DNA of 64,000 nucleotides, taken from contig SGBC01000002.1 of NCBI GenBank assembly GCA_004195045.1, positions 124,001-188,000 on the forward strand, given 5' to 3'. Source of the DNA: Candidatus Acididesulfobacter guangdongensis (GTDB lineage: Bacteria > SZUA-79 > Acidulodesulfobacterales > Acidulodesulfobacteraceae). A program made the translations under genes and the position numbers. The notes under the pieces were generated by a model, which worked only from the letters and a program-made list of their open reading frames with translations, was not told the origin of the DNA and made no database searches. Shown here piece by piece: positions 1 to 64,000 of the stretch (position 1 is its first letter; the number at the start of each line of letters is the position of its first letter).

Positions 1-2
1 AA

Positions 3-233
3 AACGGCTATTTATTCGTCGCAAATTACGGAAGAAGCATAATAACCGTTTTTAAACTTTCTAAAGGATTTAATGTTATCAAATCATATAATTTTGGAAC
101 ACCGGGGATAGGCGGCAGAAATTTTAATCATGAGTCGAATATTTCAATATCTAAAAACGGAAAATATCTTGCTGTAGCAGATACTAACAATAATAGAATC
201 ATTTTGTATAGAATTTTTGGACTAAATAGCTAA
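3..233 (+). CDS. C-terminal fragment of a beta-propeller (NHL/6-bladed type) protein
   Basis: Only the last 76 codons lie in the window; the frame is open from base 3 to the TAA at 231-233. The fragment reads like the final blades of a propeller: LFVANYGRSIITVF, then about 30 residues later ISISKNGKYLAVADTNNNRI. The alternation of Asn/Asp-rich turns with short hydrophobic strands (ADTNNNRIIL) is typical of NHL or lactonase-like propellers, which are often secreted or periplasmic binding modules. The substrate cannot be told. The 5' end, and therefore any signal peptide or catalytic domain, lies outside the window. Confidence 0.6.
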   Translation, partial: NGYLFVANYGRSIITVFKLSKGFNVIKSYNFGTPGIGGRNFNHESNISISKNGKYLAVADTNNNRIILYRIFGLNS

Positions 234-270
234 CTAAGTTTAAATAATTTAATAAAAATATTTTAAATAA

Positions 271-369
271 AATAATTAATAGAATAATTAAGGTAACTAA
301 AGATACATTTTCATTTAAATGTATAACATGGTGGAATTAAATAAAAATAATTAATAGAATAATTAAGGT
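271..369. repeat. Short direct repeat, two 24-bp copies
   Basis: An AT-rich 24-bp word ending in ATTAAGGT occurs identically at 271-294 and 346-369, 75 bases apart, in the gap between the propeller gene and the geranylgeranyl reductase gene. It may be a local duplication. No promoter or RNA was recognised in it. Confidence 0.6.
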
Positions 370-419
370 TAAATAATTAAGTTAAGCAGATTAATTAAAA
401 AGCGGCAAAAATAAACTTT

Positions 420-1517
420 ATGAAAACAGATGTACTGATTGTAGGGGCAGGACCCGCCGGAAGTGCTTGCGCCTATGAATTATCTAAGTGCGGCGTCGGC
501 AATATACTTATAGAGAGAAAGGCAAAACCCGGAACGCCGGTTCAATGCGCCGAGTTTATTCCTATTAATATAAATCAATATATAGATTTAACGGATAAGC
601 CGGAAGCAGTCTGCCAAAATGTCGAATATATGGAAGTAGATACTGAAAAAGAGAATTATAAATTTGACGGCAGGGGCTATATATTAAATAGAGAAATTTT
701 TGATTATTACATCGCTATGCTTGCGGCTGAAAAAGGAACGGAATTAATAACCAATACTTTTGCGCAGACGGTGATAGAAAATGAAAATAAATTAATTGCA
801 AGGGATAAAATAAGCAATAATATAATAGAAATAAATTATAAATATCTCGTAATCGCAGCCGGAGCAAAAAATTTCATAGATTTTAGCGGCCAGCAGCGCA
901 ATGCTCAATATATTCGCAATGAAGTTTATATACACGGTATTCAGATTAAAACCAAACTCTTGAAGCGTTTAAATTCCGCTATGATTTATTTCAGGAATTA
1001 CATTCCTTATGGTTACGGATGGGTTTTCCCCAAACTTGATTTTGCAAATGTCGGAATAGGCATAGAGCAAAATGGTCATAATGATATTAATTTAAGGCAA
1101 TCCTTTGCTCTTTTTTTAAGTGAAATGAAGCAGAAAGGTATTATAAGCGGTGAAGCAATATCAAAAACTTCCGGATTAATACCAATTTCAGCCCTCAATG
1201 AAACGATATGCGGAAATATTGCATATTGCGGGGATGCCGCAGGACTTACACATCCTATAACCGGCGCGGGTAATTTAAGCGCCGTTATTTCAGGAACATT
1301 GACCGGAGAATTTATCTATGAAAGTTTGAAAACAGGGAGTAATCTGCTTGCAGATTATAAAGAAGAACTTTTTTCTATTTTTTATAAACCATTGTTAAAA
1401 GCCAAAACAAAAAGGAATAATTTTTATATAAAAAAATATGAACAATTAAGTCCTGAAGAACTTGACAGCATAGTAAGACAATCGTGGCCGTCCTTTGCAG
1501 ATTATCATTCGATATAA
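420..1517 (+). CDS. Geranylgeranyl reductase family FAD-dependent oxidoreductase
   Basis: A 365-residue flavoprotein. The N-terminus carries the Rossmann FAD motif GAGPAGS (residues 9-15), followed by an acidic strand end (LIER). Near residue 270 is the second FAD motif CGDAAGLTHPITGAG. Between them PVQCAEFIP and YGYGWVFP match the signature of the geranylgeranyl reductase / digeranylgeranylglycerophospholipid reductase family. Members of this family reduce prenyl double bonds in archaeal lipids, chlorophyll side chains or bacterial quinones. In a Gram-negative bacterium the likely substrate is a polyprenyl chain such as menaquinone or a polyprenyl carrier, but this is inference. It stands alone and is followed by a hairpin terminator. 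The start ATG is the first in the frame; no strong Shine-Dalgarno is visible. Confidence 0.82.
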   Translation: MKTDVLIVGAGPAGSACAYELSKCGVGNILIERKAKPGTPVQCAEFIPININQYIDLTDKPEAVCQNVEYMEVDTEKENYKFDGRGYILNREIFDYYIAMLAAEKGTELITNTFAQTVIENENKLIARDKISNNIIEINYKYLVIAAGAKNFIDFSGQQRNAQYIRNEVYIHGIQIKTKLLKRLNSAMIYFRNYIPYGYGWVFPKLDFANVGIGIEQNGHNDINLRQSFALFLSEMKQKGIISGEAISKTSGLIPISALNETICGNIAYCGDAAGLTHPITGAGNLSAVISGTLTGEFIYESLKTGSNLLADYKEELFSIFYKPLLKAKTKRNNFYIKKYEQLSPEELDSIVRQSWPSFADYHSI

Positions 1518-1578
1518 AATGCTTCGATGCAGTTTAGTGCAGAGATTTACATACCTCCTTTGCTGAAACAAGGGTTTT

Positions 1579-1656
1579 ACGGCAATTTTCGGTAACTGAC
1601 AATAATATAATAATGTAAGATTATTATATTATAATATGCCGTTTCTATTATTTTTT
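1579..1656 (+). terminator. Probable intrinsic terminator after the geranylgeranyl reductase gene
   Basis: Outer arms ACGGCA (1579-1584) and TGCCGT (1637-1642) enclose an AT-rich inverted repeat whose arms lie at 1601-1614 and 1620-1633. A T-rich run ending in seven T follows. The inner stem is weak because it is nearly all A/T, but the fold is long. Confidence 0.5.
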
Positions 1657-1681
1657 TGGAGTAGATAACTTTCTTGCAGAA

Positions 1682-1775
1682 GAAAAAGGTGTTACTCGGA
1701 AAAGGTGTCAGACACCTTTTGCCTTAAACAAAGAAAATATTTGCAAAAAAAATCAATCCGACACCTTTTTCGAAA
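1682..1775. repeat. Palindromic interspersed repeat, copy 1
   Basis: A perfect palindrome with 10-base arms AAAAGGTGTC and GACACCTTTT around a single A lies at 1700-1720. It sits inside a wider inverted repeat, GAAAAAGGTGT at 1682-1692 against GACACCTTTTTCG at 1760-1772. The right half (1728-1765) is closely similar to 12210-12250, and the core palindrome recurs at 48253. The copy lies in the 568-base gap between 1517 and 2086. The rest of that gap (1776-2085) is AT-rich and shows no convincing gene. Confidence 0.7.
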
Positions 1776-2085
1776 AAATTACTGCAAAGAGTCAGAATTG
1801 GAGATTAATTTTTTCTAATGCAGGATCAAAGTGATATTATAATATATCTTTAGCATCTTTTTTGAGATATAATAATAGTGTAAGGTCAAGTAGTAATAAA
1901 TCAATATGTTTTTATTGTTAATAAATTTCAAGATGGGCAAAGCGATAGCAACCAATATATGTGCGATATATAAGGTGCAAGGCACATAAGATAAGTTAAG
2001 ATAATATATTATCATACAATAAGAGTAAACACCGATTAAGTTATGGTGTTTTGTTATTAATAAAAATAAGGAGGTTTAAATTAAA

Positions 2086-2604
2086 ATGGCTTCCCAGATG
2101 CATTTGCAGGATTTTGTCAATGTTGACGACAGGGATACAAAGAAAGCGCTTAAAGTCGGCATATTTTCGGACAAAGATAGTTTTTTCTTTAAAGAAAAAA
2201 TAGGTATATTTCTTGATACCCAATGGACAAGTCTTTATGATTTAGGTCCTTCGCGGGTGGACCAGCACAAAGATATTTTTAAAATGGCTGATAAAATGGC
2301 TGAAGCCATATCGGCTGGGAGATTAGAATACGGCATAGTGCTGTTGAGTGAAAATTATGAAGTAATGAATGTCATATTTAACAAATATAAAAATATAAGA
2401 GCTATTTTTGCAGTCAGCGAAGATTATATAATAAATTCAAGGAAGCAATTTAACGCTAATGTTCTGATTGTTAAAAACAACGGCATTACAATAGATACAA
2501 GGGGTTCGGAAAAAGAAGTCAAATTGTTTTTAACGACGGAATTTGACGAAGAAAACGATACGTTCTTAAAATTGGTTAGTAATGCTGAAAATAAAATAAA
2601 ATAA
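2086..2604 (+). CDS. RpiB/LacAB-fold protein with degenerate active site
   Basis: A 172-residue cytoplasmic protein with a strong ribosome site (AAGGAGG, 10 bases before the ATG). The pattern follows ribose-5-phosphate isomerase B end to end. KVGIFSDKDSFFFKEKI fits the first strand and helix, AISAGRLEYGIVLLSENYEVMNV the loop that normally holds CGTGIG, then KNIRAIFAV, NANVLIV and FLTTEFDE. The catalytic positions are not kept: the Asp-His pair reads Asp29-Lys30, and the CGTGIG loop reads SENYEV with no Cys. It therefore probably does not isomerise ribose-5-phosphate and may bind a sugar phosphate or act as a regulator. It lies 43 bases upstream of radA, separated by a pentanucleotide A/T repeat. 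The fold call comes from reading the sequence and needs a structure or profile search. Confidence 0.6.
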   Translation: MASQMHLQDFVNVDDRDTKKALKVGIFSDKDSFFFKEKIGIFLDTQWTSLYDLGPSRVDQHKDIFKMADKMAEAISAGRLEYGIVLLSENYEVMNVIFNKYKNIRAIFAVSEDYIINSRKQFNANVLIVKNNGITIDTRGSEKEVKLFLTTEFDEENDTFLKLVSNAENKIK

Positions 2605-2647
2605 ATAAAATAAATAAAATAAATAAATAAAATATTTTAAATAATTA

Positions 2648-4000
2648 ATGTATCAATGCTCTGTTTGCGGCGCTCAATCAATAAAATGGGTTGGTAAATG
2701 TTCAGAATGCCATAATTTTAACACTATGGCAGAGGTTTCCGAACAGACTTCTTCCGAAAAGAAAGCTAAATGCGGATATGAAAAAGCGCCTGCGGTCATT
2801 GCTGTATCTGCTGCATCTGCCCCGCTTCAGGAATCGCATGAAAGAATAGCCACCGGGATTAAAGAATTTGACCTTGCGGTAGGCTCGGGCGTAGTAGATG
2901 CCCAAAGCATATTGATAGGCGGTGAGCCCGGCATCGGCAAATCTACGCTAATGCTTCAGATATCAAGCCGGTTATCCCAAGCGGGTTTAAAAATTCTGTA
3001 TATTTCAACCGAAGAATCTATAAGTCAGCTTCTTTCACGCGCCAAAAGATTAAAAACGGTTTCTCCAAATATGTTTTTGCTTGCTATTAACGAAATCGGC
3101 GAGATTTTATATATTATTAACAACAATGACTATGATTTTATCGTTATTGATTCAATACAGAGGGTTACTTCCCCTGAATCTGACAAAGCGTACGGAAGCC
3201 CAAATTCTTTAAGGCAAATTTCGCATGAAATTATAACAGCCTGTCTTGAAAAAGGATGCGGTGTTTTTTTAGTCGGACATGTCACCAAAGAAGGATTATT
3301 CGCAGGACCTAAAACATTAGAACATATAGTGGATACTGTTTTGTATTTCGATTCAAACAAGAGTGATTCATATCGTGTTTTGAGATGCTATAAAAACAGA
3401 TTTGGTTCCACTAATGAAATAGGTATTTTCGAAATGACGGAAAACGGACTTTCCGGCGTTAAAAACCCCTCGGGGTATTTTATTAATCAAAGACAGGAAG
3501 GCTCAACGGGCTCAGTAATTTCAGCATGCCTTGAGGGCAGCAGGTCATTGCTTGTAGAGGTGCAGGCTCTTATAGTTCATTCTTATATGCCTGTGCCTAA
3601 AAGAGTTTGTCTTGGAATAGACAGCGGAAGAGTGTCTATTATTGCCGCTGTTTTAGAAAAGAAAGAGGGTATTAAACTTTCCTCTAAAGAAATATATATT
3701 AAAATAGCCGGCGGCTTGAGCATACAGGAACCGTCAATAGATTTGCCGCTTGCTCTTGCTATTATTTCAAGCTATAATGAAAAGCCTCTCCCTTCCAACT
3801 TTATTGCTTTTGGGGAAATAGGGCTTACCGGAGAAATAAGAGGGGTAAATAATCCTTCTTCGAGGGTCAGAGAAGCTAAAAATTTAGGATTTACCGATGT
3901 TATTTTACCTGATGTAAATATGAAAGAAGTGCAGATAATAAAAAACGTTAATTTTCATCCTGTTTCAAAATTAAAAAAAATCATTGAATATTTGACTTAA
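2648..4000 (+). CDS. radA: DNA repair protein RadA (Sms)
   Basis: A 450-residue RecA-like ATPase that drives branch migration in recombinational repair. Domains in order: an N-terminal four-Cys zinc finger (C4, C7, C18, C21); a RecA core with Walker A GGEPGIGKST near residue 90; the RadA-specific KNRFG motif near 250; and a C-terminal Lon-protease-like domain containing the PSIDLPLALAI segment. All hallmark elements are present and the length is normal for the family. The ATG start gives a zinc finger beginning at residue 4, as usual for RadA. There is no clear Shine-Dalgarno in the A/T repeat just upstream. Confidence 0.97.
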   Translation: MYQCSVCGAQSIKWVGKCSECHNFNTMAEVSEQTSSEKKAKCGYEKAPAVIAVSAASAPLQESHERIATGIKEFDLAVGSGVVDAQSILIGGEPGIGKSTLMLQISSRLSQAGLKILYISTEESISQLLSRAKRLKTVSPNMFLLAINEIGEILYIINNNDYDFIVIDSIQRVTSPESDKAYGSPNSLRQISHEIITACLEKGCGVFLVGHVTKEGLFAGPKTLEHIVDTVLYFDSNKSDSYRVLRCYKNRFGSTNEIGIFEMTENGLSGVKNPSGYFINQRQEGSTGSVISACLEGSRSLLVEVQALIVHSYMPVPKRVCLGIDSGRVSIIAAVLEKKEGIKLSSKEIYIKIAGGLSIQEPSIDLPLALAIISSYNEKPLPSNFIAFGEIGLTGEIRGVNNPSSRVREAKNLGFTDVILPDVNMKEVQIIKNVNFHPVSKLKKIIEYLT

Positions 4001-4070
4001 GTAAAATAAAATAGTAAGCATTTGAATGTCAAATTTCACGTTATATACAACTTAAATATTAAAAATAAAG

Positions 4071-5051
4071 GTGGCCGATTTGTTTGACATTAATTTTATT
4101 GAAAACGACCTGATTAAAGTAGAAAAGCAATTTGATATTTATTTAATGTCGGAGACCCCGTTAATAAATAAAGTTGCAAAATATGTTATATCAAGCGGCG
4201 GCAAAAGGATAAGACCCGCTTTAGTTATATTATCGGCAAAGTTATGCGGCTATACGGGAGAAGAACATATACTGCTTGCGACTATCATAGAATTTATTCA
4301 CACTGCGACGCTTCTTCACGATGATGTTGTTGACAGCGCTCTTTTAAGGAGAGGGCAAAGTTCGGCTAATATAGTTTTTGGAAATGAAGCATCCGTATTG
4401 GTAGGCGATTATTTATTTGCCAAATCTTTTGAGATACTTTCAAAAATAAATAATCTTAAAATAATATCTGCGTACGCGAATGCAACTACATTAATGGCTG
4501 AAGGAGAAGTGAAAGAATTAGTTAAAACGGCGGATATTAATACTACCGAAGATGAATATTTAGATATAATTATAAAAAAAACGGCAGTTCTTTTCGCATG
4601 CGCTTCGCAGGCAGGAGCTATTATATCAGGCAGGGACGCAGAACCTGAATATGAACAGAATCTTTACGATTATGGTTTAAATATAGGCATAGCGTTTCAG
4701 TTAATGGACGACACCTTAGACTATACTTCAAAAAATGAAGCGTTTGGAAAATATATAGGCAACGACCTGAAAGAAGGCAAAATTACGCTGCCCGTCATTC
4801 ATACGCTTGAACGATGCGATGTTCAAGAGAAAGAGGATTTTAAAGAGATAATATTCAAAAAAAAGATTACAAAAAACGACTTAAATAATGTTTTAGAACT
4901 TATAAATAAATACAATTCTATTGAATATACTATAGAAAAAGCTAATGAATCTATAGAAAAAGCAAAATATAATTTGAGAAAATTCGACAATTCAATAGTC
5001 AAAGAAAGCTTAATGGGTCTTGCAGATTATGTTGTAGAAAGAAAATTATAA
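4071..5051 (+). CDS. ispB: Polyprenyl diphosphate synthase (octaprenyl/heptaprenyl type)
   Basis: A trans-isoprenyl diphosphate synthase that extends farnesyl diphosphate to the long chain of the respiratory quinone. The first Asp-rich motif is LLHDDVVDSA with downstream RRG (about residue 83 on), and the second is FQLMDDTLDY (about residue 210). GGKRIRP near residue 44 binds diphosphate. Product length cannot be fixed from sequence alone. The start is uncertain. GTG at 4071 begins MADLFD, but TTG at 4080 is better spaced from the AAGGTGG Shine-Dalgarno-like stretch that overlaps the GTG. A quinone prenyl synthase here fits with the reductase at 420 if that enzyme acts on a quinone side chain. 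Confidence 0.9.
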   Translation: MADLFDINFIENDLIKVEKQFDIYLMSETPLINKVAKYVISSGGKRIRPALVILSAKLCGYTGEEHILLATIIEFIHTATLLHDDVVDSALLRRGQSSANIVFGNEASVLVGDYLFAKSFEILSKINNLKIISAYANATTLMAEGEVKELVKTADINTTEDEYLDIIIKKTAVLFACASQAGAIISGRDAEPEYEQNLYDYGLNIGIAFQLMDDTLDYTSKNEAFGKYIGNDLKEGKITLPVIHTLERCDVQEKEDFKEIIFKKKITKNDLNNVLELINKYNSIEYTIEKANESIEKAKYNLRKFDNSIVKESLMGLADYVVERKL

Positions 5052-5118
5052 TTTGTCGGAGTACCGCAAAAAATTTAATTAATGATTAACATATAGAAAA
5101 AGGAAATTATTTAATAAG

Positions 5119-6375
5119 ATGAACGATTTTATTTTTAAGGACAATGAGCTTTATTGCGAATCCGTTTCCGTAAAAAGAATAGCAGAGGAAGTAGGAACGC
5201 CTTTTTATTTATATTCTTTAGCTACCGTAAAAAGACATTTTAAAGCTTTTAACGAAAGTTCTAAAGTTATGGATTCAATTGTATGTTTTAGCGTTAAAGC
5301 TAATTCTAATATAGCTATTTTAAATGTTTTATTTAAATTAGGCTGGGGAGCAGATATAGTATCCGGCGGAGAATTATACAGATCTATAAAAGCCGGCGTT
5401 GATACGTCGAAGGTTGTTTATTCCGGTGTAGGAAAAACTGAGGCTGAAATAGAATTTGCATTAAATTCCAATATTTTAATGTTTAACGTTGAATCTTTGT
5501 CCGAGCTGTATCTCATAAATAAAATAGCGGGAAATATGGGTAAAAAGGCGAGAATTGCTTTTAGGGTTAATCCTGACGTAGATCCCAAAACGCATCCTTA
5601 TATATCTACCGGCATGAAAAAAAATAAATTTGGAATTAATATTAAACATGCGCTGGATAGTTATGATGAAGCCGGAAAATTAAATAATATTGAAGTTATC
5701 GGTCTTGATTGTCATATAGGTTCTCAATTGACCGAGATTTCACCATTTAACGATGCGGTAAAAATCATTAAAGATTTGCTGTTAAAATTAAATAAAAGAG
5801 GTTTCGATATACGATATTTAGATCTCGGCGGCGGACTCGGCATAACTTACGAAAACGAAATGCCGCCTCACCCATCCACATATATGAATTCAATTAAAGA
5901 GATTCTTAAAGGCTACAGCGGTAAAGTCGTTTTTGAGCCTGGCAGGGTTATTATAGGCAATAGCGGAGCATTTATAACAAAAGTTATATACAATAAAAGC
6001 ACCGGACATAAAAATTTTATAATAGTAGACGGCGGAATGAATGACTTGATACGTCCGGCTCTATACGAAGCTTATCATGAAATAGTTCCGGTAATTAAAA
6101 AGACGGGTTCTAAGATAAAAGCCGATATCGTCGGTCCTATATGCGAATCGGCAGATTTTCTGGGAAAAGAAAGAACTTTTCATTCCATTGACGAAGGTGA
6201 TTACTTAGCCGTCCTCAGTGCAGGAGCATACGGATTTTCTATGTCGTCTAATTATAATTCACGTCCGCGGGCTGCAGAAATTTTGGTTGACGGTGATAAA
6301 TTTTATACCATAAGAGAGCGCGAAAAATATGAAGATCTAATAGAAAAAGAAAATATTCCCGATTTAAAATTATAA
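5119..6375 (+). CDS. lysA: Diaminopimelate decarboxylase
   Basis: A PLP-dependent fold-III decarboxylase making L-lysine from meso-diaminopimelate, 418 residues, full length. The PLP lysine lies in VCFSVKANSN. Further motifs are GLDCHIGSQ, the glycine loop DLGGGLG, EPGRVIIGNSG (phosphate binding) and the active-site Cys motif GPICESADFLG. It heads a lysA-dapA-dapB group, so three lysine/diaminopimelate steps lie next to each other. AAAAAGGA about 13 bases before the ATG is a plausible ribosome site. Confidence 0.97.
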   Translation: MNDFIFKDNELYCESVSVKRIAEEVGTPFYLYSLATVKRHFKAFNESSKVMDSIVCFSVKANSNIAILNVLFKLGWGADIVSGGELYRSIKAGVDTSKVVYSGVGKTEAEIEFALNSNILMFNVESLSELYLINKIAGNMGKKARIAFRVNPDVDPKTHPYISTGMKKNKFGINIKHALDSYDEAGKLNNIEVIGLDCHIGSQLTEISPFNDAVKIIKDLLLKLNKRGFDIRYLDLGGGLGITYENEMPPHPSTYMNSIKEILKGYSGKVVFEPGRVIIGNSGAFITKVIYNKSTGHKNFIIVDGGMNDLIRPALYEAYHEIVPVIKKTGSKIKADIVGPICESADFLGKERTFHSIDEGDYLAVLSAGAYGFSMSSNYNSRPRAAEILVDGDKFYTIREREKYEDLIEKENIPDLKL

Positions 6376-6539
6376 ATTTTATATATAGTATTGCGTATTG
6401 CCGTGTATTGCGTTTTAATTCTGCTATAGTTAATTATATTATATATATTATGTTTTATACGCTTTGCTTTGTTTTTTTGTACGTTTTGTAAGTTTTATAT
6501 GTTTTGTTGAATAAATTAATTAAAATGGGAGATGAAAAT

Positions 6540-7424
6540 ATGTTTAAAGGAGTTTATACCGCCATCGTAACACCTTTTAAAGCAGACAAAATAGACGAAG
6601 ATTCCCTTCAAAAATTAATTGAATTTCAAATAGAAAACGGCGTGGACGGTATAGTTGCATGCGGAAGCACCGGAGAATCGGCAACGCTTTCATTTGAAGA
6701 GCATATCAGAGTTATCGAACTTGCCGCGCAATTTGCTTCAGGACGTATTAAAGTTCTTGCGGGAACCGGTTCCAATAACACCCAAGAAGCGATAGAACTC
6801 GTTAAAGAAGCGGAGAAATTACGTATAGACGGACATTTACAAATCACTCCGTATTATAATAAACCAACGCAGGAAGGTCTTTATCTCCATTTCAGAAAGA
6901 TATCGGAAAATGCAAAATTGCCCATAATTCTATATAACGTTCCGACGAGAACATCCGTCAACATGCTGCCGGAAACTGTTTTAAGACTTTCAAAAATCGA
7001 TAGCATAAAAGGAATTAAAGAGGCAAGCGGATCGATAGAGCAGGCTGCAACAATTTTAAGGGACGCGCCCGAAGATTTTTATTTATTATCCGGAGATGAT
7101 GCTATGACGCTTCCTATAATTGCAATTGGCGGTCACGGCGTAATATCTACAGTTTCAAATATTGCTCCAAAAGATATGTCGCTTATGACGGATTATTGTT
7201 TTAAAGGCGACTATAAAAGCGCAAGAAAATTAAATTTTAAGTTATTGCCTTTAATACATGCTATGTTTATAGAAACCAATCCTATTCCGGTCAAAAAAGC
7301 TTTGAATATTATGGGATTTATCGAAAATGAAATAAGATTGCCTTTATCGGAGCCTTCAGGCTCAACAATTGAGAAGATAAATAAGGCGTTAAAGGATTAC
7401 GGTATATTAAGAATAGAAAAATAA
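6540..7424 (+). CDS. dapA: 4-hydroxy-tetrahydrodipicolinate synthase
   Basis: Class I aldolase condensing pyruvate with aspartate semialdehyde, the first committed step to diaminopimelate, about 294 residues. Seen: GVYTAIVTPF at the N-terminus, the GSTGES substrate loop, YNVPTRTSV with the catalytic Tyr, and GIKEASGS with the Schiff-base Lys. The open frame extends to a TTG at 6504. I chose the ATG at 6540 because a GGGAG ribosome site lies nine bases upstream and the family normally begins just before GVYTA. The 164-base gap from lysA holds no other feature. Confidence 0.96.
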   Translation: MFKGVYTAIVTPFKADKIDEDSLQKLIEFQIENGVDGIVACGSTGESATLSFEEHIRVIELAAQFASGRIKVLAGTGSNNTQEAIELVKEAEKLRIDGHLQITPYYNKPTQEGLYLHFRKISENAKLPIILYNVPTRTSVNMLPETVLRLSKIDSIKGIKEASGSIEQAATILRDAPEDFYLLSGDDAMTLPIIAIGGHGVISTVSNIAPKDMSLMTDYCFKGDYKSARKLNFKLLPLIHAMFIETNPIPVKKALNIMGFIENEIRLPLSEPSGSTIEKINKALKDYGILRIEK

Positions 7425-7524
7425 TGAAAGATATTTCGCTATAAACTATAAATTAGATAAATAGTGTCTGTCCCTAATGAAATTAATTAAAAAATAAATA
7501 TAATATTAAAAAAGGTTGAAACTA

Positions 7525-8370
7525 ATGGATAAGACAGCGGTAATAGTATGCGGCAGCAGCGGAAAGATGGGGCAGTCTATAATTTCCCTGCTTAAAGATG
7601 CCCAGTATCAAGACCTTATACTCATTGGCGGGGTTGATATTAATAACTCAGAAAATATAACTAAAGAATCGGTAAGCCTTAATGACATAGAAGATAAAAA
7701 AATCCCTTTCGGAAAGTTTGTCACACTAAAAGAAGCGCTGCATTTTACATCTTCCGTAAAAAATAAGGTTATCATTGATTTTACCACAAGACAGTCTTCG
7801 CTGATTCATGCAGAAGAGGCTATGCTTTACAGCGTTCCTATAGTTATAGGCTCCACAGGATTCAACGATGAAGATATCGCTAAAATAACCGGCTTTGCAA
7901 AGCATATGCCTGTGGTATTATCTGGAAACATGAGTTTAGGAATCAATGTTTTGCTCAATATCGTTTATGATACCTCTAAATATCTCGGCAAAGATTATGA
8001 TTGCGAAATAATAGAAATGCATCACAGACATAAAAAAGACGCCCCCAGCGGAACTGCGTTAATGCTTGCTAATGCAGTTGCAGAAGAAAGGAAGCTCGAC
8101 CTTAAAGAATCTGCAGTTTACGGAAGATGCGGAGAAATTGGCGAAAGACTTGAAAATGAAATCGGTATATCTTCGGTAAGGGCAGGCGATATTATAGGCG
8201 AGCATAAAGTAATCTTTGCAGGCAACGATGAAGTTATAGAGATAACTCATAAAGCAATATCAAGAAATAATTTTGCAAAAGGCGCTATTAAAGCGGCTTT
8301 ATGGCTAAAAGATAAAAAAATGGGATTTTATGATATGAGAGACGTATTAGGTTTAGAAAAACACTTATGA
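7525..8370 (+). CDS. dapB: 4-hydroxy-tetrahydrodipicolinate reductase
   Basis: NAD(P)H-dependent reductase following DapA, about 281 residues. N-terminal Rossmann motif [22 protein letters not shown], and the catalytic signature [15 protein letters not shown] are all present. ATG 7525 is preferred to the in-frame TTG at 7516, because the dinucleotide-binding strand begins only a few residues later. The stop overlaps the start of pyrG as ATGA, suggesting translational coupling. The gap before it holds a copy of the GTGTCTGTCCC word (7464). Confidence 0.96.
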
Positions 8371-10052
8371 ACAGCAAAACAAAATATATATTTGTGACGG
8401 GAGGCGTTGTTTCGAGTCTAGGAAAAGGAATAGCTTCGTCTTCCATAGGCGCTCTTTTAGAAGCAAGGGGACTCAGTATTACTATACAGAAGCTTGACCC
8501 GTACATAAACGTTGACCCAGGCACAATGAATCCGTTCCAGCACGGGGAAGTTTTTGTAACGGATGACGGAGCCGAAACTGACCTTGATTTAGGTCATTAC
8601 GAAAGATTTACGTCGCTGTCCTTAACCAAAATTAATAATTTTACCAGCGGTCAGGTATATGACGCAGTGATAAATAATGAGAGAAAAGGTATTTATCTCG
8701 GAAAAACAGTACAGGTTATCCCGCATATTACGGACCAGATTAAAAAAAATATTATTAAAGTTTCTGAAAAAAAAGATGTTGCAATAATAGAAATAGGCGG
8801 AACGGTAGGCGATATCGAAAGTCTTCCTTTTCTTGAAGCTATAAGGCAGTTTAAATTAGATAAAGGCAGAGAAAATGTTCTTTATATACATCTTACCCTT
8901 GTTCCGTATATCAGTACCGCCGACGAGTTAAAAACTAAACCTACCCAGCATTCCGTGAAAGAACTCAGAGCGATAGGAATAGAGCCTAATATAATAATAT
9001 GCAGGGCGGACAGACTGCTTCCTGATGACATTAGAGCTAAAATTGCCTTATTTTGCAATGTAGAACAAGATGCGGTTATTACGGCAAAAGATGAAAAAAG
9101 TATTTACGATGTTCCATTAAGTTTACACAAAGAAAGACTTGACGCAAAAATTATCGAATATTTAAATATATGGGCAAAATCGCCGGATTTAAGCGCATGG
9201 TCAAAAATTTCCAACGGATTTAAAAATGTTAAAGGCTCTGTGCAGATAGGTATCATCGGTAAATATGTCGACCTTAAAGAATCATATAAAAGTTTGAATG
9301 AAAGCTTGATACATGGCGGTCTTGCCAACAATGTCTCGGTAGATATTATATATTTTAATTCAGAAGATTTTGAAGGCGATGCGGATAAAGTCAAGGAATC
9401 TCTCAATAAATTATCCTGCTGCGGAGGCATTCTTGTACCGGGAGGGTTCGGCTCAAGAGGTATTGCCGGAATGGTCAATGCTATAACATACGCAAGGGAG
9501 AACGATATTCCGTATTTTGGCATCTGTCTCGGGATGCAGCTTATGACTGTTGAATATGCCAGAAATGTTTTAGGTCTTAACGATGCGGATTCTTTAGAGT
9601 TTAATGAAAATACGCCTAATCCTGTTATCAGTTTAATGGAAAATCAGAAAAATATAGGCAAAATGGGCGGTACTATGCGTCTTGGCGCCTATCCATGCGT
9701 CCTTAAGAAAAATACGCTTGCATATAATATTTACTATAAAAACTCCAAAAAAACAAATAGCGAAAACAACAAGAATCTTGTAAAGACAAACCTTGACGGT
9801 TCAGTTTATATTTCTGAAAGACATAGGCACAGGTTTGAATTTAACAATAAATACAAAGATGTATTTAATGACGGAAAATTTGTATTTTCAGGACTTTCTC
9901 CGGACGGCAGATTAGTTGAAATATGTGAATTAGCAGACCGCAAGTGGTTTTTAGGCTGCCAGTTTCATCCTGAGTTTAAATCATCGCCATTGTCGCCGCA
10001 TCCGTTGTTTAAAGAATTTGTGGCTGTAGCCGTTAAATATAAAAAGAAATAA
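8367..10052 (+). CDS. pyrG: CTP synthase (glutamine-hydrolysing)
   Basis: Converts UTP to CTP with glutamine or ammonia, 561 residues. The N-terminal synthetase domain opens with [18 protein letters not shown] (the P-loop) and continues with [19 protein letters not shown]. The C-terminal class I glutamine amidotransferase domain has GGFGSRG, the nucleophile Cys in YFGICLGMQ (near residue 386), and the His-Glu pair in QFHPEF. An Asn/Lys-rich stretch ([14 protein letters not shown], about residue 455) is inserted before the last conserved [11 protein letters not shown] block. It overlaps dapB by four bases. CTP also feeds CMP-Kdo synthesis, which fits the kds genes that follow. Confidence 0.97.
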
Positions 10053-10156
10053 AATATACAGTATAACTCAGTCAAAGCAATAAAATATAATAAAATATAA
10101 TAAAATGTAATGTAATGTAAACGAACAGCTTTATTTTGTATCGCTGAATAATTATT

Positions 10157-11014
10157 ATGAATTTATCAGAAAAAGAAAACGCATTCACAAAAAATGATTT
10201 AATAGAACAGCTCGGACTTAAAAATTATAATAGCGCTTATCCGCTTATTATTGCAGGACCTTGCGTAATAGAAAGTTTTGAGCTGGTTGACCTGTGCGCT
10301 TCTTTTTTAAAAAATCTTTCAGAAGATATGTGTTTTAATTTGATATTTAAAGCGTCTTACGATAAAGCGAACAGAACTTCCATAGATTCTTTCAGAGGTC
10401 CCGGCGTCGATAAGGGGATTGAAATTCTTGCAGAAATTAAAAATAAATATAATCTTCCTATACTTACAGATGTGCATAGAATTTCAGAAATAGAAAAATT
10501 AAAAAATACGGTTGATATTATTCAAATACCGGCGTTTTTATCCCGTCAGACGGATTTAATAGTCGAATCCGCCAAAACAGATAGAATAATTAATATAAAA
10601 AAAGGCCAATTTTTAGCGCCATGGGATATGGCAAATGTTATTGATAAAATTAGAAGTACCGGAAATAATAAAATATTAATTACAGAACGGGGTGTCAGCT
10701 TCGGATATAATAATCTCGTTGTAGATTTCAGGTCTATCATCATAATGAAAGAGTTTGGAGTGCCTGTTGTCTATGATGCTACGCACAGCGTTCAGCTGCC
10801 CGGAGGATCCGGTTCATGTTCCGGCGGCGACAGAAAATATGTAATACCGCTTGCAAAAGCAGCAGCTGCTTTAGGTTCAGATGTTTTGTTTTTTGAAGTT
10901 CATCCTAACCCTCCGGAAGCAAAAAGCGATTCTGCCAATTCTTTATATTTGTCCTCTTTAAAGGATGCTTTAAAGTCTATTTTTGCAATTGCAGCAGTTG
11001 AGGATAATATTTAG
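10157..11014 (+). CDS. kdsA: 3-deoxy-8-phosphooctulonate synthase (Kdo-8-P synthase), metal-dependent type
   Basis: Condenses phosphoenolpyruvate with arabinose-5-phosphate, 285 residues. Motifs: IIAGPCVIES, FKASYDKANRTS, SFRGPG, TDVHR, DIIQIPAFLSRQTDL, DATHSVQLPGG and EVHPNPPEAKSD. Cys36 in GPCVIES is the residue that marks the metal-requiring class (as in Aquifex); the E. coli type has Asn there. The metal requirement follows from family knowledge and was not measured. It is followed 38 bases later by kdsD, the isomerase that makes its arabinose-5-phosphate substrate. The gap before it contains runs of AAAATATAAT/TGTAA repeats. Confidence 0.96.
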   Translation: MNLSEKENAFTKNDLIEQLGLKNYNSAYPLIIAGPCVIESFELVDLCASFLKNLSEDMCFNLIFKASYDKANRTSIDSFRGPGVDKGIEILAEIKNKYNLPILTDVHRISEIEKLKNTVDIIQIPAFLSRQTDLIVESAKTDRIINIKKGQFLAPWDMANVIDKIRSTGNNKILITERGVSFGYNNLVVDFRSIIIMKEFGVPVVYDATHSVQLPGGSGSCSGGDRKYVIPLAKAAAALGSDVLFFEVHPNPPEAKSDSANSLYLSSLKDALKSIFAIAAVEDNI

Positions 11015-11052
11015 GAAAACTGTCTGTTTTTATATATTAAACATCTTATATT

Positions 11053-12090
11053 ATGGAAAAATTAAATCTGAATAAATTAAATAATAAATTAGATAAACAG
11101 GATAGCAGATTTACGGATGCGGAAATTATAGCTACTGCTTCAGAGGTTCTTAAAATAGAGGCAGATTCTATTGTTAATCTTATCGGCAGGCTTGACGCCG
11201 ATTTTCAAAAAGCTGTTGATTATCTTTACAATATTAAAGGAAAAGTTGTGCTTACCGGCATGGGAAAGTCAGGCATAATTGCCCGAAAAATTTCTTCTAC
11301 GCTTGCCAGTACCGGTACTCCGTCTTTTTTTATGCATCCTGCCGAAGCCTCTCACGGAGATCTTGGTATGATAGCTTCCGATGATGCAGTTATTGCATTA
11401 TCTTATAGCGGATATACAAAAGAACTTATTTCTATATTGCCTGTAATTAAGCTTGTAGGGGCAGGCATAATATCTTTTTGCGGAAATAAAACTTCTCCGC
11501 TTTTTGAACTTTCAGATTATTTTTTCGATGTTTCAGTTGATAAAGAGGCATGTCCGTACAATATCGCTCCTACGGCAAGTACGGCGGCACAGCTTGCAAT
11601 AGGCGACGCTCTTGCAATGTGTCTGCTAAAGAAAAGAAATTTTCTTGAAGAAGATTTTGCGAGACTGCATCCGGGCGGGTCAATCGGGAAAAAGTTTTTA
11701 AAGGTTAAAGACATAATGCACAAAGGAGACGATATTCCGTTAGTAAAAGAAACAAGCCGGCTTAATGAAACAATTATGGAAATGACGTCGAAAAGGCTTG
11801 GTTTGACCGGTGTGGTTGATTCTTTAGGCAACTTAAAAGGTATCATTGTGGATGGTGATTTGAGAAGAGCTATGATAGCCAAAGAAGATGTGCTAAATAA
11901 ATCAGCGGCGGAAATAATGACGCCCGAGCCGAAAGTTATACTTGAAGATGCACTGCTATCAAGCGCTTTAAAAAAAATGGAAGATTTAAAAATTACGGCT
12001 CTTTTTGCAATAAAAACCGAAAAAAAAATGAAACCTGCGGGCGTAATACACATACATGATATTATTAAAGCAGGTATAGCGTCGTATTAA
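11053..12090 (+). CDS. kdsD: Arabinose-5-phosphate isomerase (KdsD/KpsF family)
   Basis: Interconverts ribulose-5-phosphate and arabinose-5-phosphate for Kdo synthesis, 345 residues. An N-terminal SIS domain (TGMGKSGIIARKISSTLASTGTPS, HPAEASHGDLGM) is followed by the ARLHPGGSIGKK linker typical of KdsD and two CBS domains. The SIS loop reads SYSGYT, where most KdsD proteins have S-x-S-G-E-T; the Glu-to-Tyr change is unusual but the rest of the site is intact. The first 20 residues are Asn/Lys-rich and probably flexible. Downstream lies a 224-base gap holding a dispersed repeat, then kdsC. Confidence 0.94.
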   Translation: MEKLNLNKLNNKLDKQDSRFTDAEIIATASEVLKIEADSIVNLIGRLDADFQKAVDYLYNIKGKVVLTGMGKSGIIARKISSTLASTGTPSFFMHPAEASHGDLGMIASDDAVIALSYSGYTKELISILPVIKLVGAGIISFCGNKTSPLFELSDYFFDVSVDKEACPYNIAPTASTAAQLAIGDALAMCLLKKRNFLEEDFARLHPGGSIGKKFLKVKDIMHKGDDIPLVKETSRLNETIMEMTSKRLGLTGVVDSLGNLKGIIVDGDLRRAMIAKEDVLNKSAAEIMTPEPKVILEDALLSSALKKMEDLKITALFAIKTEKKMKPAGVIHIHDIIKAGIASY

Positions 12091-12121
12091 AAACAACTTA
12101 CTATTTACTATTAATTAATAC

Positions 12122-12259
12122 TTTAATATTGCAATAGAAAATATTCATATATTTTTTTGTTTGTAAAAAAATATCAGATTTATTTTTTTGCATACGAAAC
12201 ATTCAATTTACAAAGAAAATATTTGCAAAAAAAATTAATCTGATACCTCCGAAAAATTA
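12122..12259. repeat. Interspersed repeat, copy 2 (decayed)
   Basis: The left part (12122-12147, CTTTAATATTGCAATAGAAA and on) matches 48193-48217. The right part (12210-12259, around ACAAAGAAAATATTTGCAAA) matches 1728-1775 closely. The GACACC arm has decayed to GATACC. This copy therefore links the repeats at 1.7 kb and 48.2 kb into one family. It fills most of the kdsD-kdsC gap. Confidence 0.65.
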
Positions 12260-12314
12260 TAAAATAAATTGCTAATTATTTAATTATAATTCAGCGTAAC
12301 ATAATGCAGGTCAA

Positions 12315-12842
12315 ATGAAAAATTTAAATAATGTTGATTATTCCGATATTAAAATTTTAATTTTTGATATTGACGGCATATTAACGGATGGCAAAATATA
12401 TATGTCGGAATCCGGAGAAGAAACAAAATGTTTTTTTGCTCATGACGGAGCAGGTATAAGGTTGGCAAAAAAATTCGGTATTTTAGTAGGATTTATTTCG
12501 GCAAGAAAAAGCCGTGCGGCAAAAAAAAGAAGTGAAGAATTAGGCATTGATTTCTATGTGGAAGGATGTGTCGATAAACTCAAGAGTCTGCAAAACATTT
12601 TAAATGATTATAATTTAAATTTTCAGAATGTTTTTTATATGGGCGATGATATAGTAGATATAGAACCTTTAAAATGCGCAGCTCTTTCCGCAAGCGTTCC
12701 TGAAGCTCCTGCTTATGTGAAAAACTTTGCTTCCATAACGGCAAAAAATCATGGAGGACAGGGTGCCGTCAGGGAAATGATAGATTTTATTCTCGAAAAA
12801 AAAGGTTTGCTAGATCAATTATTAAAAGAATTCAAGCAATAG
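12315..12842 (+). CDS. kdsC: 3-deoxy-D-manno-octulosonate-8-phosphate phosphatase
   Basis: Small C0-type HAD phosphatase releasing Kdo from Kdo-8-phosphate, 175 residues, the usual length. HAD motif I FDIDGILTDGK with nucleophile and acid/base Asp; FFAHDGAGIRLAKKFGI; motif II in GFISARKS (typically ISGR; here ISAR); motif IV YMGDDIVDIEPL. The C-terminus GGQGAVREMIDFIL matches the KdsC tail that inserts in the neighbouring subunit's active site. It completes the kdsA-kdsD-kdsC series. The next gene is lptC, the usual neighbour in proteobacteria. Confidence 0.95.
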   Translation: MKNLNNVDYSDIKILIFDIDGILTDGKIYMSESGEETKCFFAHDGAGIRLAKKFGILVGFISARKSRAAKKRSEELGIDFYVEGCVDKLKSLQNILNDYNLNFQNVFYMGDDIVDIEPLKCAALSASVPEAPAYVKNFASITAKNHGGQGAVREMIDFILEKKGLLDQLLKEFKQ

Positions 12843-13022
12843 TAAGTTAAATATCGATAAGTTAGCTTATATCACTGAAAAATATGGCAATAAGATGACG
12901 GATGTTTTTAATATTAAATAGCAATTGAAGCAGTAACGATTTTAACGATTCAATGAATGTTTCTATCAGCAGCAATGGCTTAACCAATATTCCTCTTAGC
13001 AATGACAATTTGATTAACAACA

Positions 13023-13595
13023 ATGATTAAAAATATTAATGTAATAAAAAAAATTTCTTTATTTATAGGTATTTTCTTTATAGTAGTCCTTACATTTTTT
13101 TTAATTCTCCATTATATAAATATAAAAGACAAATCATTTTTACAAATAAAAATTTCTAAAAATTACATAAAATTAAAAAAAATAAATTATAAATTTTTTA
13201 AACACGGCAAATTAGTTTATGAGATATTTGCAAAAAGTTTGAAATATTTAACCCCAAAAAAAAATATAATTAAACTAAAAGATGTAACTGCCGTCATATA
13301 TAATTCGGTAAATAAACCGGAATATACTATCACCGGTAATTTAGGCAGACTTAATATTAAAACTAAAAATGTAGTATTTTCTGGCAATGTTTTAGTTAAA
13401 AGCGTAAAAGGTTCGTATCTTGCGACTGATTTGCTTTATTATTTTAATTTGAAGCAAAAAATTGTAGCGCCGAACGGCATCAAATTGTCAGGCAAAAAAT
13501 ATTTTATTACCGGTAAAGAATTAACGATGTATCTTAAAAAAAATATTTTTATTATAGGTAAAGATGTAAATTTTAATACAGAAATGGTAAAATAG
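13023..13595 (+). CDS. lptC: LPS export protein LptC
   Basis: A 190-residue single-span inner-membrane protein linking LptB2FG to the periplasmic LptA bridge. One N-terminal membrane segment (about residues 10-30, ISLFIGIFFIVVLTFFLIL) is followed by a beta-rich OstA/LptC fold with repeating strands, e.g. GNLGRLNIKTKNVVFSGNVLVKS. Primary sequence is weakly conserved in this family, so the call rests on the topology, the jellyroll-like strand pattern and the position between kdsC and lptA. A 26-codon Asn-rich open frame (12953-13030) overlaps its start, but I do not consider it a gene. Confidence 0.85.
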   Translation: MIKNINVIKKISLFIGIFFIVVLTFFLILHYINIKDKSFLQIKISKNYIKLKKINYKFFKHGKLVYEIFAKSLKYLTPKKNIIKLKDVTAVIYNSVNKPEYTITGNLGRLNIKTKNVVFSGNVLVKSVKGSYLATDLLYYFNLKQKIVAPNGIKLSGKKYFITGKELTMYLKKNIFIIGKDVNFNTEMVK

Positions 13596-13653
13596 ACTTA
13601 TATTTGTGAGATTTATTAAAGTTTAAAAAAAATTATGGAGAATATATTAATAT

Positions 13654-14379
13654 ATGAAAATTTTTGAAAGCGGAAATGGCTTAGCGTATCGATTTATTGA
13701 TAATAATAACAACAATAATAATAACAATAGCAATATTGATCATTATGATAACACTAATATTAATAGCAATACCGATAAGAACAGGAACGGGCGATACGCG
13801 CTAAAATTTGTATATCGTAAGCCGTCATGGTTACGAATACTAAGCATATTAAAAGTTTGTACAGCTGCAGCTATGCTGTATTTGCTGCCTTTAAATATTT
13901 TTTTGTGCGCAAATTATGCATATGCTGCCGGTATTGCCGTTCCGGTTAAAAATGACATGAAAATGTCAAAAACTAAAATCCATATTACATCAAATTCTCT
14001 TGTGGTAAACAATAAAAAAAAAATTGCTATTTTTTCAGGCAAAGTGATAGCCATTAAAAAAAACCTTAAAATATTTTCGCACATTCTTAAGGTTTTCTAT
14101 AATAAAAAAAATAAAATTAAGCAGCTGGTAGCCATTGGCAATGTCCACATTATTAAAGGCAACGATAATATTACCGGCAGTAAAGCGGTATTTAATAATA
14201 TTTCCAAAACGGTGATTATAACCGGACATCCGTACGCCTGGTCAGGAAAAAACAAGATTACCGGAAAAATAATAGAAATGAATCTTACTACCGGAATTTC
14301 AAAAATATTGTCAGGGCAAGGACAGCGGGTTAATGCAATTATTTATTCAAAAAAATCTTTAACTATTAAAAAAAAATAA
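13654..14379 (+). CDS. lptA: LPS transport periplasmic protein LptA
   Basis: A 241-residue OstA-like protein forming the periplasmic bridge for LPS. The OstA domain begins near residue 110 (IHITSNSLVVNNKKKIAIFSGKVIAIKKNLKI) and continues with GNVHIIKGNDNITGSKAVFN, the usual LptA strand pattern. The N-terminus is odd. About 65 residues, including nine Asn in a row and a Lys/Arg-rich patch, precede the hydrophobic signal segment (LKVCTAAAMLYLLPLNIFLCANYAYAAG), whose Ala-x-Ala end fits a signal peptidase I site. An internal start is possible but no in-frame ATG lies close to the signal segment. GGAG 15 bases upstream supports the ATG at 13654 weakly. Confidence 0.85.
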   Translation: MKIFESGNGLAYRFIDNNNNNNNNNSNIDHYDNTNINSNTDKNRNGRYALKFVYRKPSWLRILSILKVCTAAAMLYLLPLNIFLCANYAYAAGIAVPVKNDMKMSKTKIHITSNSLVVNNKKKIAIFSGKVIAIKKNLKIFSHILKVFYNKKNKIKQLVAIGNVHIIKGNDNITGSKAVFNNISKTVIITGHPYAWSGKNKITGKIIEMNLTTGISKILSGQGQRVNAIIYSKKSLTIKKK

Positions 14380-14452
14380 ATCGAAGTCTATTAAAAAAAA
14401 TCAATAAAAAAATTTAATTTAACATTTAATAATTTAAATAAATAAATACAAA

Positions 14453-15175
14453 TTGTTAAAAGCAGCCAACTTAATAAAAACATTTAAAAAAAGAACCGTT
14501 GTAAATGATATAACGCTTGAAATAAATATAGGTGAAATAACCGGTTTACTGGGTCCCAACGGCGCCGGAAAAACAACTACGTTTAATATGATTTCCGGAA
14601 CTATAAAACCTAATAAGGGAAATATATTTATTAACGGCATTAATATCACTAAAGAGCCTATGTATAAAAGGGCAAGACTCGGTATCAGCTATCTGCCCCA
14701 GGAGTCTTCGGTATTCAGAAAACTCACTGCCGAAGAAAATTTGCTTGCTATTTTTGAACTGTTAAAAATTTCGAAAACTGAAAGAAATAAACGCTTAGAC
14801 GAATTAATTGAAAGATTTGGGTTAAGTCATGTCAGAAAATCAAATGTCATGAGTTTGTCAGGCGGTGAAAGAAGGAGGGTAGAAGTTGCAAGGTCGTTAA
14901 TTCTTTCGCCTAAATTTATTTTACTGGATGAACCGTTTTCAGGTATAGACCCGATAGCCGTTGAAGATATGCAGGATATTTTGTTAGAATTAAAAAAAGA
15001 ATCTATAGGGATATTAATCACAGACCACAATGTGAGAGAAGCATTAAGAATATGCGACAGCGCATATATTTTAAATGACGGTCAAATAATAGAAAAAGGC
15101 AAACCTTCGCAGATAATCACCAGTAATGTCGTGAGAAGATTTTTTCTTGGCGAAAAATTCAGTCTTGGCAATTAG
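14453..15175 (+). CDS. lptB: LPS export ABC transporter ATP-binding protein LptB
   Basis: Cytoplasmic ATPase of the LptB2FG transporter, 240 residues. Walker A GPNGAGKTT (near residue 34), LPQESSVFRKLTAEENL (Q-loop region typical of LptB), signature LSGGERRRVEVAR, Walker B FILLDEPFSGIDPIAVEDMQ and the switch ITDHNVREAL are all intact. The start is TTG (14453), giving LLKAANLIKTF; no ATG lies nearer. It precedes rpoN by three bases, the classic lptB-rpoN-hpf arrangement. The membrane partners lptF and lptG lie 6 kb away on the other strand. Confidence 0.96.
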   Translation: MLKAANLIKTFKKRTVVNDITLEINIGEITGLLGPNGAGKTTTFNMISGTIKPNKGNIFINGINITKEPMYKRARLGISYLPQESSVFRKLTAEENLLAIFELLKISKTERNKRLDELIERFGLSHVRKSNVMSLSGGERRRVEVARSLILSPKFILLDEPFSGIDPIAVEDMQDILLELKKESIGILITDHNVREALRICDSAYILNDGQIIEKGKPSQIITSNVVRRFFLGEKFSLGN

Positions 15176-15178
15176 AAT

Positions 15179-16702
15179 ATGTCGCAAATAGAATTAAAAC
15201 AAAATCTTAAATTAAGCCAGCAGCTTATAATGACGCCCCGCCTGCAATTGGCTATAAAAATGCTGGCGATGAATAATATCGAACTGTCTGAATTAATAAA
15301 TCAGCAAATTGTAGAAAATCCTATTATTGATGTTGATGTTGTAATGAACGGCGGTGAAAAAAATTATAACGAAAGCAATAATAGCGCTAATTCTGATGCT
15401 AATACTGCAGACTATAAAAAAGAATTCATTAATGATAGAGATACGGATAGTTCCGATCTGACCAGCCTAAATTCCGAAAACATACCGGAAAATATTCAAA
15501 ATTTGAATGACAAAGATGATACGTATGCAATAAATGATTACATTGCCAATTACGATGAACAGCTGTATGATTTATCCATTAACACAAATACCGATTGGAA
15601 GCAGGATAAAAATTATATAATTGAAAACACTGTTGCAGGGACGGAAACACTTTATGAATTTATTATGAAGCAGGTAAGAACGGGTGATTTTAACAATGAT
15701 GAAGTTAAACTCGCCGAATATATTGCAGGCAATTTAGATTCCGACGGATTTTTAAGAATATCTTCGGATGAATTAGAGAAATATGCCGGTAATTTAGCCC
15801 CTCTTTTAGATAATGTTTTATTTAAAATACATAAATTGGAACCTGTCGGGATTGCGACTTACGATCCCCTGTCGTGTCTTTTATTTCAGGCGGATTATTT
15901 TTTTCCTGAGGACGATTTATTGAAAAATATTATAAAAAATTATATAAAAGATATTGCTAACGGAAATTATAGCAAAATTGTTAAAGAAACAGGAAATATT
16001 TTGGAAAATGTTATTAAATCGGTCAACCGCCTTAAATCGCTTGCGCCTAAACCGGCGATAAATTTTGACAATCAGAATAATAATTATATTATTCCTGATT
16101 TATATGTAGAAAAAATAAACGGCAAATATACTGTTTTTATGGAGGATAATTATTTGCCGCCTATAAGAATAAATTCGTACTACAAAAAAATATTAAACGG
16201 CGAACTTATATCAAATGCGGTTACAAAAGATTATGTAGAAGAAAAATTAAAATCGGCTGTTTGGCTCGTTAAAAGTATTAAAAACAGAAAGGAAACAATA
16301 TTGAAAATTGCACAGTTAATTATTGATAAACAGCATGATTTTTTTGAAAAAGGCACCGGTTATTTAAAACCGATAATATTAAAAACAATAGCCGATGAAT
16401 TAAATTTACACGAATCTACCGTTTCAAGAGCAACGTCGAATAAATATATAAGTTCCCATTTAGGTGTTTTTGAACTTAAAAGTTTTTTTTCTAATTTTTC
16501 ATTCGGAGAGATTTCACCGGACAATATTATGTCTAAAATAAAACTTATCATTGAAAATGAAAAAAACTATGGTAAAATTTATTCAGATAATGATATAGTG
16601 AATTTATTAAAAATGGAAAATATTGTAATAGCAAGGAGAACTATTGCAAAATACAGAGAAATTTTAAATATACCGTCTTCAGCCAAAAGAAAAAAGAAAT
16701 AA
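15179..16702 (+). CDS. rpoN: RNA polymerase sigma-54 factor
   Basis: Alternative sigma factor reading -24/-12 promoters, 507 residues. Region I is Gln/Leu-rich (LKQNLKLSQQLIMTPRLQLAIKMLAMNNIEL). Region II is expanded into an Asn/Asp/Ser-rich acidic linker (about residues 55-145). The core-binding domain follows, then the helix-turn-helix (ADELNLHESTVSRATSNKY) and the RpoN box ARRTIAKYRE (near residue 484; canonical ARRTVAKYRE). Three AAA+ activator or kinase systems in the window and two -24/-12 promoters (33020, 62565) give it obvious local targets. It lies directly behind lptB. Confidence 0.97.
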   Translation: MSQIELKQNLKLSQQLIMTPRLQLAIKMLAMNNIELSELINQQIVENPIIDVDVVMNGGEKNYNESNNSANSDANTADYKKEFINDRDTDSSDLTSLNSENIPENIQNLNDKDDTYAINDYIANYDEQLYDLSINTNTDWKQDKNYIIENTVAGTETLYEFIMKQVRTGDFNNDEVKLAEYIAGNLDSDGFLRISSDELEKYAGNLAPLLDNVLFKIHKLEPVGIATYDPLSCLLFQADYFFPEDDLLKNIIKNYIKDIANGNYSKIVKETGNILENVIKSVNRLKSLAPKPAINFDNQNNNYIIPDLYVEKINGKYTVFMEDNYLPPIRINSYYKKILNGELISNAVTKDYVEEKLKSAVWLVKSIKNRKETILKIAQLIIDKQHDFFEKGTGYLKPIILKTIADELNLHESTVSRATSNKYISSHLGVFELKSFFSNFSFGEISPDNIMSKIKLIIENEKNYGKIYSDNDIVNLLKMENIVIARRTIAKYREILNIPSSAKRKKK

Positions 16703-16731
16703 TAAAATTGAAAATTAAAGGAGATATGCCA

Positions 16732-17256
16732 ATGGATATCGTTGTCACGTTTAAACATCTTGAACCCACGGAAGCTATAAAAAAATACGCCGAAACTAAA
16801 ATTTCAAAGCTGGAAAAGTATTTGAACGATATTATAGAAGCTCATGTAACATTAAGCATGGAAAGGGTTCAGCATAAGGAATCCGGCGCTGCGTCAATTA
16901 AGCTGGTTGCTAAAAATATTACAATAAATGCGCAGGAAGAATCCTCTGATATATATGCGGCAATAGATCTTCTGACGGATAAAGTTGAGACGCAAATAAG
17001 AAAACATAAAGAAAAATCACGGGAAAAGTTTAAAGATAGCGAACAGACAGAGATATTTATGCAAGAAATGTCTGCTCCGGATATTGAAATTATAGATAAT
17101 TATGAAATAAAGCAGATGGATTTGCATGAGGCTGTGAATAGATTAAATAAAAAAAATGAAAATTTTATAATTTTTAAAAATAAAGAATCATTTAAAAATT
17201 CCGTGCTTTATGCAAAAGATAACGGGGAATATGCAGTAATAGAAATAAATTCTTGA
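16732..17256 (+). CDS. hpf: Long-form ribosome hibernation promoting factor
   Basis: About 174 residues. The N-terminal HPF/RaiA domain (MDIVVTFKHLEPTEAIKKYAETKISKLEKY) binds the 30S decoding region. The C-terminal domain (QMDLHEAVNRLNKKNENFIIFKNKE) is the dimerisation module of the long form, which pairs two 70S ribosomes directly. I chose ATG 16732 because AAAGGAG ends eight bases before it; an ATG at 16726 and a TTG at 16708 are also in frame. It sits between rpoN and rapZ, as in many proteobacteria. Confidence 0.93.
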   Translation: MDIVVTFKHLEPTEAIKKYAETKISKLEKYLNDIIEAHVTLSMERVQHKESGAASIKLVAKNITINAQEESSDIYAAIDLLTDKVETQIRKHKEKSREKFKDSEQTEIFMQEMSAPDIEIIDNYEIKQMDLHEAVNRLNKKNENFIIFKNKESFKNSVLYAKDNGEYAVIEINS

Positions 17257-17267
17257 TAATTAATAAT

Positions 17268-18155
17268 ATGGGTACGGCGGAAGATTCAAAAAGTTATTTT
17301 AATATTGTCTTAATAAGCGGAATATCCGGCTCAGGTAAATCCTCCGCTTTAAAAATTTTAGAGGACAAGGGCTTTTTTTGCGTAGATAATATGCCTTTAT
17401 TGCTTTTGCCTAAATTTTTGGAAGTGGTATTTGCTGCAAGAATAAAAAATATTCTTTTTGTTGTAGATATAAGAGAAAAAAACTTTCTTTCAAGATTAGA
17501 AGAGCATGTGAAATTTCTAAAAGATAGATCAAATTTCTTCAAATTTATTTTTTTGGATGCCGATGATGATACAGTTATAAAAAGATACTCGGAAAGCAGG
17601 AGGAAGCATCCGCTTTCCGAAGAAAAAAGCATTCATGAATCTATTAAAAAAGAAAGAATACTCCTGAGCGGTATTAAAAAACTTTCAGATGTTATTATAG
17701 ACACCTCTAATACATCTATACACGAATTAAATTCGCTAATCTTGCCGCATGTTGAATGCGTGGGCAATAATCATATTTTTAGCGTAAGAATGGTATCTTT
17801 CGGATTTAAATTCGGCATACCGTTAGAATCCGATACGCTGTTTGATGCGAGATTCCTGCCTAATCCTTTTTTCATGCCTGAGCTTAAAGATTTGACCGGA
17901 TTAGACGATAATGTAGCCGCGTATCTGAAGCATTTTGAAGAAACAGACAGATTTTTAAATTATATATACGATTATTTAACATTTTTTCTTCCCTTATATA
18001 AGAAAGAAAATAAGTCATATTTCACTGTTGCCGTTGGATGCACGGGCGGTGTACACAGGTCTGTTTTTGTAGTAAACGAATTAAAAAATATGTTTTTTGC
18101 GGAAAATGAAGCATATAATATAGCTTATTTTCATAGAGATATAGGCAAAATTTAA
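17268..18155 (+). CDS. rapZ: RNase adapter protein RapZ (P-loop nucleotide-binding)
   Basis: P-loop protein with Walker A GISGSGKSSALKILE near the N-terminus, VDNMPLLLLPKF, and the conserved C-terminal block VGCTGGVHRSVFVVNEL. In E. coli RapZ steers decay of the small RNA GlmZ to control glucosamine-6-phosphate synthesis. Outside Enterobacteria the role is less sure. The frame is open to a TTG at 17253 that overlaps the hpf stop. The ATG at 17268 is taken because the P-loop strand starts ten residues later, but neither start has a clear ribosome site. Length about 295 residues, normal for the family. Confidence 0.93.
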   Translation: MGTAEDSKSYFNIVLISGISGSGKSSALKILEDKGFFCVDNMPLLLLPKFLEVVFAARIKNILFVVDIREKNFLSRLEEHVKFLKDRSNFFKFIFLDADDDTVIKRYSESRRKHPLSEEKSIHESIKKERILLSGIKKLSDVIIDTSNTSIHELNSLILPHVECVGNNHIFSVRMVSFGFKFGIPLESDTLFDARFLPNPFFMPELKDLTGLDDNVAAYLKHFEETDRFLNYIYDYLTFFLPLYKKENKSYFTVAVGCTGGVHRSVFVVNELKNMFFAENEAYNIAYFHRDIGKI

Positions 18156-18405
18156 GATGACCCGGAAATTCTTGAAATCCATTGTCTTTTTTAAATTAGA
18201 GATATACAAACAATGTTGTTTGCGGCAGATTAAAGATGTATTAATATATAAACATTCTTTAATTTTGCCATAATTAGTATTGAAAATACATTAATTTTAT
18301 ATTATCATTAAATGAATGCAGTAAATAAAAAATAAATCATGAATAATTAATTATAACAATATGCAGGTTACGACCAGTAAAACATGCATATTCGGAGGCG
18401 CAACA

Positions 18406-19599
18406 ATGGATCATAAAAGCGGAAATTATATTTTTACTTCAGAATCTGTAACAGAAGGACATCCCGATAAGATATGCGATAAAATATCGGATTCACTCCT
18501 TGATAATTTTATATCTCAGGATAAAAATTCCAAGGTGGCTATGGAAACCATGGTAACAACAGGTTTGGTGGCTGTTGCAGGCGAGGTTAAATCAAACGCT
18601 ACGGTTAATTATCAGGAAATAATCAGAAAAACTATACAGGATATAGGATATGACGATTCCCGTATAGGTTTTGATTTTAAAAGCTGCGGAATTATTGTTG
18701 CGGTAGGTTCTCAGTCTGCGGATATAAGAATGGGCGTCGAAAGAGAAAAAGATGAAGACCAGGGAGCCGGAGACCAAGGTCTTATGTTCGGTTATGCTAC
18801 TTCCGAAACTGATGAGTTTATGCCTATGCCTATATATTATGCCCATAAACTTACAAAAAGGCTTGCTGAAGTAAGAAAAAACAAGTCGTTAGATTTTATC
18901 AGACCTGACGGTAAGTCTCAGGTTTCTGTCAGATATGAAAAATCTCAGCCTGTAGAAATAAGTTCAATAGTAGTATCTACGCAGCATTCAGATGATGTTT
19001 CTCAAGAACATCTTACGGATGCCGTCATAGATGAAGTTATAAAAAAAGTCATTCCGGCGGAACTCATAAATAATAACACAAAATTTTTTATTAATCCGAC
19101 TGGAAGGTTTGTTATAGGCGGACCAAACGGCGATACAGGGCTTACCGGAAGAAAAATAATTGTTGATACCTATGGCGGAATGGGAAGGCACGGAGGAGGA
19201 GCTTTTTCCGGCAAGGACCCCTCAAAGGTTGACAGAAGCGGTTCATATATGGCTAGATTTATTGCCAAGAATATTGTCGCATCCGGTCTTGCTAAAAAAT
19301 GCGAGGTTCAGATAGCTTACGCAATTGGAGTTGCAGACCCTGTTTCCGTAATGGCGAATACGTTCGGAACAGGCATCTATAATGATGAAACAATTTCCAA
19401 AACCGTAAGCAGCGTTTTTAATTTAAGACCGTACTCTATTGTTAAAACCCTTGATTTGCTTAAACCTATATATGCCAGAACATCTAATTACGGGCATTTT
19501 GGAAGGACTGAAGACGGTTTTACATGGGAACAGACGGTAAAAATTGCCGAGCTTAAAGAAACAGCTAAGGAATTAAATAAATCAATGGTAACGGTTTAA
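18406..19599 (+). CDS. metK: S-adenosylmethionine synthetase
   Basis: Makes S-adenosylmethionine from methionine and ATP, about 397 residues. Seen: [20 protein letters not shown], the second-domain signature [12 protein letters not shown], and the [16 protein letters not shown] loop. A frame extension to 18361 is unlikely to be translated. GGAGG at 18394-18398 is placed eight bases from ATG 18406, and the family starts shortly before FTSESV. It is followed by ahcY, so S-adenosylmethionine synthesis and recycling of its by-product are paired. The 250 bases upstream of the start show no SAM or SAH riboswitch that I can recognise. Confidence 0.97.
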
Positions 19600-19658
19600 A
19601 TATCGTTTTGAATGCATATAAATAAACTAAAGTTATAAAATTACAAGGGGGTTGTGTT

Positions 19659-20909
19659 TTGGCTGATATAAAGGATATAAAACTTGCAAAACAAGGTAAA
19701 GAAAGAATATTATGGGCAGAGCATGATATGCCGGTTTTGTCTATTATAAAAGAGCAATTTGCTGAAAAAAAACCTTTCAAGGGTAAAAAAGCAGGGTTGT
19801 GTCTTCATGTAACAGCTGAGACAGCCAATCTTGCCAGAACTCTTAAAGAAGGCGGAGCAGAAGTAGTGTTGTGCGCATCAAACCCGCTTTCGACTCAAGA
19901 TGATATTGCCGCTTCGTTAGTCAAAGATTTTGGAATAGACGTTTATGCCATAAAAGGAGAAGATTCCGAAACTTATTACAATCACATAGAAAGCGTATTA
20001 AAATATGAGCCAAATTTTACATTAGATGATGGTGCCGATTTAATATCTACGATACATAAAAAACATAAAAATTTAATAAAAAATATCAAAGCTTCGATGG
20101 AAGAGACCACTACCGGTGTCATAAGACTGCGCTCTATGGAAACAGCAGGCGAATTAAAAATTCCGGTGATTGCCGTTAATGATGCCGATACAAAACATTT
20201 GTTTGACAACAGGTACGGAACAGGGCAATCCACTATTGACGGTATTATAAGAGCTACCGATATGCTTCTTGCCGGCAGAAATTTTGTAGTCTGCGGATAC
20301 GGATGGTGCGGTAAAGGACTTGCAATGAGAGCAAGAGGGATAGGCTCTAACGTTATAGTCACGGAAGTCGACCCTATTAAAGCGTTAGAAGCCGTCATGG
20401 AAGGTTTTAGAGTAATGCCGATGGTCGAAGCCGCAAAAATAGGAGATTTTTTCTGCACGGTTACCGGTGATATAAATGTTATAGACGAGCATCATTTTGA
20501 AGTGATGAAAGATGGAGCAGTTATTTCAAATTCAGGGCATTTTGATGTTGAAATTAATATTAAAAAATTAAGAAAAATGTCAAAATCCATGAAAAATATT
20601 AAGGATTATGTTGAAGAATTCACCATGAAAGACGGCAGAAAATTGTATGTTCTTGCTGAAGGCAGACTTATTAACCTTGCCAGCGCGCATGGTCACCCTG
20701 CAAGCGTCATGGATATGAGTTTTTCCGTTCAGGCGCTTTCTGCGGAATTTGCTTTGTACAGCAATGATATGCTGCCTAAGGTTTATGGCGTACCGAGAGA
20801 AATAGACGAAAGAATAGCTTTTCTAAAACTTAAATCCTTAGGAATAGATATAGATATTCTCACGGAAGAGCAGGTTAAATATTTACGCTCCTGGCAGGAA
20901 GGAACATAA
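19659..20909 (+). CDS. ahcY: Adenosylhomocysteinase (S-adenosylhomocysteine hydrolase)
   Basis: NAD-dependent enzyme splitting S-adenosylhomocysteine to adenosine and homocysteine, 416 residues. Motifs: [32 protein letters not shown], the NAD-binding [27 protein letters not shown], and the C-terminal part with LRSWQEGT. The tail is shorter than the classic ending in Lys-x-x-x-Tyr-Arg-Tyr, as in several bacterial forms. The start is TTG at 19659 behind AAGGGGG. The gene is directly convergent with lptG, 10 bases apart and with no visible terminator. Confidence 0.96.
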
Positions 20910-20919
20910 AAATATATTA

Positions 20920-22017
20920 TTAATCTAAATCAGAAATAAGATATATTGCAATAAACAAAAAAGATAAATCAGCCATAAATGCCGCTAAAATAGGATTCAG
21001 CTGCGAACTCATCCCTAAGGATATCGCAATTGAATTTATTATCCAGTAGCCGAATGCTAAAATAATGCTGATGCCGATAGCGGCGGAAGTGCCGGATTTT
21101 TTGCCTATAATTATACCTATAGATATTCCTATAAGGACCAGCATTAAATTTATTAAAGGAAACGCAAATTTTGAATACATAAACGTTTTTATCAGATTTA
21201 AATTTGAATCAGTTTTTTTAGCAACCTTTAACATCTTAAAAAGATTAAATATTGATAAAAATTCTGATTTTAAATCATATGATTTAAAAAAATTAATGCT
21301 GAGTTTTATAGGAAGGCTTGTTGTTTTAACAATTTTGGCAAATGAGGGATAATGCTGATTTTTATTAAAATTATTTATTATTACATCGTCCATTATTAAT
21401 TTGTTGCTGTCAAAGTACCCGTTTCTGGCGCTATATCTTTTAACAAGTTTAAATTTATTGTTAAATTCATAGATGCTTAATCCGGTTAATTTTTTTTCCG
21501 GTATATTTAAAACTTTTGCGGTTATAATATATTTTTGATAATGTATAGCTATATCTTTTGTTTTAAATTTATAAATCGATTTTACGCTGTAGTTTTTATT
21601 TTTATTTATATATTTTTGCATAACTATTCTTCTTTCGATATTTGTTTTCACCGCTATAAAATTTGAGAGCGCAAAAGAAAAAATTGACAGCCCCAGCGCA
21701 GTTATTATTAACGGAAGTGTGAATTTCAGCATACTTATGCCTGAAGATTTTATAGCCGTAATTTCATTATTTTTATTAAATGAGATTATTATCAGCATTG
21801 TTGATAATAAAATTGATAAAGGCAAAATCCGATATATTATCTCAGGCAGTTTGAGAAGAAAATAAAGAATAATATAGCTGAAATTAGGGGAATGTTTTGT
21901 AAATGCCTCCATATTAGATATAAAATCAACAATTACATAAAAAGAAGACAAAGAAATTATTGAGATAGATAATACTTTAAAAAATTCTTTAAGCAGATAA
22001 TTTCTTAATATTTTCAT
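20920..22017 (-). CDS. lptG: LPS export ABC transporter permease LptG
   Basis: A 365-residue inner-membrane permease of the LptF/LptG (YjgP/YjgQ) family. Two N-terminal membrane helices, a further pair, a large periplasmic beta-jellyroll (about residues 130-265) and two or three C-terminal helices match LptG topology. The family landmark NEITAIKSSGISM is present in the cytoplasmic coupling helix that docks on LptB. Being second in the pair after LptF, it is assigned as LptG; F and G are hard to separate by sequence alone. It overlaps lptF by four bases (ATGA). Confidence 0.88.
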   Translation of the reverse strand: MKILRNYLLKEFFKVLSISIISLSSFYVIVDFISNMEAFTKHSPNFSYIILYFLLKLPEIIYRILPLSILLSTMLIIISFNKNNEITAIKSSGISMLKFTLPLIITALGLSIFSFALSNFIAVKTNIERRIVMQKYINKNKNYSVKSIYKFKTKDIAIHYQKYIITAKVLNIPEKKLTGLSIYEFNNKFKLVKRYSARNGYFDSNKLIMDDVIINNFNKNQHYPSFAKIVKTTSLPIKLSINFFKSYDLKSEFLSIFNLFKMLKVAKKTDSNLNLIKTFMYSKFAFPLINLMLVLIGISIGIIIGKKSGTSAAIGISIILAFGYWIINSIAISLGMSSQLNPILAAFMADLSFLFIAIYLISDLD

Positions 22018-23105
22018 TTTGCCGATGCCTTTATATATAATATAGCGCCTGTGGCAAATAGAATTATATCTGCCCCAAAAACTCCTATAACGGGATTAAA
22101 GCCGGTTTTAATCGATAAGTACAATCCTGAAGTAAATAAAATATAATACAGCACGACAATTGCTATGGTATAAAATATAGCCATAAAGAGGCTTCTTTTT
22201 TCCGACAGCATAGCCAGCGGCAAGCCGATAAGCACAAAAAATATTACCGCAATAGGTATGGCAATTTTTTTAAGTATATATATTAAATAAATATTTTTGA
22301 TATTATTTTTATTACCTGCAGAATTATATTTCGAAATAAGCTGCGAAATAGTCATAAAATGCACTGAATTATTTCTTGAAGGAAACGAAAGTCCTTTCAG
22401 TTTGATGTTTATTTTATAAGTTTTAAAATTTAATATCCAGAAATTTTTTTTTGATCTGTATTTTTTTTGAATCTGTCCATTTTTTAAATAAAAAGAAATT
22501 AAATTTCGTTTTTTATTGTAAACAATATATCCCTTGTTAGCTATTAAAACCATAGAATTATTTTTAATTTTATATAATATAAAAATACCTTTAATGGAAG
22601 ATTTTGAAGGATTTACCTGCTTTATAAATATTTTATATTTACCCAATTTATTAGAAAATGAATTTTTTTTTAATGCAGAAAGCACCGCTTTTTTTATCTC
22701 TTTAACAGCTAATACTCTAAAAAAATAATTAAATCTCGGAGCCATATAAAAGGAAAAAAACAGTGAGGCAACGAGAGGTATTAAAGAAAATAGCAGAGCA
22801 GGCTTTGTTAATTGCCATATATTGACGCCGGAAGCCTTAAGCGCCATTATTTCATTTGACTGAGTCATCTTTCCGAATACTACTAAAACTGCGAGCAAAA
22901 ATGAAATTGGCAGTGTTATTATCATAAAATCAGGCAGCGTTAAACTTGCGAGTTTAATGACGGAAGTAATGCTGACGCCTTTATTGATGACCATTTCCGT
23001 CAGCATTAAAATTCTGTTGGTAATTATGCTGAAAGTAAATATAACAAGTCCGAAAATAAAAGGCGGAAAAAATTGTCTAAATATATATCTGTTTATCAAG
23101 GACAT
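22014..23105 (-). CDS. lptF: LPS export ABC transporter permease LptF
   Basis: A 363-residue permease, first gene of the minus-strand lptFG pair. N-terminal helices MSLINRYIFRQFFPPFIFGLVIFTF, the coupling sequence SNEIMALKASGVNIWQL (landmark NE-I-x-A-L-K-A-S-G), a central periplasmic domain rich in Lys/Asn and Ile, and C-terminal helices (IPIAVIFFVLIGLPLAML, AIFYTIAIVVLYYILF) match LptF. It forms the LptB2FG extractor with lptG and the distant lptB. It is divergent from the pseudo-receiver gene across a 257-base AT-rich gap. Confidence 0.88.
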   Translation of the reverse strand: MSLINRYIFRQFFPPFIFGLVIFTFSIITNRILMLTEMVINKGVSITSVIKLASLTLPDFMIITLPISFLLAVLVVFGKMTQSNEIMALKASGVNIWQLTKPALLFSLIPLVASLFFSFYMAPRFNYFFRVLAVKEIKKAVLSALKKNSFSNKLGKYKIFIKQVNPSKSSIKGIFILYKIKNNSMVLIANKGYIVYNKKRNLISFYLKNGQIQKKYRSKKNFWILNFKTYKINIKLKGLSFPSRNNSVHFMTISQLISKYNSAGNKNNIKNIYLIYILKKIAIPIAVIFFVLIGLPLAMLSEKRSLFMAIFYTIAIVVLYYILFTSGLYLSIKTGFNPVIGVFGADIILFATGAILYIKASAK

Positions 23106-23224
23106 AATTTATAATATAAAATATACCGGCATGTTAGAAAGATAATTAATTAAATTAACCGTTTGATTTAAGATTATTACAATAAAAATTAAATTAATTA
23201 ATTTTAGTATATAATAATAAATTA

Positions 23225-23253
23225 TTGACTACTTATAATAATAATATTAAAAT
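23225..23253 (+). promoter_or_regulatory. Candidate sigma-70 promoter for the pseudo-receiver gene
   Basis: TTGACT (23225-23230), a 17-base spacer and TAAAAT (23248-23253) stand 110 bases upstream of the ATG at 23363. The surrounding sequence is so AT-rich that the -10 match carries little weight. Confidence 0.35.
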
Positions 23254-23362
23254 TATGATTATAAATTAATAAAAATTATTACCTTATACTGCAGTCAATT
23301 TTACGATTATATCAAAATTATGCTTTAATTTAAAGCTTTGATTTTTTTAAGGAGGAGCTGCT

Positions 23363-25243
23363 ATGCCGATGCCCTACGAAGTATTGTATGTTGATGATAG
23401 CGATGCAATGCAAAAAACCGTCTCTATGATTTTTTTAAATAATTCCGAATTTAAAATAATTCCTCTTTACGACGGTTCTTCAACAACGACAATCCTTAAC
23501 AATAGTCTTCCGTCCATTATTATTATTAATTATAATATAAGCAATGCAAGCAGCTATAATATAATAAAGGAGATTAAAAATAACGGTTTATATTCTAATA
23601 TTCCTGTGCTGCTGGCTGCGCCTTCCGACCTGCCGAATAAAGAACGGGAATTGTTTGTTGAGGCGGGTTTAACCGGTTTTATATATAGACCTTTTGACAA
23701 AGAAACCTTTATTAATAAAATAAAGAGGTCTTTAGGTTTAAATATTAACGAAGATAAAATTTATGATATTGCAGAATTTGAAAAAAAGCATGAAAAAATT
23801 GAAAATAATGAACGTCAAAATATTCCAAATATTCCAGCAGAACAATCAGATGATGATATGACTGAGAATACCGCAAAAAACGATAATATTCAGTCAAATT
23901 CCGGACAAGAGCAGGATTCTGCAGAATTAAGCGAAGCGTTTGAGAATCTTTTTAAAGATGATAATATTTTTAAAGAATTTCAAAAATTAGATAAAGAAAA
24001 TGAAAAAATAAATGTTCAGAAAAATGTGACCGTTAATGATAGTGATGATTACGATAAAATCCCGGATGCTGTTCCTGATGCAGGCAGCCGTGTTGATGCC
24101 GGTACCAATATTGATGTTAATACGGCAAGAACAGATATTGCAGATAACGTTATTGATATTACGCAATCTGCATCTGCAAACACAAACAGTGATATATCAA
24201 TAGAATCAGGAAATATTCGCGCAGACGGCAGCGATAGTGCCGGCAATAGCCGCGTTCCGGACGAGGTAAGCATATCCGAGGTTGTTCCTTACGAATTAGA
24301 AAGTGTCAGAAATATTAAAATAGAACAGGTTGATAATAATAGCGAAGGACCGGAAATATTAGACAACAACATGCGGCAAACTGATAGCGCCTTATATGCC
24401 GGTGATGCAGCGGCTAAATCAGAAAATTTTAATAATAATAGCGATGATGTTCATGATAATAGCGATGAAAACAAAATTAACGAATATATGTCTAAAATTA
24501 TTATTAATGAAGACATCGATAATAGCGATAATATCCGCAGTTTAAACTTCATAAATAATAATAATGGTGAAGAAGATATAACCGCGGACAGCGCCGGCGG
24601 GTTAGATATTATTCAACCGGAGCCCGAAAAACCGGCTGAAACCGAATTTAACATAAATATGCCTGAAATTTACGATATTCAGGAATCTAATCGTGATGAA
24701 AGCGGAGTTATTGCCAATTTTGGTGAGAATAATAATGATAATAGCGATATCGCTGATGACGCCAATAAAAATTATATTTTTGCCGAACAGGATCAGAATG
24801 ATATCTCTACTGCCGCCGCAGTCAGTGTTGAAACTGAAGTGGACGGCAATAATTATTATGACGGTACTGCACATAGCAGCAGCGCAAATAAAGCAGATTA
24901 TAATGCTCATACTGCACAAAATGATTATGAAGTTCCTGCTGAGCAGAATTATTTAAATTTAGCTGAAATACCTGAATCGGAAAATACGAACGATGCGCAA
25001 ATTTCTTTATATAATATTAACAATGATAATAATAATGCAGTCAGTAAAGGAGGTAATGTAAAATTGGAGTTTATAAATGATGAAGTTATCGGCAAAATAG
25101 ACGAGTATATAAAAAAATCAATAAATGATATAATAAATAATATACAGCCTGAAATAATTGAAAATATTAAAAATATATTACCTGAAATTGCAGAAAAATT
25201 AATAAAAGAAGAAATTGACAAAATTAAAAATGAAAATATTTGA
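23363..25243 (+). CDS. Pseudo-receiver domain protein with long disordered linker
   Basis: A 626-residue protein in three parts. Residues 5-125 have the CheY-like fold (YEVLYVDDSDAMQ... SIIIINYNISNAS... IPVLLAAPSD... GFIYRPFDKETFINKI). However, the phospho-acceptor Asp is Asn56 and the conserved Lys before Pro-Phe is Arg, so phosphorylation is unlikely. Residues about 130-565 are a low-complexity, acidic, Asn/Asp/Ser-rich linker. The last 60 residues form an amphipathic helix (KIDEYIKKSINDII... PEIAEKLIKEEIDKI). From memory this tail resembles the end of Deltaproteobacterial receiver proteins, and FrzS of Myxococcus likewise has a pseudo-receiver. A scaffold or polarity role is speculation. 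GGAGGAG precedes the ATG. Its end overlaps nadC. Confidence 0.8.
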   Translation: MPMPYEVLYVDDSDAMQKTVSMIFLNNSEFKIIPLYDGSSTTTILNNSLPSIIIINYNISNASSYNIIKEIKNNGLYSNIPVLLAAPSDLPNKERELFVEAGLTGFIYRPFDKETFINKIKRSLGLNINEDKIYDIAEFEKKHEKIENNERQNIPNIPAEQSDDDMTENTAKNDNIQSNSGQEQDSAELSEAFENLFKDDNIFKEFQKLDKENEKINVQKNVTVNDSDDYDKIPDAVPDAGSRVDAGTNIDVNTARTDIADNVIDITQSASANTNSDISIESGNIRADGSDSAGNSRVPDEVSISEVVPYELESVRNIKIEQVDNNSEGPEILDNNMRQTDSALYAGDAAAKSENFNNNSDDVHDNSDENKINEYMSKIIINEDIDNSDNIRSLNFINNNNGEEDITADSAGGLDIIQPEPEKPAETEFNINMPEIYDIQESNRDESGVIANFGENNNDNSDIADDANKNYIFAEQDQNDISTAAAVSVETEVDGNNYYDGTAHSSSANKADYNAHTAQNDYEVPAEQNYLNLAEIPESENTNDAQISLYNINNDNNNAVSKGGNVKLEFINDEVIGKIDEYIKKSINDIINNIQPEIIENIKNILPEIAEKLIKEEIDKIKNENI

Positions 25244-26078
25244 CGAGCAGGTAATTTCTTTAGTTTCTAATGCGTTAGCCGAAGATATAAAAGGTTCGGA
25301 CATTACTACGGACGCTATTGCAAGCAAATGTAATCCGCAGATTGAATGTGAGGTAATAACAAAAGAGGACGGCGTTGTTTGCGGTTTAACTATTTTTTCA
25401 TTAGTCTTTGATATGTTAAGCAAAAATAATTTTGAAATTGGTTATTTTGCTGAAGAAGGTGAAAAGATAACGAAATTTCAAAAAATTATTTCTATTAAAG
25501 CCAAATCTGATGTTATTTTATACGGCGAAAGGACCGCGCTTAATTTTCTGCAATTCCTTTCAGGAATTGCGACGGCATCTAATCTTGCAGCTAATGAGCT
25601 TTCAGGTTTAAAAACAAAAGTTCTTGATACAAGAAAAACGCTTCCGGGATTGCGCGCTATTCAAAAATATGCCGTAAATGTAGGCGGAGCTGATAATCAC
25701 AGGTTTAACCTGTCATCCGGCATTTTAATCAAGGATAATCACATAAAGCTTGCAGGCGGGATTAAGCAAGCCTTAGAAATGGTAAGAAGCTATAATGCCG
25801 GATTTAATCAGAAAATAGAAATTGAAGTAAGTTCGATAGAACAGGTAGCCGAAGCATTAGAAGGGCGGGCAGATATTATAATGCTTGATAATATGAGTAT
25901 TGCAGAAATGCAAAGGGCTGTAAAAATTATCGGCAAAAATGCCGTTACGGAAGCCTCCGGAAATATTACTATAAAAAATTTAAGAAAAATAGCCGAGGAA
26001 ACTGAAGTTGATTATATTTCTATGGGTTCCCTGACTAATGCCGTAAAACCGATTGATTATTCTTTAAATTTTGTATGA
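25230..26078 (+). CDS. nadC: Nicotinate-nucleotide pyrophosphorylase (carboxylating)
   Basis: Quinolinate phosphoribosyltransferase of de novo NAD synthesis, about 282 residues. Signatures: EDIKGSDITTDAI, ERTALNFLQFLSGIAT, DTRKTLPGLRAIQKYAVNVGGADNHRFNLSSGILIKDNH, and the phosphate loop EASGNITIKNLRKIAE. The start overlaps the end of the pseudo-receiver gene. ATG 25230 gives MKIFDEQV and an overlap of 14 bases; an in-frame TTG at 25215 is less likely. The overlap suggests coupled translation and co-transcription with the pseudo-receiver gene despite unrelated function. Confidence 0.96.
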   Translation: MKIFDEQVISLVSNALAEDIKGSDITTDAIASKCNPQIECEVITKEDGVVCGLTIFSLVFDMLSKNNFEIGYFAEEGEKITKFQKIISIKAKSDVILYGERTALNFLQFLSGIATASNLAANELSGLKTKVLDTRKTLPGLRAIQKYAVNVGGADNHRFNLSSGILIKDNHIKLAGGIKQALEMVRSYNAGFNQKIEIEVSSIEQVAEALEGRADIIMLDNMSIAEMQRAVKIIGKNAVTEASGNITIKNLRKIAEETEVDYISMGSLTNAVKPIDYSLNFV

Positions 26079-26130
26079 TTTTGTATGACTTCTGTAAATT
26101 TTAACTTAATCATGGAGGATAATTTAACAT

Positions 26131-26970
26131 ATGAATGCCATTAATGAGTTAGATTATATTGATATTTTTGAGATAAAAAAACATCTTAAAACAAATTTTA
26201 TAGGAAAAAATATATTTTACGAAGAAAAAGTAGGTTCTACGAACTTAATGGCGAGGGAGCTTGCTGTTAAAGGTGCTAAGAACGGTACTGTGGTTATTGC
26301 CGATACACAGGACAAAGGCAAAGGCAGAAACGGAAAAATATGGACGTCCCCTAAGGCATGCAATATATATCTGTCTATTATATTGAAACCCAAGTTCACT
26401 CCTGAAGCTGCCAACGGCATGACTATTCTGGCGGCAACGGCAGCTGCGGAATCTATCAAAGAAATTTCCTCTATTACTCCGCAAATTAAATGGCCTAACG
26501 ATATTTTAGTAAATTCAAAAAAGGTCTCCGGAATTTTGACGGAAATGAGCACTCAAAATAATATTATAGAATATATTATCATAGGAATAGGTATTAATGT
26601 TAATCTTAAAGAAGAAGATATTTACGAAGATATAAAAAATGTAGCTACGTCTTTATATATCGAAAGAACAAAGGAACTCAAGCAATTAAACGAAGATAAC
26701 CTATTTATAAACAGAAATAATTTGATAATAAGTTTTCTTAATAAATTTGAGAAATATTATGAAACGTTCCTATCCACCGGTTTGTCGTCGATACTGCAAA
26801 TTTATCAAAAATATTTTGGAATGATAGGAAAAGATGTGGAAATAAATAGTGAAAATCACAAGATTAAAGGTCAGGTTGTCGGTATAGATTCCAAAGGAGC
26901 ATTATTGTTAAAAACCGGCGAAAATGAATTAGAAAAAGTGGTTTCCGGCGAGTTGACCGTTTTGTTATAA
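26131..26970 (+). CDS. birA: Biotin-[acetyl-CoA-carboxylase] ligase, class I (no DNA-binding domain)
   Basis: Attaches biotin to the carrier protein of acetyl-CoA carboxylase, 279 residues. The catalytic domain shows VGSTNLMARELA, the biotinyl-AMP loop KGKGRNGKIWTSP (canonical GRGRxGR), IKWPNDILVNSKKVSGILTE, and IGIGINVN. A C-terminal SH3-like cap follows (KIKGQVVGIDSKGALLLKT). The roughly 30 residues before the catalytic domain are too short for the helix-turn-helix of E. coli BirA, so repression of biotin genes is not expected. GGAGGA precedes the ATG, and a perfect hairpin overlaps the stop codon. Confidence 0.94.
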   Translation: MNAINELDYIDIFEIKKHLKTNFIGKNIFYEEKVGSTNLMARELAVKGAKNGTVVIADTQDKGKGRNGKIWTSPKACNIYLSIILKPKFTPEAANGMTILAATAAAESIKEISSITPQIKWPNDILVNSKKVSGILTEMSTQNNIIEYIIIGIGINVNLKEEDIYEDIKNVATSLYIERTKELKQLNEDNLFINRNNLIISFLNKFEKYYETFLSTGLSSILQIYQKYFGMIGKDVEINSENHKIKGQVVGIDSKGALLLKTGENELEKVVSGELTVLL

Positions 26971-27000
26971 CTTATTAATTTATTAATAGGTTATAACAAA
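26961..27000. terminator. Perfect hairpin across the birA stop codon
   Basis: TTTGTTATAAC (26961-26971) pairs perfectly with GTTATAACAAA (26990-27000), with a partly self-complementary AT loop. There is no U-run after it, so it could be a weak terminator, an mRNA-stabilising 3' structure or a protein site rather than a classic terminator. It lies 68 bases before coaX. Confidence 0.45.
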
Positions 27001-27068
27001 CATATTATTGCAGGTTTATTGCCGGCTTAATATTGAAAATTAATAGTCTAATAGTTTTTTAATACCTT

Positions 27069-27998
27069 ATGTTTTTATCCTGCGATATCGGCAATACAGA
27101 CACCGTATTCGGTGTTTATAATAATTCAGACGGCAATTACAATGATGAAGAGAAAGATATATTCAGGGTGTATAGGATTTTGACTTCTGAAATATGTTCA
27201 GAACGGGATATTTTCAGCACATTAAACAGATTATTTTTTAATGATGGCATCAGCATAAGCGATATAGAATATATTTGTGTATCTTCGGTAGTTCCATCCC
27301 AAAATAAATTTTATAAATTGTTTTGCAGTCTGTTAAACTGCCGTGCAATTTTTATTTCTTCGGTTTCAAAAACAGGTATTAATCTAATAGTTGAAAACCC
27401 TGAGAAATTAGGTGCAGACCGCATTGTCAACGCAAGCTACGCATATCATCTAAGCAAAGAATTTCAAATAATAGTTGATATAGGAACAGCATTAAAAATT
27501 GATATCGTTGATGCAGCGGGAAATTTTAAAGGAGGCATTATATTTCCCGGGTTAAAAACTCTTGCAGTGTGTCTTAATGAGAAAACAGCATTGCTTCCGC
27601 CGATAAATATAAATGAACTGAGCCGCAACAAAAACAGCGGCAATGTCCTGAACAGTGACAATAAAGACGTTAATAACGGTTTCAGCGAAAATTATAATGA
27701 CAGCGGCAATGAAGGTAACGAAACTGATATTAATAGCAATGATACTATACAGTTAATAGGCGACAATACAATTAAAGCAATACAGTCGGGATTATTATAC
27801 GGCACTATATTTCTGATAGAAGGTTTTATAAAAGAAATTCAGAAGCAATATAACAAAACGGAATGCAAAGTTATTTTTACCGGCGGATTATCTAATATTA
27901 TCGCTGATAAATGCAGGATGAAAGGCTTAAAAATAATTGACGGTTTGTGGACGATAAAAGGTTTAAAATTTTTATATAAACTTAATACGGCAGTCTAA
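27069..27998 (+). CDS. coaX: Type III pantothenate kinase with Asn-rich insertion
   Basis: First step of coenzyme A synthesis, 309 residues. The phosphate-binding start SCDIGNTDTVFGVY, the middle motif GADRIVNASYAYHL, DIGTALKIDIVD and GGIIFPGLKTL are all in place. The C-terminal ASKHA part has GLLYGTIFLIEGFI and VIFTGGLSN. CoaX is usually near 255 residues. The excess is an insertion of about 50 residues (roughly 182-232) rich in Asn, Ser, Asp and Gly, placed after the PPININEL segment. It is probably a disordered surface loop. The gene ends four bases inside the convergent hydrolase gene. Confidence 0.92.
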   Translation: MFLSCDIGNTDTVFGVYNNSDGNYNDEEKDIFRVYRILTSEICSERDIFSTLNRLFFNDGISISDIEYICVSSVVPSQNKFYKLFCSLLNCRAIFISSVSKTGINLIVENPEKLGADRIVNASYAYHLSKEFQIIVDIGTALKIDIVDAAGNFKGGIIFPGLKTLAVCLNEKTALLPPININELSRNKNSGNVLNSDNKDVNNGFSENYNDSGNEGNETDINSNDTIQLIGDNTIKAIQSGLLYGTIFLIEGFIKEIQKQYNKTECKVIFTGGLSNIIADKCRMKGLKIIDGLWTIKGLKFLYKLNTAV

Positions 27999-28753
27999 AT
28001 TTCAAACGTAAGACCGTCAAAAGACGGAAAAATATTTGGCGGCAGGCTGGCGGACAGTTTTTCGTATTCGATTTTATGTCCCATATGCATCAGATAAGTA
28101 AACTTCGGCTTCAGTATATTTGATATTTCAATAGCCTTGGCTACGGTCAAATGCGTGGGATGTTCGTCATATCTGAGAGCGTCAATCATAAGTACTTTGA
28201 TGCCTTGCAGCAATTTAAAAGATTCTTCCGGTATTTTTGAAACATCGGTCAGATATGCTAAGTCTTTTATTCTATAACCGTTTATCAGCTGATTGCCGTG
28301 AAAAACAGGGACAGATTGAATATCTATATTTTTAAAATTAATTTTATTGTCAATTATAACATTTGGTATCAAATCAGGCTTGCTGGATTGCGCCTTTTTT
28401 TTAAAAATGTAATCAAATCTTGTCGTTATAGTTTCTATATCTTTTTCTGATGCATATATGGGAATTGCCCCTTTTTTAATATAATTGAACATTCTTAAAT
28501 CATCAATCCCGAATAAATGGTCGGCATGCGTATGGGTGTATAACACTAAGTCTATCTTGAGAATATTAAATTTTAAAGCCTGAGCTCTTAAGTCCGGCGT
28601 TGTATCTATGAGACAGTTGACATCATTTTCTGTTATAAGTATGGACGGTCTTAATCTTTTATTTTTTGGATTTTCAGAAGTACATACTTCGCAATTGCAA
28701 CCTATTAAAGGCACTCCTGTTGATGTTCCGCTGCCGAGCACGAGTATTTTCAT
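27995..28753 (-). CDS. MBL-fold metallo-hydrolase, PhnP-like
   Basis: A 252-residue metallo-beta-lactamase-fold hydrolase. Seen: the N-terminal GSGTSTGVPLIGCNCEVC with a Cys cluster; zinc ligands in YTHTHADHLFGIDDLR (H-x-H-x-D-H); a His in VPVFHGNQ; Asp in YLTDVSKIPEE; and a final His in YLMHMGHKIEYEKL. This arrangement is that of the PhnP cyclic phosphodiesterase and related cyclic-phosphate hydrolases. The family is broad and no phn genes are near, so the substrate is open. It is convergent with coaX with a four-base overlap of stop codons. Confidence 0.88.
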   Translation of the reverse strand: MKILVLGSGTSTGVPLIGCNCEVCTSENPKNKRLRPSILITENDVNCLIDTTPDLRAQALKFNILKIDLVLYTHTHADHLFGIDDLRMFNYIKKGAIPIYASEKDIETITTRFDYIFKKKAQSSKPDLIPNVIIDNKINFKNIDIQSVPVFHGNQLINGYRIKDLAYLTDVSKIPEESFKLLQGIKVLMIDALRYDEHPTHLTVAKAIEISNILKPKFTYLMHMGHKIEYEKLSASLPPNIFPSFDGLTFEI

Positions 28754-28991
28754 TTATTTAAACTACGAAACTATGTATTATATTATATATTATTAACGCA
28801 TATAATTACGGTTAATTTATTATATCAGCTAAATGTTGTATAATTATCGTATGACCGGCAGCAATACAACAATGCAGCCGGACATTTACATTTTATTATA
28901 AAATAAATCGCTTGGCAAGTTTTATGAAGCAAAATCTACAAAACATTTTTAAAAAATTAATAGAAAATAACCTGTATTCTTATTATAAATA

Positions 28992-30965
28992 ATGAAAAAT
29001 AAAAATAAACTTCCTGCAGAAAAAACGCGTATCAAAAGAGAAATAATTTTTATTTTTATCGGAATATTTTTAGTTATTGTTTCTACTTTTGTAGAAACAA
29101 GAATGCTTTCGTTCGCGGATGTTTCTATAACTTCAAAAATTATTGTTTACGCATATATCAATGTAACTATAATTTTATTTTTTTTAATGCTGTTTTTGAT
29201 TATAAGAAACATTATAAAACTTTTTTTAGACAAACGAAAGAACGCACTTGGTTCAAAATTGCGCTCTAAACTTGTCGCTTTATTTGTATTAGTAAGTCTT
29301 ATACCTTCTTTTTTTATGTTTGCGGTTATAATTGCCGCTGGATTTTTTGCTAATGGGATTAACAAATGGTACGTCCCGGGCATTGAAAAAACTATGGGAT
29401 ATTCGCTGAAAATAGCAAAGTTTTTAGATAGCCATAAGCCGACTAATAATATATATAAATATGCTCGGCGCAATTCCGTTCATTCAGCTAACTCAATATC
29501 TACAGATAAAATAGATAGAATAAACAGAATGGCTGACTATATAAAGCATTTTTATGCAGAATATTGGCAGGTCGGATTCTTAAAAAATCCTATAGAAACA
29601 ACATATTTTATCTTATTCTCAACTTTTACCCTTCTTATTCTGTTTATTTCTATATGGGTTGGATTTTATCTTTCCAAAAAAATAACAGAACCGATAATAA
29701 ACCTTGTCAAAGGAACGGAAAAAATAGCTTCAGGCGAGTTAGACGTAAATATTAATTCGGGTTCCGACGATGAGATAGGTATGCTTATAAATTCATTTAA
29801 TAATATGGCTAAGGATCTTAAGAAAAATAAAGAAATCATTGAAAATGCCAATCTGAATCTTAAAAACATCAATACTGAAATTGAAAGAAGAAGAAAATAT
29901 ATAGAAATTATTTTAAAAAATATAGGCACCGGCGTTATTACTATTGACTCTTCCGGAAAGATTAAAACAATAAACAATGCGGCAGAATATATGTTTCAGG
30001 TTAATTTTCAGGAAGCAGCAAATAAAAACTATAAAGACGTTTTCAGCAAGATTACTTTTTCTGAAATAAGGGAAATTATAAAAAATCTCGCTAAAAATAA
30101 TAAAGAAGAAAGTATTACAAAAGAAATGAAATTAAATATAAACGGTAAATTGCATGTTTATATTATTAATGTTACGGTAATGAAAGATGAAAAAGATTCT
30201 TATATAGGATTTATCATAGTTATCAATGATACCACCGATATGATGAAAGCGCAGAGAATAGCCGCATGGGAAGAAGTTGCAAAGAGAATTGCGCATGAAA
30301 TAAAAAACCCCTTAACGCCGATAAAATTGTCTGCCCAGAGATTAAAAAGAAAATTCGGAGACAAATTAGAATATGATAATAAAATTTTCAACGATTCTAT
30401 TGATATTATAATTAAAGAAGTTGATGATTTAAAAGGTCTTGTAGATGAATTTTCTTTATATGCCAGACTGCCTAAGGCAAATTTTAATTATGCCGATGTA
30501 AATTTATTAATAGAAGAATCTTTTTCTTTTTATAGCAACGCGCATAAAAATATACAATTTATTCATAATAATAATATAAACAGAGATATACCGTCAGTTT
30601 ATATAGATAAATTGCAGTTTAAAAGGGCTATAATAAATATTCTTGATAATGCGGTGTATAGCATAAATACCAATCGCAGGCATATACGGGAAAAAGGAAC
30701 GAATTTCATTAAAGCGGAAACGTTTTTTAATCAGGAAAGCCAAATCGTGATGATGAAGATATCCGATACTGGCTCAGGCATTGAAGAAGAAAATCTGCCG
30801 AATATATTTGAACCTTATTTCTCAACGAAAAGGGGCGGTACAGGTTTAGGGCTTGCTATAACCAGAAACATTATTACCGAAAATCACGGGATAATATATG
30901 CGCATAATATTTCTGACGGCGGCGCGGAGTTTGTTATAGAAATAAAACTTGTAAACGATATTTAA
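28992..30965 (+). CDS. ntrY: Nitrogen-regulation sensor histidine kinase NtrY
   Basis: A 657-residue membrane kinase, partner of NtrX. Two N-terminal membrane helices and a third near residue 95-115 are followed by a periplasmic loop and another helix near residue 205-225. Then come HAMP (GTEKIASGELDVNINSGSDDEIGMLINSFNNM), PAS (about 300-410), HisKA with the H-box RIAHEIKNPLTPIKLSAQRLKRK (His near 434), and HATPase (NILDNAVYSI, DTGSGIEEENLPNIFEPYF, GGTGLGLAI). The TPIKLSAQRLKRK extension is characteristic of NtrY. ntrX follows after 36 bases. The signal it senses is unknown; a redox or nitrogen role is inferred from the family. Confidence 0.93.
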   Translation: MKNKNKLPAEKTRIKREIIFIFIGIFLVIVSTFVETRMLSFADVSITSKIIVYAYINVTIILFFLMLFLIIRNIIKLFLDKRKNALGSKLRSKLVALFVLVSLIPSFFMFAVIIAAGFFANGINKWYVPGIEKTMGYSLKIAKFLDSHKPTNNIYKYARRNSVHSANSISTDKIDRINRMADYIKHFYAEYWQVGFLKNPIETTYFILFSTFTLLILFISIWVGFYLSKKITEPIINLVKGTEKIASGELDVNINSGSDDEIGMLINSFNNMAKDLKKNKEIIENANLNLKNINTEIERRRKYIEIILKNIGTGVITIDSSGKIKTINNAAEYMFQVNFQEAANKNYKDVFSKITFSEIREIIKNLAKNNKEESITKEMKLNINGKLHVYIINVTVMKDEKDSYIGFIIVINDTTDMMKAQRIAAWEEVAKRIAHEIKNPLTPIKLSAQRLKRKFGDKLEYDNKIFNDSIDIIIKEVDDLKGLVDEFSLYARLPKANFNYADVNLLIEESFSFYSNAHKNIQFIHNNNINRDIPSVYIDKLQFKRAIINILDNAVYSINTNRRHIREKGTNFIKAETFFNQESQIVMMKISDTGSGIEEENLPNIFEPYFSTKRGGTGLGLAITRNIITENHGIIYAHNISDGGAEFVIEIKLVNDI

Positions 30966-31001
30966 TATAACACAAAGGTATTAAACGGTATAAAAATAAC
31001 T

Positions 31002-32471
31002 ATGAAATCTATACTTATAATAGACGATGAAGAAAGTATAAGAAAATCACTTGAGGGGATTTTTATCGATGAAGGCTATGGCGTAATTTCAGAAGAATTC
31101 GGAGAAGAGGGGCTTAAAACTTTTTCAGAAAAATTGCCTAATGCGGTATTGCTTGATATCTGGCTTCCTGATAGCGACGGCACTGCTATTTTAAATTCTA
31201 TGGTTAAAATTAACAAAAATATTCCCGTAATTATGATATCCGGACATTCAGATATAGATACGGCAATTAAAACAATAAAAATAGGCGCCTATGATTTTAT
31301 AGAAAAACCGCTTTCTTTAGAAAGGGTTCTTATAACTGTTGAAAATGCGCTAAAATTTAATGAATTAAACGAAAAAAAAATTGTTCTGGCGGAAAGCATA
31401 CCGGGGCATGAAGATGAATTAATAGGCAATTCCGATAAGATTAAGGAATTAAAAAATAAAATATTAAAAGCGGCAGTTTCAGATGCCCCTATTTTAATCA
31501 CCGGAGAGAACGGGACAGGAAAAGAATTAGTTGCAAAATCTCTGCATTTTAACAGTTCAAGATTAGAAGAACCGTTTATTGCTATTAATTGTGCCGCCGT
31601 CCCTGAAGATTTAATAGAAAGTGAGCTGTTTGGTTATGAAAAAGGGGCATTTACAGGCGCATTGTCGCGCAAAAAAGGCAAATTTGAGATTGCAGACGGC
31701 GGGACGCTTTTTCTTGATGAAATAGGCGATATGAGTTTAAGAATGCAGTCAAAAATTTTAAGGGTTCTGCAGGATAATAAGTTTCAGCGTGTGGGAGGGG
31801 AATCCACAGTAGAAGTTAATACGAGAATTATTGCTGCAACAAATAAAAACCTTGAAGATGAGATAAAAAAAGGTAATTTTAGAAGTGATTTATTTTTCAG
31901 GCTTAATGTTATACCGTTTTTTGTTACGCCGCTCAGGGAAAGAAAAGAAGATATACCCATGCTTGTCAATTATTTTATTGATAAATTTAACCGCAGCAAT
32001 AAACAAAAATTATATATAACTATTGAAGACGATGCGGTGGAACTTTTTAAAAATTATTCATGGAAAGGTAATGTAAGGGAATTAAAAAATATTATAGAAA
32101 GATTTGCGATAATGTATTGCGGCAGCCAGATAACAAAATATGATGTTGCAAAGGAATTAAAAATAGATATAGAATATTTCGGAGATAAATTAAACAATGC
32201 TGCCGACCCTGAGATTTCAGATTCGGATAATTGTATATACAATATTCATGATAACAATGCAATAAGTAAATATATCGGTATAAACTCTTTAAGAAAAGCA
32301 AAAGAAACATTTGAAAGAGATTATATAATTTCAAAATTAAAGGAAAATAATTTTAATATTTCAAATACCGCTAAAAAAATAGGAATGTCCCGCAGAAATC
32401 TCCACAATCGAATAATTTTACTGAATATAGATAATAATATTCATAATATCTGCAGTGAAATTAAAGAATAA
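31002..32471 (+). CDS. ntrX: Sigma-54-dependent response regulator NtrX
   Basis: A 489-residue activator. Receiver domain with acidic pair D8-D9 and phospho-acceptor D52 (AVLLDIWLPDSDG). AAA+ domain with Walker A GENGTGKE, the sigma-54 contact loop GAFTGA, Walker B GGTLFLDEIGD, and the arginine motif FRLNVIPFFVTPLRERKEDIP. A C-terminal Fis-type helix-turn-helix (FNISNTAKKIGMSRRNLHNRI). With an intact GAFTGA it should activate RpoN polymerase. The nearest -24/-12 promoter is at 33020, 0.55 kb downstream, in front of porin-glnK-amtB. A MITE-like element begins four bases past its stop. Confidence 0.94.
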   Translation: MKSILIIDDEESIRKSLEGIFIDEGYGVISEEFGEEGLKTFSEKLPNAVLLDIWLPDSDGTAILNSMVKINKNIPVIMISGHSDIDTAIKTIKIGAYDFIEKPLSLERVLITVENALKFNELNEKKIVLAESIPGHEDELIGNSDKIKELKNKILKAAVSDAPILITGENGTGKELVAKSLHFNSSRLEEPFIAINCAAVPEDLIESELFGYEKGAFTGALSRKKGKFEIADGGTLFLDEIGDMSLRMQSKILRVLQDNKFQRVGGESTVEVNTRIIAATNKNLEDEIKKGNFRSDLFFRLNVIPFFVTPLRERKEDIPMLVNYFIDKFNRSNKQKLYITIEDDAVELFKNYSWKGNVRELKNIIERFAIMYCGSQITKYDVAKELKIDIEYFGDKLNNAADPEISDSDNCIYNIHDNNAISKYIGINSLRKAKETFERDYIISKLKENNFNISNTAKKIGMSRRNLHNRIILLNIDNNIHNICSEIKE

Positions 32472-32474
32472 TTA

Positions 32475-32629
32475 GTAATCCAACTTCACTATAATTATCA
32501 GTAATACATTGATATTACTATATATATGGGGCAATAAAAAAGTCTATGCGAGTACAAAATAAAATATAAAATATAATAATATCAATATGTTATAATTTTA
32601 GAATAATAAAAGTGGTTAAGTTGGGATAA
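32475..32629 (+). mobile_element. MITE-like element, copy 1 (155 bp)
   Basis: The sequence matches the reverse complement of 47526-47690 over its whole length. By hand alignment about nine in ten positions agree, with one gap of about 10 bases. Terminal inverted repeats are recognisable but decayed (left TAATCCAACTTCACTA, right TGGTTAAGTTGGGATAA). There is no open frame inside. It starts four bases after the ntrX stop. A non-autonomous transposon is the best explanation; a mobile terminator or small RNA cannot be excluded. Confidence 0.7.
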
Positions 32630-32922
32630 GGTTAATTAAGTTAATTATAATTAAAAACTATCGTCCGTAAATTTCAGCAATCCATTTCTGCCTATAATTT
32701 GTTCAATTATTGGTCAATATATAAAATGATTAAAATTTATGCACTTATGTTGACTAAAAATTAGGCATAACTGCACTATCTCTCCATTCGTAATTTCTTC
32801 CCAAACAGTTTGTTATTACGCCGGTTGTTAATCAGAACGTACGATTTTTCATTTTTATAGATGATAACTTGTTAATATTATTTTGTTTTTTAAATTATGC
32901 CTCTATGCTGATATTCATGCTG

Positions 32923-32984
32923 CCGCATTAATGCGGATCAGTACTCTAATAGATAATGCAATCAGCAATACCGGCATATTGCCG
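32923..32984. promoter_or_regulatory. Two dyads upstream of the sigma-54 promoter (candidate activator sites)
   Basis: A perfect 14-base palindrome CCGCATTAATGCGG (32923-32936) and a second dyad CGGCA-TAT-TGCCG (32972-32984) stand about 90 and 45 bases upstream of the -24 element at 33020. They are unusually GC-rich for this gap. Their position suits an enhancer-binding protein such as NtrX. Neither matches the classical NtrC consensus closely. The rest of the 773-base gap 32472-33244 holds the MITE, the promoter and a microsatellite. Confidence 0.4.
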
Positions 32985-33019
32985 TTAATTATGCTTGAGC
33001 CCGGTTAAAATAAAAATTA

Positions 33020-33035
33020 TGGCACTATTATTGCA
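33020..33035 (+). promoter_or_regulatory. Sigma-54 (-24/-12) promoter for porin-glnK-amtB
   Basis: TGGCAC-TATTA-TTGCA matches the sigma-54 consensus TGGCAC-N5-TTGCW at every fixed position. The GG and GC dinucleotides begin 12 bases apart (33021 and 33033). Transcription would start near 33045, some 200 bases before the porin ATG. It is the best promoter match in the window outside the heat-shock operon. Confidence 0.8.
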
Positions 33036-33103
33036 TTGATATAAAAAGCAATTATGCAGAAATTAATTTTTATATGTTTTATCTGATGACGTTATAACGG
33101 CAA

Positions 33104-33185
33104 TCTAATTTTAATTTTAATTTTAATTTAATTTAATTTAATTTAATTTCCATTTTATTTTATTTTATTTCATTCCATTTTAATT
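33104..33185. repeat. TTAAT/TTTAT pentanucleotide microsatellite
   Basis: Runs of TTTAA, TTAAT and TTTTA units lie in the 5' leader of the porin gene, between the sigma-54 promoter and the ribosome site. Slippage here would change leader length, so phase-like tuning is conceivable but untested. Confidence 0.7.
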
Positions 33186-33244
33186 AAATATTCTTTAACT
33201 ATTTTAACAACTGTTATTTTACAAAATTTTAAGGGGAGGAAGTT

Positions 33245-34771
33245 ATGAAAGCTGGTATCAGAAATAGCAAGGACGGGAAAAACCGTGTGAGGCAGAGTAA
33301 TAATACTATGAATCCGGTATTAAACTCAATAAAGTTAATGTTTTTAGTTTTATTAGCGGTATTTTTTGTTTCAGCCGTTGTTGCAAAAAAGTCTTTTGCA
33401 GCTGAAGCATTGTCTTCGGGAGCCGGAAGCGCCTTTAAAAACGCGAATAGTCCGAAAGCTGAATACGGCAATACCGACAGCGCGGCGCTGAACTCTCTTA
33501 CGCTAAAAATGAATAAAATTTCTAAAGAATTAAATAAACTGAAAGCAGAACAGCAAAGTTCAAATTCCTATTTTTCGAATATTCAGCTTCTCGGGACGCT
33601 GATAGCTTCTTACACATATAATCTTGCTAAACCGAACGGCTATAACGGCAATTACGGCGATAACTGGCAGCCCGACGGTTTTGCGGTTAATAATGCCGAC
33701 ATTACATTGAGGCGTTCCCCCGGAACAGACTCTAATCCGTATGGCGTAGGCTTTCATATTTCATTGGATTTCGGTCAGAATATCCAGTTTTATAAAGCAT
33801 ATTACGGAAATCCATCCTACTTTACGCAGCCTATGCAGGACAGAACCCCTTACGACGTAAGGCAGGCTTATATCAACATAAATTTGCCGGTCGGAAGCGG
33901 TCTTGATGTACATATAGGTAAAGAAAAAGAACAGCTGGGATTTGAAAATTTCAATCCTATCAGAAACTGGAACGATACATATTCATTGCTGGACGATGCC
34001 GAGCCTGCAACCTTAACAGGCATATTTCTAACGTATAATTTTGTTCCGCAGCTTACTTCAACATTGGGTATTGCTAATACGGATAATGCGGCAGTGCCGA
34101 TTGATAACCTGCCGGTAATAGAATTAAACGAGTCTTATACGCCTGTGAGCGTCCTGACTTTTAACGGCGGATTTATCTATGGAGCAAACAGCTATTTTAT
34201 AGCGTCTAACTCTGCAAATAATAACACGCCTACATTAGAACAGGACAATCTGAATAAATCGTTTTACAGCTATATAGACGCTCAGTACAGCCCGGACAAC
34301 GACTGGTCTTTCGTGGCTGATTACGAAGTGGGTCTCGGAGGAGGAATTAACAGCGGTGTTCTAAATACCGAATGCAGCGGATTAAGCATAAGCAATTGTG
34401 GGATTCAATATCCTTCTTCTTTAATTCAGACTTCAGATTCTACGTACGATAAGTCTCATTTTAGCGGGGCGGCGGTCTATATTCATCATCAGAAAAATTA
34501 TTCAATAGGAATGTTCGGAGAAACATTAAGGGAAACGCTGGCATTAGACCCCAACGGTATGTGGGAAGCTACGAGCACCCCCGGAGTATCAAATACTTAT
34601 TTAGATACTACTCTTACGTTTGCTTATCAGCCTTCTGACGCATTATTTAAAAGCACGCAGTTCAGACTTGAATTTGAGCATCAATCGGATAATCATCATG
34701 TTTATGCAGGCTTAACCGAAAACCACAGCGTGCAGAACACGGTAAATTTTATGGTTCTGTATAGTTTTTAG
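33245..34771 (+). CDS. Outer-membrane beta-barrel porin (OmpL-like / BBP2 type)
   Basis: A 508-residue exported protein. A signal sequence with an extended basic N-region is followed by LMFLVLLAVFFVSAVVAKKSFA, with Ala-x-Ala-like cleavage near SFA-AEA. A short coiled coil follows (LTLKMNKISKELNKLKAEQQ, residues about 82-101), then a series of amphipathic beta strands with aromatic girdles (VGFHISLDFGQNIQFYKAYYG, VRQAYININLPVGSGLDVHIGKEKEQLGFENFNPIRNW). The C-terminus ends NFMVLYSF, with the terminal Phe needed for barrel insertion. The strand pattern recalls the BBP2/OmpL-like porin family. Preceding glnK-amtB behind the sigma-54 promoter, it may admit a nitrogen compound; that is inference. 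Strong ribosome site AGGGGAGGA. Confidence 0.8.
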   Translation: MKAGIRNSKDGKNRVRQSNNTMNPVLNSIKLMFLVLLAVFFVSAVVAKKSFAAEALSSGAGSAFKNANSPKAEYGNTDSAALNSLTLKMNKISKELNKLKAEQQSSNSYFSNIQLLGTLIASYTYNLAKPNGYNGNYGDNWQPDGFAVNNADITLRRSPGTDSNPYGVGFHISLDFGQNIQFYKAYYGNPSYFTQPMQDRTPYDVRQAYININLPVGSGLDVHIGKEKEQLGFENFNPIRNWNDTYSLLDDAEPATLTGIFLTYNFVPQLTSTLGIANTDNAAVPIDNLPVIELNESYTPVSVLTFNGGFIYGANSYFIASNSANNNTPTLEQDNLNKSFYSYIDAQYSPDNDWSFVADYEVGLGGGINSGVLNTECSGLSISNCGIQYPSSLIQTSDSTYDKSHFSGAAVYIHHQKNYSIGMFGETLRETLALDPNGMWEATSTPGVSNTYLDTTLTFAYQPSDALFKSTQFRLEFEHQSDNHHVYAGLTENHSVQNTVNFMVLYSF

Positions 34772-34792
34772 GCAGTTATAGTTATAATTTAA

Positions 34793-35200
<408 letters not shown>

Positions 35201-35281
35201 TTTTGTGTATTTTATAATAATGATGATTATCATTATGATTATAATTTAAAGAGATACAATTATATAATCTGGAGAATAATT

Positions 35282-36610
35282 ATGAAAAAAATTAACGGAA
35301 TTCTAACAGTTTTCGGAGGGCTGTTTTTAGTTCTCTTTGGCTGGGCTACACCCGTATTTGCGGCGACTACCAAGGTGCCAAAGTTTGTTCCGGGAAATAT
35401 AGCGTGGGTGCTGGCTTCTTCAGCGCTTGTGCTTATAATGACACCGGCATTAGGGTTTTATTACGGCGGTATGGTCAGAAAAAAGAACGTGCTGAATACT
35501 ATATCGCTAAGTTTTATTACAATATGCACGGTAAGTATTATTTGGATACTATGGGGTTATTCTATAGCGTTCGGACCGGATGCTTTTTTTGGGATTATAG
35601 GTAATCTTAAGTATTTAGGATTGGCTGCTATGGGTGTAAATCAGCATTCTAGGTATGACGGCACTATTCCTTCTTTTATTTACGTTATGTTTCAATTAAT
35701 GTTCGCTATAATAACGGTTGCGCTTATCAGCGGTTCTTTAGTGGAGAGAATAAAATTTTCTTCATGGGTAGTTTTTACTGTAATATGGCTTACCGTAGTC
35801 TATGCTCCCGTAGCACAGTCGGTATGGGGTGTAGGAGGGTTATTTAATAATATGGGTGCGCTTGATTTTGCCGGAGGAACGGTCGTTCATATAAATTCCG
35901 GTGTTGCAGGTCTTGCAGGCGCATTAGTCCTCGGCAAAAGAAAAGGATATATGAAAGAAAATATTATTCAGCCTAACCAGCTGGCTTATACAATCTTGGG
36001 CGGCGCATTATTATGGTTCGGATGGTTTGGTTTTAATGCCGGCAGCGCGTTAGAAGCTAACGGTCTGGCGGCGTCTGCTTTTCTTGTAACAAATACTGCT
36101 ACCGCCGCCGCTGCAATAAGCTGGATGGTTGCGGAATGGATTCATAGCGGCAAGCCTACAACGCTGGGAATGATTTCCGGTGCGGTCGCAGGTCTTGTTG
36201 CTATAACGCCTGCTTCAGGTTTTGTTAACCCGCTCGCGTCTATTGTTATAGGACTTGTAGTCGGTGTTCTATGCTATTCTATGGTAGTTTTTGTAAAACC
36301 TAAACTTGGCTACGATGATGCGCTGGACGCCTTTAATGTTCACGCTATCGGCGGAGCATGGGGAGCGCTTGCGACAGGATTATTTGCCGACCCGCTTATA
36401 AATCCTGGACACAGCGGCTTATTTTACGGCAATCCTTATCAGGTTGTAATTCAGCTGATAACCATTGTATCGGTCGCCGGTTATTCTTTTATAATGAGTT
36501 ATATAATATTTAAACTTATAGATAAATTTATGGGCTTAAGAGTGAGTAAAGAGGAAGAAGCTATGGGTCTTGATATCACTCAGCATGATGAATCCGGTTA
36601 TAATCTGTAA
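35282..36610 (+). CDS. amtB: Ammonium transporter AmtB
   Basis: A 442-residue inner-membrane ammonium channel with an N-terminal signal peptide (GILTVFGGLFLVLFGWATPVFAA) and about 11 membrane helices. Family marks: TPALGFYYGGMVRKKN, WGYSIAFG, DFAGGTVVHINSGVAGLAGALVLGKRKGY (with the first pore His), GGALLWFGWFGFNAGSALEANGLAASAF, and DALDAFNVHAIGGAWGALATGLFA (second pore His region). The cytoplasmic tail is short. It shares the operon with glnK and ends in a strong terminator. Confidence 0.97.
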   Translation: MKKINGILTVFGGLFLVLFGWATPVFAATTKVPKFVPGNIAWVLASSALVLIMTPALGFYYGGMVRKKNVLNTISLSFITICTVSIIWILWGYSIAFGPDAFFGIIGNLKYLGLAAMGVNQHSRYDGTIPSFIYVMFQLMFAIITVALISGSLVERIKFSSWVVFTVIWLTVVYAPVAQSVWGVGGLFNNMGALDFAGGTVVHINSGVAGLAGALVLGKRKGYMKENIIQPNQLAYTILGGALLWFGWFGFNAGSALEANGLAASAFLVTNTATAAAAISWMVAEWIHSGKPTTLGMISGAVAGLVAITPASGFVNPLASIVIGLVVGVLCYSMVVFVKPKLGYDDALDAFNVHAIGGAWGALATGLFADPLINPGHSGLFYGNPYQVVIQLITIVSVAGYSFIMSYIIFKLIDKFMGLRVSKEEEAMGLDITQHDESGYNL

Positions 36611-36683
36611 GTAAAATAACTTACTTAGAACTCTTAATAAAAACAAAGATGCTTATAATTAAGCAGCAACATTAATTTATTTG

Positions 36684-36741
36684 ATCCTTCATGGCTTGTA
36701 AAAAAACATTGTTAAATTTGTTTTTAGCCATGAAGGATTTT
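36684..36741 (+). terminator. Intrinsic terminator of the porin-glnK-amtB operon
   Basis: A perfect 13-base stem, ATCCTTCATGGCT (36684-36696) with AGCCATGAAGGAT (36726-36738), is followed directly by TTTTAT. It is one of the clearest terminators in the window. The rest of the 325-base gap to 36936 is AT-rich with nothing recognisable. Confidence 0.85.
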
Positions 36742-36935
36742 TATATATAATGTATCATGTATAAAAAATAATGATAAAATATAAACAGTTAATAAATTAA
36801 AGAATAATACCAAAGAATAAAACAGCAAATTCAACAGAATATTTTAAAATTTTTGATGATATAATATTTTTTAATCTTGTTAATTTTTTCATGAAAACAC
36901 AACCTTTCTGATAGAACAAATAATTTTATAGAATT

Positions 36936-38057
36936 ATGGATATTAAATTTAAACTTATTTTAAATAATATAAATTATTCAATAATTCTTTTTAATGAAGA
37001 ATTAACGATTGAATTTTTAAATATTGCCGCTCAGGAACTTACAGGATATTCGGATTATTTCTCTTATTCCAATCACTTAAACGCAAACCAATTTTTTCAT
37101 AATAATAAATATATTATAGCTAAGATAAATGAAGTTATGAAGACTGGGGAAGGTTTTATTGATTTTGATTTTGAATTTTATAAAAATAATAGACAAAATA
37201 ATAAGAGGTCAATAATAGTCGAGATAGCTAAAATTAATGATGACGAGAAATATTATATACTTATATCCATGAAAGATATAACGAGATTTAAAGAAATGGA
37301 TAATATTATTAAAAATGAAGAAAAGCTGCAAAATTTTTCAAGATTTATAGCCGAAATTTCCCATGAGATTAGAAATCCGCTTGGCGGAGTAAAGGCTTCC
37401 GCATCATATTTAAAAAAGAAAATTATTGAAGAACACGATTCTCTCCCTGAAAGCTTAAAAGAGTTATCGCAGTTTACAGAAATAATTGTCAAGGAGATAG
37501 ACAGAATTAATATTTTGATAGAAGACTTGCTGTCATTATCTAAAAATCATAAAATAAATGCGGAAATGCTCAATGTAAATAAAGTTATAAACGAAATCAT
37601 CGAAATAGAGACTGCGGTTAATTCAGAAAAGAATATAAAATTTATTAAAGAATTTGACCCAAGTCTGCCGGAAATATTTGCTTCAGAGGATGCTTTAAAA
37701 CAGGTTTTTTTGAATATAATAAAAAATGCTATTGTGGCTGTTCAGAATAAAAATAAAGGATTTATCAGAATCACTACAAGAATTGATGCCGAAAGAAATA
37801 TTCCAAAATTTATAAAAATAATTTTTTCGGATAACGGCGTAGGAATCAGCAAAAAAGATTTTAATAAATTATTTGAACCGTTTTTTACTACTAAAGAAAA
37901 AGGCACAGGATTGGGACTCGCAATATCGCAGAAAATTATTTTTGAACACAACGGTTTTATAAATGTGAAATCAGTGAAAAATAAAGGCACGGATGTAATT
38001 GTTTATTTGCCTGAAGGGAAAAATAAAAAAATCGCGCATCCTATAAATCATACATAA
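36936..38057 (+). CDS. NtrB-like PAS sensor histidine kinase (soluble)
   Basis: A 373-residue cytoplasmic kinase without membrane segments. An N-terminal PAS domain (residues about 5-115) is followed by HisKA with the H-box AEISHEIRNPLGGVKASASYLKKK (His near 143), where EIRNPLGG resembles GlnL/NtrB. HATPase has NIIKNAIVAV (N-box), SDNGVGISKKDFNKLFEPFFTTKEKGTGLGLAISQ. A place after amtB suggests a role in nitrogen control with PII, but no NtrC partner is adjacent. Candidates are NtrX (31002) or a regulator outside the window. Its last 17 bases overlap the end of the convergent DUF1015 gene. Confidence 0.85.
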   Translation: MDIKFKLILNNINYSIILFNEELTIEFLNIAAQELTGYSDYFSYSNHLNANQFFHNNKYIIAKINEVMKTGEGFIDFDFEFYKNNRQNNKRSIIVEIAKINDDEKYYILISMKDITRFKEMDNIIKNEEKLQNFSRFIAEISHEIRNPLGGVKASASYLKKKIIEEHDSLPESLKELSQFTEIIVKEIDRINILIEDLLSLSKNHKINAEMLNVNKVINEIIEIETAVNSEKNIKFIKEFDPSLPEIFASEDALKQVFLNIIKNAIVAVQNKNKGFIRITTRIDAERNIPKFIKIIFSDNGVGISKKDFNKLFEPFFTTKEKGTGLGLAISQKIIFEHNGFINVKSVKNKGTDVIVYLPEGKNKKIAHPINHT

Positions 38058-39369
38058 CGTTTATTGTCAGACCCGATATTATTTTTGGATAAAAAAAGGT
38101 AGATTTTTGAGGCATTCTTAAATTAAGCGATGCTATTTTTGTAACATCTTCAATTTTTGTCGGATTCATTAAGAAAACGGCTTCTATTTTTTCTTGTTTG
38201 TTATTATTATTGCAGGTATTATTTTTACCGGATATGCTGTTTATCGCATTCAAAGCATCTTTTTCATATATAATAAACCGCTGATTATCTATATCCGACT
38301 GTTCCATATGCAGAATATTTTTAAAAATATAGTTTTGCAATATTGAGACGTCTAAGCGTTCCAACGGATTATCTATAGTATTCTTAACAGTATCTTTTAA
38401 AGAGATTACAAAATATTTTCCTGATTCGTGAATAAATCCGAATGATGAATTATCCTTATTTTTATTGAGGTCGTTGACAATGTTTTGGGCGTCTGACTGT
38501 ATAACGGTAAAATTTTTCTCAATTTCATTTATAAAGTTTTCAAGTTTTATTTTTTTATTAATTATGCATCTGTGAGTAGGCAAAATAATCATTCCTTCCT
38601 GATTAATCGGAGCGAAATACATCATGCAGTAGTCTGCGTTGATTTTTTCATTATTGCTGCCGGCAGATTTTATATAGTTTCTAAAATTTAAACATGTTTC
38701 AAATCTGTGATGACCGTCCGCAATATATATACTTTTATCCTCCATTTTCATTTTTACAAAATCAATTAAATTTTTGTCAACAATTCTGTATAACTTATGT
38801 GTTTCGTTTTTATCGTCTGCAAATTCAGAAATTTTACAGGCGTTACGGTTTTCAATAGAATCGGTTATAAAATTGACTATAGATTTGTCGTTGTCTTCAA
38901 ATATAGAGAAGATAGAACTGAGATTGGCTTTTGTAGCCTCCATTAGTTTAAGCCTGTCTTCTTTAGGCTTAGCGAGGGTTTTTTCATGACCGAAAATCTG
39001 TGAATTTTCTTTCTGCTCCGGTAGTTTAAATAATGAAATAAAACCTATCCGCTCATATTTTTTACCTTCAGACGTAAAACCTTGCAAATATAAATATATT
39101 GCCTCTTCAGGTTCGCGGATCAGAATATTTTCCCTGCTCCATTTATTTAATAGTTCATCGGCACGGATATATTTATTGTCGGCAGGAGAATCATCATTAT
39201 TTTCTTTGCCAAGGATAAGTCTTATAATATTGTATTCAGATCTTTTGTGCAGTGCGTCCTGAAGTTCTTTGCTTATAACGTCATAAGGCGGAGCGGTAAC
39301 CTCATCAAACTTAATTTTGTCGGTATTATAAATATATGGCTTAAAAGGAGCTATTACAGTTTTTTGCAT
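38041..39369 (-). CDS. DUF1015 family protein
   Basis: A 442-residue cytoplasmic protein of the conserved DUF1015 family. Start MQKTVIAPFKPYIYNTDKI and EVTAPPYDVISKE, then NIIRLILGKE, RIGFISLF, the highly conserved IYIADGHHRFETCLNFR, and a C-terminal half with ILPTHRCI. The family's biochemical role is not established to my knowledge; the ADGHHR motif suggests a nucleotide- or metal-binding enzyme. An Asn-rich loop (NNTCNNNNKQEK) is inserted near the C-terminus. It shares no obvious pathway with its neighbours. Confidence 0.85.
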   Translation of the reverse strand: MQKTVIAPFKPYIYNTDKIKFDEVTAPPYDVISKELQDALHKRSEYNIIRLILGKENNDDSPADNKYIRADELLNKWSRENILIREPEEAIYLYLQGFTSEGKKYERIGFISLFKLPEQKENSQIFGHEKTLAKPKEDRLKLMEATKANLSSIFSIFEDNDKSIVNFITDSIENRNACKISEFADDKNETHKLYRIVDKNLIDFVKMKMEDKSIYIADGHHRFETCLNFRNYIKSAGSNNEKINADYCMMYFAPINQEGMIILPTHRCIINKKIKLENFINEIEKNFTVIQSDAQNIVNDLNKNKDNSSFGFIHESGKYFVISLKDTVKNTIDNPLERLDVSILQNYIFKNILHMEQSDIDNQRFIIYEKDALNAINSISGKNNTCNNNNKQEKIEAVFLMNPTKIEDVTKIASLNLRMPQKSTFFYPKIISGLTINVMYDL

Positions 39370-39414
39370 AATATATTATATCTATTATTTTTTAAATTAA
39401 TGTAATAAAGCGGT

Positions 39415-40395
39415 TTATAATACCGGAGCTGCGCCGGGAGCAATATATGAGTGTAATCCCGGAATAAGCAAATCTACCCCGAGATATGTGCATATTACAA
39501 CGATAAAGCCGATAACGGCGATCCATGCCATTTTCTTTTCATTCCAGCCTTTGGTGAGTCTTGCATGGATAAATACGGCATATGTAATCCATGTAATTAA
39601 CGACCATGTTTCTTTAGGGTCCCAGCTCCAGTATCCGCCCCAGGCATTATCTGCCCATGCAGCTCCTATTACAATTCCTATTGAAAGAAACAAAAATCCA
39701 AAAACTACGACCTTGTAAATAGCTTCGTCTAAAATATCGATAGACGGACTGAGCAATATAAACTGCTTATATAGCAATATGAAAGGATAAAATATGATAG
39801 AAGCTATTTTTTTTATCGGATTAATTTTTTTCGAAGATTGTGGTGTATTTTTATCTTTATTATATTTATTGGTTTGATTATATTTTATCAGAAATAAAAT
39901 GCCTATACCGAACGCTGCCGCAAATGCTCCGTAAGCTAAAAATAGCGAAATTATATGATAAAGGAGCCAGTAGCTTTTCAGCGCAGGTATTATGTACGGT
40001 TCTATCGCACTTGTAGATAAGGGATAAAATGTTGCGAATGCGAGAGCGCATATAGATATAAATGTCATAATAAAGCCGAGGGAATTGAAATTGTAAAATA
40101 ATTTTAATAAAATAAAACCGAATAAAATTACATAGGCGAAAAAAACTAAAGAATCGTACAGGTCTATAAGCGGCGGAATGTATATTCCTATTTGGTACGA
40201 GTACCGCCATCTTATAACAAAAGCAAAAGTCTGCAGGGCGAACGCAGCTAACACTATTACGAAAGAAGCCGTAGAAGCCAGTTTGTTTGCCGTAAACATA
40301 TATATAAAATATCCTACAAAACTTATAATTATCATAAGTAGGGATATAGTAAAATAAAAAGACCCGTCTAAAATTGAAGCGTTCATGTGAATCAT
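39415..40395 (-). CDS. ccsB: System II cytochrome c biogenesis protein CcsB (CcsA/ResC-type)
   Basis: A 326-residue heme handling protein with about eight membrane helices. The Trp-rich WWD signature AAWADNAWGGYWSWDPKETWSLITW is intact, with flanking His residues. The segment LAYGAFAAAFGIGILFLI and the C-terminus YLGVDLLIPGLHSYI fit CcsA/ResC. With ResB (next upstream on the same strand) it forms the System II synthase that carries heme across the membrane and attaches it to CxxCH apocytochromes. The gene follows resB after 131 bases. ATG 40395 is used; the MNAS Met three codons later is an alternative. Confidence 0.94.
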   Translation of the reverse strand: MIHMNASILDGSFYFTISLLMIIISFVGYFIYMFTANKLASTASFVIVLAAFALQTFAFVIRWRYSYQIGIYIPPLIDLYDSLVFFAYVILFGFILLKLFYNFNSLGFIMTFISICALAFATFYPLSTSAIEPYIIPALKSYWLLYHIISLFLAYGAFAAAFGIGILFLIKYNQTNKYNKDKNTPQSSKKINPIKKIASIIFYPFILLYKQFILLSPSIDILDEAIYKVVVFGFLFLSIGIVIGAAWADNAWGGYWSWDPKETWSLITWITYAVFIHARLTKGWNEKKMAWIAVIGFIVVICTYLGVDLLIPGLHSYIAPGAAPVL

Positions 40396-40526
40396 ATTTA
40401 TGTATCCTCAGAGTATTCCGTTATTTTAAATGCGTATTCTTTAAGTTATTAAGTATTGTATTGCATGAAAATTTATTTGAAAAAAGTATCAAATTCGCCG
40501 GTACTTTTAGGGTATTTAAACATCCT

Positions 40527-42005
40527 TTATATCTGTTTTTTAAATATTTCCGTAAGTCTATCCATCATAGAGTAGAACGATGCAAATTTCTTGTGGGGGA
40601 TAGATAGTATCTCAACTTTGTTTGTTTTTTCGTTTTCGGATGACGTAACCCTTATCCATAAAGACTGCTGATTAAAGAAAAATGAAAAGAATAAAGCAAA
40701 AATTAAGATAGCAGAACCAATCCACACGATATCGGTATCCACATTTTTTGTGATTTCCACGCCGCTGTAAAAGTATGTTTTTATTCCGGCAAAAATAAAA
40801 GCTATATTATTGTTATATTTTGCAAAAAATAAAGGCATATTCCCTTTTTTTGTTCTATAGGGCAATTCCTGAAAAACGAGAGGACTGCTAACCGTTTTAT
40901 TATTTTTAATTACCGATATATAGAAAGGAATCTGGTCTTTTGCAGGGTGTTTAAAAAAATTAAATGAAAATTTTATATTATTTATTTTTGAATTATATAT
41001 TTTTTCGGGTACAGCATATATCAGTCTTTTATTATTTTTATTGCTGTTTTTCAAATTAAGCACTAATATCTGTGCGGCGTTAGGTTTATAATGACCGTAG
41101 CTTGCCTGATAAATAGTTATCCCGTCATATGTGAGCGGATGATTAACCCTTATTGATTTAGTAAGAATAGTTATATGCTTTTTTATAATCGTCAGCGTGC
41201 TTATATAAGCCTTCGGCATTCCGTTTTTATAATATTTTGTTACATAATTGTCTAATTTTATTTTGAAAGGCAGCAGAACGGGATTATTATTTTTTAATAA
41301 ATAAGAATGTTGAACGGTCTGCCCTACTTTGATATTTGTGTACGATCTGTATCCAAATGTCACGCCGAGAAAGACACCTGCCAGGATTACTATTGCGCCG
41401 AGATGAGCAATATTCGGCGATATTCTGAATATAGAATTTTTTGAAAAAAATAAAAAATTCCCTGGATCGTTTTTTTTATTATTGGTATTGCTGCTTGCAT
41501 CTCCGTTTTTGCTGCTATTTTTTTGAATTTTTTCATTCTCGCCGCTCTTAAAATGATTATTATTTCCGTCTATATTTTGCAGCACAGGTTTTCCAAATTT
41601 TTTACCGAATGTTTTTTCGGCAAAATTTAATATTTCAGATGGGCTTTTTGATGATTGCATTGTTATATATTTAGCTTTATAGCTATTTTTCTTCAGAGCG
41701 TTGTCAAAAGAAGTATCCGGGTCTATGATATTTTTAATAACCTTAGGAAGTTTATTAGCCGAAGAAATTATCATTGTTAAAATAAGCAGTGCGGCAAGAC
41801 CGACGAAATACCATGAGTCGTAAATATTTAAAAATCCCAGCCAGTAAAGAATATGAAAAACATTATTGCCGTAAATTATTTTATATTGCGCTATAGTATC
41901 GCCCTGGTCTATTACTGTTCCGATTATTGAAATTGCGGCTATAAGTATAAATAAAATTATCGCTAATTTTATTGAAGAAAAGAATTTATTTAATTTTGAT
42001 AGCAT
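40527..42005 (-). CDS. resB: System II cytochrome c biogenesis protein ResB
   Basis: A 492-residue partner of CcsB. Three N-terminal helices (SIKLAIILFILIAAISIIGTVI, YDSWYFVGLAALLILTMII, then ISPNIAHLGAIVILAGVFLGVTFG near 200) bracket a cytoplasmic loop. That loop here carries an Asn/Lys/Ser-rich stretch of about 35 residues (NGDASSNTNNKKNDPGN). A large periplasmic domain with GQTVQHSYLLKNNNPVLLPFKIKL and IYQASYGH follows, and one C-terminal helix. The PN-x-AHLG motif holds a conserved His thought to ligate heme. It is transcribed away from the heat-shock operon. Confidence 0.9.
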   Translation of the reverse strand: MLSKLNKFFSSIKLAIILFILIAAISIIGTVIDQGDTIAQYKIIYGNNVFHILYWLGFLNIYDSWYFVGLAALLILTMIISSANKLPKVIKNIIDPDTSFDNALKKNSYKAKYITMQSSKSPSEILNFAEKTFGKKFGKPVLQNIDGNNNHFKSGENEKIQKNSSKNGDASSNTNNKKNDPGNFLFFSKNSIFRISPNIAHLGAIVILAGVFLGVTFGYRSYTNIKVGQTVQHSYLLKNNNPVLLPFKIKLDNYVTKYYKNGMPKAYISTLTIIKKHITILTKSIRVNHPLTYDGITIYQASYGHYKPNAAQILVLNLKNSNKNNKRLIYAVPEKIYNSKINNIKFSFNFFKHPAKDQIPFYISVIKNNKTVSSPLVFQELPYRTKKGNMPLFFAKYNNNIAFIFAGIKTYFYSGVEITKNVDTDIVWIGSAILIFALFFSFFFNQQSLWIRVTSSENEKTNKVEILSIPHKKFASFYSMMDRLTEIFKKQI

Positions 42006-42207
42006 AGAGTTTTATGTTTTTTATTATATTGAAAAATTAATTAAAAGTTAAGTTTATTGGTTTATGTGGTATCTTGACAGTTGCAAGTATATCATAGGTA
42101 CTATTGATATTATTCTACTTCTTGTTTCTTGTTTCATTATTCATTGCTTCAAATTGCACTTAAAATTGTAAATGCTATAAATTGTATTTTATTTTCCGCA
42201 TTCATAA

Positions 42208-42236
42208 ATTATATTGCTTTTAATTTAGATTGTAAA
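42208..42236 (-). promoter_or_regulatory. Candidate sigma-70 promoter for resB-ccsB
   Basis: On the minus strand TTTACA (42236-42231), a 17-base spacer and a perfect TATAAT (42213-42208) point towards resB, leaving a leader of about 195 bases. It is back-to-back with the hrcA promoter, 42 bases away. Confidence 0.45.
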
Positions 42237-42277
42237 GCAAAATTGTCAATTTTGTCTTTAAAAAAAACATATAAAAC

Positions 42278-42306
42278 TTGACAAAAAACAAATTTATTGG
42301 TTTAAT
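42278..42306 (+). promoter_or_regulatory. Sigma-70 promoter of the hrcA-grpE-dnaK-dnaJ operon
   Basis: TTGACA (42278-42283), a 17-base spacer and TTTAAT (42301-42306) lie just before the CIRCE operator, so the start point falls at the operator's left edge. This is the standard HrcA-controlled arrangement. Confidence 0.7.
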
Positions 42307-42311
42307 TATTA

Positions 42312-42338
42312 TTAGCACTCTATATTACAGAGTGCTAA
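42312..42338 (+). promoter_or_regulatory. CIRCE operator (HrcA binding site)
   Basis: TTAGCACTC (42312-42320), nine bases, GAGTGCTAA (42330-42338): a perfect match to CIRCE. It lies 78 bases before hrcA and overlaps the predicted transcription start, so HrcA would repress its own operon and release it on heat stress. No second CIRCE was seen before dnaK. Confidence 0.96.
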
Positions 42339-42416
42339 TAATTGTATATGTAAAATATTGTATATATAATATGTAAGAAATTGTATATATAATATGTAAA
42401 AAATAGAGATGAATTT

Positions 42417-43451
42417 ATGGAAGAGTTTCTTAATGAGCGTTTTCAGGAAGTATTGCACTGCATAATAGAAGAATATATTGTTACCGCTAATCCTGTAGGC
42501 TCGAAATTTATTGCCGGAAAATGTTCTTTAAACTTAAGTTCTGCTTCAATAAGAAATATTATGGCTTCTCTTGAGGAAAAAGGGTATATACATCAGCCTT
42601 ATTTTTCGGCGGGCAGAGTACCGACTTCTTCAGGCTATAAATTTTATATTAACAGCATCTTAAAGACAAAAAAAATATCAAAACAGCAGAAAGAGGAGAT
42701 TAGAAGCAGTTTTAATATTTCAGGCAGGGATATAAAAAAAATATTATGGCAGGCGGTACATTTACTGTCGGAAATTTCGCATTATATGCCGATTGTACTG
42801 GCACCTGAGAGAAATTACGCCAGTTTGTTGCATATTGAATTTATAAAATTAGATAAATCAAATATTCTTGTAGTTACGGTATTTGACGGCGGCATTGTTG
42901 AAAATAAAATAATTAGCGCCGACAGAGATTATAATCAGGCGGAGCTCACCAAATACTCGGCAGAACTAAATGAAATAATCAACGGGCATAATATTGACGA
43001 ATTAAAAGATGTCATCCTGAAGGGTATTGATAGAGACAGAGAAAGTTTTTTTTCGTTGTTAAACGGTATTATTTTTAATTTTGATTTAGTAAAGAATAAA
43101 ATAGAGAATGAGGACGATTATTTATATATCGGTTCAAGAATGAATTTATTCGATGAACCTGAGTTTTCAAATTATGAAAAGATTAAATCTCTTATTAAAG
43201 CTTTTGAAGATAAAAAAACTATAATAAAATTGTTGGAACTCGCTAAACAAAAAGAAGGTATTCATATATTTATAGGTTCGGATACCGAATGGTCCGATAT
43301 TAACGGTTTATCGGTGATTACGGCGTCTTATCATAGCAAGAAAGGATTTGCGGAAGGTTCGATAGGTCTTATAGGACCGTCAAGAATGAACTATGCTATG
43401 GCTATTCCGGCGGTAAATTATATGGCAAAGCTTTTATGTGATATAATTTAA
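42417..43451 (+). CDS. hrcA: Heat-inducible transcription repressor HrcA
   Basis: A 344-residue repressor binding CIRCE. The N-terminal winged helix (ERFQEVLHCIIEEYIVTANPVGSKFIAGK, LNLSSASIRNIMASLEEKGYIHQPYFSAGRVPTSSGYKFYI) holds the family signature. A GAF-like middle and the C-terminal GIHIFIGSDTEWSDINGLSVITASY and GSIGLIGPSRMNYAMAIPAVNYMA follow. It is the first gene behind the perfect CIRCE site, giving autoregulation. The four genes follow the common order hrcA-grpE-dnaK-dnaJ. Confidence 0.97.
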   Translation: MEEFLNERFQEVLHCIIEEYIVTANPVGSKFIAGKCSLNLSSASIRNIMASLEEKGYIHQPYFSAGRVPTSSGYKFYINSILKTKKISKQQKEEIRSSFNISGRDIKKILWQAVHLLSEISHYMPIVLAPERNYASLLHIEFIKLDKSNILVVTVFDGGIVENKIISADRDYNQAELTKYSAELNEIINGHNIDELKDVILKGIDRDRESFFSLLNGIIFNFDLVKNKIENEDDYLYIGSRMNLFDEPEFSNYEKIKSLIKAFEDKKTIIKLLELAKQKEGIHIFIGSDTEWSDINGLSVITASYHSKKGFAEGSIGLIGPSRMNYAMAIPAVNYMAKLLCDII

Positions 43452-43520
43452 ATATTTTAATGAATCAACTAAATAAAATTAAAATTAAATAAATAATAAT
43501 CAATCGGGAGAATTGAAAAT

Positions 43521-44186
43521 ATGATGGATGATAATAAAAGAGACGAAAATGATTTTAGAAGTGAAGATAATGATGAGGCAAAAGATGTTGATGAATTAAA
43601 AGAAAATAAAAAATCGTCGTCAAATAATATAGACATAGCGGATTTAGAGCAGATGGCTGAACCGGCATCTCTGACCGAAGCGTTAGAAAGTCTTAATTAT
43701 ATAAAAAACGCATTTATAAATTTAAGGAAAGAATTTGATGAATTAAACGAAAAATATCTTAAAATTCTGGCTGATTCAGAAAATTTCAGAAAAAGAATTA
43801 TCAGAGAAAAAGAAGAATCGTTAAAGTATTCTAATGAGCGTCTTGTTAAAGATCTGCTGCCGATTCTTGATTACTTAGACCTGGCTATAAACCATTCAGC
43901 TTCATATATCGACAACGATGTGTCCGGCAATCTTAAAGTTTTTGTTGACGGCGTTAAAATGGCTAATAATGAATTTATAAAAGTTTTGCAGAATCATGGT
44001 GTTAAAATTATAGAAACGGAAAATAAAGAATTTGACCCTAATTTTCATGAGGTAGTCGAGATGGTAAAAGATTCAGCTGAACCAGAAGGGAAAATTGTAG
44101 AAGAAAAAAGGAAGGGGTATGTTTATAAAGACAGACTGTTGAGACCATCTTTAATATGTATTTCTAAGTCTGACGGCAGCTGTTAA
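43521..44186 (+). CDS. grpE: Nucleotide exchange factor GrpE
   Basis: A 221-residue DnaK co-chaperone. The N-terminal 55 residues are acidic and probably disordered. A long coiled coil follows (LRKEFDELNEKYLKILADSENFRKRIIREKEESL), then the four-helix and beta-wing domain with VKDLLPILDYLDLAI, FVDGVKMANNEFIKVLQNHGVKII and EFDPNFHEVVEMV. The end RLLRPSLICISK matches the family's RLLRPA-x-V-x-V-x-K. GGGAG 12 bases before the ATG. Confidence 0.96.
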   Translation: MMDDNKRDENDFRSEDNDEAKDVDELKENKKSSSNNIDIADLEQMAEPASLTEALESLNYIKNAFINLRKEFDELNEKYLKILADSENFRKRIIREKEESLKYSNERLVKDLLPILDYLDLAINHSASYIDNDVSGNLKVFVDGVKMANNEFIKVLQNHGVKIIETENKEFDPNFHEVVEMVKDSAEPEGKIVEEKRKGYVYKDRLLRPSLICISKSDGSC

Positions 44187-44337
44187 GTCAATAATAAAAT
44201 AATAAGCCGACAATCGGTTTTAATAATATAATTTAATATAATATTGATTAATTACCGTAATAGATATAAAATTATAAAAACAAATAAAATGATTAAAAAT
44301 AATTAAAATATATATATAAAAAAGGAGAGATAAAATT

Positions 44338-46254
44338 ATGGGAAAAGTTATCGGAATTGATCTGGGAACTACCAATTCTTGCGTTGCTATTATGGAAGGG
44401 AAAGAACCTGTAGTTATTGCAAATTCTGAAGGAGCAAGAACGACCCCGTCTATCGTTTCTATTACGGATAGCGGAGAAAGATTAGTCGGACAGGCAGCTA
44501 AAAGGCAGGCAGTTACTAATCCTGAAAATACCATTTATGCCGTCAAAAGACTTATCGGAAGAAAATATAACGCACCCGAGGTACAGGCTTTTAAAAAAAT
44601 ATGCCCTTACAAAATTGTCGAAAATGATAACGGCGATGCATGGGTAGAGGTCAGGGGCAGGAAATACAGTCCCGCAGAAATATCTTCAATGATTTTAATG
44701 AAAATGAAAAAAACCGCAGAAGATTATCTCGGAGAAACCGTTACCGAGGCTGTTATTACCGTCCCCGCTTATTTTAATGATTCGCAGAGGCAGGCAACAA
44801 AAGATGCCGGCAAAATAGCTGGACTTAATGTTTTAAGGATTATCAACGAACCTACAGCATCTTCTTTAGCTTACGGTTTAGATAAGAAAAAGGAAGAAAA
44901 AATCGCGGTTTATGATTTAGGCGGCGGAACTTTTGATATTTCAATTCTTGAACTCGGCGAAGGCGTGTTTGAGGTTAAATCGACCAACGGAGATACTTTT
45001 CTTGGCGGAGAAGATTTTGACCAGCGCGTTATAGATTATTTAGCCGATGAATTTAAAAAAGATTACGGAATTGATTTGAGGAACGATAAAATGGCGCTTC
45101 AACGGTTAAAAGAAGCTGCGGAGAAAGCAAAAATAGAACTTTCTTCTGCTCTCGAGACCGATGTAAATTTGCCGTTTATCACCGCTGACGCAAGCGGTCC
45201 TAAACATATGAATTTAAAAATAACAAGAGCAAAACTGGAGCAGCTAACAGGTGATTTAATAGAACGGTCTATGAAACCGGTTGGAATTGCTCTGAAAGAT
45301 GCGGGTTTAACTACCTCGCAAATAGATGAAGTTGTTCTTGTAGGCGGACAGACTAGAATGCCTAAAGTTCAGGAAAAAGTTAAGGACTTTTTTGGCAAAG
45401 AACCAAATAAAGGAGTGAATCCTGATGAAGTTGTTGCCGTAGGAGCTGCAATTCAGGGAGCTGTTCTTAAGGGCGATGTCAAAGACGTACTGCTTCTTGA
45501 TGTAACTCCACTATCTTTAGGCATTGAAACATTAGGCGGCGTTACGACGAAGCTTATTGAAAAGAACACTACTATACCTTCAAGAAAAAGTCAGATATTT
45601 TCGACGGCGGCAGATAATCAGCCGGCTGTTACAATTAATGTGCTTCAGGGCGAAAGGGAAATGTCTTCCGACAATAAAAGTTTGGGCAGATTTGAACTTA
45701 CAGGGATACCTCCTGCTCCTAGAGGAGTTCCGCAGATTGAAGTTACGTTTGATATTGATGCAAACGGTATTGTGCATGTTTCTGCCAAGGATTTAGGAAC
45801 AGGCAAGGAGCAGTCCATTAAAATAACTTCTTCAAGCGGTTTGTCTAAAGAAGAAATAGATAAAATGATTAAAGAAGCCGAACTTCACAAAGATGAAGAT
45901 AATAAAAAGAAGGAACTTATAGAAGCCAAAAATCATTTAGATACATTAATATATTCCGTCGAAAAACTATTAAAAGACAATGCCGATAAGATAGAATCTA
46001 CGGAAAAGATGACTGCCGAAGAGAAGGTTTCGGATGCTAAAAAAGCTTTAGAAGAGGGTGATGTTGACAAAATTAAATCGGCTACCGAGGAATTAGAGAA
46101 AGTATCTCACTCAATAACGGAAGCAATGTATAAAAAAACAGCAGAACAGCAATCTGCAGGGTCTTCTCAAAATCAAGAGGAAGCGCAGACTGAAAAACCG
46201 GCTGATGAAAATGTGGTTGATGCCGAATTTGAAGAAGTAAAGGATAAAAAATAA
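44338..46254 (+). CDS. dnaK: Molecular chaperone DnaK (Hsp70)
   Basis: A 638-residue Hsp70. ATPase domain starts [20 protein letters not shown], with the second signature [18 protein letters not shown] and [13 protein letters not shown]. The linker [16 protein letters not shown] leads into the substrate-binding domain, a helical lid and a tail rich in Gln/Glu/Ala. The exact C-terminal EEVD-like tail seen in many Hsp70s is replaced by EFEEVKDKK, normal for bacteria. AAAGGAGAG provides a strong ribosome site. A 151-base AT-rich gap separates it from grpE. Confidence 0.98.
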
Positions 46255-46330
46255 GTTATATTAATGTATTTTTTAACTAAAATGTTAAAAATATTAAAAT
46301 AAAATAAAAAAATAATTATTCTAATCAAAT

Positions 46331-47431
46331 ATGGCAACAAAAAGAGATTATTACGAAATATTAGAAATTGACAGGAACGCAACATCGGCAGAGCTGAAAA
46401 AGGCGTACAGAAAATTAGCCATTAAGTATCATCCAGATAAGAATCAAGGCGATAAAGAATCTGAAGAAAAATTTAAAGAAATAAATGAAGCTTATGAAAT
46501 TCTTTCAGATGAAGAAAAAAGAGCCGCCTATGACAGATTCGGACATGAAGGCGTTTCTCAAGGAGCAGGCGCCGGGTTTAGCAGCGGTTTCGGAGATATT
46601 TTCAGTGATTTTTTCGGCGATATGTTTGGTTCAAAACAAAATAAACGGACTAGACAAAGAAGAGGGGATGACCTTCGCTATGAACTTAAAATAAAATTTG
46701 AAGAGGCGATATTTGGCGCCGCCAAAGAAATAAAGTTCAGAAGATATGAAAAATGCGAATCATGTGATGGAACAGGCGCAAAAAAAGGAACCAAACCCGT
46801 TGTTTGTCCGGTTTGCAAAGGCACAGGCGAGATAAGGCAGCAGCAAGGTTTTTTTACTATTACGAGAACTTGCTATAAGTGCAGCGGTGAAGGAGAAATA
46901 ATTGAAAACCCGTGTCCGTCATGCTCAGGACGCGGCAGGGTTATTAAAGAAAAAAAACTTGAAATAAAAATTCCAGCAGGAATAGACAGCGGCAACAGGC
47001 TCAGGGTGTCAGGAGAGGGCGCATCCGGTATTTTCGGCGGTCCTCCTGGTGATCTTTATGTCGATATTACGGTTGAACCGCATCATTTGTTTAAAAGAAA
47101 AGATGAGGATATTTATGTAACAGTTCCTATAAATTTTCCTCAGGCAGCAATGGGATGCGATATCGAAGTGCCTACTTTAGAAGGTAAAGCAAATTTGAAA
47201 GTCCCTCAAGGTACTCAGAGCGGGACCCAGTTTACTTTTAAAGGTAAAGGAGTTTATAGGTTAAACAGTCAATCGAGAGGGAATGAATATATTAATGTTA
47301 TTGTTGAAACGCCGACCAATCTGACTGCGAAACAAAAAAAAATTTTAGAAGAATTTACACAAGAAAGCGGGGAAGATTCACATCCTATTAAAAAATCATT
47401 CTTTGAAAAAATATTTTCAATAGGAAAATAG
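46331..47431 (+). CDS. dnaJ: Chaperone protein DnaJ (Hsp40, class I)
   Basis: A 366-residue class I J-protein. J-domain residues 5-70 with the HPD triad at 34-36; Gly/Phe-rich linker ([23 protein letters not shown]); four zinc repeats [32 protein letters not shown]; then the two beta domains that bind substrate. It delivers unfolded proteins to DnaK. It is the last gene of the operon, followed 22 bases later by a terminator. Confidence 0.97.
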
Positions 47432-47453
47432 ATAAATAGATAAAAATATTCAG

Positions 47454-47527
47454 CCTCTCTGTGCTGCATTTAAATATATTTGAGCAGTTTATATATTCTT
47501 TTGCCGCGGCAGAGAGGGTTTTTATTT
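47454..47527 (+). terminator. Intrinsic terminator of the dnaK operon
   Basis: CCTCTCTG (47454-47461) pairs with CAGAGAGG (47510-47517), enclosing a long AT-rich loop; TTTTTATTT follows. The MITE-like element begins inside or immediately after the T-run. Confidence 0.7.
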
Positions 47528-47690
47528 AACCCAACTTCACCACTTTTATTATTCTAAAATTATAACCCGCTGGTATTATTATATTTTATTTTTTTATTTT
47601 GTAGTCCCCATAGACATTTTTATTGCCCCATAAATATAGTAATATCAATGTGTTAATGTGTTGCTGATAATTATGGTGAAGTTGGGTTAA
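47526..47690 (-). mobile_element. MITE-like element, copy 2 (165 bp)
   Basis: Ends in perfect 17-base terminal inverted repeats, TTAACCCAACTTCACCA (47526-47542) and its complement (47674-47690). The body matches 32475-32629 in the opposite orientation. It has no coding capacity. The outermost TTAA at each end may be a TTAA target duplication rather than part of the repeat. The right end provides the TAA stop of the DUF721 gene on the minus strand, and the left end abuts the dnaJ terminator. Confidence 0.8.
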
Positions 47691-48049
47691 TAATCTACAT
47701 TTTTAAATTTAATATCTGTTATATTATCTGCTTCTCTGTGATTTTCATTTAATTTTGTCAAATAGTCGTTTATTTTTTGAATAAATTCATCTTTAAGAAA
47801 ATTAAGTTCAAAAGATAAAACAGGACTGTCTGTGAATACGGTTAATGTTTTCCCTCTGATATATTTCGGTTTTGTTTTACCGCCTAAATCTTTTCCGCAG
47901 ATATCAATCCAGTTAGTAGTTAAAAGCAATGTATCGTAGTCTGATATTTTTAATTTATTTTTTAAAATATCTGATAAAATGTCCTTTAAATTTGTAGGTA
48001 AATTTTTTGATAAATTTTCTTGCAAATTTTTAGGGTAAGCAGTTTTCAT
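47687..48049 (-). CDS. DUF721 (DciA-like) domain protein
   Basis: A 120-residue cytoplasmic protein with the DUF721 pattern: WIDICGKDLGGKTKPKYIRGKTLTVFTDSPVLSFELNFLKDEFIQKIN. DUF721 proteins include DciA, the ancestral loader of the replicative helicase DnaB, so a replication role is possible; in this family KH-like folds bind nucleic acid. The last two codons and stop run into the terminal repeat of the MITE-like element, so the original C-terminus may have been longer. The start at 48049 (MKTAYPKNLQENL) has no obvious Shine-Dalgarno. Confidence 0.75.
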   Translation of the reverse strand: MKTAYPKNLQENLSKNLPTNLKDILSDILKNKLKISDYDTLLLTTNWIDICGKDLGGKTKPKYIRGKTLTVFTDSPVLSFELNFLKDEFIQKINDYLTKLNENHREADNITDIKFKNVDY

Positions 48050-48191
48050 TTTTTTTATTTAAATTTTATTGCTTTATTTTTATAATTTAAGTATTATTTA
48101 AATTATAAAATGATAGCAATTTATTTTATTGATTTAATTTTATAATTTAATTAATCTATTATATAATATAAAAGAAAAAAAGGTAATATAT

Positions 48192-48280
48192 ACTTTAATC
48201 CTGCAATAGAAAATATTTATGCATTTCTTTGCTCGGTTAAGCAAAATATAAGAAAAGGTGTCAGACACCTTTTTCTAAAT
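48192..48280. repeat. Palindromic interspersed repeat, copy 3
   Basis: The left part from 48192 matches 12121-12147. The palindrome at 48253-48273 has the same arms as at 1700-1720 (AAAAGGTGTC, single A, GACACCTTTT). It lies in the 295-base gap between the divergent DUF721 and zinc-ribbon genes; the rest of that gap is AT-rich and featureless. Confidence 0.7.
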
Positions 48281-48344
48281 AAAAAAAGATAATATATATA
48301 AAAAACAAGCTAAAGTCTGTGTTATTTTAAACGATTACAATAAT

Positions 48345-49034
48345 ATGCGTATTTTATGTCCATTTTGTGCGACCTCTTATGACATTGACGAGTTATTGCT
48401 GCCGGACGGCAATATTAAAGTAAGATGCAGGAACTGCGCAAATATTTTTATTATAAATAAAAAAATCGGCGTAATTACGGATAATAGCAGTGGATTTAAT
48501 ATTACTGGAGAAAAAGAAAAAAATAATTCGGACCAAAAAAATATAGAAGGCAATATAAAAGGGAAGGAAGAATCGGAAAAAAATGAAAAAGCCTATGACG
48601 TTAAGACAATTAGTGACGAACATAGCGCGGAATTTGGACATAAAACAGATTTAACTAATAAAATAGAAGCAGATAAAGCGCAAGAATATAAAACACAAGA
48701 AAAAGAAAATAAGAATATTTTTGAATCTGAAGAAATAAAAAAAATTCTTAAGGAAATAACCGACGATATAGAGAAACCGGACGCAGTAAAATCGCCGGAT
48801 GCACTTGATGATAATAATAAAAAAAAAGAAAAAATAAATAAAGACGACGGTTCAAGAAAGCTAAAAAATAAAAATAATACAACAAAAAAATTATTTTTGA
48901 TATTTCTAATACTTATTGTTATTATAATAATATTATATGCGCTCGATTTTTTTGGGATTATTTATATTCCTTATTTAGTTGGTGCAGGCAGCTATATTAA
49001 CGGGAATTTTTTTAAATTAATGTCTGAATTGTAA
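48345..49034 (+). CDS. MJ0042-type zinc-ribbon, single-span membrane protein
   Basis: A 229-residue protein. The N-terminus MRILCPFCATSYDIDELLLPDGNIKVRCRNCANIF is an MJ0042/zinc_ribbon_5 domain (C5, C8, C28, C31). It is common at the start of Deltaproteobacterial and other proteobacterial membrane proteins of unknown role. Residues 50-175 are charged, Lys/Glu/Asn-rich and probably disordered. One membrane segment (LFLIFLILIVIIIILYALDFF, about 180-205) is followed by a short tail. It is transcribed 18 bases before the HIT gene. Function unknown. Confidence 0.75.
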   Translation: MRILCPFCATSYDIDELLLPDGNIKVRCRNCANIFIINKKIGVITDNSSGFNITGEKEKNNSDQKNIEGNIKGKEESEKNEKAYDVKTISDEHSAEFGHKTDLTNKIEADKAQEYKTQEKENKNIFESEEIKKILKEITDDIEKPDAVKSPDALDDNNKKKEKINKDDGSRKLKNKNNTTKKLFLIFLILIVIIIILYALDFFGIIYIPYLVGAGSYINGNFFKLMSEL

Positions 49035-49052
49035 AGAGTTTTATTTATACAT

Positions 49053-49418
49053 ATGAATGATGAATTATTAAACAGCAAAGCACATGATTGTGTTTTTTGT
49101 AAAATAGTAAGCGGAATAATAAAAAGCGACATTATAAAAGAAACGAATGGCTTTATTGCAATAAAAGATATAAATGCCGTATCCCCATTGCATCTTCTTA
49201 TAATATCCAAAATACATTATGATTCCATAATAAATACCGACGAATTGTTTGATGGAAATGAATTACTGCAATTAATAAAAGAAATCTCTAAAGAGTACAG
49301 TCTGGATTCTGACGGTTTTAGGCTTGTTGTTAATACCGGTATTGACGGCGGGCAGACTGTTATGCATTTCCACGCACATTTAATGGCAGGCAGAAGCTTT
49401 TCATGGCCGCCGGGTTGA
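49053..49418 (+). CDS. HIT-family nucleotide hydrolase (HINT type)
   Basis: A 121-residue histidine-triad protein. CVFCKIVSGIIKSDII supplies the N-terminal CxxC; FIAIKDINAVSPLHLLIISKIH follows; the triad VMHFHAHLMAGRSFSWPPG is intact, and the usual C-terminal WPPG is present. HINT enzymes hydrolyse adenosine phosphoramidates; the physiological substrate in bacteria is often unknown. It appears co-transcribed with the zinc-ribbon membrane protein. Confidence 0.94.
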   Translation: MNDELLNSKAHDCVFCKIVSGIIKSDIIKETNGFIAIKDINAVSPLHLLIISKIHYDSIINTDELFDGNELLQLIKEISKEYSLDSDGFRLVVNTGIDGGQTVMHFHAHLMAGRSFSWPPG

Positions 49419-49613
49419 TTCATATATATATTTTATCTCGCCTTGAACGCTTATTTCAATGTTCCGGATGTTGCATTGTAAATATTATATTATATTTATT
49501 GTTTTATATGTTAAAGATGTATCTTGCCAATATTGCTATTGTTGTTTAATATTGTCAATATTATTTAAAATTATTATAATCAAAAATTTTTAAATTGGGA
49601 GAAAATAAAATTA

Positions 49614-50453
49614 ATGGAAGCGTGGTTTTTCGAAAACCAGACCGGAAATTTCGGAATTAAAATTAGAATCAAATCAGTTTTATATCATGAAAATTCTGAT
49701 TTTCAGGAAATAACGGTTTATGATACCTATGAATTTGGAAAAATGCTTGTTCTTGATAATGCTGTTATGTTCACGGATAGCAATGAATTTATTTATCATG
49801 AAATGCTGTCTTTTATTCCTATTTTTGCGCACGCAAAACCGGAAAATATTTTGATTATCGGCGGAGGAGATGGCGGTATTATCAGAGAATGTCTTAAAAA
49901 TAATTTTGTAAAACATATAGACTTAGTTGAAATTGACAATGAGGTTATTAAAGTATCTAAAAAATTCTTTCCTCAAATTGCATATCAGATAGACAACGAA
50001 AAAGTGTCGGTTAAACTTGAAGACGGTATTAAATATTTAAAAACTGTCAATAATATGTATGATGTTATTATTATAGACTCTACCGATCCGGTGGGTCCCG
50101 CAGAAGGTTTGTTTACGGAGGATTTTTATTACTCTGCGTACAATGCATTAAAAGATGACGGAATATTTGCCGCTCAAACCGAGTCCCCTTTTTTCAATAA
50201 AAAACTCATTAAAGATATCAATCAAATTATTGATAATCTTTATAAAATTTCAATGATGTATTATGCTATGATACCTGTTTATCCAAGCGGTTTATGGAGC
50301 TTCACTGTGGGTTCCAAAAAATATCAACCTAATAAAATAAATGAAGTATATAAAGATATTGATTTATCTTCATTAAATCTCAAATATTATTCTCCTGAAG
50401 TCCACGGAGCTTCATTTATTTTGCCTAAATTTATAAAGGAGTTATTAAATTAA
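49614..50453 (+). CDS. speE: Polyamine aminopropyltransferase (spermidine synthase)
   Basis: A 279-residue aminopropyltransferase transferring an aminopropyl group from decarboxylated S-adenosylmethionine to putrescine. Motifs: the N-terminal beta domain (FQEITVYDTYEFGKMLVLDNAVMFTDSNEFIYHEML), the nucleotide fold LIIGGGDGGIIRECLKN, VEIDNEVIKVSKKFF, DGIKYL, and IIIDSTDPVGPAEGLFTEDFY. The catalytic Asp in DSTDPVGP is present. It is followed three bases later by speB, so the next-upstream enzyme of the route is encoded beside it. No speD lies in the window. Confidence 0.96.
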   Translation: MEAWFFENQTGNFGIKIRIKSVLYHENSDFQEITVYDTYEFGKMLVLDNAVMFTDSNEFIYHEMLSFIPIFAHAKPENILIIGGGDGGIIRECLKNNFVKHIDLVEIDNEVIKVSKKFFPQIAYQIDNEKVSVKLEDGIKYLKTVNNMYDVIIIDSTDPVGPAEGLFTEDFYYSAYNALKDDGIFAAQTESPFFNKKLIKDINQIIDNLYKISMMYYAMIPVYPSGLWSFTVGSKKYQPNKINEVYKDIDLSSLNLKYYSPEVHGASFILPKFIKELLN

Positions 50454-50456
50454 GTT

Positions 50457-51374
50457 ATGAATAATGAAAATGAATTTGCAGGGATTCAAGAATTAGATTA
50501 TTGCATAGGCAAGTCAATTATAAAGACGGCTTCTTTTTTTAACGACAATACGTCTTACGATAATTCGGATATTGTTATTCTCGGTGTTCCAATGGATTAT
50601 ACCGCAAGTAATATTCCGGGCTCAAGATTTGCACCAAAAAAACTTAGAGATCTTTCGCTCACGCTTGAAAGTTATAGCCCTATATTAAACGGCACTATTG
50701 ACTCAAAATTTCATGATGCGGGGGATTTAATTTTACCGTGGGGCAATTTAAATAAAAGCCTTGAATTAATAGAAAATGTTTCAAAAAAAATGATAATAGA
50801 CGGCAAGAAAATAGTAAGCATTGGAGGCGACCATCTTATTACGTTGCCGCTTGTTCGGCAATATGTTAAAAAATATGATGACCTCACGGTCATTCATATT
50901 GATGCGCATACTGATTTAAGAGATGAATGGAGCAATGAAACATATTCTCATGCAACGGTACTTAAAAGAGTTTATGAATTAATAGAAGAAGGGAATTTAT
51001 ACCAGTTTGGTATAAGGTCAGGTTCTTTTGAAGAGTTCGAATTTGCAAAGGAACATACACATTTATTTAAAAATGATGTTTTTGAACCGCTGAGTAAAGC
51101 AATAGATTCATTAAAAGATAGACCCATATATCTAACTATAGACATAGACATTTTAGACCCTGCGTTTGCTCCTGGAACAGGTTATCTTGAAGCAGGCGGA
51201 ATATCATCAAGAGAGCTGCTGGATTCAGTATATCTTATAGTGTCGCAGCTTGATTTAGTCGGAGTTGATTTAGTTGAAGTATGTCCGCCTACTGATATTT
51301 CGGATAGAACATCTGCTATTGCAGCAAAACTGCTCAGAGAAATTATTATAGGTATGGGTAAATACGGTAAATAA
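50457..51374 (+). CDS. speB: Agmatinase (agmatine ureohydrolase)
   Basis: A 305-residue ureohydrolase giving putrescine and urea from agmatine. Binuclear manganese ligands lie in SIGGDHLITLP, HIDAHTDLRDEW and TIDIDILDPAFAPGTG. PGSRFAPKKLRDLSLTLE and SHATVLKRVYE further support the family. Agmatinase rather than arginase is preferred because a putative arginine decarboxylase (pdaD) follows and speE precedes it. Context and family residues agree, but arginase activity is not ruled out by sequence alone. Confidence 0.92.
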   Translation: MNNENEFAGIQELDYCIGKSIIKTASFFNDNTSYDNSDIVILGVPMDYTASNIPGSRFAPKKLRDLSLTLESYSPILNGTIDSKFHDAGDLILPWGNLNKSLELIENVSKKMIIDGKKIVSIGGDHLITLPLVRQYVKKYDDLTVIHIDAHTDLRDEWSNETYSHATVLKRVYELIEEGNLYQFGIRSGSFEEFEFAKEHTHLFKNDVFEPLSKAIDSLKDRPIYLTIDIDILDPAFAPGTGYLEAGGISSRELLDSVYLIVSQLDLVGVDLVEVCPPTDISDRTSAIAAKLLREIIIGMGKYGK

Positions 51375-51612
51375 AAAATATAATAAGTATAATACATAGA
51401 TAAAGATGCGCATATTTGTAAAAAAAAGACATCTATAAAGAAAGACGATGAAAAGTTGCGCTAATAGACACCAATTAAGGATAAAGATTAAAGACAATAA
51501 GAAATTGATGCATAGCAAATTATGAATTGATATGAGTATGACAGAAATAGAAGTATGAATTGAAAAAAGTATATTGTGACATTTATATTTTATAAAAAGG
51601 AGCAGATAGATT

Positions 51613-52089
51613 ATGTTATTTAACACGCCGGATATATATACATTGGTCAGCGGAATTTCCGAAGGGACTTCGAGATTAAATGCTTTCGACATAGCTATTT
51701 TAAATGCCGGAGTCGGCAATACCAACCTTATAAAACTAAGTTCGATATTGCCTCCAAATACTAAGTTTGTCAATAAAATTGATTATCGCAGGGGCTCTTT
51801 AGTACCTATTGCGTACGGATCTATCGTCAGCGACAGGAAGAATGAAACTATTGCAGCGTCCGTTGCTATCGGTATAACGGAAGAAGACGGATTCGGAGTA
51901 ATTATGGAATACTCGGGAGTATGTACTGCGGAAGAAGCCAGAATTACAGTTAGCAAAATGGCAGAGGATGCTATAAAACATAGAAAAATGGTCTTGAAGG
52001 AAATAAAATCTATTGCCGTGGAACATAAGGTAGAAAATATGGGATGCGCTTTTTGCGGAGTTCCCATGTGGTATTCAGAAAAACTTTAA
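51613..52089 (+). CDS. pdaD: Pyruvoyl-dependent arginine decarboxylase
   Basis: A 158-residue proenzyme that self-cleaves to produce an N-terminal pyruvoyl group and converts arginine to agmatine. AILNAGVGNTNLIKLSSILPP contains the cleavage pair Ser43-Ser44. VPIAYGSIVSDRKNETIAASVAIGI and GFGVIMEYSGVCTAEEA match the archaeal PdaD type, also found in Chlamydia and some Deltaproteobacteria. AAAAGGAGC precedes the ATG. It stands 238 bases after speB. The two would form arginine to putrescine, and speE would continue to spermidine. Confidence 0.93.
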   Translation: MLFNTPDIYTLVSGISEGTSRLNAFDIAILNAGVGNTNLIKLSSILPPNTKFVNKIDYRRGSLVPIAYGSIVSDRKNETIAASVAIGITEEDGFGVIMEYSGVCTAEEARITVSKMAEDAIKHRKMVLKEIKSIAVEHKVENMGCAFCGVPMWYSEKL

Positions 52090-52228
52090 AAAATTTAAAT
52101 AGATTATTAGATTGCTGCTGAATTACTACAAATGCTGTTTGATATGTGCTGCAGTTTTCTATATAATTTATATAAAGCAAAGTGTTTTCGTGAATATTTA
52201 TAGACAAAGAATGGAGAGTGCATCATTG

Positions 52229-52307
52229 TTGAGCATTATAAACAACTGAACTTTTAAGGAGATTACACTATTTTAAGTATTATAAACTGAACTCTTAAGG
52301 AGATTAT
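52229..52307 (+). repeat. Tandem duplication of a ribosome-site segment
   Basis: Two imperfect copies of a segment of about 38 bases (52229-52265 and 52272-52307) each contain ATTATAAAC, CTGAACT and TTAAGGAGATTA. The second copy supplies the ribosome site for the TTG start at 52308; the first has a short in-frame stop and starts nothing visible. Confidence 0.6.
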
Positions 52308-53324
52308 TTGTTAAATAAGACTTTTATAATATCTGCAGCAATAAGTTTGATTTTAATAGCTATTCTTATTCTTATAATAGGTCCTGCAGGTATTTTAAAA
52401 ACGATTGACCACATAAGCATTGCGGATTGCCTTATTCTGATTATTTTTTCTTTGGCTGCTCTGTTTTTTTCGGCATTATCTATAAATAATGCTCTCAATG
52501 TGTATAATGCAAAAATAGATTTAATAAATTTGTTCTGTATTAAAATTATAGGATTTAGCGCAAACTACATTGCTCCTTCAGGTTTACTTGCAGGATTTAT
52601 TGGCGGAGACGCTATAATGGCGCTAATTCTTAAGAAAAAAAAAGGGCTTGAGTTTAAGCAGGGATTTTCCGCAGGACTTGCATCGAAGGTTGTAGAGTTC
52701 TCGGTTTTTTTAGTTTTTATTTATCTTGGACTTATTTTAGGGTTTAAGTATTTTTATCTGCCTCCCGAGATATGGTTTTTTTTATTTATTGCAGGTATTT
52801 TTATCGGAGTTATTACATTATTTTTTTTATTAAATCCTATAATAGACAACAGATTTTTTACTAAAGTTTTAATTAATTTATCTAAAATTAAGTTTTTAAA
52901 TAAAATAATAACCAAGATTACATCTCAGATTAACGAATTAGAAAAAGAGATGCATTTTTTTTTTACAAAAGGCGTCAAGTATCTTTTGCTCAGCGTGTTT
53001 TTAAGTTTATTAGTTACAATAATCCTTATTTTGCAGATATGGCTGCTTGTTCATTATCTCGGAATAAATATGGGGTTTTCTAAAACTCTGCTCGTGTTTG
53101 CAGTGTCAATGCTTGTTTTTGCTTTACCATTAGCACCCGGCTCTGCAGGAACGTATGAATTATCGCAAGTGGGATTGTTTGATTTGCTTGGTATGGGTTC
53201 TGATATAGGACTTACGTTCAGTCTTATCATGAGAATTATAAATCTAACGATTGTAGGGTTTTCATTTATTATTTTGCCCCATTACGGAATAAATTTCTTT
53301 AAAAAAGATATTGAAAAAATATGA
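52308..53324 (+). CDS. Lysylphosphatidylglycerol synthase TM-region (UPF0104) flippase-like protein
   Basis: A 338-residue polytopic membrane protein with about eight helices. The N-terminal helix pair, the core ISANYIAPSGLLAGFIGGDAIMALILKKKKGLEF (here FSANYIAPS...), and the C-terminal LVFALPLAPGSAGTYELSQVGLF are marks of the LPG_synthase_TM / UPF0104 family. Members lacking the acyltransferase domain occur beside glycosyltransferases and are suspected lipid translocators. It begins with TTG behind AAGGAG and overlaps the next glycosyltransferase by ATGA. A role with that enzyme is inferred from this arrangement. Confidence 0.85.
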   Translation: MLNKTFIISAAISLILIAILILIIGPAGILKTIDHISIADCLILIIFSLAALFFSALSINNALNVYNAKIDLINLFCIKIIGFSANYIAPSGLLAGFIGGDAIMALILKKKKGLEFKQGFSAGLASKVVEFSVFLVFIYLGLILGFKYFYLPPEIWFFLFIAGIFIGVITLFFLLNPIIDNRFFTKVLINLSKIKFLNKIITKITSQINELEKEMHFFFTKGVKYLLLSVFLSLLVTIILILQIWLLVHYLGINMGFSKTLLVFAVSMLVFALPLAPGSAGTYELSQVGLFDLLGMGSDIGLTFSLIMRIINLTIVGFSFIILPHYGINFFKKDIEKI

Positions 53325-54394
53325 AAATATTTTATTCTATGTGCAGCTGGGGTTTAGGACATGCTACCAGGTCGCTGCCTGTAATAAGGCGTTTGATCAA
53401 TGAGTCAAATGAAGTTATCATATATACCAGCGGAAGAAGTCTTGCATTATTAAAGTCTGAACTTCGTGATAAATGCGAGTTTATAGCTTCGACAGAATAT
53501 CCGTCGCCTTATTCGGACAAGATAGGTTTTGCCTTAAGATTTTTAAAAACTGCGCCTGCTATTTTAAATGTAATAAAACAAGAGAATATAGAAGTAATAG
53601 ATTTAGTTAAAAAAAGAAAAATTGATATAATAATTTCAGATTCAAGGTTCGGTTCTTACTGCAAGGATATTCCGTCATATCTGATATTTCATCAACCGAG
53701 ATTTATAGCTCCTTTCAGAATATTGCCGGCTGAAATTATAACTGAATATTTGAATCATTTTCTTATAAATAAATTTGATAAAATAATAATTCCCGACTAC
53801 GAAAATAATTCTTTATCCGGTGACTTATCGCATAATCTGCATTATTTTAATAGCGACCGAGTTAAGTATATAGGAATTTTATCAGATTTTGAACAGATTG
53901 ATATCAAAGAAGATATAGATTATCTTTTTTCTATATCAGGACCGGAACCGACAAGGACATTGTTAGAAAAACAAATTATGTCTCAATTGCAAAATTTAAA
54001 AGGCAATATCGCCGTTTCCCTTGGAAAACCCGGAGAATATAAGAAGGAGACGTTAGGAAATACCGTTATTTATTCTTTTCTGGAAAAAAAAAGAAGGGAC
54101 GAGTTGATGAACAGGGCAAAAATGGTTGTGTCAAGGTCTGGATATACGACCATAATGGATGTTGCCGAAATAGGCAAGAAAGCCTTTTTTATACCGACGC
54201 CTGGTCAGACCGAACAGCTGTATCTCGCTCATCACTTAAAAAAAACGGGTAAATTTTACTCGCAGAAACAAAAAAATATTAATATCAATCAAGGTCTTGA
54301 AACGGCAAAAAATTATTCAGGATTTACACCGCCTTGGAAAACCGATAAAAGTGTTGAAAATTTATTTAAGGAAATAGGGCTGAGCCGTAATTGA
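53321..54394 (+). CDS. GT-B glycosyltransferase (MJ1255/MurG-like)
   Basis: A 357-residue GT-B-fold transferase. The start MKIFYSMCSWGLGHATRSLPVIRRL matches the MurG/MGDG-synthase-like pattern, with GLGHATR contacting a diphosphate or lipid acceptor. The C-terminal half has NIAVSLGKPGEYKKETLGN, then VVSRSGYTTIMDVAEIGKKAFFIPTPGQTEQLYLAHHLKKTG. The family known as MJ1255 fits best. The donor and acceptor are unknown. It is translationally coupled to the UPF0104 membrane protein. Confidence 0.82.
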   Translation: MKIFYSMCSWGLGHATRSLPVIRRLINESNEVIIYTSGRSLALLKSELRDKCEFIASTEYPSPYSDKIGFALRFLKTAPAILNVIKQENIEVIDLVKKRKIDIIISDSRFGSYCKDIPSYLIFHQPRFIAPFRILPAEIITEYLNHFLINKFDKIIIPDYENNSLSGDLSHNLHYFNSDRVKYIGILSDFEQIDIKEDIDYLFSISGPEPTRTLLEKQIMSQLQNLKGNIAVSLGKPGEYKKETLGNTVIYSFLEKKRRDELMNRAKMVVSRSGYTTIMDVAEIGKKAFFIPTPGQTEQLYLAHHLKKTGKFYSQKQKNININQGLETAKNYSGFTPPWKTDKSVENLFKEIGLSRN

Positions 54395-54658
54395 TTTATA
54401 ATATATTTAGACTAATATATTTAGACTAAGTTATAATATAGTTAGTTTATATTATATTTAATACTTTTTAAACAGACTCTTATTATTTTTCATTATCAAT
54501 GCGACAGACGAGTTATATATGGATTGTTAATTGATAATATATCAGGCAAACGAATAACTTATTGTAATTAAATCGGCTTAATATATCTAACGGACTAATT
54601 AATTTTATTATAATTAAATCAATAAGCAAAACTGCAAATATTTTAAAAAATTAAAATT

Positions 54659-55381
54659 ATGGTTTCTATTATTATACCGGCTCATGAAGAGGCGAAATAT
54701 ATAGGCGTTTCTTTAGAAAAAATTTTAAATCAGAAGGATGTAGTTTACATTAATAAAAATACCGACTTAAAAGCAATAGCTGCCGAAACTTCCGACAGAA
54801 TTTTATGCGAAATAACCGTGGTTGTAAGTAAAGGTAAAGATAACACAGAGGATATAGTTGGTCAGCACCCGAAAGTGAATATGATTGCAGGCAATTTTAA
54901 GGGGGTATCGGATGCCAGAAATATAGGCGCAAAAGCATCGCGGGGTGATGTTTTATTATTTTTAGACGCTGATACTTTATTAAATGAAGGTTTTATTAAG
55001 AAATTAGATTCTTTAAAAAATAGCACAAATATTATCGGAACCTCCAAGCTTTATCCTGATATTCAATCAATAAAAGCAAGAATTTTTATGTTTTGCAATA
55101 ATATTGCGCATATAATTTCAAAAACTTCCATGGCGCTTATATTTTGCCATAGAGAAATATACGATAAAGTAAAAGGTTTTGATGAAAATATGCCTGCCGG
55201 AGAAGATCTTAAGTTTATCAAATTGGCATTAAATGAGCACGCTAAATTTAAATATTTTGGAGATATAAGTGCCGTTACTTCTATGAGAAGATTTGAAACA
55301 GTCGGCTATTTGAAAATTACATTCGAATGGATTAAAGGGTATTTTTTTAAACCGCCGTCGTATTACGATGTAGTGAGATAA
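54659..55381 (+). CDS. Family 2 glycosyltransferase
   Basis: A 240-residue GT-A transferase. VSIIIPAHEEAKYIGVSLEKIL opens the nucleotide-binding fold, with GVSDARNIGAKASRGDVLLFLDADTLL containing the DxD metal motif. GFDENMPAGEDLKFIKLALNEH supplies the catalytic ED. There is no transmembrane segment apart from a possible weak one near residues 145-165. It may act with the UPF0104/GT-B pair but is 264 bases downstream, across a gap with nothing recognisable. Its 3' end is duplicated just behind the gene (55426-55461). Confidence 0.88.
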   Translation: MVSIIIPAHEEAKYIGVSLEKILNQKDVVYINKNTDLKAIAAETSDRILCEITVVVSKGKDNTEDIVGQHPKVNMIAGNFKGVSDARNIGAKASRGDVLLFLDADTLLNEGFIKKLDSLKNSTNIIGTSKLYPDIQSIKARIFMFCNNIAHIISKTSMALIFCHREIYDKVKGFDENMPAGEDLKFIKLALNEHAKFKYFGDISAVTSMRRFETVGYLKITFEWIKGYFFKPPSYYDVVR

Positions 55382-55461
55382 AGTATTCAAAACCGGTAAA
55401 TATAAAGTTAATAGATACGTTATCTGCCGTCATATTACGATGTAGTGAGATAACTTATTCA
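55354..55461 (+). repeat. Direct duplication of the glycosyltransferase 3' end
   Basis: Bases 55354-55389, covering the last codons and stop of the glycosyltransferase gene, recur at 55426-55461 with three differences over 36 bases, offset 72 bases. The second copy still contains TATTACGATGTAGTGAGATAA. It is non-coding and looks like a recent local duplication. Confidence 0.8.
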
Positions 55462-55556
55462 TTAGAGACGGATCCTAATTTTTAAATAATGGCGGTTAAT
55501 TACTTTTTCTAAAAAATATACGTCTGTCCTCAATTAATCCAATTAATCAATTAAAT

Positions 55557-56648
55557 ATGCAGAGATTGCAGATGGCAATGATCAAAAGGAAACATACTAA
55601 AGTAATTAAAGTCGGCAATGTCTGTGTCGGCGGAGACAATCCAGTATCTGTGCAGACAATGACCAATACAAATACCGAAGATGCTGAATCGACTATTTCT
55701 CAAATAAAAGACATTGAAAAATATAGATGCGATATAGTCAGGGTAACGGTTAATACCGTTCAAGCAGCGGATTCGCTTAAGACAATAATAAAAAATGTTA
55801 ATATTCCGATTATAGCCGATATTCATTTCAATCATGTTTTAGCTTTAAAATCTATTGAGGCGGGAGTGTCCGGACTAAGAATAAATCCGGGCAATATAGG
55901 CGATAAAATAAAGGTAAGAGAAGTCGTCCGCGCTTGCAAAGATAATGAAATTCCTATCAGAATAGGGGTTAATTCCGGTTCAATAGAAAAGGGTATGCTT
56001 GATAAATATAACGGGGATTTTTCATCGGCAATGGTAGAAAGCGCACTTGCGCATATTGCTATATTAGAAAATGAATCGTTTTATAATATTAAAATATCTT
56101 TGAAATCAACTGATGTATTGACGACCGTCAAAGCTTATGAATTATTAAGCTCTAAAGTGGAATATCCCTTGCATGTGGGTATTACAGAAGCAGGCACTGC
56201 ATTTGCCGGAGCAATAAAATCAGGTATAGGTATAGGTATTTTGCTTTATGAAGGAATTGGCGATACAATAAGGGTTTCATTGAGCGATAATCCTGTTACG
56301 GAAGTAATTGCAGGATTTCATATTTTAAGGGATTTAGGTTTAAGAAAAGAAGGTGTTGAACTGCTGTCATGTCCTACTTGCGGCAGAGCCGAAATTGATA
56401 TAGTCGGTCTGGCGAAAGAAGCCGAAAGGAAGACTGCATCTGTCAGGGCCAATATTAAAGTTGCAATTATGGGATGTGTAGTCAATGGTCCGGGAGAATC
56501 AATGCATGCAGATGTGGGTATTGCCGGCGGAAAAGGAAAATCGGTATTGTTTTCCGGCGGGAAAATTATCGGAAAGTATGATAATAGCGAGATAATGGAT
56601 GCTTTAATAAATGAAATTGAAAATATAACGGGAGAAAAAATTATATGA
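55557..56648 (+). CDS. ispG: (E)-4-hydroxy-3-methylbut-2-enyl-diphosphate synthase
   Basis: Iron-sulfur enzyme of the MEP isoprenoid route, 363 residues. VGGDNPVSVQTMTNTNTEDAEST, IVRVTVNTVQAADSL, NIPIIADIHFNHVLAL, GLRINPGNIG, HVGITEAGT, and the cluster ligands in LLSCPTCGRAEIDI with VAIMGCVVNGPGES are intact. It shows that isoprenoids, including the polyprenyl products of the synthase at 4071, are made from pyruvate and glyceraldehyde phosphate. Starts at 55572 and 55578 are also possible. The gene overlaps proS by ATGA. Confidence 0.97.
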   Translation: MQRLQMAMIKRKHTKVIKVGNVCVGGDNPVSVQTMTNTNTEDAESTISQIKDIEKYRCDIVRVTVNTVQAADSLKTIIKNVNIPIIADIHFNHVLALKSIEAGVSGLRINPGNIGDKIKVREVVRACKDNEIPIRIGVNSGSIEKGMLDKYNGDFSSAMVESALAHIAILENESFYNIKISLKSTDVLTTVKAYELLSSKVEYPLHVGITEAGTAFAGAIKSGIGIGILLYEGIGDTIRVSLSDNPVTEVIAGFHILRDLGLRKEGVELLSCPTCGRAEIDIVGLAKEAERKTASVRANIKVAIMGCVVNGPGESMHADVGIAGGKGKSVLFSGGKIIGKYDNSEIMDALINEIENITGEKII

Positions 56649-58378
56649 GATACTCACAATTTTTTATACCTTCGTTAAAAGAAGACCCTAAGGAAGCGGT
56701 TCTTCAGAGTCACAAACTTATGCTCAGAGCCGGCTATATAAGGCAGCTTTCCGGCGGGATTTATGCATATTTGCCGCTTGGGTACAAATCAGTAAAAAAA
56801 TTAGAAAATTTAATAAGAGAAGAAATGAATAATGCCGGCGCTATTGAGCTTTCGATGCCGTTTGTTCAGCCGCTTGATTTATGGAAACAATCCGGGAGAG
56901 ATAAAGATTACGGCAAAGAATTGTTAAGATTTAAAGACAGGCAGGATAGAGATTTTTGTCTTGCTCCGACGTATGAAGAGGTCATTACCGATTTAGCCGG
57001 CAAAAATATCCAATCTTATAAGGAGCTTCCTCTCACACTATATCAGATACATTTGAAATTCAGAGATGAAATGCGCCCGAGATACGGTCTTATGCGGGCT
57101 AAAGAATTTATTATGAAAGATGCTTACAGTTTTGATGCGGATATAGAAGGGCTAGACGAAAGCTACAGAAAAATGAAAAAAGCATATACTAATATATTCA
57201 AACGCCTTGGTTTTGATTTTATTTTTATAAAAGCCGATTCCGGAGAAATAGGCGGGTCATACTCAGAAGAACTTATGGTGGTTAGTGAATACGGGGAAGA
57301 TAAAATTGCAATATGCAATAATTGCGGATACAGCAGTTCTTTAGAATCCGCCGTATCCGTCGGTTATTTTCCTGAGCCTTTAAAGGCATGCAGGCAGCCG
57401 AGAATGACAAAACTTGCAACTCCGGATAAAAAGACCATTAATGAAGTAAGCGAATATTTGAAAATCGGCTCCGAAAGTTTTGCAAAAACTATAATCTATG
57501 AGACTGAAATAGGTTTTATAGCTGCAATGGTCAGGGGCGACAGAGAAATTAACGAACATAAGCTAAAAAGAATAGCCGAAGTCAAAGAGCTTAATCTTGC
57601 CAAAGAACAGGACGTCGAGGAAATAACAGGAGCGCCATGCGGTTTTGCAGGACCTTTCGGTCTTAAAAATATAAAACTTATAATTATTGATGAAGAAATA
57701 CAGGCGCAGGAATACTGGCTGACAGGGGCGAATGAAAAAGATTTTCACATGGCAAATGTTAAACCGGGAAGGGATTTTACGGCGGATATTGTTGCTGATA
57801 TAAGAACAGTCAAAGACGGCGATATATGCATAAGGTGCGCAGGTCGTCTAAATGTCAGGAATGTAATAGAATTGGGACACATTTTTAAATTAGAAGAAAA
57901 ATATTCATCGGTTATGGATGCCGGTTTTCTTGATGAAAACGGCAAAAAAAAGAATTTTGTCATGGGCTGCTACGGCATCGGCGTGGGAAGAACTTTTCAG
58001 GCGCTTATAGAAATTTTTTCCGATGAAAACGGCATTAATCTGCCTGTTTCAATCAGTCCTTTTACTGTTTCCGTCGTTTCTTTAAATCCTAATGACGAAA
58101 ATGTGAAAAATATTGCAGATAAAATATATGAAGACTTATTGGAATCAGGATTAGATGTTTTATACGATGACAGAAAATTATCGGCGGGTGTTAAATTAAA
58201 AGATAATGACCTTATTGGAATTCCGCTTAAAATAATAGTAGGAAATAAAACAGTTAAAGAAAATAAATATGAGCTTTCAATAAGAAAAAGCGGTAAAAAG
58301 GAATTTTTTGATGATTTGGAAAGTCTTTACAATAGGGTAAAAAAACTATCGCTTGTAGAAAATTTTATAAATATGTAA
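56645..58378 (+). CDS. proS: Prolyl-tRNA synthetase (bacterial type, with editing domain)
   Basis: A 577-residue class II synthetase. MRYSQFFIPSLKEDPKEAVLQSHKLMLRAGYIRQLSGGIYAYLPLG, motif 2 LTLYQIHLKFRDEMRPRYGLMRAKEFIMKDAYSFD, an inserted YbaK-like editing domain (about residues 240-390, with AMVRGDREINEHKLKRI and GPFGLKN), motif 3 GCYGIGVGRTFQALIE, and a C-terminal anticodon-binding domain. It follows ispG with a four-base overlap, a common pairing in proteobacteria. Confidence 0.97.
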   Translation: MRYSQFFIPSLKEDPKEAVLQSHKLMLRAGYIRQLSGGIYAYLPLGYKSVKKLENLIREEMNNAGAIELSMPFVQPLDLWKQSGRDKDYGKELLRFKDRQDRDFCLAPTYEEVITDLAGKNIQSYKELPLTLYQIHLKFRDEMRPRYGLMRAKEFIMKDAYSFDADIEGLDESYRKMKKAYTNIFKRLGFDFIFIKADSGEIGGSYSEELMVVSEYGEDKIAICNNCGYSSSLESAVSVGYFPEPLKACRQPRMTKLATPDKKTINEVSEYLKIGSESFAKTIIYETEIGFIAAMVRGDREINEHKLKRIAEVKELNLAKEQDVEEITGAPCGFAGPFGLKNIKLIIIDEEIQAQEYWLTGANEKDFHMANVKPGRDFTADIVADIRTVKDGDICIRCAGRLNVRNVIELGHIFKLEEKYSSVMDAGFLDENGKKKNFVMGCYGIGVGRTFQALIEIFSDENGINLPVSISPFTVSVVSLNPNDENVKNIADKIYEDLLESGLDVLYDDRKLSAGVKLKDNDLIGIPLKIIVGNKTVKENKYELSIRKSGKKEFFDDLESLYNRVKKLSLVENFINM

Positions 58379-58431
58379 TTTAATATAAAACTATTTAATT
58401 TAATTTAATATAGATATTTAATATTTAAAAG

Positions 58432-58497
58432 GTGTCTATCCTTAATAAAAAATAGTATCTGTACCTGATAAATGTAAAATTGTGTCTGTTCCTGATT
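58432..58497 (+). repeat. Three degenerate copies of GTGTCTGTCCCTAAT
   Basis: GTGTCTATCCTTAAT (58432), GTATCTGTACCTGAT (58455) and GTGTCTGTTCCTGAT (58482) are spaced 23 and 27 bases apart between proS and the HAD gene. A better copy, GTGTCTGTCCCTAAT, lies at 7464, and a partial one at 55521. Confidence 0.55.
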
Positions 58498-58546
58498 AAA
58501 AGTGGTAAAATATATAATAAATTTATACGCGGGGGATAAATTAATT

Positions 58547-59017
58547 ATGATAAGGTTAAATATTCCGGGTAATGCCGATGCTGCTATAAAAAATGTAGTT
58601 TTTGATATGAACGGAACACTGGCTGAAGACGGCGTTATTAAAGATTCCGTAAAGCGTCTCCTTATTGAATTATCAAAAAATGCGGATATATACATTATTA
58701 CATCAGATACATTCGGCAGCGCAGCTGATTCGGTTAAAGATTTAAATGTAAAATTATATATTATTGACGGTGAAAATTCTGCAGAAAAGAAGAAAGATAT
58801 AGTTTATAAATTAGGATACTCCGAAACCGTCGTGATAGGTAACGGGTACAATGATTACGCCATGTTTAAACAAGGGTTTATCGGTATCGGAATAATGGGG
58901 CTCGAAGGACTTTCTTTGAAAGCAGCGCTTCACTGCGACATTATTATAGGTAATATAGAAGATGCTATTAATCTTTTATTGAATCCTAAAAGATTAATAG
59001 CAACATTAAGAGATTGA
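58547..59017 (+). CDS. Soluble HAD phosphatase (P-type ATPase-like, COG4087 type)
   Basis: A small protein of about 156 residues resembling the catalytic P-domain of P-type ATPases without membrane parts. IRLNIPGNADAAIKNVVFDMNGTLAEDG holds the phospho-Asp; the D-x-N-G-T form is usual in this group. IYIITSDTFGSAADSV and VVIGNGYNDYAMFKQGFIGIGIMG match motifs II and IV. The open frame extends to 58502, but ATG 58547, behind GGGGGAT, starts the conserved IRLNIPG. Function unknown; related proteins are mostly uncharacterised. A strong terminator begins at its last codon. Confidence 0.88.
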   Translation: MIRLNIPGNADAAIKNVVFDMNGTLAEDGVIKDSVKRLLIELSKNADIYIITSDTFGSAADSVKDLNVKLYIIDGENSAEKKKDIVYKLGYSETVVIGNGYNDYAMFKQGFIGIGIMGLEGLSLKAALHCDIIIGNIEDAINLLLNPKRLIATLRD

Positions 59018-59073
59018 TTAAGCTGATGAGCTTGCTCAAAACTTATTTAAATTATTCAGCTTAATTATTTTTG
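59017..59073 (+). terminator. Intrinsic terminator of the HAD phosphatase gene
   Basis: ATTAAGCTGA (59017-59026) pairs perfectly with TCAGCTTAAT (59056-59065), followed by TATTTTTG. An inner small hairpin, GAGCTTGCTC, sits in the loop. The left arm overlaps the last codon and stop. Confidence 0.75.
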
Positions 59074-59104
59074 TTTATTTCTATTTTGTTTATTTCTATT
59101 TAAT

Positions 59105-59150
59105 CTGAGCTTAAAGAAAGAAAGGCAAACTGCCTTTAAATTACGCTCAG
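59105..59150 (-). terminator. Terminator for the FmdB-type gene
   Basis: AAAGGCA (59121-59127) and TGCCTTT (59131-59137) form a tight stem, extended by CTGAGC (59105-59110) and GCTCAG (59145-59150). On the minus strand the outer stem begins at the fmdB stop. The trailing sequence is A/T-rich but has no long U-run. Confidence 0.6.
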
Positions 59151-59362
59151 CCAAACCCGCTGCTATGCCCGCCCGAAGAACAGCCTCCGCCGGAATAACC
59201 ATCCGAACCGCTTGTTCCGCAGCTGCTGAATGCGCTTATCTTCCTTTGCGGATCAGGTTCGCCGCACACAGGACATTTTACGTCTTTGCTTGTTTCGGTA
59301 ATTCTCTGGTAAACCTCGAAAGTTTTACCGCATTTTTTACATTCATATTCGTAAATCGGCAT
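59147..59362 (-). CDS. FmdB-family zinc-ribbon protein
   Basis: A 71-residue zinc ribbon. MPIYEYECKKCGKTFEVYQR and VKCPVCGEPDPQRKISAFSS match the FmdB (putative regulatory protein) family, with ligands C8, C11, C30 and C33. The Ser/Gly-rich tail (SDGYSGGGCSSGGHSSGFG) is typical. In methylotrophs FmdB was linked to formamidase regulation, but the general role is unknown. GGAGG lies before the ATG. Confidence 0.93.
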   Translation of the reverse strand: MPIYEYECKKCGKTFEVYQRITETSKDVKCPVCGEPDPQRKISAFSSCGTSGSDGYSGGGCSSGGHSSGFG

Positions 59363-59551
59363 CTTGTTTAAGTACCTCCGTTATAATTAAAAATAGCAAA
59401 TCAATAAATCATACACTACATATTTATTATACTGTAATTATAATAAGTTTTCAACATTTAATAGATATATTTTAATCAACATATATGTATATATCTATTG
59501 ATATTTTTATAGAAGTTTACCTATAAGTTTCATATTTTTACATAAGTTTAC

Positions 59552-60886
59552 CTATAAGTTGTATTTTTTTATTTTTGTAATTAGTTTTTTTCTTGAAATT
59601 CCCAGTTCTTCAGCAGCTTTTGTTTGATTATAATCATTATTTTCCAAAGCGGAACGTATCATATCTATTTCAAAATTTATTAACTTTGTATAATTAGAAA
59701 ATTTATCTGTATTATTTTTGAAATTTATGTCTTTTTGCGTTAAATGCCGCGGCAGATTAGATATTTCTACGGAATCGTATAAAGTAATAATTATTGCCCT
59801 TTCTATTATATTCTCTAATTCTCTTACATTGCCGGGATAACTGTAATCAAGAAGAACATTCAGCGCGTCCTGTGAAATTGATTTAATGTTTTTATTATTT
59901 AATTTTGAATACTTCTCAATAAAATAATCTGCTAATTTTGGAATATCTTCTTTTCTTTCTCTAAGAGGAGGTATTGTTATATGGCATACATTAATTCTAT
60001 AAAATAAATCTTCCCTAAACTTTTTTTGAAATATGGCTTCTTCTAAATTAATATTTGTTGCGCTTATAATTCTTGCGTTAAAATTAATTTTTTCGTTTGA
60101 ACCTATTTTATTAAATTCTCTTTCTTGCAGCACCCTCAGCAATTTAGACTGCATCAATAAAGGCATTTCGCCAATCTCGTCTAAAAAAATTGTTCCGTCT
60201 TTTGCAATTTCTAATTTGCCTTTTTGCGAATTTGCCGCTCCGGTGTATGAACCTTTTTCATGACCGAATAATTCATTTTCAAACAAATCTGATGGGAAAG
60301 CGCTGCAATTTAAACCTATAAATTCTCCTTCTCTGCCGGAGAGTTCGTGGATTATTTTTGCAATCAATTCTTTGCCGGTTCCGGTTTCCCCTGTTATCAA
60401 AACATTTGAGTTTGATGTTGCGATTAAACCGACCTCTTCAATTAAATTTTTTATTGCTTTACTGTTATAAATTAAATTTACATTAAATAATTTTGGGGGT
60501 TCAATTTTATTTTGCTGCGGATTTTTTTTATTTAAAAGTATTTTAATATTATCTATTAATCCTTCAATGTCAACAGGTTTTACTATAAAGTCGTTCGCCC
60601 CCATTTTCATAGCCCTCACTGCGTTTTCTATATTCCCGTAAGCAGTAATTAATATAAAAATAATATCCGGGTCTTTTTTTCTAACAATTTCTAAAAAATC
60701 TATGCCGCTGATGCTATTTTTTATTTTTAAATCACATAGTATTACGTCAAAATTATTATTATTAAAGATTTGTATTGCCGTTTTAATATTCACGGCGCAA
60801 GTTACCTTAAAGTTAAATTTTTCTAAATTTAAACTTATTGTTTTTAGCAAATTTTCTTCATCATCGATTAGCAAAATTTTTTTCAT
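59552..60886 (-). CDS. Sigma-54-dependent response regulator (NtrC/AtoC family)
   Basis: A 444-residue activator. Receiver with D8-D9 and phospho-acceptor D52 (VILCDLKI); AAA+ domain with GETGTGKELIAK, the sigma-54 loop GSYTGA in place of GAFTGA, Walker B GTIFLDEIGEMPLLMQSKLLRVLQ, and FYRINVCHITIPPLRERKEDIP; C-terminal Fis-type helix-turn-helix (NQTKAAEELGISRKKL). The loop change is mild but uncommon. The gene lies 93 bases behind its cognate kinase. The nearest -24/-12 promoter is at 62565 in front of the PQQ-propeller gene, with dyad sites just upstream. Confidence 0.92.
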   Translation of the reverse strand: MKKILLIDDEENLLKTISLNLEKFNFKVTCAVNIKTAIQIFNNNNFDVILCDLKIKNSISGIDFLEIVRKKDPDIIFILITAYGNIENAVRAMKMGANDFIVKPVDIEGLIDNIKILLNKKNPQQNKIEPPKLFNVNLIYNSKAIKNLIEEVGLIATSNSNVLITGETGTGKELIAKIIHELSGREGEFIGLNCSAFPSDLFENELFGHEKGSYTGAANSQKGKLEIAKDGTIFLDEIGEMPLLMQSKLLRVLQEREFNKIGSNEKINFNARIISATNINLEEAIFQKKFREDLFYRINVCHITIPPLRERKEDIPKLADYFIEKYSKLNNKNIKSISQDALNVLLDYSYPGNVRELENIIERAIIITLYDSVEISNLPRHLTQKDINFKNNTDKFSNYTKLINFEIDMIRSALENNDYNQTKAAEELGISRKKLITKIKKYNL

Positions 60887-60979
60887 AGCTTAATATTGCT
60901 TAATATTTTAAAACATTATTATCGATATAATTAGACTTGATTTAATAATAAAATTTAGTGGTAAAAAATATAAAAATTT

Positions 60980-62389
60980 TTAATTATTACTGTGGGAAGG
61001 TTTAAATTGTATTGAAAAAATAGTTCTTCCTTTTTCTCTTTTTACCTCTATCACCCCCTTATGAATATTAATTATTTTATATGAAATTGCGAGTCCTAAT
61101 CCTGTCCCTGAATTTTTAGTAGTAAAAAAAGGTTTAAATATTTTTTTCATATTATCTTCGGGTATGCCGGCACCATTATCTTCAAAGTTCAAATATATCG
61201 TATCGTTATTGTTATCAAAATAGCTTAATATCCAAATTTTTCCATTTGCAATATTTGCGGTTGCGTCAATTGCGTTGATAATAATATTTATAAAGACCTG
61301 TTTAAGCATATCCTCGTTTCCGTCTATCTGCGGAATATTATCCTGTAAATCAGTGTTTATTTCAATATTTAATTGCTTGATTTCATAATTAAGCAAATCT
61401 AATGTTTTCAAAATCAATTCATTAAGTCTGATTTTTGATAATTCTGAGCCGCCGATTTTTGCAAAATTCATAAAGCTTACCGAAAGATTATTTAGTCTGT
61501 CCGACTCTTTGTCTATTATATTTACTAGCTCTAACGCTTGATTACTCTCTATTTCATTTTTAATATATTTATTTGCGGAACTTATTATATAGACAGCATT
61601 TTTTACTTCATGGGAAACCATTGACGACATTTCTCCTATATAAGCCATGCAGTTTAATTCCTCTTTCTCTTTAGCTAGCTTTTCAATCGTTATTATATAT
61701 TCTTTTATGCTTAAAGCCATTGAATTAAACGCATTAATGATATTGCCTATTTCATCGTGAAATTCGCTTTTGATATTTATATCATAATTTCCATTTTTGA
61801 TTTTATCAATATTTTTATTAAGGTCAATGAGCGGATTTATTATAAATAGAACAATAAAATTTAGCAATATTAAGCCGATTAAGATAAATATAAAACCTAT
61901 GATAAAAAATCTTGCAGCAGCCCATAAGATTCTTTTATTTATAATTTCAGATTCTCTTTTTGTGTTAAATGAGACAGCGGCAACGCCGATTAATTTTTTT
62001 TTATCGTAAATATTTTTTATAAAATATTTGTCTGATGTATATTTTTTATCGTTAAAAGGCAAAGATACGACTTTTGGAAATATATAATTGTTAGAAAATA
62101 ACTGAAAACCTCTATTGTTGTATATAGTAATATTTTTTAATGTTTTTGCAGGATAATATTTTAGATTATATCGTAAATCTTTAATATTGCGGGATATGAT
62201 TGCGTGTTTAATTTTAGATACTAAATTTTTAGCATCGGCGTAATTTTTTAATTCGGTTCTGTATAGTAATGTATTATATATAGTGAATAATGATATAAGA
62301 TCGCTTAAAAAAATAGTTATAAAAAGAACAATGAACGAGCTTATTAATATTTTCCATTTGATACTTAAATTCTTAATAAAATTTTTCAT
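60980..62389 (-). CDS. Membrane sensor histidine kinase, partner of the downstream sigma-54 regulator
   Basis: A 469-residue kinase. N-terminal membrane helix (WKILISSFIVLFITIFLSDLI), a periplasmic sensor of about 120 residues, a second helix (FFIIGFIFILIGLILLNFIVLFI), HAMP (NIDKIKNGNYDINIKSEFHDEIGNIINAFNSM), HisKA with H-box MVSHEVKNAVYII (His near 260), and HATPase (NIIINAIDAT, EDNGAGIPEDNMKKIFKPFFTTKNSGTGLGLAISY). The H-box reads HEVKNAV instead of the usual HE-x-x-NPL. It is the first gene of the minus-strand pair and divergent from the PQQ-propeller gene. Confidence 0.9.
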   Translation of the reverse strand: MKNFIKNLSIKWKILISSFIVLFITIFLSDLISLFTIYNTLLYRTELKNYADAKNLVSKIKHAIISRNIKDLRYNLKYYPAKTLKNITIYNNRGFQLFSNNYIFPKVVSLPFNDKKYTSDKYFIKNIYDKKKLIGVAAVSFNTKRESEIINKRILWAAARFFIIGFIFILIGLILLNFIVLFIINPLIDLNKNIDKIKNGNYDINIKSEFHDEIGNIINAFNSMALSIKEYIITIEKLAKEKEELNCMAYIGEMSSMVSHEVKNAVYIISSANKYIKNEIESNQALELVNIIDKESDRLNNLSVSFMNFAKIGGSELSKIRLNELILKTLDLLNYEIKQLNIEINTDLQDNIPQIDGNEDMLKQVFINIIINAIDATANIANGKIWILSYFDNNNDTIYLNFEDNGAGIPEDNMKKIFKPFFTTKNSGTGLGLAISYKIINIHKGVIEVKREKGRTIFSIQFKPSHSNN

Positions 62390-62455
62390 ATATCTTTATT
62401 TTATATTATTATTGCAATATTATAAATTGTTTTTATGAAATAAATTAATTATTAA

Positions 62456-62496
62456 TTTGTCCAAATATGGGCAAAAAACGGTCTAAAATGGACAAA
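62456..62496. promoter_or_regulatory. Candidate activator-binding inverted repeats
   Basis: TTTGTCCA (62456-62463) and TGGACAAA (62489-62496) are perfect complements. The left arm also pairs with GGGCAAA (62469-62475) across six bases as a near-perfect dyad. The cluster sits 70-110 bases upstream of the -24 element at 62566, the usual distance for an enhancer-binding protein. The remainder of the 465-base gap 62390-62854 shows only the promoter and AT-rich sequence. Confidence 0.5.
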
Positions 62497-62564
62497 GCAG
62501 ATTTTTAAAGAATATTTTTAACGGTTTCCCCTTGTTATTCTTTTATTTCTCTGCATAAAATTAT

Positions 62565-62580
62565 TGGCATATAAATTGCT
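62565..62580 (+). promoter_or_regulatory. Sigma-54 (-24/-12) promoter for the PQQ-propeller gene
   Basis: TGGCAT-ATAAA-TTGCT fits the sigma-54 consensus, with GG at 62566 and GC at 62578, 12 bases apart. Transcription would begin near 62591, leaving a leader of about 265 bases before the ATG at 62855. Confidence 0.65.
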
Positions 62581-62854
62581 TATTAAATATTACGGAAGAC
62601 AAAATAAATATATATGGAGCAAAAAATTTTTAGACGTATATTAATTTATTAAAAATAATATTGAATCTAAATCAAAAATCAGAATAGTCGATTATTCCGT
62701 ATTTATATAGTATTTATATAATATAATGATAAATCGCAGTAACGTCTATATATTATTTTAATAACTTGTCTGCATAGTTTATATAGTATAATGGTAAATA
62801 GTAGCAAACATTAATAATGTAATTTTAATTAAATTTAAATAAATTGGAGGTATC

Positions 62855-64000
62855 ATGAAAAAAAAGTTTACTTTTTTAATAATCGCTCTGATTGCAGCAG
62901 CTGCCGCAGCGGCGGTTTATTATGTAGGTTTTATAAAATCTGCAGCATCTGCCAGGGAGATTAACGTAACACGGAAAAAAGTTGTTTTGACGTCTCATTT
63001 AAGCGGCGTTGCAATGAAAGCTAAGATTGTTACATATAAAAGCGATAATAAAACATTGTATAAAACGACTTATTATACTTACGGCAAAAATCCTTTGCCC
63101 ATGTGGACGGAGGTTAAGTATTTGCCGGAAAATAGACCTGTAAATCCTGCGGCGTCGGGCAATTGGACTGTATTTAACAAATTTAGAGACCATAATTCGA
63201 TTCTGAATTTGAATTTTCCCGCAGTATCGTGGAAATATAAACAGTATGACGCTATTTCTCTAAAAGGATTATTTCCCTCCGTGGATGTTCTCGGCAAAAC
63301 AAGAGGCGCCGTTATGTTTACGCAATTTGTGGGAGATTCCGTCGGCGTGAGTTATTATAACGGAATTGTTTATATTCCTTCAAATAACGATATGCTGTAT
63401 GCCGTCAATGCCAAAACCGGAAAACTTATATGGAGAGCTACAACGGCAGGTTCTGTTATGTCAGTTCCTTTAACGGTTAACGGCGTAGTTTATATTACAA
63501 TAGGCAATGCCGCTTTTAGCGGTGCGAACGGACCTTTTGCAATACTTACCCATAATTTAAAAAATATAAGAAGGGGAGACGGCTACGGCGGAGTTTATGC
63601 TTTCAGCGCTTATTCCGGAAAACTTTTATGGGTTCGTTTTACTGCCGGAGAAGTTATGCCGACGGCTCTATATATTGATAATATGTTGATATTTGCGAAT
63701 GGTTCAGGTCATATTTATGCTTTAAATGCTAAATCTGGTAAAATTATCTGGAAAAAATATGCGGGAGTATCATCTTTTACTTCGATGAGTTCAACTAATT
63801 ATTATACTATGCCAAATAAAAAAGTAATCGGGATTATCGGATTTACTTTAGTAAAACAGCCTTTCGGCAAAATTGTAGCATTTAATATTAAAAATGGCAA
63901 AACCGCATGGCAAGCAGTGCTCCCCAAGAAATATAAACCGTTTAACACAGGTATGGGGGATGTCAGTCCTGCCGTTGACCAGAAACACAATCTTGTAATT
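62855..64000 (+). CDS. PQQ-type beta-propeller protein, exported (5' part, 382 codons)
   Basis: The frame runs from ATG 62855, behind GGAGG, to the end of the window without a stop. A signal/anchor segment (KKKFTFLIIALIAAAAAAAVYYVGF) is followed by about 110 residues of unassigned sequence. Repeated PQQ-like blades then appear: DMLYAVNAKTGKLIWRATTAG, GGVYAFSAYSGKLLWVRFTAG, GHIYALNAKSGKIIWKKYAG and GKIVAFNIKNGKTAWQAVL. Each has the A-x-(D/N)-x-x-(S/T)-G-K-x-x-W tryptophan-docking pattern of quinoprotein alcohol dehydrogenases. Whether it binds PQQ or is only a BamB-like scaffold cannot be told without the rest. It probably acts in the periplasm. Confidence 0.8.
   Translation, partial: MKKKFTFLIIALIAAAAAAAVYYVGFIKSAASAREINVTRKKVVLTSHLSGVAMKAKIVTYKSDNKTLYKTTYYTYGKNPLPMWTEVKYLPENRPVNPAASGNWTVFNKFRDHNSILNLNFPAVSWKYKQYDAISLKGLFPSVDVLGKTRGAVMFTQFVGDSVGVSYYNGIVYIPSNNDMLYAVNAKTGKLIWRATTAGSVMSVPLTVNGVVYITIGNAAFSGANGPFAILTHNLKNIRRGDGYGGVYAFSAYSGKLLWVRFTAGEVMPTALYIDNMLIFANGSGHIYALNAKSGKIIWKKYAGVSSFTSMSSTNYYTMPNKKVIGIIGFTLVKQPFGKIVAFNIKNGKTAWQAVLPKKYKPFNTGMGDVSPAVDQKHNLVI

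Follow-up and report, generated by a model that had tools for sequence, protein, structure and literature searches.

A RomR-like protein with a pseudo-receiver as a candidate scaffold in Candidatus Acidulodesulfobacterales

Gene content of the locus

The window, a stretch of 64,000 nucleotides from Candidatus Acididesulfobacter guangdongensis, contains a gene encoding a 626-aa protein that joins a pseudo-receiver to a long acidic linker and a helical tail resembling the C-terminal domain of RomR (RomR-C). The host genome has a size of 2.2 Mb in 5 contigs and belongs to Ca. Acidulodesulfobacterales, whose description as an order came from work on an acid mine drainage system (PMC6776010). The following features were annotated in the window:

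20920..23105, minus strand: two LptF_LptG-family genes, divergent from the RomR-like gene (Pfam; gene order)
23349..23356, plus strand: ribosome-binding-like sequence AAGGAGGA just 5' of the start codon (read in the sequence)
23363..25243, plus strand: 626-aa protein with pseudo-receiver, acidic linker and RomR-C-like tail (ORF and translation; orthologues)
23363..23737, plus strand: pseudo-receiver, residues 1-125 (Pfam; 26 orthologues; dN/dS; model)
23744..23788, plus strand: short conserved motif KIYDIAEFE, residues 128-142 (orthologue alignment)
23789..25048, plus strand: acidic, Asn/Asp/Ser-biased linker around a conserved block (composition; dN/dS 0.36-0.64)
23912..23998, plus strand: conserved linker block SAELSEAFENLFKDDNIFKEFQ, residues 184-212 (column identity; profile search)
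25049..25240, plus strand: RomR-C-like helical tail, residues 563-626 (alignment; profile-profile comparison)
25230..26078, plus strand: nadC (QRPTase domains, Pfam), starting inside the last codons of the RomR-like gene (14-base overlap)
26131..26970, plus strand: birA-like biotin ligase gene, in a cassette with nadC (Pfam; gene order)
27069..27998, plus strand: coaX-like type III pantothenate kinase gene, in the cassette with nadC and birA (gene order)

The order LptG-LptF / RomR-like gene-nadC-birA-coaX is kept in all 12 loci examined, which come from 6 genera and include inverted cassettes. The stable neighbours of the gene in these loci are nadC-birA-coaX and LptF/LptG; pilus or polarity genes are not among them. 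The product of the coaX-like gene has an insert rich in Asn, Asp and Ser, NKDVNNGFSENYNDSGNEGNETDINSNDT, which resembles the linker of the RomR-like protein. At 28992-36610 of the window, genes for a HAMP-PAS histidine kinase, a sigma-54 response regulator, a porin, a P-II protein and an ammonium transporter are grouped, which looks like a nitrogen-regulation cluster.

Occurrence in the family

Thirty genomes of Ca. Acidulodesulfobacterales (G000-G029) were compared and are referred to as the family. The gene is present in 27 of them, 26 with a receiver plus one receiver-less version in G008, and the three genomes lacking it are 59-86% complete. Two of the 26 receiver-bearing frames (G015 and G020) end at a contig end before the tail. 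The relative in Candidatus Acididesulfobacter diazotrophicus (L040) shares 52% identity with the window protein over the best segment. In G008 (99% complete), a version of about 86 residues occupies the same gene-order position without the receiver and the AFENLF block, and consists of EIHDISEFE plus the tail. The tail is the part kept in this lineage, a natural deletion of the rest, and the receiver is dispensable, since the G008 version persists without it.

Receiver domain

The Pfam Response_reg profile recognises residues 7-120 (E 9.5e-8) at 32.6 bits, barely exceeding the cut-off of 30.2. The acidic pair is kept (D11, D12), N56 occupies the site of the phospho-Asp and R109 that of the conserved Lys, as the preliminary description had read from the sequence; the loss at the Ser/Thr site (A86) was absent from that description. 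The aromatic switch place holds F106. Across the 26 receiver-bearing orthologues, position 56 is N in 9, S in 13 and G in 4, and Asp in none; the Ser/Thr site is A in 7 and V in 19; the Lys site is Arg in every case, within GFIYRPF; and the acidic pair reads DD in 12 and DE in 14. The variation at position 56 argues against a fixed phosphomimic, and a local loss of Asp was rejected because Asp is absent from all 26.

The mean dN/dS of the receiver is 0.07 among 7 same-genus sequences. It is thus under purifying selection, and the pseudo-receiver is kept by selection. The domain resembles the bacterial pseudo-receivers treated by Bourret et al. (2025; PMC12632262), which are likewise recognised by a receiver profile yet lack residues needed for phosphotransfer; here the D, T and K sites are lost. 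The name RomR occurs nowhere in the main text of the review, and the present build is not an example there under that name. A pseudo-receiver family, as proposed in the preliminary description, therefore stands: orthologues with Asp at position 56, which would have made the loss a local one, were not found among the 26.

Two AlphaFold2 models were built with 7 close sequences each, with a mean pLDDT of 49.4 for residues 1-220 and 34.0 for the whole protein. The top PDB matches of the low-confidence model of residues 1-220 are receivers, and the models are too weak to suggest more than a receiver-like fold.

Linker and its conserved islands

With its limits set at residues 126-551, the linker is 426 aa long and contains 23% D+E, 7% K+R and 15% N, in keeping with the long acidic region first noticed. 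Its length ranges from 146 to 426 aa among the 24 full orthologues. In its best 300-residue stretch, N+D+S make up 38%, the top value among the 51 long frames in the window (mean of the others, 21%), which upholds the Asn/Asp/Ser bias; 'extreme low-complexity', as it had been called, is overstated, since the letter entropy of the linker (3.81 bits) is close to that of the receiver (3.89 bits). A simple heptad scan of the window protein gave only scattered 28-mers, and no helix appears at residues 221-572 in the low-confidence AlphaFold2 model.

Two islands interrupt the fast-evolving linker. Among the 7 same-genus sequences, mean dN/dS is 0.05 for the KIYDIAEFE island and 0.09 for the AFENLF block, against 0.36-0.64 in the rest of the linker. 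By column identity per 12 columns (24 orthologues), the SAELSEAFENLFKDDNIFKEFQ block reaches 0.96, the receiver at most 0.92 and the tail at most 0.87; the AFENLFKDD block is the most conserved stretch by this measure. The tail, at first described as far more conserved-looking than the linker, is indeed conserved, but this island of the linker exceeds it. AFE.LFKDD occurs in all 26 receiver-bearing orthologues, exactly as AFENLFKDD in 25 and as AFERLFKDD in G010, and the block has 10 invariant positions in 12 diverse rows.

A 30-position profile of the block finds a single strong place in each of 26 of the 30 family genomes and no strong place in G008, G014, G027 and G029. The family also gives two weak matches, in 23-aa frames of G006 and G016 that are both interrupted by a stop codon. 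In 163 other genomes only weak matches were obtained (best E 0.0049), and the block was found in none of 53 RomR-like frames scanned; the block as a motif shared beyond the gene was therefore rejected. It looks like a docking peptide, and the low-confidence models suggest that SAELSEAFENLFKDDNIFKEFQ perhaps forms two short helices.

Tail and its relationship to RomR

RomR is required by both Myxococcus motility systems and has been studied for the way it connects receiver signalling to the MglA GTPase. Its published build comprises a receiver, an unstructured lineage-specific linker and RomR-C with an invariant Trp and Pro; in M. xanthus, RomR-C alone or the linker alone is reported to suffice for polar targeting, and 26 of 31 RomR genomes are reported to encode both MglA and MglB (PMC3441718). 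Residues 371-420 of RomR are described as a trimer in solution, and W394 as required for MglC binding (PMC12719032).

The family tail has 8 invariant columns in 14 rows. P607, at the place of the invariant Pro of RomR-C, is kept in all 24 full family tails, and the same 24 have Lys where the MglC-binding Trp would stand (K603 in the window protein), as does the receiver-less G008 tail. In hhalign, the family tail profile matched a profile of 17 Trp-type tails with a probability of 95.8 and a score of 42.0 over 22 columns, which begin right after the Trp/Lys place. The reversed control gave a probability of 1.6 and a score of 13.3, and 60 column shuffles scored at most 17.6; 60 block-of-seven shuffles, in which tail pieces stay intact, reached up to 40.0 (mean 20.6) versus the real 42.0. 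The link runs via intermediates and profile-profile comparison, and on these sequence comparisons the family tail is judged to be related to RomR-C.

A tail profile built from the family alone picked up proteins, with per-genome E values as low as 5.8e-9, in genomes that have only the domain in common with the host and that we take to be other phyla; the RomR-like protein of G056 was not among its matches. A receiver of at least 90 residues is also held by 108 of the 121 non-family frames with a placed tail, and the remaining 13 include some cut frames. Among the non-family proteins, L114, encoded in a genome of 9 Mb, fits Myxococcus RomR: its tail ends in ...EKIAWEVVPQLAETIIRQELERLIKDRETQH, and its Trp stands 26 residues from the C-terminus, the position of W394 of 420 in the published numbering (PMC12719032). 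A search of PDB sequences with the tail gave a best E of 0.31.

The mean dN/dS of the tail (0.26 among the 7 same-genus sequences) is above the 0.07 of the receiver because the dS of the tail is low. For identical pairs, dS is 0.03-0.39 in the tail (25049-25240) and 0.20-1.01 in the receiver; an RNA or translation signal serving the overlapping nadC might explain the low value.

Compared with M. xanthus RomR, the family protein has the same three-part build of an N-terminal receiver, a long linker and a C-terminal tail that is helical, rich in Glu and marked by a conserved Pro (PMC3441718), and the tails match by profile comparison. It differs in a receiver without phospho-Asp and Ser/Thr and with Arg for Lys, in Lys for Trp394, in the private AFENLFKDD block and in the genome context, since the searches of the 30 family genomes yielded neither an MglA-like GTPase nor a Roadblock protein. 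Of the features that define RomR, the receiver and the RomR-C Pro are present, whereas the tail Trp is missing and MglA plus MglB were not found in the genomes; because of the latter two we call the protein RomR-like, not RomR.

A second comparison is offered by Bdellovibrio bacteriovorus. Its RomR is described as having a true start after the acidic pair and a receiver judged non-functional; MglB is reported absent, yet RomR is found at the invasive pole, and its authors consider the protein unregulated by phosphorylation (PMC6428892). A phosphorylation-independent RomR is thus already in print for this bacterium (PMC6428892). The family protein likewise has a receiver that lacks phosphotransfer residues, and no Roadblock protein was found in its genomes. 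In Bdellovibrio, however, the receiver is shortened by the late start, Asp and Lys are still in frame and MglA is present (PMC6428892), whereas in the family protein the receiver is complete in length but D, T and K are substituted, the tail has a Trp-to-Lys change, and no MglA-like GTPase was found in the genomes. The open-licence literature searched gave no account of RomR-like proteins in MglA-less genomes or in Acidulodesulfobacterales.

MglA-like GTPases and the tail Trp

An MglA-like GTPase (E <= 1e-10) was found in 0 of the 30 family genomes versus 137 of 386 genomes overall, and a Roadblock protein (PF03259, E <= 1e-5) in 0 of 30 versus 109 of 386. The MglA query was chosen by eye from the Roadblock cluster of G038 and matched Pfam Arf (E 1.7e-8) and NCBIfam small_GTP; as it matched no MglA-specific model, 'MglA' here denotes an MglA-like small GTPase.

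The co-occurrence of MglA with the tail Trp was examined in two sets. For set 1, 72 non-family genomes were matched, the 51 stronger matches were taken and 50 were classified, G185 being dropped as MreB (Pfam). The search profile (A3) had 18 rows, 6 from the family and 12 from 12 of the 50 set 1 genomes, which therefore match by construction. MglA was present in 28 of 28 genomes with Trp tails versus 8 of 22 without Trp (Fisher 3e-7; this test and those below treat related genomes as independent and leave phylogeny uncontrolled). Counted by family, with Acidulodesulfobacterales entered once, the values were 22/22 versus 8/19 (2e-5), and Roadblock occurred in 26/28 Trp-tail genomes versus 4/22 non-Trp genomes. 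Weak rows among the non-Trp class include G249, whose frame shows no receiver, and G091 and G232, which lack the Pro. Set 2 is one phylum of 118 genomes, picked after set 1 had been seen, in which 70 of the 80 matching genomes were classified; one genome (G152) is counted in both sets. Here MglA was present in 41 of 45 Trp-tail genomes versus 9 of 25 non-Trp genomes (2e-6), and Trp without MglA occurs in G414 (79% complete) and in three genomes from a single genus. On a receiver tree this association has only 2 well-supported independent pairs and so amounts to no phylogenetic proof.

A receiver tree with generic receivers (129 rows; 120 columns retained) gives no distinction between a RomR-like and another placement for the family; its 18 'generic' rows include, by mistake, the window protein itself. 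Arg for Lys was seen in 13 of 13 family rows used versus 0 of 108 other rows. The phospho-Asp is lost in 13/13 family rows used, 10/45 other non-Trp rows and 2/63 Trp rows, so that 96 of 108 rows of distant tail relatives keep it. For loss of the phospho-Asp against loss of the Trp there are 4 well-supported independent pairs, too few to give the comparison power.

Motility genes

PilT is above the cut-off in 28 of the 30 family genomes; being near-universal in the family, its co-occurrence says little. No FlhA was found in three genomes that are 96-100% complete: G010 and G019, which have the entire RomR-like gene, and G008, which has its tail. A flagellar role is therefore unlikely. A pilus link is possible, and a polar, pilus-linked role seems plausible.

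Proposed function and alternatives

Our best reading, held at about even odds (a probability of roughly 0.5), is that the protein is a phosphorylation- and MglAB-independent relative of RomR that acts as a tethered scaffold; the phosphorylation-independent scaffold of the preliminary description is retained in this form. As RomR-C is a trimer in solution, the helical tail may oligomerise, and it would tether the protein to one place in the cell, probably a pole. Clients would dock on two surfaces, the frozen receiver and the AFENLFKDD block, which the flexible acidic linker would hold apart, and output would be set by location and abundance instead of phosphorylation. Polar localisation, oligomerisation and every client are what we infer here, and the pole and the pilus are the weaker parts of the reading. 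The type IV pilus machinery would be the first candidate client, since PilT occurs in nearly all family genomes and RomR is needed for both Myxococcus motility systems.

The conserved gene order raises the possibility of a local regulator, a scaffold unrelated to polarity that binds NadC, BirA, CoaX or the LptF/LptG exporter. The order kept in 12/12 loci of 6 genera, even when inverted, and the 14-base overlap with nadC speak for it. Stable order can, however, be passive in a small genome, and the one distant relative checked (L034 in G042) sits between Amino_oxidase-family and class I tRNA synthetase genes; we consider a local regulator unlikely.

Alternatively, a RomR-like protein could be decaying towards loss after the MglAB module disappeared, as might be read from the missing MglA-like GTPase and Roadblock protein in 30/30 family genomes, the fast-evolving linker and the G008 version without receiver and central block. 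Such decay fits poorly with a receiver dN/dS of 0.07 in same-genus sequences, a block in which 10 positions are invariant across 12 diverse rows, and a gene present in 27/30 genomes, the other three being only 59-86% complete, and appears distinctly improbable.

It is quite doubtful that the receiver still switches in some other way, through modification of a different residue or as the binding site of a small molecule: both acidic residues are retained (DD 12, DE 14 of 26) and Ser replaces Asp in 13/26, but position 56 is itself variable (N, S or G) and the partner residues T and K are both lost in 26/26.

The preliminary description had instead likened the build to FrzS of M. xanthus, a pseudo-receiver polarity protein that acts by protein docking and would serve as a model for recruiting pilus regulators. 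The two share a receiver that cannot be phosphorylated at the usual place (26/26 family orthologues) and an aromatic residue at the switch position (F106; Tyr102 in FrzS, PMC1974792), but FrzS is described as having a 258-residue coiled coil and as keeping the Lys and losing the second acidic residue, the reverse of the family pattern (PMC1974792), so with no long heptad stretch in the simple scan of the window protein the FrzS model was rejected as very improbable. RomR is the closer model, since the tail matches RomR-C-type tails.

As a candidate RomR-like scaffold, the family protein retains the RomR build without a phosphorylatable receiver, a detectable GTPase module or the MglC-binding Trp, and could separate the scaffold's own role from what the GTPase adds. 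A tentative extension, which we think doubtful as a whole, is that RomR-C-type tails mark a scaffold family much wider than the MglA/MglB module, that the tail Trp marks coupling to it, and that the Acidulodesulfobacterales protein is a phosphorylation- and GTPase-free polarity hub with a private AFENLFKDD docking peptide. A genomic test is suggested: in the tail, the residue that precedes the conserved Pro by four positions should predict whether an MglA-like GTPase is encoded.

Receiver and tail variants in other genomes

Family f259 (L189, L187, L193, L195, L177 and L173) contains RomR-like proteins in which the phospho-Asp is replaced by N, S or A and the Lys is kept, and its genomes carry an MglA-like GTPase. 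As these proteins also lack the phospho-Asp, dead receivers evolved more than once in the wider family. In G101, no MglA-like GTPase was found, and two adjacent paralogous receiver-linker-tail genes (L072) are present, neither with the tail Trp. A 178-aa frame of G242 (L116) carries a RomR-C-like tail, IASEVVPRLAEQLI, on a different short N-terminus, MITVRGIYDGNIIKLLEPV..., which has no Pfam or NCBIfam match at E 0.001; the RomR-C-like tail may therefore be a mobile module. The RomR-like tails of L183, L184 and L185 (G397, G388 and G423) carry four tandem W(E)xxP copies spaced 12 residues apart, and several further genomes of the same phylum have two W(E)xxP copies about 31 residues apart.
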